Below, one piece after another: positions 1 to 25,909 of a DNA stretch of 25,909 nucleotides. Source of the DNA: a virus. The number at the start of each line of letters is the position of its first letter. Positions within the stretch are counted from its first letter, which is position 1. The stretch is taken from positions 1 to 25,909 of IMG/VR virus record IMGVR_UViG_3300030419_005565; one strand, written 5' to 3'. Position numbers and translations under genes: made by a program. Below the pieces are notes generated by a model. The model had not been told where the DNA came from. It ran no database searches and worked only from the letters and a program-made list of their open reading frames with translations.

Positions 1-240
1 GTGTTGTTCGACACTGAAAGCGTTCTTCCTCTAATACAAAAAATAAAACCTAAAGTGTTAGTAAAAGGTGGTAATTATAACACTAAACCTTGCGCAATAC
101 AAGAGCAAATAGTAGGTCAAGAGTTTGTGGAAAGTTATGGTGGCAAGGTAATAACCGCGCCTATGATAGAAGGTGTATCCACCACTAATATCGTAGAAAA
201 AATATCAAGGAATAATCATGTTATACAGCATACAAGATAA
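1..240 (+). CDS. hldE: HldE/RfaE C-terminal-type heptose-1-phosphate nucleotidyltransferase, 5' end cut by window edge
   Basis: Only the last 79 residues are inside the window; the frame is open at base 1, so the true start lies upstream and the GTG at base 1 should not be taken as the start. Visible motifs are LVKGGNY, then IVGQEFVESYGGKV, then IEGVSTTNIVEKI near the end. These match the C-terminal part of the adenylyltransferase domain of HldE (RfaE domain II), which joins heptose-1-phosphate to ATP to give an NDP-heptose in the cytoplasm. Whether a PfkB kinase domain precedes it cannot be seen. The gene overlaps the FkbM methyltransferase by 23 bases. Context agrees: a heptose kinase and a phosphoheptose isomerase lie about 8-9 kb downstream. 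A related cytidylyltransferase of the same fold acting on another sugar phosphate or glycerol-phosphate is the main alternative. Confidence 0.8.
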   Translation: MLFDTESVLPLIQKIKPKVLVKGGNYNTKPCAIQEQIVGQEFVESYGGKVITAPMIEGVSTTNIVEKISRNNHVIQHTR

Positions 241-1075
241 GTTAAAAATAGATTTACCCATTCGACATGCAGATAAGGTTGATGCCTATAATGAAGAGTG
301 GGATAAGGAGAACGGGCAAGGTTGGGAAGTAAAAAACTTTATTGAGCTAACTAAAGATAGAAAGAGCTTATACGATGTTGGAGGTAATGTAGGTTTCTTT
401 TCATATGTATTCTGTTTAAATAACAACGATGATCAAATGAAAAGATCTTATTGTTTTGAACCATCACCAGAGGGTTTGACTAATGCTGTAGAGATTATTA
501 ATCACAATGATTGGTTTGATCGCATTAAACTTTTTCCTATGTTCGTTGGTGATAAGAATGGAGTCGTAAGTGTTCTTACCGAAGAGTCTGGAACTTTTGT
601 TGTTAGGTTTGAAAAAGAAGACCCTAATTTTCAAATAGTAAAAAAGAAAGAGATAGGCGGTAGAATAGCCACTCTTGACGATTTTACTTGGATTGCTGAA
701 ATGGGTAATGAAGATGAAGAGTATGGGTTAGATATGGTTTTTGAGGATAAAAGAGAAAGAAAAAATAAAAATTATCCCGGTTTTAATAATGGGTTTGACT
801 TAGATACTTTAAAGATTGATGTAGAAGGTTATGAACAAAGAGTGTTAAAGGGTGCTAAAGAAACAATAATGAAATACAGGCCATTAATTTTTTTAGAAAT
901 CCATTCACATTTATTAAAGTTATACAACGATAATTTAATGGAAATATATGATACTATAAAACAGTATGGTTATAATATGTACGATGTTCATATGGATGAA
1001 ATAAAAAATAAACAACAGTATGAAAGTTTGTTCGGTGCTAAGAATGAAATAAGGGTTGTTTGTAAAGGAGATTAG
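218..1075 (+). CDS. FkbM family SAM-dependent methyltransferase
   Basis: A 285-residue protein with the FkbM pattern. The SAM-binding motif LYDVGGNVGFFS is at residues 51-62, FEPSP at 80-84, and the family hallmark LKIDVEGYEQRVLKGA at 198-213, followed by LIFLEIH at 223-229. FkbM enzymes O-methylate sugars and other small molecules and are common in polysaccharide clusters, so methylation of a glycan made by the neighbouring glycosyltransferases is the simplest inference. Residues about 160-196 form a charged insertion (acidic, then KRERKNKN) between the usual motifs. The ATG at 218 has AAGGA at 207-211, a good ribosome site inside the preceding gene. It overlaps the upstream nucleotidyltransferase by 23 bases, so the two are probably translated from one message. 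The substrate is unknown. Confidence 0.85.
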   Translation: MLYSIQDKLKIDLPIRHADKVDAYNEEWDKENGQGWEVKNFIELTKDRKSLYDVGGNVGFFSYVFCLNNNDDQMKRSYCFEPSPEGLTNAVEIINHNDWFDRIKLFPMFVGDKNGVVSVLTEESGTFVVRFEKEDPNFQIVKKKEIGGRIATLDDFTWIAEMGNEDEEYGLDMVFEDKRERKNKNYPGFNNGFDLDTLKIDVEGYEQRVLKGAKETIMKYRPLIFLEIHSHLLKLYNDNLMEIYDTIKQYGYNMYDVHMDEIKNKQQYESLFGAKNEIRVVCKGD

Positions 1076-1076
1076 A

Positions 1077-1475
1077 ATGCACGAATATCAGGCAAACTTG
1101 ATAAAAATAGTTGATGGTGATACTTTAGACGCAGACATAGATTTAGGGTTTTCTGTTTGGGTAAGAAAAAGAGTTAGGTTGGTAAATATTGACACATGGG
1201 AAAGTAGAACAAGAGACAAGGAAGAAAAGAAGCGTGGATTAGCTGCAAAAGCACGATTGAAGGAATTGATCAAAGAAAACAAAAATCAATTTATCTTGAT
1301 TTCACATGGTCTTGGTAAGTTTGGTAGAGTGCTTGGAGAAATACTTTTAGATGACGATAGGAATGTAAATGATATTTTGATAGAAGAAGGTCACGCTTAT
1401 GAATATCATGGTGGAAATAAAGAAGAAGCCAGAGCAAAAGCTCAAGCTATTTTATCCGAAAGAAACAAAGATTAA
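1077..1475 (+). CDS. Staphylococcal nuclease-like (SNase/TNase) protein
   Basis: 132 residues from the ATG at 1077, chosen because AAAGGAG lies at 1064-1070. The SNase fold pattern is clear: VDGDT at 12-16, RLVNIDTWE at 34-42, GKFGRVLGEI at 80-89 and ILIEEGHAYEY at 100-110. The catalytic set of staphylococcal nuclease (R35, D40, E43, R87) maps onto R34, D39, E42 and R84 with the same R-to-D and R-to-E spacing, so the enzyme is probably active as a Ca2+-dependent phosphodiesterase on DNA or RNA. There is no signal peptide, so it would act inside the cell, unlike the secreted relatives. It sits oddly between two methyltransferases in a glycan block. Its role is unknown: host DNA breakdown, nucleotide recycling or defence against incoming DNA are all possible. 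Confidence 0.85.
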   Translation: MHEYQANLIKIVDGDTLDADIDLGFSVWVRKRVRLVNIDTWESRTRDKEEKKRGLAAKARLKELIKENKNQFILISHGLGKFGRVLGEILLDDDRNVNDILIEEGHAYEYHGGNKEEARAKAQAILSERNKD

Positions 1476-1476
1476 A

Positions 1477-2148
1477 ATGGAATTAAATATATCCGAATAC
1501 CATATTCGTAATGTAAGCCCCGATGAATATGGGGTAAAAAGACCACACTACTCCGTATTGTTATCTCACCTATCAACATACTTTAATGATTCTATAATTG
1601 TTGATTTAGGTACACGCGATGGTGACAGTGCAGTTGCTTTAGCTTATAATAAAACTAATCGTATATACACTTATGATATTTCTCATAGTGCAGATGCCGC
1701 AGAAAAATTTGACAACTTTGATAATATTAAGTATATTATAGGTAATTGTTTAGAGTCTAATTGGAATGGAATGACTTTGGATGACGATATACCAAGAAAG
1801 GTATATTTTTCAAGTATAGGCGATAAAACTGACATAAAAGGTAATCCCAAACAAGCTATAAGTGATAAGGAAATATTTTTATCAAGCAAACTCATATTTC
1901 TTGATGTTGACCCACACGATGGTTTACAAGAAAAAATAGTATCAGACTTCTTAATTGAGAACGATTGGAAAGGGGTAATGGTTTGCGATGATATTGGCAC
2001 TGGTAGGGAAGTAGAAAACAGCCACCCAGATATGTTAGCTTGGTGGAATAGTATTGATGTAAGAAAGTATAATATTGCAGATAGTATATACTCTGCTGGT
2101 ACAGGCACTGGTATCATCTGTTTTGACAATCAAAAGGTTATAATTTAA
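1477..2148 (+). CDS. Class I SAM methyltransferase-like protein
   Basis: 223 residues from the ATG at 1477, which directly follows the nuclease stop at 1475; an in-frame start at 1399 would overlap the nuclease deeply and is less likely. IVDLGTRDGDSAVALA at 41-56 resembles a glycine-containing SAM-binding loop, YTYDIS at 64-69 looks like the acidic end of strand 2, LIFLDVDPHDG at 139-149 like motif IV, and VMVCDDIG at 167-174 follows. This order is that of a Rossmann-fold methyltransferase of the kind found in phage and polysaccharide clusters. The substrate is not evident. The stop overlaps the start of the giant glycosyltransferase (TAATG), so it is translationally coupled to it; this supports a role in glycan or methyl-sugar formation by inference only. 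Confidence 0.65.
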   Translation: MELNISEYHIRNVSPDEYGVKRPHYSVLLSHLSTYFNDSIIVDLGTRDGDSAVALAYNKTNRIYTYDISHSADAAEKFDNFDNIKYIIGNCLESNWNGMTLDDDIPRKVYFSSIGDKTDIKGNPKQAISDKEIFLSSKLIFLDVDPHDGLQEKIVSDFLIENDWKGVMVCDDIGTGREVENSHPDMLAWWNSIDVRKYNIADSIYSAGTGTGIICFDNQKVII

Positions 2149-4898
2149 TGAAGACATTTCATATACTACAGTTAGCAGGGTATGGTGATACTTTATCAGC
2201 CATTACAAGACTACCTGCCTTGAAAGAGAAATATCCCGACTATAAAATTAAATTTTGGTTAGGTGGTTTTGGTAAGTCACCACAATTCTCTAAAGAGCAA
2301 TTAGAGAGAGAGGGTTACGAAGCTGCTCTAATTAAAAATCTAACTTTTCATAATCAACTGGCATCTATGCGTGACTTCTTATTAAACAAGGTCGTAAAGT
2401 CAGATGATAAGTTTGAAGATTGGTCATTTTGTGAAGAGATATTTGAGAATAAAAAACCTCACTTTGCACCTTACGATATGCAGTTTCCTTATGAGTATAA
2501 GACAGGTGAACCTACAGAACAAGCAAAAGATATTGTTAGGCAGGTTAAAGAAAAGAGTGGCGTAGCTATTCACCCATTGACCAAAGATGGTAATGCAGAA
2601 GGTTTTGAAAGTGACGTAAACAATGGTAGGTTTTGGAAGAAAGAGTTTTGGCAAGAGATTTGTGAGTTATTGAATGAAAAAGGTTTAACGCCAACATTTG
2701 TTGGTATCAATGATGAGGATTGGGGATTAAGAGAATATTGTGATAGACGGCGTATAGATTATATTGATGCTATGGGTGTTGATGTAGAAAACACTATTCA
2801 TATACTTAAAAATGTATCGGGATGTATTGCATGTAATTCATGGGATTGGGAAGTTACTAGTCGTCTTAATATCCCTACTGTTGTATTTTATACTAAAAAT
2901 CATTTCTTTATTCAGAACCATACACCCCCAACTAATCACCCATTTTGGAATACTTGTTATATAGAAACAAATTGTGTTCAAACTAAAGTAGCCACAATAC
3001 CTGCAGGTGATTCAAGTTTAGCCGGTAGAATAATGAAGGGGCAAGAAGAGCCGTCTGAAATCTTTGATAAGTTTTTCTACTTATATGAAAACAACAAAAG
3101 ACCAGATACAAAATATTCTGTTTGTATGATTACGTATAACGATGAAGAATGTGTAAGAGATACAATGGAAAATGTCACACCATATATAACAGATGATTTT
3201 GTAATTACGGATGGTGGGTCAACAGACAAAACGATAAGTATTATAGAGGAGTATAACGCTAATCTTATTCATAGAAAATGGGATGATAATTTTGAAATTC
3301 AAAAAAATAATTCACTGGATGCAGCAAATCAAGAATGGCGAATTTGGATTGATGCTGATGAAACCTATGAGCCGATATTTTGGAATCAACTATGTTGGTA
3401 TATCAGAGATGCAAATAATCGTGGTGTTGATTGTATTAATGTACCACGCATTAACACAGTAGAAGGTATAACTCAAGAATTTGCTGATCAACAAGCTTGG
3501 AATTTAAGTTATTTTAATTGGGTTAATTATCCCGACTACCAACAAAGGATTTTCAAATCTCATTGTAGGTTCGCTGGCAGAACCCATGAAAGAATTATCA
3601 ATGTTAAAAAAGATGCAGCTATTGTTGGTGTTCATTGTAATCACCCAAAAACATTAGAGAGACAAAAGGCCGGTATTAAAAGAGAACAAGATCAATATAA
3701 GATGACAGCTCAACAGGTTAAGAAAAATATAAACCTTGCTTTTAATAAAAAACTTGTTGTTCACTATCTTCATCATTTAGGTATTGGTGGAACCGCCAAG
3801 GTTGTGCAGATTTTATGTAAATACTTTAAGAAGATGGATAAGGATTTTCACCATGTGTTGGCATACAAAGCACACGGTGAGTTAGAAAGAGAACCATTTT
3901 TTGAAGAAATTCTTGGTAGAGAAAATCTAATACCATATGCATCAGTTCCAGAGTTTTACGAAGTTATTAAAGAGATAAAACCGTTCATAATGCATCGTCA
4001 AACATCTGGTCAACCAGAAATGCCGTTTGTTCCACCTATAGTTGAGCAGTGTAAACACGTAATATCTACCTCTATATTTGGTCACGTAGATGAAAGTATT
4101 AATCTAAGTAGAGCTATATATATCTCTAACAATATGCAACATTGTGCAGGTGTGTTTAATCATAATACAAGATTGATAGCCATTCCTGTAGAAGCTCCTC
4201 TTACCAATGAAGACTTACGAGAAGAACTAGATATACCTCAAGATGCTTTTGTATTCGGTCGTTTGGGAAGAGATGATAATGATATTTATGATCCTATTAA
4301 TCTTGTTTCGTTCGCACAGTTAGAAGATGATAGTTTATATTTTGTAGCTTTATCACCGTCAGAAACTCTGAAAAGAAAAGCTGAAAGTTTAGGTATAACT
4401 AATATCCGTTACGTTGATAAGACCTTAGATGACGTTAGAATCAGTAAGTTCTACAACACACTAAATGTATTAGCTCATAGTAGGAAAGACGGTGAGTGTA
4501 ATCCTGGCAACATTTGGGAGGGTTTCTCACACGGTAAGCCAGTCGTGAGTCATTATGGTATACCTTACAATGGTCACATACAAGAAATTGGTAACTGTGG
4601 TTTTGTTGTTAATAGAAGAGATAACTTTCATAATGTGTGGCAAGATTTAAACCCATCTAGTATTGTAGATATCTTAGAGTATTCACGTAGCATAGGTGTT
4701 GCTAATTTTACTTGTGAAGACAGCACTAATTCCATTAAGAACGACCAAGATGAGTATACAAGAATTATGAGGGCGTTTGCAGATGGAACAATAGATTACG
4801 ATACAATGAGTAAGAATTGTGTTAGTAGATGGGAAAGACAGGCTAAACCAGAAGTTATTACTCAACAACATTTAGATTTATATAAAGAATTATCATAA
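2148..4898 (+). CDS. Three-domain glycosyltransferase: GT9-like, GT2 and GT4 domains
   Basis: 916 residues with three glycosyltransferase units in a row. Residues 1 to about 310 resemble GT9 heptosyltransferases: GYGDTLSAITRLPALKEKYP at 11-30, VAIHPLTKDGN at 139-149, and SGCIACNSWDWEV at 224-236 leading into NIPTVVFY. Residues about 322-525 are a GT2 (GT-A) domain with SVCMITYNDEE, ITDGGSTDKT at 353-362 and the metal-binding IDADE at 401-405. Residues 534-916 are a GT-B domain of GT4 type, beginning VVHYLHHLGIGGTAK and including DAFVFGRLGRDD and the FYNTLNVLAHSRKDGECN block. No membrane segment is apparent, so it should act in the cytoplasm. Such a protein could add three sugars in succession to one acceptor. 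The GT4 part is duplicated as a separate gene at 5789-6877. Donor and acceptor are unknown; an activated heptose is suggested by the neighbouring pathway genes. Confidence 0.85.
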   Translation: MKTFHILQLAGYGDTLSAITRLPALKEKYPDYKIKFWLGGFGKSPQFSKEQLEREGYEAALIKNLTFHNQLASMRDFLLNKVVKSDDKFEDWSFCEEIFENKKPHFAPYDMQFPYEYKTGEPTEQAKDIVRQVKEKSGVAIHPLTKDGNAEGFESDVNNGRFWKKEFWQEICELLNEKGLTPTFVGINDEDWGLREYCDRRRIDYIDAMGVDVENTIHILKNVSGCIACNSWDWEVTSRLNIPTVVFYTKNHFFIQNHTPPTNHPFWNTCYIETNCVQTKVATIPAGDSSLAGRIMKGQEEPSEIFDKFFYLYENNKRPDTKYSVCMITYNDEECVRDTMENVTPYITDDFVITDGGSTDKTISIIEEYNANLIHRKWDDNFEIQKNNSLDAANQEWRIWIDADETYEPIFWNQLCWYIRDANNRGVDCINVPRINTVEGITQEFADQQAWNLSYFNWVNYPDYQQRIFKSHCRFAGRTHERIINVKKDAAIVGVHCNHPKTLERQKAGIKREQDQYKMTAQQVKKNINLAFNKKLVVHYLHHLGIGGTAKVVQILCKYFKKMDKDFHHVLAYKAHGELEREPFFEEILGRENLIPYASVPEFYEVIKEIKPFIMHRQTSGQPEMPFVPPIVEQCKHVISTSIFGHVDESINLSRAIYISNNMQHCAGVFNHNTRLIAIPVEAPLTNEDLREELDIPQDAFVFGRLGRDDNDIYDPINLVSFAQLEDDSLYFVALSPSETLKRKAESLGITNIRYVDKTLDDVRISKFYNTLNVLAHSRKDGECNPGNIWEGFSHGKPVVSHYGIPYNGHIQEIGNCGFVVNRRDNFHNVWQDLNPSSIVDILEYSRSIGVANFTCEDSTNSIKNDQDEYTRIMRAFADGTIDYDTMSKNCVSRWERQAKPEVITQQHLDLYKELS
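3747..4895 (+). repeat. Copy 1 of duplicated GT4 domain (inside the fusion gene)
   Basis: Coding repeat seen at protein level: residues 534-916 of the fusion match the 362-residue enzyme encoded at 5843-6874 in order and nearly without large gaps. DNA similarity is only patchy, so the duplication is not recent or has diverged under selection. Confidence 0.8.
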
Positions 4899-4922
4899 TA
4901 AGTTTTGTTTAAAGGAGAAAAT

Positions 4923-5789
4923 ATGTTTGACCCAAAAGATGTGCATGTAATACTTATTGGATGCCAACGAACCCAAGATTATCGACACAACCTTGAAATT
5001 ATGAGGTATAACTATCCAGACATAGGCACTAAGTTATGGATTACCACCGTCTTTAATGGCGATCAAAATCACTGCCCATCTGGTGTAGGAGAAAACACTT
5101 TTATATATCTGCCTGAAAATACAGGTTATGGATATGGAGCTTTAGATTCTTTTAATGCAGGTTTGGATTTTGCACGTTGTGGATATAGACCTTATGTAGC
5201 TATATTTAATTTTGATGTTTGGTTTCTGACACAAAATGGTTTTAGAACAGCTATGAGCGATTTTATTGAAAGTGGTAAGCAGTTTGCGGCAGGTTATCAC
5301 CAAACTCATCATTGGGCTATGACAGATTGTATGTTTTTCCGAAGAGAGTTTTTAGAAAAACTATTACCCATACAAGATAAGGTTTTGAATAGTCGTAAAG
5401 AAAATGATTGGCTTAAGAAACAAATGAGCGGTACTCAGCTTGGATTTGAAAATATGGAAGAGTGGATGCTTTATTCCTTAAATCGTGCAGTAAGTGATGG
5501 CATTCCGCGTGTTCTTGTCAACAATAAAACAAATGATGATCTTATGAATAATATTGATCCTAAAATTATAGAGGCGTGGTTTCAAATGGAAAGGGATGGT
5601 CACCCAAGATATAGGTATACAGAAAAATATAAGCTTATCCATGAACATGATGACGAAATTAAAAAGCAATTGTTAAAGGATAACAATGCTACCAAGGGTC
5701 ATAACATCTGTAAATATTTGGGTGTGAAGATACCACATAAAGTTTTGAATGATGTTCGCCAACCAGATGGTTCAACAATGGCAATCTAA
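4923..5789 (+). CDS. Putative GT-A-fold glycosyltransferase-like protein
   Basis: 288 residues from the ATG at 4923, picked over an in-frame start at 4905 because AAAGGAG lies at 4911-4917. The beginning VHVILIGCQR and the segment YVAIFNFDVWFLT (about residues 93-105) are arranged like a GT-A nucleotide-sugar fold, with FDVW in the place of the usual DxD metal site; ENTGYGYGALDSFNAGL just before it resembles the GT2 region ahead of the DxD. No close family was recognised. It lies between a multi-domain glycosyltransferase and a GT4 enzyme, and its stop overlaps the next start (TAATG), which supports a glycan role. Function by fold and context only; it could instead be a non-catalytic partner. 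Confidence 0.5.
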   Translation: MFDPKDVHVILIGCQRTQDYRHNLEIMRYNYPDIGTKLWITTVFNGDQNHCPSGVGENTFIYLPENTGYGYGALDSFNAGLDFARCGYRPYVAIFNFDVWFLTQNGFRTAMSDFIESGKQFAAGYHQTHHWAMTDCMFFRREFLEKLLPIQDKVLNSRKENDWLKKQMSGTQLGFENMEEWMLYSLNRAVSDGIPRVLVNNKTNDDLMNNIDPKIIEAWFQMERDGHPRYRYTEKYKLIHEHDDEIKKQLLKDNNATKGHNICKYLGVKIPHKVLNDVRQPDGSTMAI

Positions 5790-6877
5790 TGTTACGATCA
5801 ATATCTTCACTATCATTACAGACATCTGATATATCAAGAAGAAAACCAATTGTGATTCACCATCATAATCAACTTACGATGGGTGGCACAGAAAAGATGA
5901 GTCAAATATTTTGTAGACACTTTGTAAAAGATAATACTTTTGAACATTATGTAGCTTATAAAAAAGGTGTAGAAAACACAAGAGAACCTTACTTTAAAGA
6001 AATAGTAGGGGCGGAGAAAATGTTATGTTACGAGTCTCCTTCAGAGTTGTTAAACATCATAAAAGAAAAGAAGCCGTTTATATTGCACAGATATTCGGCT
6101 GGTATACCCGAATTTCCCTTCGTGAAAGAAATAAAAGAGCATACTCGCCATTTTGTTTCAACTGCCGTATTTGGTAATCAAGATAATACGATTGATATAA
6201 GTAAAGTAATTTATGTATCAAAACATATACAATGGTTAGCTGGCACTCAAGACACAAAGAATCATCATGTAGTTAGAAACCCAATTGAAAGCCCATACTC
6301 TACAGAAAACTTAAGAGAAGAGCTTGGTATACCCGATGATGCTTTTGTGTTTGGTAGAATTGGTAGAGATGATGAAAGTATATATGAAAACATAAATATC
6401 AGAGCTTATGCGCAAGTAGAACGTGATAATGTTTACTTTGTATTAGTTGCGCCTTCCGATAAATGTCGAGATGATATTAGGCGACTTGGTATTAAAAATG
6501 CAAAGTTTATTGAACGAACCACAAGTGAAGTTCGTATTTCACAATTCTATAATACAATAGACGTTCAAGCTCATGCGCGGCGTGATGGTGAATGTAATTC
6601 AGCAGCACACTTTGAAGGGTTTGCACATAGAGTTCCATTAATATCTCACTACGGGGAAAACTTTAATGGTCACATGGAAACTACTGGTGATGCAGGGTTT
6701 ATAGTTCTACCTAACGATGTAGAAGAATATGCGAGAATAATGAAAGCTTTCATAGACAAACAAATAGACTATGAAACACTAAGTAACAATGCATATATGC
6801 AATGGTGTAAGGTAACACCAGAGCTTATGGGTAATGCTCAATTAGATATTTACAAAGAATTATTGAAAGCCACTTGA
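5789..6877 (+). CDS. GT4-type glycosyltransferase, paralogue of the last domain of the three-domain enzyme
   Basis: 362 residues of GT-B architecture. From about residue 19 onward it aligns along its length with residues 534-916 of the upstream fusion: both share an LREEL-IP-DAFVFGR-GRDD block, RIS-FYNT followed by AH-R-DGECN, an EGF-H segment, ISHYGENFNGH or its equivalent, and an LDIYKEL or LDLYKEL end. This is a gene duplication with divergence. The GT4 fold transfers a sugar from a nucleotide donor; donor and acceptor are not known. It starts by TAATG overlap with the gene before it. Its stop TGA lies inside the -35 box of a downstream promoter (TTGACA at 6874-6879), so this is probably the end of a transcription unit, with a new one starting at once. 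Confidence 0.85.
   Translation: MLRSISSLSLQTSDISRRKPIVIHHHNQLTMGGTEKMSQIFCRHFVKDNTFEHYVAYKKGVENTREPYFKEIVGAEKMLCYESPSELLNIIKEKKPFILHRYSAGIPEFPFVKEIKEHTRHFVSTAVFGNQDNTIDISKVIYVSKHIQWLAGTQDTKNHHVVRNPIESPYSTENLREELGIPDDAFVFGRIGRDDESIYENINIRAYAQVERDNVYFVLVAPSDKCRDDIRRLGIKNAKFIERTTSEVRISQFYNTIDVQAHARRDGECNSAAHFEGFAHRVPLISHYGENFNGHMETTGDAGFIVLPNDVEEYARIMKAFIDKQIDYETLSNNAYMQWCKVTPELMGNAQLDIYKELLKAT
5843..6874 (+). repeat. Copy 2 of duplicated GT4 domain (free-standing gene)
   Basis: Second copy of the domain at 3747-4895. Its first residues (VIHHHNQLTMGGTEKMSQIF) line up with VVHYLHHLGIGGTAKVVQIL of copy 1, and both end with a -LDxYKEL- segment. Copy 2 lacks the roughly 20-30 residue insertion around the NVWQDLNPSS segment of copy 1. 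Confidence 0.8.
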
Positions 6878-6904
6878 CATATATAAAAAAATTGCTTATA
6901 TTAT
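6874..6904 (+). promoter_or_regulatory. Sigma-70-type promoter upstream of the epimerase gene
   Basis: TTGACA at 6874-6879, a 17-base spacer, then TATATT at 6897-6902 (extended TATATTATAG). The same box pair with the same spacing recurs at 14305, 18359, 24445 and 25647. The -35 box contains the stop codon of the upstream glycosyltransferase. The gene at 6944 starts 70 bases after the first base of the -35 box. Confidence 0.85.
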
Positions 6905-6943
6905 AGTATGTAAATTATAATTTTGTAAAAAGGATAACTAATA

Positions 6944-7933
6944 ATGGCTAGACATCTAATATCGGGTTGTGCAGGTTTTGTTGGTAGCAATCTTGTTCGT
7001 AGACTTTTAAAAGAAGGTCATCAAGTTTGGGGAGTAGATAGTTTGATATGTGGTTTCATGGAGAACATGAACGATTTTATTGATCACCCAAATTTTAAAT
7101 TTAGAGCTACTGATATTCGCGCAGAAAATGTTTGTGATAATATAAATCAAACCATCGACTATGTGTGGCACCTTGCAGCAAGAGGTGAAACATATTGGTG
7201 TAGAGATAATGTAGAAGAGGCGTTGGATGTTAATGTTAACGGTACATTAAACATTTTAAAACAAGCAAAGAAACTCCGTGCAAAACATTTCTATTTTTCC
7301 GATACCTCTGCAGAGTATGATAATATTATAGGTGAAGAAAATTATCCCACTGCAGAAACCGATGCACCAAACACAATTACTCCTATGGGTTATTATGCTA
7401 TTACTAAAATGGCAGCTTCACAATTTGTAAGAAGTTATGGTGAGTCACATGGTTTTGGAACAACGCTTTTTCGTTACACCAATATTTATGGCCCCTCTAT
7501 GAATCTTGAGAGAGACATACCTCCTGTGGTTGGGTCTTTTGCATCACGACTATTTGATAATAAAATTCCTATAATATATGGTGATGGTTCAAAGCGAAGA
7601 GATTTTTTACATATTGACGATCTAACTGATTTTCATATGGCTGCATTAGAATCAAGAGGTGGTAAGTCTGGAAGTGAAACTTACAATGCTGGCTTTGGAA
7701 AAAATTACTCTATCTTACAGGTATATCACAGAGTTCAAGAATCTTGTAGAAAAATTATGGATGGCACTGTGGCGTTAGTAGAATATAAAGACGATCAACC
7801 AAACGAAGCTCAGATTACATTAGCTAACATACAAAAAGCTAAAGATGAATTAGGGTGGCAACCTAAAATTTCATTTGAAGAAGGTGTAGAAAAAACTGTT
7901 AAAGGTTTATGGGAGATGAGAAATGACGGTTAG
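6944..7933 (+). CDS. NAD-dependent nucleotide-sugar epimerase/dehydratase (extended SDR)
   Basis: 329 residues. The NAD-binding GCAGFVGSN is at 8-16, HLAA at 77-80, a FSDTSAEYD segment at 118-126, the catalytic YYAITK (Y151, K155) and the substrate-side GDGSKRRDFLHIDDL at 213-227. This is the UDP-glucose 4-epimerase-like branch of extended short-chain dehydrogenases, acting on a nucleotide sugar in the cytoplasm. Given the heptose genes around it, an NDP-heptose epimerase role is possible, but the motifs do not show the substrate; epimerisation of another NDP-hexose is as likely. Its own promoter lies just upstream and GTAAAAAGGATAAC gives a fair ribosome site. The last 11 bases overlap the next gene. 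The length is normal for the family. Confidence 0.85.
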   Translation: MARHLISGCAGFVGSNLVRRLLKEGHQVWGVDSLICGFMENMNDFIDHPNFKFRATDIRAENVCDNINQTIDYVWHLAARGETYWCRDNVEEALDVNVNGTLNILKQAKKLRAKHFYFSDTSAEYDNIIGEENYPTAETDAPNTITPMGYYAITKMAASQFVRSYGESHGFGTTLFRYTNIYGPSMNLERDIPPVVGSFASRLFDNKIPIIYGDGSKRRDFLHIDDLTDFHMAALESRGGKSGSETYNAGFGKNYSILQVYHRVQESCRKIMDGTVALVEYKDDQPNEAQITLANIQKAKDELGWQPKISFEEGVEKTVKGLWEMRNDG

Positions 7934-8225
7934 TGTTGATAGACAAGGTAGAGAAAGAATAGATAATCTCAAGGCTACAAATGATGGTAAGAAGTATATT
8001 TACGAAAGCCCCGATAATGGTAAGACCATTTATAGACGGGAGATAAAAAACTATGACGAGGTATCTGGTGTGAAACTTGATCGTGATATTGATTGGCAAG
8101 AAGAGGCCACAAAGGCTTGGGGAGAGTATCGTGATGCTAAAGATAAAGTAGATTCATTAGAGTCTAAAGTTGTTGAACTGACACATACAATTAATAGAAT
8201 AAAAGAACTCACTGCACGAATATGA
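7923..8225 (+). CDS. Small protein of unknown function with C-terminal coiled coil
   Basis: 100 residues, not recognised. The N-terminal half is polar and contains KKYIYESPDNGKTIYRR, which looks like a small beta unit. The C-terminal part from about residue 62 (EATKAWGEYRDAKDKVDSLE and on to the end) has heptad-like spacing and is probably a coiled coil. It overlaps the end of the epimerase by 11 bases and the start of the heptose kinase by 4 (ATGA), so it is cotranslated with sugar genes. No catalytic motif is visible. An oligomerising accessory protein would fit, but this is a guess. Confidence 0.7.
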   Translation: MTVSVDRQGRERIDNLKATNDGKKYIYESPDNGKTIYRREIKNYDEVSGVKLDRDIDWQEEATKAWGEYRDAKDKVDSLESKVVELTHTINRIKELTARI

Positions 8226-9232
8226 TTATAACAAAAACTCCATTAAGAATAACATTCACTGGTGGCGGTTCCGATATGCCGTCATATTTTGTGTCACATG
8301 GTGGGCATTGTATTAACGCTGCTATTGACAAGTATGTTTATGTTTTAGTAAAAAAACGCAGTGACAATAAGATATATCTAAAATACTCTGAAAATGAAGT
8401 GGTTGATGTAGATTCTATTCACGCTATTAAACACGATTTTATTAGAGAAACTTTAATTTATCTTGGTATAGATTATGGTTTAGAGATTATTAATTGGGCA
8501 GATATACCAACCAAAGGAAGTGGCCTTGGTAGTAGTGGAAGTTTTCTTGTCGGTCTACTAAATGCCATTCATACGTTAGAGGGTAATCTTGTTACTAAAA
8601 GAGATTTAGCAGATCAAGCTTCACATATAGAAATGACTTTGTGTCACAAACCCATTGGGTATCAAGATCAATACGCTGCAGCGTTTGGTGGCCTTAATGA
8701 ATTAATTTTCAGTGACTCAGATGACATATTGGTTCGCAGATTAGTAGACACCGATAATGAGCTTCGTTCTATTTCCGAAGACCTTCATTTGTTCTACACA
8801 GGTATAACAAGGGAAAGCGCACCGATCTTAGAAGACCAATCTGTAAATTTAGTGGATAATAAAGAAGCTATTAAATCAATGATGAAAAATGTAGAGCTAT
8901 CCTATTGGTTGAGAGATCATATAGATCATAAAAGATTTAATTATATTGGTGAAGCGTTAAGAAGGAATTGGGAACTTAAATTAAAATTCTCTAAAAAGAT
9001 TGCAAACGACTCTATAATAGACATATATAAGTCAGCCATATCTGCAGGCGCTAAAGGCGGTAAGCTTATTGGAGCAGGTGGTGGTGGCTTTATGATGTTT
9101 TATATAGATAAGTTAGAACGACAACCAGTAGAAAAAGTGTTAACTGAATTAGGTGGGTATAAGTTAATGCCATTTGAGATAGATAAATATGGAAGTAGAG
9201 TTATTATTAATGTGGAGACATTATCGTGGTAA
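8222..9232 (+). CDS. hddA: GHMP-family sugar kinase, probable D-glycero-D-manno-heptose 7-phosphate kinase
   Basis: 336 residues with all GHMP motifs: PLRITFTGGGSDMPSYF at 7-23, the ATP loop GSGLGSSGSF at 99-108, GYQDQYAAAFGG at 146-157, and motif 3 GAKGGKLIGAGGGG at 276-289. The motif 1 wording (PLRI-F-GGGSD-P) is that of HddA-type kinases, which phosphorylate heptose 7-phosphate at carbon 1; fucokinase-like and other sugar kinases share it. The directly following gene is a GmhA-like isomerase that would make its substrate, which favours the heptose assignment. It starts by ATGA overlap with the 100-residue protein. The bisphosphate phosphatase (GmhB) that normally follows is not in the window and may come from the host or lie outside. 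Confidence 0.85.
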   Translation: MIITKTPLRITFTGGGSDMPSYFVSHGGHCINAAIDKYVYVLVKKRSDNKIYLKYSENEVVDVDSIHAIKHDFIRETLIYLGIDYGLEIINWADIPTKGSGLGSSGSFLVGLLNAIHTLEGNLVTKRDLADQASHIEMTLCHKPIGYQDQYAAAFGGLNELIFSDSDDILVRRLVDTDNELRSISEDLHLFYTGITRESAPILEDQSVNLVDNKEAIKSMMKNVELSYWLRDHIDHKRFNYIGEALRRNWELKLKFSKKIANDSIIDIYKSAISAGAKGGKLIGAGGGGFMMFYIDKLERQPVEKVLTELGGYKLMPFEIDKYGSRVIINVETLSW

Positions 9233-9792
9233 TATATGCAGAAAAATACTTTGAAGAAATGCAAGAGGCTATCGAAAACATTGACCAAGATATCGTTGAT
9301 AAGGTTATAGGTATATGGAAGGTGTTTCAAAACACAAATATAAATTTTCGTTTGGGCGATAATAGGATATTTATTATTGGTAACGGCGGAAGTCATGCTA
9401 TTGCAGAGCATATCTCAACTGATCTTAATAAGAGATGTAAGGTGAAAGCATATACGCTAAGTAATAATAGTCTGCAAACCGCCCTTACCAACGACTATAG
9501 TCAAGAAGATGCATTAGTCGAGTGGTTGAAAATGAACGGTTTTAATAAGACGGATTATCTTGTAGCTATATCTTCTTCGGGTAAAAGTAAAAACATTCTT
9601 AATGCGATATATTATGCTAACGATTTTGATGCTCGTACCTTATCTATTTTTGGTATGGATGGAGCACCACCATTTTCGCCTGGCACTAGTCAACACGATT
9701 ACATTCATATAGATAGTTATAATTATGGTGTCGTAGAGTTAACTAGTGAAATTATATTACACGGAATAGTAGAGGAGCTAGTGATAGAATGA
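9226..9792 (+). CDS. gmhA: Phosphoheptose isomerase-like SIS protein (GmhA-like)
   Basis: 188 residues with the SIS phosphosugar fold: GNGGSHAIAEHISTDL at 52-67, LSNNSLQTALTNDYS at 78-92, SSSGKSKNI at 116-124, and ELTSEIILHGIVEEL at 171-185 with H179 at the place of the family catalytic histidine. GmhA converts sedoheptulose 7-phosphate to heptose 7-phosphate. By eye an aspartate (D66) stands where E. coli GmhA has its catalytic glutamate, so activity is likely but should be tested. The start is GTG at 9226, supported by GGAG at 9214-9217, and overlaps the kinase stop by 7 bases. The tail overlaps a tiny gene by ATGA. DiaA-like non-catalytic SIS proteins are an alternative, less likely beside a heptose kinase. 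Confidence 0.85.
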   Translation: MVIYAEKYFEEMQEAIENIDQDIVDKVIGIWKVFQNTNINFRLGDNRIFIIGNGGSHAIAEHISTDLNKRCKVKAYTLSNNSLQTALTNDYSQEDALVEWLKMNGFNKTDYLVAISSSGKSKNILNAIYYANDFDARTLSIFGMDGAPPFSPGTSQHDYIHIDSYNYGVVELTSEIILHGIVEELVIE

Positions 9793-9905
9793 AACTTATA
9801 GTTAACACAGGTCACTATGAAGCAGACGGTTTAATAAAATTAATATGGGAAGTTTTAAAACATAGATGTTGGCACTTAATAAACCATAGAAGGTGGATAG
9901 ACTAA
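9789..9905 (+). CDS. Tiny 38-residue protein, unknown
   Basis: A 38-residue frame that starts by ATGA overlap with the isomerase gene and ends in a TAATG overlap with the next. GAGGAG at 9772-9777 is a strong ribosome site at suitable distance. Sequence features are few: MKLIVNTGHYEADGLIKLIW, then a basic, tryptophan- and histidine-rich tail (HRCWHLINHRRW). The tight overlaps on both sides are the main reason to accept it. No function can be proposed. Confidence 0.55.
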   Translation: MKLIVNTGHYEADGLIKLIWEVLKHRCWHLINHRRWID

Positions 9906-10066
9906 TGGGTGATAGAATATTAAAAGGTGTGCTACACAACGAAAGCGAACAAGTCATATTGATGACACTCTCTGATAAAATAAAAACGGAAACTTTAAAA
10001 AAGATATATAATTTATTATTAGATGAAGAGCTTAAATCTAATGACAAGGAAACAAAAAATGGATGA
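9905..10066 (+). CDS. Small 53-residue protein, unknown
   Basis: A 53-residue frame beginning in a TAATG overlap with the preceding gene; AGAAGGTGG just upstream (9889-9897) serves as ribosome site. It looks like a single helical unit (EQVILMTLSDKIKTETLKKI, then LLLDEEL) with a charged tail. It overlaps the zinc-ribbon gene by 8 bases. Nothing indicates a function. Confidence 0.55.
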   Translation: MGDRILKGVLHNESEQVILMTLSDKIKTETLKKIYNLLLDEELKSNDKETKNG

Positions 10067-10313
10067 TGAAAAAACGGTAGACTTTCCACTACATAAAGCT
10101 GATGTCAGAGATGAAGTGTTATGGGAGTGTAAGGCTTGTAAGCATGTAATAACTGATTCTATGGAAAAGAGCGAAGCAGAAGGTAGTAAAGTGTTACCGT
10201 TAAATATGGGTGGTATGATGGTTTATGTTTGCCCCAACTGTAGAACTTTTCAATTACCCGAAGAAGTTTTTAAAGAGGTAATGAAAAAGGCTACTTCTAA
10301 CATTATAACATAG
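10059..10313 (+). CDS. Small zinc-ribbon protein
   Basis: 84 residues from the ATG at 10059, chosen because AAGGA at 10046-10050 is well spaced; an in-frame ATG at 10023 would lie deep inside the preceding gene. Two cysteine pairs, CKAC (about residues 24-27) and CPNC (about 59-62), separated by about 31 residues make a zinc ribbon. The region between contains a glycine/methionine-rich stretch (LNMGGMMVYV), which probably forms the beta turn between the knuckles. The role is unknown; small ribbons of this type in phages often bind nucleic acid or host RNA polymerase, but nothing here shows that. Confidence 0.75.
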   Translation: MDDEKTVDFPLHKADVRDEVLWECKACKHVITDSMEKSEAEGSKVLPLNMGGMMVYVCPNCRTFQLPEEVFKEVMKKATSNIIT

Positions 10314-10321
10314 GGAGTAAT

Positions 10322-10555
10322 ATGAATAAGATTGGTTCTTTAGAATCTCAGTTGATGGATGCATTTAAAGATAAAGAAGCAAAAGATATCAAAGATGCTG
10401 TGTTAGATGAGGAAAGATTACAAGATAAAGAAATAAAAGATCATGCAACAAAGGTTAGAATAGCTCATCAACAAAAATTCAATAAGTCATGGCGTAAGAA
10501 AAACAAGAATAAAAAGAAGGTAGCAAAAGCTAGTAGAAGGGCTAATCGTAGATGA
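10322..10555 (+). CDS. Small highly basic protein, unknown
   Basis: 77 residues, rich in lysine and arginine. The first half is an alternating acidic/basic helix (FKDKEAKDIKDAVLDEERLQ), and the end is a lysine/arginine run (KKNKNKKKVAKASRRANRR). TAGGGAG at 10313-10319 is its ribosome site. The C-terminal charge suggests nucleic-acid binding, by inference only. It overlaps the next glycosyltransferase start by 4 bases (ATGA). Confidence 0.65.
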   Translation: MNKIGSLESQLMDAFKDKEAKDIKDAVLDEERLQDKEIKDHATKVRIAHQQKFNKSWRKKNKNKKKVAKASRRANRR

Positions 10556-11529
10556 AAACCAAAAATTTATTCGTAATATCGCCACACCATTACTGTCATT
10601 CAACTGCATCACTTATTGAGGGTCTTAATAAGTTAGACGGTATAAAAGTGTTTTCTAACACAAGTCATAACTATTGCAAGAACACTATACAAAACCTTAA
10701 GACACAAATACAAGTAGCCAAGATGGCAGACTATGTGATGTTATGTCATTCTGCTTTGGAGCCAAAATATCAACAGATTATAAAGCCACTGGTATCAGAG
10801 TTACAAAATGACATAGATATATTTTTAGATGGTAGTGATTACTACACATACCAAGATGACCCGAATAAATACAAACTATATATAAAGAGAGAATTAAACG
10901 GCTCAATTTTAGAGATAAACGGAAAACCCATAGGTGAAAATATTCAATCTCTTATTTTTGCAGCAGAAGACAGATATTTTACCAAACCTAATTCTTCTCA
11001 TAGAAATATATGGTCTAACAAAACGAATGATTTAGTATGTATTATGTCTACTTGTGAAAAACGACCATGGCGACATGACATTATGGAATCACTTATAAAA
11101 GAGTTTGAAAAGAATCAATCTGTTTTTGTTGGGGAGTATAGAGGGGGTAATGCACTTACTACTATTGATACAGGTGATCGGCATTTCAGTGGTTACTTTA
11201 AAAAACTATTGGATACAAGAATAAGTGTTGACGCTTACGGTTGTGGAGAGGCGCGACAAACAGGTCGCTTTTGGGAGAGTCTAGCTAATGGTTGTATGGT
11301 TATGTATCAACCAATTGAACCTTATGTATGGAATAATACTTTTGTAGATGAGGAAGATGTTGTTATCTACGATAGTAATGAGGAGTTGTTAGATAAAGCA
11401 AAGTATTATATAATAAATCCAGACAAGGCAATGAAAATTGCAAATAATGGGTTCACTAAATTGTTAAAGTATCATAGAACCGAATATAGGGCAAAGGAGT
11501 TTCTTTCTTTAGTAGAACGATATTTATAA
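10552..11529 (+). CDS. Glycosyltransferase of the CgeB-like / GT-B type
   Basis: 325 residues. The C-terminal half has the acceptor/donor pocket pattern of CgeB-like glycosyltransferases: GCGEARQTGRFWESLANGCM at 230-249, then MYQPIEPYVWNNTFVDEEDV and a TKLLKYHRTEYRA helix at the end. The N-terminal half (LFVISPHHYCHSTASLIEGL, then ADYVMLCHSALEP) looks like a first Rossmann unit that has diverged. It should transfer a sugar from a nucleotide donor in the cytoplasm. It starts by ATGA overlap with the small basic protein. It is separated from the main glycan block only by small genes, so it probably belongs to the same system. Donor and acceptor are unknown. Confidence 0.7.
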   Translation: MKTKNLFVISPHHYCHSTASLIEGLNKLDGIKVFSNTSHNYCKNTIQNLKTQIQVAKMADYVMLCHSALEPKYQQIIKPLVSELQNDIDIFLDGSDYYTYQDDPNKYKLYIKRELNGSILEINGKPIGENIQSLIFAAEDRYFTKPNSSHRNIWSNKTNDLVCIMSTCEKRPWRHDIMESLIKEFEKNQSVFVGEYRGGNALTTIDTGDRHFSGYFKKLLDTRISVDAYGCGEARQTGRFWESLANGCMVMYQPIEPYVWNNTFVDEEDVVIYDSNEELLDKAKYYIINPDKAMKIANNGFTKLLKYHRTEYRAKEFLSLVERYL

Positions 11530-11554
11530 TACGTTATAAACCGTTGAGAAAAAA

Positions 11555-13387
11555 ATGAAACTACAAGAAGTTAAAAACCCAAAACCCATAGCTATATATC
11601 CTGGCAGATTCCAACCTATGGGATTACATCATTTCAAAGCATATCAAAATCTAGTAAAAAAATTTGGAGCTAAGAATGTATACATTGCAACTAGCGGTGT
11701 AACAGGACCGAAGTCGCCATTTACTTTTGCTGAAAAGAAAAAGATTATCCAAGCATATGGCGTACCGTCTAATCGTATTATCAAAGTAAAAGACCCGTAT
11801 AAAGCTGTTGAAATAACTTCCAAGTTACCCGAAGACACACCGGTAGTTTTTGGTTTTGGTGCGAAAGACGCGGGTAGGTTAACATCTGGCAAGTATTTTA
11901 GAGACTATAAAGAAGGTGATGATTTAGTCGGTTATAAAGAAAACGGATATATTACTGTGTTGCCACACATTGCTTTAAAGGTTGGTGGTAAAGAAATGAG
12001 CGGAACTAGTATACGAGCAGCGTTAGGGTCTAAAGAAACAGAAGAGTCAGAAAAACTCAAGGTCTTTAAGGGTATATTTGGTCATAGTAAAAAAGATATA
12101 TACAAACTAGTAGTAGATAAGCTAACAAGTTTAAGGGAAGAAAAAATGGAGTTAAGGAGGCTTTTACTGATGGGTGGTGCTTACGGCCACATGGCTCACC
12201 CTTTTGACGATAGTAATTTAACTTTTGGTGATTTTAAAAGTATGATTACTAGATTGCTGAAGGGTGGAGTAAATGTGGAAGGGGTAACTGAAAAACTTGA
12301 TGGTCAAAATCTTATGGTGTCTTGGAAGAATGGTCAACTAGTTGCCGCAAGAAATAAAGGTCAAATTAAAAACTTTGGTGAAAATTCATTAACTACTGCA
12401 GGGGTTAAGAAAATGTTTGCAGGTAGGGGTGAATTAGAAAAAGCTTTTGCAGGTACGATGGAAGATTTAGAAAACGCCATAAAGGGTTTAACTGAAAAAC
12501 AAAAGGGTCATATATTTGACAACGGTCATAAATGGATGAACTTGGAAATCATTTATGTTCCAACTCAAAATGTTATTCCGTATGGAAAAGATATGATTAT
12601 CTTTCATGGTAATTTAGAGTATGATAAAGAAGGTAACGCTATTGGTCAAGATAAAGAGAGTGGTTCTAAATTAGCTGGTATGATAAAACAAATCAACCAA
12701 GATATACAAAACACTTTTGAAATAAGAGGCCCAGTGGCTTTATCTCTACCAGTAAGTAAAGATTTTAAAGAAGATCAGCAGTATTTTATAAAGAAACTAT
12801 CTAAACTACAAAAGCAGTATGGTTTAAGTAATAACGACAAAGTAACAAGATACCATGAGATGTGGTGGTTAAATAAAATTAATGCCGAAGCAAGAAAGGC
12901 AAAAATAAAGCTTGACAAAAAGACAAAAAATGTTTTAATTAATAGATGGGTATTTGGTAATAAATCTACAGCACTCAATAGTAAAAACTTTACTAATGAA
13001 AAAGTTTTGGCATGGGCAAAGAAATTGGATAAACAGAACTTTAATAAGTTCGCTCAACAAAATATCGCACCGTTTGAAGATTTGTTTTTAGAGTTAGGGG
13101 CAAAGGTTCTTACCAATGTTGAAAACCTTATATCTGCTTCTCCAGAAAATTCTGTTAGGAGTATAAAAAAAGATCTCAAAACTACAATTAATAGTTTACG
13201 CCAAGGGGGTGATATTAATAAAATAACACAGTTAAAGAGGCACTTAACAAGATTACAGAAAGCTGGTGGGTTCAAGAGAATTGTTCCATCAGAAGGGCTT
13301 GTCTTTAACTATAAGGGTAAAACATATAAATTGACAGGAACCTTTGCTCCGATTAACCAAATTTTAGGTAGTTTAAAATACGCATAA
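11555..13387 (+). CDS. Fusion of NMN-adenylyltransferase-like domain and polynucleotide-ligase-like domain
   Basis: 610 residues, two enzymes in one. Residues 10 to about 158 are a nucleotidyltransferase of the HxGH superfamily: PIAIYPGRFQPMGLHH at 11-26, KSPFTFAEKKKII at 53-65 and MSGTSIRAAL at 148-157, the last equal to the ISSTxxR motif. The usual HxGH is changed to GLHH. Residues about 207-594 carry the covalent nucleotidyltransferase (RNA/DNA ligase) motifs: EKLDG at 246-250 with the AMP-accepting K247, MNLEIIY at 328-334, SEGLVF at 579-584 (motif IV) and YKLTG at 591-595 (motif V). About 240 residues, largely helical in look, lie between the third and fourth motifs. No OB-fold domain follows motif V. 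The first domain would make NAD or a related adenylylated compound; the second would join or adenylylate nucleic acid. Whether the two act together is unknown. Confidence 0.8.
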   Translation: MKLQEVKNPKPIAIYPGRFQPMGLHHFKAYQNLVKKFGAKNVYIATSGVTGPKSPFTFAEKKKIIQAYGVPSNRIIKVKDPYKAVEITSKLPEDTPVVFGFGAKDAGRLTSGKYFRDYKEGDDLVGYKENGYITVLPHIALKVGGKEMSGTSIRAALGSKETEESEKLKVFKGIFGHSKKDIYKLVVDKLTSLREEKMELRRLLLMGGAYGHMAHPFDDSNLTFGDFKSMITRLLKGGVNVEGVTEKLDGQNLMVSWKNGQLVAARNKGQIKNFGENSLTTAGVKKMFAGRGELEKAFAGTMEDLENAIKGLTEKQKGHIFDNGHKWMNLEIIYVPTQNVIPYGKDMIIFHGNLEYDKEGNAIGQDKESGSKLAGMIKQINQDIQNTFEIRGPVALSLPVSKDFKEDQQYFIKKLSKLQKQYGLSNNDKVTRYHEMWWLNKINAEARKAKIKLDKKTKNVLINRWVFGNKSTALNSKNFTNEKVLAWAKKLDKQNFNKFAQQNIAPFEDLFLELGAKVLTNVENLISASPENSVRSIKKDLKTTINSLRQGGDINKITQLKRHLTRLQKAGGFKRIVPSEGLVFNYKGKTYKLTGTFAPINQILGSLKYA

Positions 13388-13409
13388 CCATCACAAAAGG
13401 AATTAGACA

Positions 13410-13586
13410 ATGGCACGAACAAACCGGCGTAGAGAGCCGGAAGATATCACTAACCCCAACAAGGGCACAAAAAAGATTCAACGGCGTTCAAATAGAAAAA
13501 ATCTAAAAAACAATCTAAAGAAAATGGATTATTCTGCTATAGATGTAGATGAAGAAGAAGTGTCTTTTACAAGGGGATATAATTAA
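13410..13586 (+). CDS. Small 58-residue basic/acidic protein, unknown
   Basis: A 58-residue frame between the fusion gene and thyX. The ATG at 13410 follows AAAAGG at 13395-13400. The first two thirds are strongly basic (MARTNRRREPEDITNPNKGT, then KKIQRRSNRKNLKN), the end acidic (DVDEEE) with FTRGYN last. The charge split resembles small nucleic-acid-binding phage proteins; no family recognised. It fills what would otherwise be a 200-base gap in tightly packed DNA, which supports it being real. Confidence 0.65.
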   Translation: MARTNRRREPEDITNPNKGTKKIQRRSNRKNLKNNLKKMDYSAIDVDEEEVSFTRGYN

Positions 13587-13591
13587 CCTAT

Positions 13592-14296
13592 ATGATAGTA
13601 AAGAATAATGTTTTAGACAAAGGTTTTATAGAAGTAATTGATAAGTTGGGAAATGACCTAACAGTGGCCAATTCTGCAAGAGTATCATTTGGTAAAAGAA
13701 AAACTGAGTATGATAAAACTGATGAGAGATTAGTACGATACCTCGCTAAACATAAACACTTTTCCCCGTTCCGACATCTTGTAGTACAGTTTCATATAAA
13801 AGCGCCCGAATTTGTTATGCGGCAATGGTATAAACACGTAGTAGGTGTTGAAACCACCTCATCACATTCAACAAAGGATCATGCTTGGAATGAAATTAGT
13901 GGACGTTATGTACCAGTTGAGGAATATTATATTCCCGAAAACTGGAGGCAACAATCGGAAGACAACAAACAGGCGAGTTTTGGATCGGTTAAAGAACAAG
14001 AAGAAGCCAACGAAACATATAAAAAAGCCTTACAAGTTACAAAATACTATTATGAAAAACTTTTAGAGTTAGGGGTCGCTAAGGAACAAGCTCGTATAAT
14101 GTTACCTTTAAGTCAATACACAGAAGTATACTGGACTGCTTCATTTCAAGCTATAGTTAACTTCATAGAGCTTCGTGATGAACCCACATCTCAGTGGGAG
14201 ATTAGAGAGTATGCAAAAGTTTTAAAAGAGCAAATGTTTGCCCTTTATCCCAAAACAATGCAAATATGGTCTGACATATATTTACAAGACATATAA
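13592..14296 (+). CDS. thyX: Flavin-dependent thymidylate synthase ThyX
   Basis: 234 residues. ThyX makes dTMP from dUMP using FAD, NADPH and methylene-tetrahydrofolate. HFSPFRH at 56-62 and RQWYKH at 77-82 correspond to the FAD/dUMP-binding segments, NEISGRY at 100-106 to the second half of the signature, and ARIMLPLSQYTEVYWTASFQ at 167-186 to the C-terminal dUMP-binding helix. The signature is a variant: the usual RHR reads YKH-V, and about 17 residues (including TTSSHSTKDHAW) separate it from NEISGRY, where many bacterial enzymes are shorter. It lies beside sufU and upstream of the replication genes; the dCMP deaminase at 23522 would feed it dUMP. The start at 13592 follows GGGGAT within the preceding frame. 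Confidence 0.95.
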   Translation: MIVKNNVLDKGFIEVIDKLGNDLTVANSARVSFGKRKTEYDKTDERLVRYLAKHKHFSPFRHLVVQFHIKAPEFVMRQWYKHVVGVETTSSHSTKDHAWNEISGRYVPVEEYYIPENWRQQSEDNKQASFGSVKEQEEANETYKKALQVTKYYYEKLLELGVAKEQARIMLPLSQYTEVYWTASFQAIVNFIELRDEPTSQWEIREYAKVLKEQMFALYPKTMQIWSDIYLQDI

Positions 14297-14304
14297 AAAA
14301 AGCC

Positions 14305-14336
14305 TTGACAAACCATAAAAGATTAACTATATTATA
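14305..14336 (+). promoter_or_regulatory. Sigma-70-type promoter upstream of the sufU-like gene
   Basis: TTGACA at 14305-14310, 17-base spacer, TATATT at 14328-14333 within TATATTATAG. The stretch AAAAAGCCTTGACAAAC around the -35 box is repeated exactly at the promoter at 24445. The start codon follows 61 bases after the -35 box. Confidence 0.85.
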
Positions 14337-14365
14337 GTATAATAAATTTTTAATGGGGATATATA

Positions 14366-14830
14366 ATGACGATGTTGACCGACTTATATCAAGAGACAAT
14401 TCTTCAACACAATAAAAATCCAAAAAATTTTCGGACAATGGAGTTATCAAGTGACTATCCTACCTATACGAAAGAGGGATATAATCCTCTATGTGGTGAT
14501 CATTTTTACGTGCATGTCATGTTGAATGATAGTAAGATTCACGACATCGCTTTTCAAGGTTCGGGATGCGCAATCTCAAAAGCATCTGGTTCTATAATGA
14601 CCGCCGCTGTAAAGGGCAAATATGTCGAAGAAGCAGAACAACTGTTTCACGAATTTCACGACATGGTTATGTCGGATATTTCTATTCCAATAGATGAAAC
14701 CAAACTTGGTAAGTTAGTTGTATTCGGTGGTGTACGTGAATTTCCTATGAGAGTCAAATGTGCTACTTTGTGTTGGCACGCTATGAAAGCAGCAATCAAC
14801 GGTGAAGACGATACCGTCACAACGGAGTAA
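14366..14830 (+). CDS. sufU: SufU-type iron-sulfur cluster scaffold / sulfur-transfer protein
   Basis: 154 residues, normal length for SufU/IscU. NPLCGD at 40-45 gives C43 and D45, GSGCAISKAS at 66-74 gives C68, and RVKCATLCWHA at 129-139 gives C132 (and C136), the full cysteine/aspartate set that binds zinc or a nascent Fe-S cluster. The 18-20 residue insertion between GCAISKAS and the last cysteine region is typical of SufU rather than IscU. SufU accepts sulfur from the SufS desulfurase; no SufS or other suf gene is in the window, so it would have to work with host proteins. It has its own strong promoter and is followed by two tiny genes. An Fe-S-related auxiliary gene in a phage is notable. 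Confidence 0.88.
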   Translation: MTMLTDLYQETILQHNKNPKNFRTMELSSDYPTYTKEGYNPLCGDHFYVHVMLNDSKIHDIAFQGSGCAISKASGSIMTAAVKGKYVEEAEQLFHEFHDMVMSDISIPIDETKLGKLVVFGGVREFPMRVKCATLCWHAMKAAINGEDDTVTTE

Positions 14831-14833
14831 AAA

Positions 14834-15001
14834 ATGATAAGAGAATGGATTGATAGTTTTTTGGGTTATAAAGACTTATACTTGGCGGAACGCGAATGGT
14901 CAAACGCCTTGAATGAAAAACTATTGGAAGTAGAAAAAGAGAAAGCTGAATTAGAAAAAATGTTGGAAGATTCATTGCTCGGCCCGTACGGAGAAAAGTA
15001 G
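14834..15001 (+). CDS. Small 55-residue helical protein, unknown
   Basis: A 55-residue frame starting 3 bases after the sufU stop; CGGAG at 14823-14827 is its ribosome site, inside the sufU end. MIREWIDSFLGYKDLYLAER is followed by a heptad-like helix (LNEKLLEVEKEKAELEKMLE), so it is probably a short coiled coil. Not recognised. It shares the sufU promoter. Confidence 0.65.
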   Translation: MIREWIDSFLGYKDLYLAEREWSNALNEKLLEVEKEKAELEKMLEDSLLGPYGEK

Positions 15002-15004
15002 AAT

Positions 15005-15160
15005 ATGAAAACTCTCATCTGTGTAATTTTAGCCTTGACATTGCCTACGTCTTTACTTATATTAATAAGTAAGATTAGAAATAAACCCCTTAAATCATGT
15101 GGAGAAAGTTGCGAATGCCTTGATGAAGAACAGTTAGGATGCGACGCATCAGTAGTTTAG
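15005..15160 (+). CDS. Small membrane-anchored, cysteine-rich protein
   Basis: 51 residues. Residues 3-22 (TLICVILALTLPTSLLILIS) form a membrane segment or uncleaved signal anchor, followed by a short basic stretch (KIRNKPLK) and a tail with four cysteines (SCGESCECLDEEQLGC). ATG at 15005 follows GGAGAAAAG at 14990-14998. The basic stretch right after the segment favours the N-terminus outside and the cysteine tail inside the cell, by the positive-inside rule, though for so short an N-terminus this is not firm. Function unknown; a metal-binding or membrane-modifying role is conceivable. Confidence 0.65.
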   Translation: MKTLICVILALTLPTSLLILISKIRNKPLKSCGESCECLDEEQLGCDASVV

Positions 15161-15184
15161 TTTTTAGTAAAAAAGTGTTATAAT
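15156..15184 (+). promoter_or_regulatory. Possible promoter for the single-strand DNA-binding protein gene
   Basis: A perfect TATAAT lies at 15179-15184, 42 bases before the ATG at 15226. The -35 position (15156-15161, TTTAGT) is poor, so the promoter would be weak or need an activator. It differs from the five strong promoters of the window. Confidence 0.35.
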
Positions 15185-15225
15185 GTATCACAATCGTAGT
15201 TTCAATTAATTTATAGGAGATTATA

Positions 15226-16041
15226 ATGGCTATTAATTTGGATAAGATCAACGCGGCAATTGATAAGCTTGATCCAACTAAAAGTAACAATAATGGCAAC
15301 ACACAAGATGACATTATTAAGTTGGATGAAGGAGAGCATGTTCTTCGTATTGCTCCTTATAAGCATGACTTGGAAATGCCTTTTCAAGAATTGTGGTTTC
15401 ATTTTGGAATCGCTGGTCGCACTTTCCTTTGTCCTACAAAGATGAAGGGAGAGTCTGATCCGATCTGTGACTTTGCCACAAAGTGTTGGGATCAATATAA
15501 GGCGACTAATGATGAAAGTTTTAAGGAGATGTTTAAGAGTATGGCTCCTAAGAATCGTGCTTATATTCCTGTCATTAAGCGTGGTGAGGAAGACAAGGGT
15601 ATTCGTTGGTGGAGTGTTTCACCTCGCACAACATATAAGGATATTCTTGATTTGGTTAAGAGTGCATTACGACAAGGTGTAGACATTACTGATGAAAACG
15701 AAGGTCTTGATTTAGTAGTTAAGATGGAGCATGGTTTCAATAATTGGCTTGTTCCTGCATCGGTAATTACAGCCCTTAAGCCTTCGCCTCTTGCATCAAC
15801 TAAGAAGGAGATTCAAACTATCATTGATAGTGTAAAGCCGATTGATGAACTCTTTCAGTTTGCACCAATTGATGAAATGAAGTTAGCGTTGGAAAAGCAC
15901 GTTAATCCCAACGCCGATGATTCTGATTCTTCTGCGGGCACTGAAAAGAACTTTGCAGCCGCTACCCCTACTAAGGTAGCAGCAGAAGAGGATAGTGTGA
16001 GTGAAAAGATCGGCGATGCTTTTGATAAGTTGTTGAGCTAA
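15226..16041 (+). CDS. Single-stranded DNA-binding protein, T4 gp32-like
   Basis: 271 residues. It coats single-stranded DNA at the replication fork and in recombination. The N-terminal basic/short region is followed by the DNA-binding core: LRIAPYKHD at 40-48, LWFHFGIAGRTFLCP at 56-70, CDFATKCW at 81-88 and RWWSVSPRTTYKDILDLVKS at 127-146. H59, C69, C81 and C87 could make the zinc site known from gp32, with spacing a little different from T4. The end is acidic and flexible, with ADDSDSSAGTEK and ISEKIGDAFDKLLS-like segments, as expected for the tail that recruits partner proteins. AGGAG at 15215-15219 is a strong ribosome site. It lies directly before the uvsX gene, one base between stop and ATG. 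Confidence 0.9.
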   Translation: MAINLDKINAAIDKLDPTKSNNNGNTQDDIIKLDEGEHVLRIAPYKHDLEMPFQELWFHFGIAGRTFLCPTKMKGESDPICDFATKCWDQYKATNDESFKEMFKSMAPKNRAYIPVIKRGEEDKGIRWWSVSPRTTYKDILDLVKSALRQGVDITDENEGLDLVVKMEHGFNNWLVPASVITALKPSPLASTKKEIQTIIDSVKPIDELFQFAPIDEMKLALEKHVNPNADDSDSSAGTEKNFAAATPTKVAAEEDSVSEKIGDAFDKLLS

Positions 16042-16042
16042 T

Positions 16043-17203
16043 ATGCCAAGAAAAAAAGTGACCACTAGTGAGAGCGCTGTTGATGCTGATAACAGCGTTC
16101 TCACCGATATTATTGTAGACTCCCTTAATAAGAAGATAGGTGATGTTGCCTATATTATGGGAAAGGGAGAAAGCCCTGCTGAAGTAAAGGAGTGGCTTTC
16201 TACTGGCTCCACTGTTTTAGACACGATTATTTCTAATGACCCCGAAGCTCCTGGCGGTATACCTGTTGGTAAGTTAGTAGAAATAAGTGGTGAAGCTGCC
16301 ACAGGTAAATCACTTTTATCATATATGATTTTGAAAGATTGTCAAGATAGAGGTGGTATACCAATTCTTATTGATACGGAAAATGCAGCTAATTGGAGTT
16401 TTTTAAAGTTGCTTGGATTAAAGGAACAAGCAGAAGGTGGTAACCTTGTATATCTGCAACCCGAAACCATTGAAGAAGTGTTTCAAGGTATTGAGGAAAT
16501 AGTTCGTAGAATACGAGAGAATGATAAGAATAAACTATGTTGTATTGTTTGGGATTCTATTGCGGGTACTTCAACCAAAGCAGAAATTCAAGGTGAGTAT
16601 GGTGACTCTACCATTGGATTAGGTGCAAGACTTATTGGTCAAGGTCTACGCAAGAGTATTCGTTTCATAGGTAATCAGAGAATATCACTAGTCTTTTTGA
16701 ATCAAGTTAGAGAAAAGATTGGTGGTATGGTGTTTGGTGATCCTACAGTATCGCCTGGCGGTAAAGCGGTTCCATTCTTTTCGTCAGTAAGGGTTAAACT
16801 TTACAGTGGTGGTAAAGTAAAAGCAGGTCAAGATACAATTGGTGTTGGTATTAAACCGAAGATTATTAAGAACCGTTTAGGTCCGCCGCATCGTGAAGCA
16901 GAACTCAAAATGTATTTTAATCGTGGATTGATTGATGAAGAAAGCTGGCTTGATGTTTTACTAAAGGCTGATGTTGCAGAAAAGATTTCACAACAAAAGT
17001 CTGCCATTACCAACACAGAAACGGGTGAGGTTTATGAGTTCCAAAACCGTAAATTTGTTGAATGGATTAGAAAGTCAGAAAACGCAGAGGCGCACGCTTT
17101 CTGTAAGAAAATGGTTAAACAATCATTGATCATAGAACAAGACCCACACAAACGAAGGGAAGAAGTAACCACAGAAGCATTAGGCGAGGATGAAGTAATC
17201 TAA
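16043..17203 (+). CDS. uvsX: RecA/UvsX-like recombinase
   Basis: 386 residues. Walker A is GEAATGKS at 83-90, Walker B CCIVWDSI at 166-173, and the RecA-specific LVFLNQVREKIG at 216-227 and PGGKAVPFFSSVRV at 238-251 follow. It forms filaments on single-stranded DNA and drives strand exchange for repair and recombination-dependent replication. The glycine-rich loop reads AATGKS rather than the bacterial ESSGKT, as in phage enzymes. Placement right after the gp32-like gene agrees, since the two proteins work together. No intein or frameshift is present. The stop overlaps the next gene (TAATG). Confidence 0.95.
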   Translation: MPRKKVTTSESAVDADNSVLTDIIVDSLNKKIGDVAYIMGKGESPAEVKEWLSTGSTVLDTIISNDPEAPGGIPVGKLVEISGEAATGKSLLSYMILKDCQDRGGIPILIDTENAANWSFLKLLGLKEQAEGGNLVYLQPETIEEVFQGIEEIVRRIRENDKNKLCCIVWDSIAGTSTKAEIQGEYGDSTIGLGARLIGQGLRKSIRFIGNQRISLVFLNQVREKIGGMVFGDPTVSPGGKAVPFFSSVRVKLYSGGKVKAGQDTIGVGIKPKIIKNRLGPPHREAELKMYFNRGLIDEESWLDVLLKADVAEKISQQKSAITNTETGEVYEFQNRKFVEWIRKSENAEAHAFCKKMVKQSLIIEQDPHKRREEVTTEALGEDEVI

Positions 17204-17478
17204 TGAAATATTGGGAAAAGATAAAAGAGCCTATCGTTAAAACAGAAACCCCGTGGCTTGTAAAGTTTATGTGGTGTGTTGGTTTCTTAATTGGTGTTAC
17301 CATTGTTGGACTTTTTGCTGTTTTTGCATATCTTGTTTTAGGTTATTTCTTTTCCCTATTGTGGAACTTTTCTGTAGCCCCAGTATTTGGTGCAAATGAA
17401 CTTACACCATATACTGGGGCAGCATTATTGTTTGCTTATTTCACTGGTATAAAATTAACGAAGTGGTTGTTCAAGTAA
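17203..17478 (+). CDS. Small inner-membrane protein with two or more membrane segments
   Basis: 91 residues. A long hydrophobic stretch covers residues about 24-55 (FMWCVGFLIGVTIVGLFAVF and onward) and a second one about 72-86 (GAALLFAYFTGIKL). The N-terminus is basic and probably cytoplasmic, and the last residues KWLFK are basic too. It starts by TAATG overlap with uvsX. Near its end the coding sequence contains a near-perfect 16-base inverted repeat (17377-17420). Function unknown; a holin would fit the size and the 3D-domain protein that follows, but this is a guess. Confidence 0.75.
   Translation: MKYWEKIKEPIVKTETPWLVKFMWCVGFLIGVTIVGLFAVFAYLVLGYFFSLLWNFSVAPVFGANELTPYTGAALLFAYFTGIKLTKWLFK
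17377..17420 (+). repeat. Near-perfect 16-base inverted repeat (hairpin) inside a coding region
   Basis: GCCCCAGTATTTGGTG at 17377-17392 pairs with CACCATATACTGGGGC at 17405-17420: 15 of 16 bases match, with a 12-base loop. It is much richer in G and C than its surroundings. No T-run follows, so it is not an intrinsic terminator. Confidence 0.8.
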
Positions 17479-17582
17479 AATCTAATAAAATATTTTCCGA
17501 AAAATGAATTTAAATTTTTTTAAATGATAGTGTATTTTTATGGAATTTTTGCGCTATATTTATACTACCAACGAGGAATAAG

Positions 17583-18152
17583 ATGAAGAAGGAAAACTTA
17601 AAAACCGTAGTTATTATGCTCCTATCGGTGATTTTTGTGTCACATAGTATAGAGAAGAAAAATATTATAGATGATCTAAATGACCGAGTAGATTTTTTAA
17701 ATCTTAAAGTATCGGTGGCAGATTCACTTGTTAAAAGCACCACGGTTAACGGCCTTATTTTAGCCGATAAATTGATGACATATCAAAATAGATTAAAGGA
17801 TATTGAGGCAAACACACATAAAATAGTTGTAACTATGTATCACCCTGTTCCCGATCAAACAGATGATACACCAAACATCACAGCCGATGGAACTGTTATT
17901 AAAATAAAGAGAGCAAGTGAATATAGATATGTAGCGGTTTCAAGAAATATGCTTGTAAAGAATGGCGGTTTTCTTAAGTTTGGAGATTATGTTTGGGTAG
18001 ATGCCGGTAAAAAGTCTGGTGTGTATCAAGTTAGAGATACGATGAATGCAAGATTTACAGATCGTATAGATATTTTAGAATCGCCAGGAGTTAAGCCTTA
18101 TAAGTATGATCATGCTTCTATGAGAAAAATAGATTATAATAGTGGGATATAA
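17583..18152 (+). CDS. Membrane-anchored 3D-domain (RlpA/MltA-like barrel) protein, possible cell-wall lytic enzyme
   Basis: 189 residues. Residues 7-20 (KTVVIMLLSVIFVS) form an N-terminal membrane anchor without a clear cleavage site. Residues 25-75 look like a coiled coil (DDLNDRVDFLNLKVSVADSL). Residues 82-170 match the 3D domain: VTMYHPVPDQTDDTPNITAD at 83-102, RYVAVSRNML at 115-124, FGDYVWVDAG at 133-142 and VRDTMNARFTDRIDI at 150-164, with the aspartates D152, D160 and D163. In MltA and related barrels such aspartates cleave peptidoglycan. The protein would sit in the inner membrane with the barrel in the periplasm, and could be a lysis or wall-remodelling enzyme. CGAGGAAT at 17571-17578 is the ribosome site. 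The 104-base gap before it has no clear promoter. Confidence 0.72.
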   Translation: MKKENLKTVVIMLLSVIFVSHSIEKKNIIDDLNDRVDFLNLKVSVADSLVKSTTVNGLILADKLMTYQNRLKDIEANTHKIVVTMYHPVPDQTDDTPNITADGTVIKIKRASEYRYVAVSRNMLVKNGGFLKFGDYVWVDAGKKSGVYQVRDTMNARFTDRIDILESPGVKPYKYDHASMRKIDYNSGI

Positions 18153-18190
18153 AATGGTAATCAAATATTATAATTCAACAATATTAATCA

Positions 18191-18436
18191 ATGGTTTTTA
18201 TTATGTTAATCACACTTAGAATTTGGTTTTGGACATTCATGGAGTATGGTGTTTGGTATACGGGCAGTGGTAGAATAAGCAAATTAAAGCAGAAAAGATG
18301 GGCTATTAGATTAGCAAAAATTAGAGAACAAGAACTGTTATCAGAACAAAGAAAAAGCTTGACAACATGGAAAGACTTTCTTATATTATATAGAGTTTTT
18401 GCAAAACGTCTCTTAACGAATATGGTGATATGGTAA
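18191..18436 (+). CDS. Small basic protein with N-terminal hydrophobic segment, unknown
   Basis: 81 residues; a second in-frame ATG at 18203 would give 77 and cannot be separated because neither has a clear ribosome site. The first 20 residues are hydrophobic and aromatic (MLITLRIWFWTFMEYGVWY from the second ATG), the rest is basic and helical (KLKQKRWAIRLAKIREQELL). It would be a membrane-attached protein with a basic cytoplasmic part. A promoter for the next gene (18359-18390) lies inside its coding sequence, so it is not certain that the frame is used. It fills the gap between two good genes. Confidence 0.5.
   Translation: MVFIMLITLRIWFWTFMEYGVWYTGSGRISKLKQKRWAIRLAKIREQELLSEQRKSLTTWKDFLILYRVFAKRLLTNMVIW
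18359..18390 (+). promoter_or_regulatory. Sigma-70-type promoter upstream of the 5' nuclease gene, inside a small coding frame
   Basis: TTGACA at 18359-18364, 17-base spacer, TATATT at 18382-18387 within TATATTATA. AAAAAGCTTGACAA around the -35 box resembles the promoters at 14305 and 24445. The nuclease ATG is 82 bases after the -35 box. Confidence 0.8.
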
Positions 18437-18440
18437 CAAT

Positions 18441-19412
18441 ATGAAAAAGGTTTTACTGATTGATTTAATGAATATGTTTGTTAGAAACTTTTCTGCGGTT
18501 AGACTAACAAATGATAACGGTGAGCATGTTGGCGGTGTATATGGCACTCTCAATAGTTTACAATCGCAGATAAAAAAGCATAACCCCGATATTGTTTCGG
18601 TGGTGTGGGAAGGTAAGGGTTCATCAGAACGGCGTAGACGCACGCTAAAGGAATACAAAGAGGGTAGAAAGTTTAGAGGTCTTAATAGACACTTTGAATA
18701 CTCACAAGAAGACGAGTCGGCATCCTTTGCCAGACAACTCCAATTACTTAAAGAGTGTTTAGATTTACTACCTGTATATCAACCGGCAGTTCAGTATTTA
18801 GAAGCCGATGATCAAATAGCATATTCCTGTAGAACTTTCTTCAAAGATGAAACAAAAGTCATTGTCTCTACTGATAGAGATTTTTTTCAGTTAGTCGATA
18901 ACAACACCTCTGTATATCGACCAGTTAAGACTAAAGAAAATCCAAAAGGTGAGATGATAGATATGAGTTACATGGTAGATAAAGAGGATGTTTTTCCACC
19001 TAATTACGCACTTCTAAAGGCTATCGTTGGTGATAAGAGTGACAACATCAATGGTATCTCAGGCGTTGGTGAGAAGAGTGTTAAACGGGATTTTCCTCTA
19101 TTATCAACCAATGAAGATATGGATGTGGATAGTGTTTTAGATTACGCACGAAATCAAAAGAATAAGAAGTATCAAAAGTATATTGATAATGAGGATTTGT
19201 TAAGAAGGAATTATAAGATAGTACAACTCTTGGATGTGGATGTAAATATACAATCAATTCAAGCGTTAGAAAAAAGTTATGAAAATAAGGATTTAAAGTT
19301 TAATTCTTATCAACTTAGACTTAAGTTGTTGAGTGAAGATATATCACCAAGTAACATTGACAATTGGGTATCATCATTTATGTCGGTTTCACGCGAACCA
19401 GTAATACTGTAA
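18441..19412 (+). CDS. 5'-3' exonuclease / flap endonuclease (T4 RNase H-like)
   Basis: 323 residues of the FEN family, which removes RNA primers and 5' flaps on the lagging strand. The acidic metal ligands are visible: VLLIDLMN with D8, YLEADDQIAY at 119-128 with E121, D123 and D124, VSTDRDFFQLV at 142-152 with D145 and D147, and GDKSDNINGISGVGEKSV at 197-214 with D198 and D201 leading into the helix-hairpin-helix. The arginine-rich EGKGSSERRRRTLKEYK at 57-73 is the helical-arch part. Own promoter just upstream; only 10 bases separate it from the helicase gene, so the two are cotranscribed. Confidence 0.93.
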   Translation: MKKVLLIDLMNMFVRNFSAVRLTNDNGEHVGGVYGTLNSLQSQIKKHNPDIVSVVWEGKGSSERRRRTLKEYKEGRKFRGLNRHFEYSQEDESASFARQLQLLKECLDLLPVYQPAVQYLEADDQIAYSCRTFFKDETKVIVSTDRDFFQLVDNNTSVYRPVKTKENPKGEMIDMSYMVDKEDVFPPNYALLKAIVGDKSDNINGISGVGEKSVKRDFPLLSTNEDMDVDSVLDYARNQKNKKYQKYIDNEDLLRRNYKIVQLLDVDVNIQSIQALEKSYENKDLKFNSYQLRLKLLSEDISPSNIDNWVSSFMSVSREPVIL

Positions 19413-19422
19413 GGAGAATATA

Positions 19423-20769
19423 ATGTCGTATACGGATGTTGACTCTTTCAAGTCTTTTGGAACAAATTTTCAGAATTGTGTTCTTCAGGCGGCTTTGATT
19501 GACAGAGATTTTTTTGAAAAGAGTTTTGAAGTCTTAAAAGAAGAATACTTTACATCTGAAGCACACAAAACAGTTTGGTTAGAGATAAGAAAACTATTTA
19601 ATAAGTATAGCGCACCACCCACCTATGACACTTTAAAAACAGAAATTTCCCAATACCCCGAAGGTGAGTTAAAAGAATCTACTATTAACGTGTTGTTAGA
19701 TATTGAAACAAAAGTTAATCGTCAAGAGATTGAGTATGCGAAGGATAAGTCATTAGAGTTTTGTAGAAATCAATCTATGAAAGGGGCAATTCTGCAATCA
19801 GTTGATCTGTTAAAAGAAGGTAAGTTTGAAGAGATTCAGAAAACCATTGAAGATAGTCTAAGGATTAGCACCGAACAAGATATGGGTCACGACTATTTTG
19901 ACTCGTTCAAGTCTCGCCAACAAGTTCATACAAGGTCTTGTATCCCTACAGGATTCCCTCTCTTGGATCAAAGTAGTGTATTGGATGGTGGGTTAGCTCA
20001 TGGTGAGTTAGGCGTTGTAATGGCACCTACAGGCGGCGGTAAGAGTTTTATGTTGGTTAACTTTGGGTATGGTGCTTTAGCTGCAGGTAAGAATGTTGTT
20101 CACTATACTTTTGAGTTAAGTGAAACACACGTAGGTAATCGTTATGATAGTCGCATTACAAGCATTCCCACAAAAGAATTACGTAGTCGTATGTCAGAAG
20201 CTGAAGGGCAACTAGCTAATTTTAATGGTGGTCAATTGTTTATTAAAGAGTATCCACCAAAGGTTGCTACGATTAATACTATTAAGTTTCATATGGGTAG
20301 ATTACTATCGAATGGTTTTAGCCCCGATCTAATTATAATTGATTATGGTGATTTGATGAAGAGTCGCCGCGGCTATGATCAAAAACGATTTGAGTTAGAA
20401 AGTATATTTGAAGATCTTCGTGCATTGTCTATGGAAATGAAGTTACCTATATGGACAGCTACTCAAAGCAATCGTGATGGATTTAATGATGATGTGATTA
20501 CTATTGATAAAGTTGGTGAAGCAATCAACAAGGCGATGGTTGTAGATTTCTTCGGAACTTTTTCACAACGTAAATTTCATGTTGGTAAGAATCGTATGGG
20601 TCAGGCTAATATTAATTTTAATATTGAGATGGACCCAGCACGTAGTTTCATTGATCTTAATGAAGACATGCCATCTACTGGTGGTTTTTCTATCAACGAA
20701 AAAGTTAATAATATGTTAAATGGTGGTGATAAAATGAGGTCTTTGTATAGAGATTTTAAAGAAGGATAA
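19423..20769 (+). CDS. Replicative DNA helicase, DnaB/T4 gp41-like
   Basis: 448 residues. An N-terminal domain (1 to about 150, with NCVLQAALIDRDFFEKS and helical repeats) resembles the DnaB primase-interacting domain. The RecA-type motor follows: TGFPLLDQ at 176-183, Walker A APTGGGKS at 201-208, YTFELSE at 228-234, Walker B LIIIDYGDL at 303-311 and WTATQSNR at 344-351. It unwinds DNA 5' to 3' as a hexamer at the fork. The length is like T4 gp41. AAGGAG at 19411-19416 is the ribosome site, overlapping the stop of the nuclease gene. A primase gene is not in the window. Confidence 0.93.
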   Translation: MSYTDVDSFKSFGTNFQNCVLQAALIDRDFFEKSFEVLKEEYFTSEAHKTVWLEIRKLFNKYSAPPTYDTLKTEISQYPEGELKESTINVLLDIETKVNRQEIEYAKDKSLEFCRNQSMKGAILQSVDLLKEGKFEEIQKTIEDSLRISTEQDMGHDYFDSFKSRQQVHTRSCIPTGFPLLDQSSVLDGGLAHGELGVVMAPTGGGKSFMLVNFGYGALAAGKNVVHYTFELSETHVGNRYDSRITSIPTKELRSRMSEAEGQLANFNGGQLFIKEYPPKVATINTIKFHMGRLLSNGFSPDLIIIDYGDLMKSRRGYDQKRFELESIFEDLRALSMEMKLPIWTATQSNRDGFNDDVITIDKVGEAINKAMVVDFFGTFSQRKFHVGKNRMGQANINFNIEMDPARSFIDLNEDMPSTGGFSINEKVNNMLNGGDKMRSLYRDFKEG

Positions 20770-20774
20770 TAGAT

Positions 20775-21020
20775 ATGGAAAGGTTTACAATTACTAAAAC
20801 TCATCGGTGGGGTAATGCCGATACTCGTATATCTCACGTATATTCAGCAGCACGTAGGGATGTTAAAAAGGATGATGTAATACGTATTGCAAATCAAATG
20901 ATAGAAAACGAAAGAGTTCATACCAACGAAGAAGTTGAATATGAAGTTTTATTAGCTTACGATAATGGTAATACAGAATTTATACATCGTGTGGAGAAGG
21001 GTGGTAAAAGGAGTCTTTAA
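20775..21020 (+). CDS. Small protein of unknown function
   Basis: 81 residues, not recognised. The sequence mixes beta-prone ends (ERFTITKTHRWGNADTRISH; EVEYEVLLAYDNGNTEFIHR) with a central helix (DVIRIANQMIENERVHT), a small alpha/beta look. It follows the helicase by 5 bases and its stop overlaps the zinc-ribbon start (TAATG), so it is in the replication transcript. Confidence 0.65.
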   Translation: MERFTITKTHRWGNADTRISHVYSAARRDVKKDDVIRIANQMIENERVHTNEEVEYEVLLAYDNGNTEFIHRVEKGGKRSL

Positions 21021-21238
21021 TGATTTATGAATTTAAATGTGAAGCTTGTAACCACGAATTTGAAATACAGTGTATGGTTTCAGAATACGATAAATACAAA
21101 AAACAATCATGTCCTAAATGCAAAAGCAAAAAAGTTAATAGAGTAATTACACCTGTAAGTATTAGCTTTGGTAGGGGTTTTTTTAAAGACGGATATGATA
21201 GTGCAAAAAATTTAACCTCAAACCAAAACGGAGAATAA
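21020..21238 (+). CDS. FmdB-type zinc-ribbon protein
   Basis: 72 residues. It begins MIYEFKCEACNHEFEIQCMV, the typical opening of FmdB-family zinc ribbons, with CEAC at 8-11 and CPKC at 31-34 as the four metal ligands, followed by KKVNRVITPVSISFGRGFFK. Members are often called putative regulatory proteins; the true role is not established. The gene starts by TAATG overlap and ends two bases before the ribonucleotide reductase start, whose ribosome site lies in its last codons. Confidence 0.85.
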   Translation: MIYEFKCEACNHEFEIQCMVSEYDKYKKQSCPKCKSKKVNRVITPVSISFGRGFFKDGYDSAKNLTSNQNGE

Positions 21239-21240
21239 CA

Positions 21241-23091
21241 TTGGACATATCACAAAAGATTTTATCTGAAGTTACCGTGCATATGAAGTATGCAAGGTAT
21301 CTTCCTACTGAACAAAGAAGAGAAACATGGAAGGAACTTATTACAAGAAACCGTGATATGCACATCGCAAATTTTCCACAATTCAAATCTAATATAGAAA
21401 AAGCTTATGAGTTGGTATATGAAAAGAAAGTTTGCCCTTCCATGAGATCATTACAGTTTGCAGGTGCTGCTATTAAACAAACTCCATCACGTATATATAA
21501 TTGTGCTTACTTACCAGTTGATGACTACAGAGCGTTTAGTGAAATAATGTTTTTACTATTAGGCGGAACAGGTGTCGGTTACTCTGTTCAAAAGCACCAC
21601 GTAGAAAAATTACCATCTATTACAGTACCTACAAAGAAACGTAGATACTTGGTCGGTGATAGTATTGAAGGTTGGGCTGATTGTATAAAGATGTTGATGA
21701 AGGCTTACTTTCTTGGAAAGCCTGAACCCGATTTTGATTTTAGTGGTATTAGACCAAAAGGTGCTCTACTAGTAACGAGTGGCGGTAAGGCTCCCGGCCC
21801 CGAACCATTAAAAGACTGCGTTCACAATATTAAGAGAATATTTGATAGGAAAGAAAATGGTGAACAGTTATCTACTTTGGAAGTGCATGACATCATTTGT
21901 TGGATTGCAGATGCAGTATTATCTGGTGGTATCCGCAGGTCTGCTACTATTAGCTTGTTTTCCCTTGATGATAAGGATATGTTACAATGTAAGTTTGGTA
22001 ATTGGTGGGAAACAGAACCACAAAGAGCAAGAGCAAATAATTCTGCTGTAGTTGTAAGACATAGAGTAAAGAAAAAAGATTTCTTTAATATTTGGGAAAA
22101 GGTAAAAGAAAGTGGAGCAGGTGAGCCAGGAGTTTATTTTACCAATGACCAAGATTGGGGAACTAATCCTTGTGCTGAAATTGCACTAAGACCTTTTCAG
22201 TTTTGTAATCTATGTGAGGTAAATGTTAGTGATGTAGAAACACAAGAAGATCTTAATAACAGAGTTTCCGCTGCATCTCTTATTGGAACACTTCAAGCAG
22301 CTTATACAAACTTTCACTATCTGAGAGATGTGTGGCGTCGCACTACGGAGAAAGATGCTCTATTAGGTATTGGTATGACGGGTATCGGTAGTGGCAAAGT
22401 TCAAAAGTTAGATTTGGAAGAGGCTGCTAAGTTAGCGGTTTCTACTAACAAATACTATGCAGCCGAGTTGGGTATTAACTCTGCAGCGAGAGTAACAACG
22501 GTCAAACCTAGTGGAACGACATCTTGTGTTTTAGGAACATCTAGTGGTATTCACGCTTGGCATAATGATTTTTATATTCGTAGAATTAGAGTAGGAAAGA
22601 ACGAAGCTATCTACAACTATTTAGCTATCAACCACCCCGAACTTGTTGAAGACGATTTCTTCAAGGCTGACACTCAAGCTATAATTTCTATTCCACAACG
22701 AGCGCCAGAACACGGTATACTACGACATGAAACATCAATAGAGTTATTGAACAGAGTAAAAGATATCTACGAACGATGGATTGCTCCTGGCCACACTAGC
22801 GGTAACAATACACATAATGTTTCTTGCACCGTATCTGTTAAAGAAGAGGAGTGGGATGAAGTTGGAAAGTGGATGTGGGAAAACCGCGAATTTTATAACG
22901 GGTTGTCTGTGTTACCGTATTATGGCGGTACTCATAAACAAATGCCTTTTGAAGATACTGATGAGCAAACTTTTAATGAATTATTTAATAATCTAAGAGA
23001 AGTAGATTTATCTGGTGTAGTAGAGGTAATAGACAACACTAATCTTACAGGTGAACTAGCATGTGCTGGCGGATCTTGTGAAGTAACTTAA
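21241..23091 (+). CDS. nrdJ: Adenosylcobalamin-dependent (class II) ribonucleotide reductase, monomeric RTPR type
   Basis: 616 residues. It reduces ribonucleotides (triphosphates in the RTPR type) to deoxyribonucleotides using vitamin B12. TNPCAEI at 308-314 holds the radical-site C311 with N309 and E313. C322 lies 11 residues on, exactly as C419 follows C408 in the Lactobacillus enzyme, and pairs with C88 (IYNCAY) as the active-site disulfide. KPSGTTSCVLGTSSGIH at 422-438 is the phosphate-binding part. The C-terminal CAGGSC (C608, C613) has the spacing of the thiol shuttle. The start is TTG at 21241 with CGGAGAA just before it; the next ATG would remove conserved residues (KYARYLPTEQRRETW follows immediately). 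No class I subunit is present. It needs cobalamin from the host. Confidence 0.93.
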   Translation: MDISQKILSEVTVHMKYARYLPTEQRRETWKELITRNRDMHIANFPQFKSNIEKAYELVYEKKVCPSMRSLQFAGAAIKQTPSRIYNCAYLPVDDYRAFSEIMFLLLGGTGVGYSVQKHHVEKLPSITVPTKKRRYLVGDSIEGWADCIKMLMKAYFLGKPEPDFDFSGIRPKGALLVTSGGKAPGPEPLKDCVHNIKRIFDRKENGEQLSTLEVHDIICWIADAVLSGGIRRSATISLFSLDDKDMLQCKFGNWWETEPQRARANNSAVVVRHRVKKKDFFNIWEKVKESGAGEPGVYFTNDQDWGTNPCAEIALRPFQFCNLCEVNVSDVETQEDLNNRVSAASLIGTLQAAYTNFHYLRDVWRRTTEKDALLGIGMTGIGSGKVQKLDLEEAAKLAVSTNKYYAAELGINSAARVTTVKPSGTTSCVLGTSSGIHAWHNDFYIRRIRVGKNEAIYNYLAINHPELVEDDFFKADTQAIISIPQRAPEHGILRHETSIELLNRVKDIYERWIAPGHTSGNNTHNVSCTVSVKEEEWDEVGKWMWENREFYNGLSVLPYYGGTHKQMPFEDTDEQTFNELFNNLREVDLSGVVEVIDNTNLTGELACAGGSCEVT

Positions 23092-23100
23092 GGGAAGATA

Positions 23101-23529
23101 ATGGCAAACACTAGAAATATCTTACGACAAATTAACAGTAAAGACAATACTAATAAGAATGTTCATTATCAAAATGAATTAAAACCCGAACGCGAACGAT
23201 TGAATAAATTTTTAGAAAGAGAAGAAGAAGAAAAATATAAAGATGAGGTAACTAAAACACATGAACGATATCGCCGAAAACAAAAAAATACAGAGAATGC
23301 AATGTCATTAGAACATTTAATAAAAGCGCCAAAGAAGAGAGAAGAAAAGCCTGGCACTTATTTCTACGGACCTTTGAAGAAGCTAGCTGAAGATTTTGGT
23401 GACATTAGTGTGATGTTAAAATATATGACTCTTGGTCAGAATGAGAAGTATAGTCAAGATGGTAGTAGATTGTTAAATAGAGCTGGTAAAGTTGTATATG
23501 ATGAAAAAACGCAGGAGTGTTTTGAGTAG
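23101..23529 (+). CDS. Protein of unknown function, charged N-terminal helix
   Basis: 142 residues, not recognised. The first half is very polar with long charged helices (ELKPERERLNKFLEREEEEK, then ERYRRKQKNTENAM). From about residue 80 a more globular part follows (GTYFYGPLKKLAEDFGDISV, then YMTLGQNEKYSQDGSRLLNR), including a KVVYDEKTQECFE end. AAGGGAAG at 23090-23097 is the ribosome site. It lies between the reductase and the dCMP deaminase and overlaps the latter by 8 bases, so a role in dNTP metabolism is possible by context only. Confidence 0.75.
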   Translation: MANTRNILRQINSKDNTNKNVHYQNELKPERERLNKFLEREEEEKYKDEVTKTHERYRRKQKNTENAMSLEHLIKAPKKREEKPGTYFYGPLKKLAEDFGDISVMLKYMTLGQNEKYSQDGSRLLNRAGKVVYDEKTQECFE

Positions 23530-23959
23530 AATAACTTTTGACGATTTGTTTGTAGAAATAACAAAACTAGTTTCTCAACGATCATCTTGCGTTAAAGCTA
23601 AACAGGCAGCCCTTTTAATCAAAGATAATAGAATAATTTCTTTTGGTTATAACGGGCCGCCTTCAGGCTCTCTAAATTGTATAGATGATGGTGGAGAGTC
23701 AAGTTGTGGTAAAGATTCTAATGGTTCTTGTTTTCTTGGTATACATGCAGAACAGAACGCAATAGGGTATGCAGCTCGTAATGGTATCAATACGGATGGT
23801 TGTATAATGTATTGCACCCAAACACCTTGTATTTCCTGTGCAAAGTTAGTAGTTGCAGCTGGTATTAAAAAGTTTTTTTATATAGATGAATATCGTTTAG
23901 ATGACGGTAAAAGGTTTCTTGAACAGTGTGGAGTACCAGTATGGAAGATAGAGAAGTAG
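23522..23959 (+). CDS. dCMP deaminase
   Basis: 145 residues from a TTG start at 23522. This start is preferred over upstream ATGs at 23498 and 23501 because AGGAG lies at 23513-23517 and because the protein then begins (M)SRITFDDLF, as relatives do. HAE at 75-77 and PCISC at 102-106 are the catalytic glutamate and the zinc ligands. SLNCIDDGG and CGKDSNGSC at 51-70 hold extra cysteines typical of T4-type dCMP deaminases that bind a second zinc. It turns dCMP into dUMP, the substrate of the ThyX encoded at 13592. Overlaps of 8 bases upstream and 19 downstream indicate coupled translation. Confidence 0.92.
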   Translation: MSRITFDDLFVEITKLVSQRSSCVKAKQAALLIKDNRIISFGYNGPPSGSLNCIDDGGESSCGKDSNGSCFLGIHAEQNAIGYAARNGINTDGCIMYCTQTPCISCAKLVVAAGIKKFFYIDEYRLDDGKRFLEQCGVPVWKIEK

Positions 23960-24438
23960 TATTTGCAAAAATAGATGAATACATAGATTGGCTCGCGACG
24001 CCAAGTGAAGCTTTTGGTGGATTCCCCATCTGCCCATTTGTGAAACAAGAAAGAGCATCTGGTAAGTTAAAATATGAACTTTTTGAAATTGGTAAAGAAA
24101 AATCACTTTTTGATTTGATAGATGAGTGGGATATGCAAGACAACTATATGTCTATGATCATTGCTCACATATCTGATATTAAATTTGATGAGTATAAAAA
24201 ATTTCAAAACTATATTAATAGAGAATTACGAAAAAGAAAAATGGGTTACGTAAAGGTAATAACTTTTCACCCCGATGATGAATTTGAAGTGGGTGGTGTA
24301 AAAACAAGAAGCAACTCACCATATTTTTTGATCAATGTAGCATATAGTGACGAGCTTGATAAATCACATAGAAACCTAACAAAAACAAAATATTTTGATA
24401 AATTTACAGAGGATAATAAAAAATATTTGAAGATGTAA
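23941..24438 (+). CDS. DUF1415-like protein
   Basis: 165 residues from the ATG at 23941, which has GGAG at 23930-23933 and overlaps the deaminase by 19 bases. From memory of the family, the order of conserved pieces fits DUF1415: ICPFVKQE at 30-37, GKLKYELFE at 41-49, FDEYKKFQNYINREL at 82-96, VITFHPDDEF at 106-115 and SNSPYFLINVAY at 124-135, matching the CPFA, FHP-YQF and RSPYP blocks. The biochemical function of the family is unknown. The conserved cysteine C31 could be catalytic or metal-binding. It is the last gene of its transcription unit; a new promoter follows at 24445. Confidence 0.6.
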   Translation: MEDREVVFAKIDEYIDWLATPSEAFGGFPICPFVKQERASGKLKYELFEIGKEKSLFDLIDEWDMQDNYMSMIIAHISDIKFDEYKKFQNYINRELRKRKMGYVKVITFHPDDEFEVGGVKTRSNSPYFLINVAYSDELDKSHRNLTKTKYFDKFTEDNKKYLKM

Positions 24439-24444
24439 AAAGCC

Positions 24445-24476
24445 TTGACAAACAAGATAAAGTTTATTATATTATA
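24445..24476 (+). promoter_or_regulatory. Sigma-70-type promoter upstream of the 372-residue protein gene
   Basis: TTGACA at 24445-24450, 17-base spacer, TATATT at 24468-24473 within TATATTATA. AAAAAGCCTTGACAAAC is identical to the copy at 14305. The gene starts 79 bases after the -35 box. Confidence 0.85.
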
Positions 24477-24523
24477 ACACATAATGAATTTAATTCAAAA
24501 CATTCCACGGAGGAATAAGGTTT

Positions 24524-25642
24524 ATGAATCAATTAGTAATAAGCAACGAGTATACAAAAGAGTGGTGGGAAATGAAAAACTATACTTACAATTCTTGGCA
24601 ACCGCCAGCTCGTGACGAACATAAAATAGAAGGTGTAGAACATCTTGGAATGGAATTTTTTTACTTAAAAGATGTTGTGGCTTACGAACAAGATCAGATA
24701 AGATCTGATGATAATCTTGATAAAAGGGTTAGTGAAATTGGTCGTGATTTAAAGACAAAGGGGTTTAGACCAGAATGTATGCTACCTCAAGTTGTTATGG
24801 AACCTAGCGGTCCGAGAATATGTAGTGGATTCGCTAGAGATGAAAATTTTAGAGAAATAGTTCGACAGCAACCAGAAGCTATGTGGCCGATGGACGTTTT
24901 TAGATTTGAAAGCAAGGCTGCCGAAATAAAATTTCAAATGTCTGTGAACGATCACGGCAGTTCATTCAAAAACACAGAAAACGATTTAATTGAGAGTTTG
25001 CTCACACTTAGCGCAAGTGGGCGACTTAAACATGATAAAACCGAAATTTTAAATGAAATTGAACGATGTGCTCCTAATTTTGGAAGTGACTCTCAAAAGA
25101 ACGGAGTTGCAAAAAAGGTATTCAAACAAATTGAAAAAAAAGTGGTGGCAGAACATATCATGTCATTTTCTGAAAGTAAGTTACGAAAAGCTGTTAATCG
25201 TAATATAGCTGGTTGGGATGAATACTCACCAAAGGGGTTTGAAAGTTCAAAACGATTAACAAATGGAAACGGTATAGTACAAAGGGTTTATTTTGGCCAA
25301 ACTTCAGAATTTGATTCTTACCTTATGAGAGATTTTTTTAAGGTTCTAGAAGACCCATCAATGAAGATGGAGATAGCATCTGTTGTCAAGGATACAGTAT
25401 CAGCACCCTCTTTCCTTAGAGATAAACGCCAACAGCAATATGATAAGTTTAAAAAGTACAGGTCTATTGCTATTAATATTATTATGAGAAACAATAAGTT
25501 AAATAGAAAAGAGGCAGAAAAAACCATTGATGATCAAATAAAATTTTTAGGTTGGGTGCCTCAAGATATGACAAATGAAATTGATAAGGGTGTTTTATTT
25601 GTTTCATTAAGTGATTTTTTAACAGATAACCCCAACAGGTAA
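24524..25642 (+). CDS. Protein of unknown function, possibly with a ParB-like N-terminal part
   Basis: 372 residues, not recognised with certainty. Residues about 63-112 (DKRVSEIGRDLKTKGFRPEC, then VVMEPSGPRICSGFARDENF) have the layout of the ParB/Srx fold: a helix that ends in G-x-x-P, a strand, then a G-x-R-like turn and helix. The catalytic GERR motif of ParB is not clear. The remainder is mostly helical and polar (NDLIESLLTLSASGRLKHDK; RSIAINIIMRNNKLNRKEAE). CGGAGGAATAAGG at 24509-24521 contains the ribosome site. A single gene behind a strong promoter suggests a product needed in quantity or early. It could be a DNA-binding or nuclease-related protein. Confidence 0.7.
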   Translation: MNQLVISNEYTKEWWEMKNYTYNSWQPPARDEHKIEGVEHLGMEFFYLKDVVAYEQDQIRSDDNLDKRVSEIGRDLKTKGFRPECMLPQVVMEPSGPRICSGFARDENFREIVRQQPEAMWPMDVFRFESKAAEIKFQMSVNDHGSSFKNTENDLIESLLTLSASGRLKHDKTEILNEIERCAPNFGSDSQKNGVAKKVFKQIEKKVVAEHIMSFSESKLRKAVNRNIAGWDEYSPKGFESSKRLTNGNGIVQRVYFGQTSEFDSYLMRDFFKVLEDPSMKMEIASVVKDTVSAPSFLRDKRQQQYDKFKKYRSIAINIIMRNNKLNRKEAEKTIDDQIKFLGWVPQDMTNEIDKGVLFVSLSDFLTDNPNR

Positions 25643-25646
25643 GGTC

Positions 25647-25678
25647 TTGACAAATTAGATAAAGTTTCGTATATTATA
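25647..25678 (+). promoter_or_regulatory. Sigma-70-type promoter upstream of the edge-cut gene
   Basis: TTGACA at 25647-25652, 17-base spacer, TATATT at 25670-25675 within TATATTATATAA. Fifth copy of the same promoter type. AGGAG follows at 25693-25697. Confidence 0.85.
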
Positions 25679-25705
25679 TAAACATTTTAAACAGGAGATT
25701 TTATC

Positions 25706-25909
25706 ATCAATATATTTTATGTAGACCCAAACCCTACCGTAGCTGCCTCCAATTTATTAGATAAGCATGTTGTCAAGATGCCCTTAGAGTCTGCACAGAT
25801 GTTGTGTACGGCTCATAGGGTTCTTGACGATGCACAAATAGTAGCAGGTCAACCTTTATATAAGATAGCTCATAAAAACCACCCAAGTTCTGTTTGGGCA
25901 AGACAAACC
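25706..25909 (+). CDS. Conserved marine-phage protein of unknown function, 3' end cut by window edge; apparent ATC start
   Basis: The frame from 25706 reads xNIFYVDPNPTVAASNLLDK, then HVVKMPLESAQMLCTAHRVL and LYKIAHKNHPSSVWARQ up to the window edge. From memory this equals an unnamed protein common in cyanophages and other marine T4-like phages (MNIFY-, DKHVVKM-LE-AQML-TAHR, HKNHPS-W-R). The frame is closed upstream by TAA at 25688-25690, and no ATG, GTG or TTG lies between that stop and the conserved start. ATC at 25706-25708 stands exactly where relatives have their ATG, with AGGAG 8 bases before. The start is therefore a rare ATC, an ATA at 25712, or a sequencing error. At least 68 residues are inside the window. 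Confidence 0.75.
   Translation, partial: MNIFYVDPNPTVAASNLLDKHVVKMPLESAQMLCTAHRVLDDAQIVAGQPLYKIAHKNHPSSVWARQT

Follow-up and report, generated by a model that had tools for sequence, protein, structure and literature searches.

The gene cut off by the right-hand end of the viral DNA analysed here very probably has a real AUC start codon, and comparison with its relatives presents it as an example of the AUU/AUC starts that recur in a repair-type family of phage proteins. This DNA, hereafter the window, is IMG/VR virus record IMGVR_UViG_3300030419_005565 over its positions 1 to 25,909; the features of the start site are listed in Table 1 together with three exonuclease-like genes from other contigs.

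Table 1. Features of the start site in the window and further genes with an apparent ATT start
Feature	Contig	Position	Strand	Remark
Sigma-70-type promoter match, TTGACA - 17 nt - TATATT	Window	25647..25675	+	11/12 consensus positions; consensus match only
In-frame TAA closing the frame 5' of the start	Window	25688..25690	+	Read from sequence
Shine-Dalgarno AGGAG	Window	25693..25697	+	8 nt 5' of ATC 25706
Tandem ATC, alternative start codon	Window	25703..25705	+	5 nt from GGAG
Probable ATC start codon	Window	25706..25708	+	Occupies the ATG position of relatives
PHROG 624 / Pyr_excise (pyrimidine-dimer glycosylase-like) gene, 5' 68 codons	Window	25706..25909	+	Truncated by contig end
First in-frame ATG (Met25), within conserved core	Window	25778..25780	+	M25 invariant in 51 aligned members
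Exonuclease/RNase H-like gene, apparent ATT start after AGGAG	L119	4829-5689		
Exonuclease/RNase H-like gene, apparent ATT start after AGGAG	L159	3662-4501	minus	
Exonuclease/RNase H-like gene, apparent ATT start after AGGAG	L162	2719-3558		

A first-pass annotation of the window had described a frame that is closed upstream and offers no ATG, GTG or TTG before the conserved segment, and reading the codons bears this out: the TAA lies in frame, separated by 18 bases from the ATC at 25706, and is followed by ACA GGA GAT TTT ATC ATC AAT ATA TTT TAT, with none of the three usual start codons ahead of the conserved core. The annotation had also placed this ATC where relatives have their ATG; among the 80 relatives that were kept for comparison at the start (of 255 found), 75 indeed have ATG exactly there, the others having TTG (2), GTG (1), ATC (1, in the contig L002) and ATT (1, in L024). 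Its further points, namely an AGGAG at normal distance and a strong promoter just upstream, stand as well, with 8 nt between AGGAG and ATC and 11 of 12 consensus matches in the promoter, whose sequence is the same in L002. The same start codon was thus found in a relative, as the annotation had envisaged, and that relative is a diverged one: L002 is a second phage contig, 93% identical to the window over 2.4 kb, which matches it exactly around the start but carries numerous substitutions and an indel of 6 bases in the gene upstream. The annotation had considered, finally, that relatives might begin at the later in-frame ATG; none of the 80 examined does so, and a start at that codon would remove N2, I3, F4 and P10, all four invariant in 51 aligned members. 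Folding of the leader RNA at the start gave nothing notable (z 0.5). As an observation apart from the start codon, the window and L002 are the same but for a single base between about 25589 and 25827, a stretch that spans the start site; beyond it, still within the glycosylase gene, their similarity drops abruptly, at what looks like a recombination junction.

On sequence similarity, the gene is predicted to encode a phage pyrimidine-dimer DNA glycosylase-like protein of PHROG 624. The 68-codon fragment in the window matches the profile of PHROG 624 (annotated “DNA binding protein”) at an E value of 1e-27 and had no match in a Pfam search at 0.001. Its full-length homologue in L002, an intact frame of 167 residues, matches Pfam PF03013 Pyr_excise (pyrimidine-dimer glycosylase) at 1.1e-7, above the cut-off; PF03013 is matched at 0.001 by 34 of the 51 aligned members, and the matches of L088, L151 and L200 fall below the cut-off. 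When an AlphaFold2 model of the L002 protein (pLDDT 95.4) was compared with 50 chains by VIA-align, the best match was T4 endonuclease V (1enk, Z 8.1, 116 aligned residues, rmsd 3.5; 2end, Z 8.0), with the next chain at Z 3.5, values to be read with the mostly helical nature of the model in mind, as Z near 8 can be common for such folds. Foldseek alone gave no match for the model at an E value of 0.001, and a sequence search of solved structures gave none. The link of the family to T4 endonuclease V, as far as the model goes, is one of fold and Pfam profile rather than of direct sequence. E28, a possible counterpart of the catalytic glutamate of T4 endonuclease V, is invariant in the 51 members, as is N2, and the VIA alignment, for which end points alone were reported, sets model residue 1 against chain residue 2 at its start; from these end points we infer that the first residue of PHROG 624 proteins would sit near the catalytic amine of T4 endonuclease V.

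Elsewhere in the window, positions 16043-23091 hold a tailed-phage replication block with genes for a UvsX/RecA-like recombinase, a 5'-3' exonuclease, a DnaB-like helicase and a ribonucleotide reductase, the last of which has a B12-type insertion domain below the cut-off and a TTG start in its listed ORF. Sugar genes at 2148-7933 comprise a 916-residue ORF with a glycosyltransferase domain of family 2 and a GDP-mannose dehydratase/epimerase-like protein. No tRNA or tmRNA was found in a search of the window, and no similar DNA was found in named phages for 25640-25909 (distant search) or 1-25000 (near search).

The first-pass annotation had treated the ATC start as an isolated rarity, and on this point it has to be revised, as a minority of the family uses ATT or ATC, mostly with a strong and tightly spaced Shine-Dalgarno sequence. 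A scan in which the start codon was left open gave ATG in 104, GTG in nine, ATT in four, ATC in one and TTG in one of 119 sampled members (rows read from 120 stretches). A pattern scan for ATH starts returned at least 119 stretches, most of which belong to the family, with ATT or ATC in nearly every case. At the start of the 272 family ORFs that cover the N-terminus (of 276, four being without the N-terminal part), a set that includes duplicates and is ATH-enriched by design, we found ATG 175, ATT 69, ATC 13, GTG 10, TTG 4 and ATA 1, and nothing else. With one strict motif, furthermore, a complete scan found 101 viral contigs with ATT (93) or ATC (8) versus a single one with ATA. These 101 contigs collapse to 70 when those sharing both the leader and the initial 60 residues are counted once; 69 carry the Lys-Met motif of the family, the remaining row is cut after 17 residues, and seven of the 70 are ORFs shorter than 60 residues, most of them presumably cut by contig ends. 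Internal Ile codons of the near-cognate genes are ATT 282, ATC 172 and ATA 130, and the start codons depart from this usage (chi-square p 1e-11 for 71 unique starts, which are phylogenetically non-independent). Since ATA is nearly absent as a start despite its 130 internal occurrences, the near-cognate starts are not simply a matter of Ile codon usage. The position of the start appears to be locked in the family, the sampled members having a start-type codon immediately ahead of the invariant Asn-Ile-Phe.

Among isolates, 601 records have a match, and the 12 inspected start with ATG (10) or GTG (2), none with ATT or ATC; HTVC008M and Melnitz-3, which are among the closest to the ATT clades, have GTG. 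A further PHROG 624-like member, in which the start context contains ATT, lies at 1930-1970 (minus strand) of L464, a contig binned as an uncultured Bacteroidetes MAG and perhaps a phage contig.

Initiation at the weak codon itself would be expected to leave a signature in the strength and spacing of the Shine-Dalgarno sequence, such as the following. In deduplicated rows, GGAG or a stronger motif precedes ATT in 46 of 52, ATC in 8 of 8 and ATG in 35 of 160. When near-cognate rows were restricted to the unambiguous ones, that is, those with a closed frame and no ATG, GTG or TTG upstream (38 of 59, the 21 ambiguous rows being dropped), GGAG was present in 33 of 38 and absent from five, versus 36 of 170 ATG rows with GGAG (Fisher p 3e-14); in the strict-motif set, 59 of the 70 have a strong Shine-Dalgarno sequence. 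The spacing is similarly tight: of 58 tree rows, 52 have GGAG, at a distance to ATT or ATC of 6 nt (20 rows), 7 nt (29) or 8 nt (3), and the distance varies from 3 to 12 nt in the 35 ATG rows having the motif. A strong Shine-Dalgarno sequence as a host-wide habit is not supported, for neighbour ORFs are no richer in it at near-cognate loci (103/417) than elsewhere (231/953), by a crude count that includes non-genes. As a separate observation, the T4 regB gene (2280-2741 of L463) is annotated as encoding the RegB endoribonuclease, which cleaves a subset of T4 mRNAs at GGAG, the motif enriched before near-cognate starts.

The history of the start codon was followed on a FastTree phylogeny with many weak branches, built after removal of exact leader-plus-protein duplicates, rows of less than 60 residues and the duplicate loci L001 and L082-L087. 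The supported branches imply a minimum of eight changes between near-cognate and NTG starts in the strict set, with ambiguous rows removed, and 10 changes for ATT and five for ATC in the wider set, gains and losses being pooled in these counts. The largest all-ATT clade contains 10 rows, reaching down to 57% identity and with GGAG in seven; there are three clades mixing ATT and ATC, and 16 lone near-cognate rows. Near-cognate starts thus seem to have changed several times and, in some clades, to have persisted while the members diverged widely. In tree-aware pairs, a strong Shine-Dalgarno sequence goes with the near-cognate codon in 5.6 of 8 on average and against it in 0.0 (median p 0.03); with ambiguous rows kept, the figures are 7.3 of 10 and 0.0 (median p 0.016).

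Within the window (33 ORFs), the PHROG 624 gene is the sole near-cognate candidate. Six raw candidates were obtained in G006 (whole contig, 193 selected ORFs) and four in G007 (first 115,000 of 116,030 bases, 125 ORFs), and in each the PHROG 624 gene alone was judged convincing by eye. The filter is incomplete, as its single candidate in G008 was not the PHROG 624 gene even though the ATT is present there. A genome-wide relaxed start rule was not seen in G006 and G007, where most other candidates have a weaker Shine-Dalgarno sequence or a nearby NTG; these other candidates include an ATA with GGAG 6 nt before it (G006 118244-118594, minus strand) and an ATT after AGGA whose next NTG is 16 codons on (G007 70867-71610). 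Control gene clusters from the same loci have ATT, ATC and ATA at 10, 1 and 2 of 413 aligned codons, a count in which 14 of 34 clusters are without a clear start column and many of the columns fall elsewhere than at a start. Of these cases, the exonuclease-like genes of L119, L159 and L162 alone look real when inspected (Table 1), and the PHROG 624 gene in each of these contigs also starts with ATT. Their cluster is that of window 18441-19412 (Pfam 5_3_exonuc), which we take to correspond to T4 RNase H. A pattern scan of this exonuclease family (121 rows longer than 150 residues) gave ATG in 119 and ATT in two, one of the two with an upstream ATG or GTG; L356 and L431 may carry further exonuclease-like genes starting with ATT. 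Near-cognate starts are, by the look of these sequences, not confined to PHROG 624.

We consider real initiation at AUC 25706 to be highly probable. A strong sigma-70-type promoter would give a short leader carrying AGGAG, which, lying 8 nt upstream, would guide the ribosome to this AUC, where initiator fMet-tRNA would start translation. The position of the start would be fixed, so that a gene losing its ATG would keep the site and use AUU or AUC there, usually compensated by the strong, tightly spaced Shine-Dalgarno sequence; the weak codon might then be kept because the level of a DNA-incising enzyme stays low. As a whole, this reading, from fMet initiation at a position-locked AUC and Shine-Dalgarno compensation to, perhaps, a scarce DNA-cutting enzyme, is the probable one. 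A selected role of the near-cognate codon in dosage is by itself somewhat doubtful. More tentative, and on balance rather unlikely, is the idea that the start codon serves as an evolvable dial of dose, ATG having repeatedly given way to AUU or AUC with an optimised Shine-Dalgarno sequence so that the enzyme is held low; the start could not move, on this idea, because the N-terminus lies in the active site, like the alpha-amine in T4 endonuclease V. A bolder version adds that weak initiation would lead to drop-off of fMet, leaving part of the product with Asn2 as its first residue and a free amine there; drop-off of fMet with weak start pairing is described in vitro by Katoh and Suga (PMC10158994).

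The main rival to a role in dosage is tolerated drift with compensation: ATG would have mutated to ATC, the strong Shine-Dalgarno sequence would keep enough translation, and the codon would serve no regulatory purpose. The nearest kin, L003-L006, start with ATG, ATG, TTG and ATG and already have GGAG in their leaders, and ATG prevails in the sampled family, as given above. On the tree, the window and L002 form an ATC pair among ATG/TTG kin that we judged to be recent, and because L003-L006 use ATG or TTG, the ATC in this clade could be drift. Drift alone, nonetheless, would not readily explain why ATT and ATC are retained in clades of such low identity, why ATA is nearly absent though it is equally one step from ATG, or why the strength of the Shine-Dalgarno sequence tracks the codon on independent branches with tight spacing; we regard it as unlikely. 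Improbable to a greater degree is a conditional switch, in which the level of IF3 or the state of the host would control translation by analogy with the autoregulation of infC, making the enzyme stage-specific. Near-cognate codons with an extended Shine-Dalgarno sequence do occur in infC, cvfC1 and ccpN of Staphylococcus aureus, ccpN being responsive to the medium (PMC13009471), but most members of the PHROG 624 family have ATG.

Very improbable is another start codon, either the ATC at 25703 or, for some members, a start further upstream that overlaps the Shine-Dalgarno sequence (e.g., one giving Met-Glu-Val-Leu-Ile-Asn-Ile). The window does have two tandem ATC codons, and a possible upstream start (ATG, GTG or TTG in an open frame) exists in 21 of 59 near-cognate rows; it lies four codons upstream in six of them, as an ATG overlapping GGAGG in L100, L104, L136 and L178, TTG in L185 and GTG in L151, and L464 likewise has an in-frame ATG overlapping the Shine-Dalgarno sequence four codons upstream of its ATT. 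The window is, however, without any upstream NTG, as are 38 of the 59 rows, and of the tandem codons 25706 is favoured over 25703, because none of the GGAG-bearing ATT/ATC rows has the 5-nt spacing of 25703, all 52 falling within 6-8 nt, and relatives start directly before N2. An error of sequencing or assembly, or decay of the gene, as a single contig with the gene at its edge might suggest, is extremely improbable, because two diverged contigs carry the ATC, which makes a shared error unlikely, and the promoter match, Shine-Dalgarno sequence and frame are intact in both.

To our knowledge, standard gene callers take only ATG, GTG and TTG as starts, and callers limited in this way would truncate or miss genes like the near-cognate members of PHROG 624. 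The starts of this family make near-cognate initiation in phages open to direct test with cheap reporters, and suggest that ATT and ATC should be accepted at conserved N-termini when start codons are surveyed in viral metagenomes. Our search of the literature found nothing on near-cognate starts in the PHROG 624 phage family, which does not prove their absence from it.

Phage proteins of PHROG 624 and PF03013, annotated either as “DNA binding protein” or as pyrimidine dimer DNA glycosylase, belong to the same family by profile, and the 12 inspected isolate genes of PHROG 624 differ from the window in having ATG or GTG in place of ATC. ORF91 of cyanophage S-CREM1 is reported to be a pyrimidine dimer DNA glycosylase, its membership in PHROG 624 being unconfirmed, and related cyanophage genes are termed overlooked pyrimidine dimer glycosylases in the same paper, the available portion of which makes no mention of near-cognate starts (PMC9964418). 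In T4 endonuclease V, to which the predicted fold of L002 aligns in both 1enk and 2end, catalysis relies on a threonine that is coded second in denV and forms the N-terminus of the enzyme, its amine acting as the nucleophile (PMC3285167); in PHROG 624 the second coded residue is Asn instead.

In E. coli, infC and pcnB start with AUU. In S. aureus, near-cognate starts with extended Shine-Dalgarno sequences are described for infC (AUA), cvfC1 (AUU) and ccpN (AUA), and reporters with such starts gave about 10% of the AUG level in poor medium and, for one gene, up to 30% in rich medium (PMC13009471). The pncA gene of Borrelia burgdorferi has an AUU start that databases missed, as the annotation begins at a later residue, and its N-terminus is needed for the fold (PMC13398362); it resembles the PHROG 624 case in its AUU start but is a single bacterial gene, for which the start was shown experimentally. 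The S. aureus and E. coli genes share with PHROG 624 a non-NTG codon at a conserved start, a strong Shine-Dalgarno sequence and good spacing. They are, however, bacterial genes with AUU or AUA that were characterized by ribosome profiling and reporters, whereas PHROG 624 is a phage repair-type family in which AUU and AUC are read from sequence alone, and the repeated changes of the start codon on the tree distinguish PHROG 624 from these known near-cognate genes.
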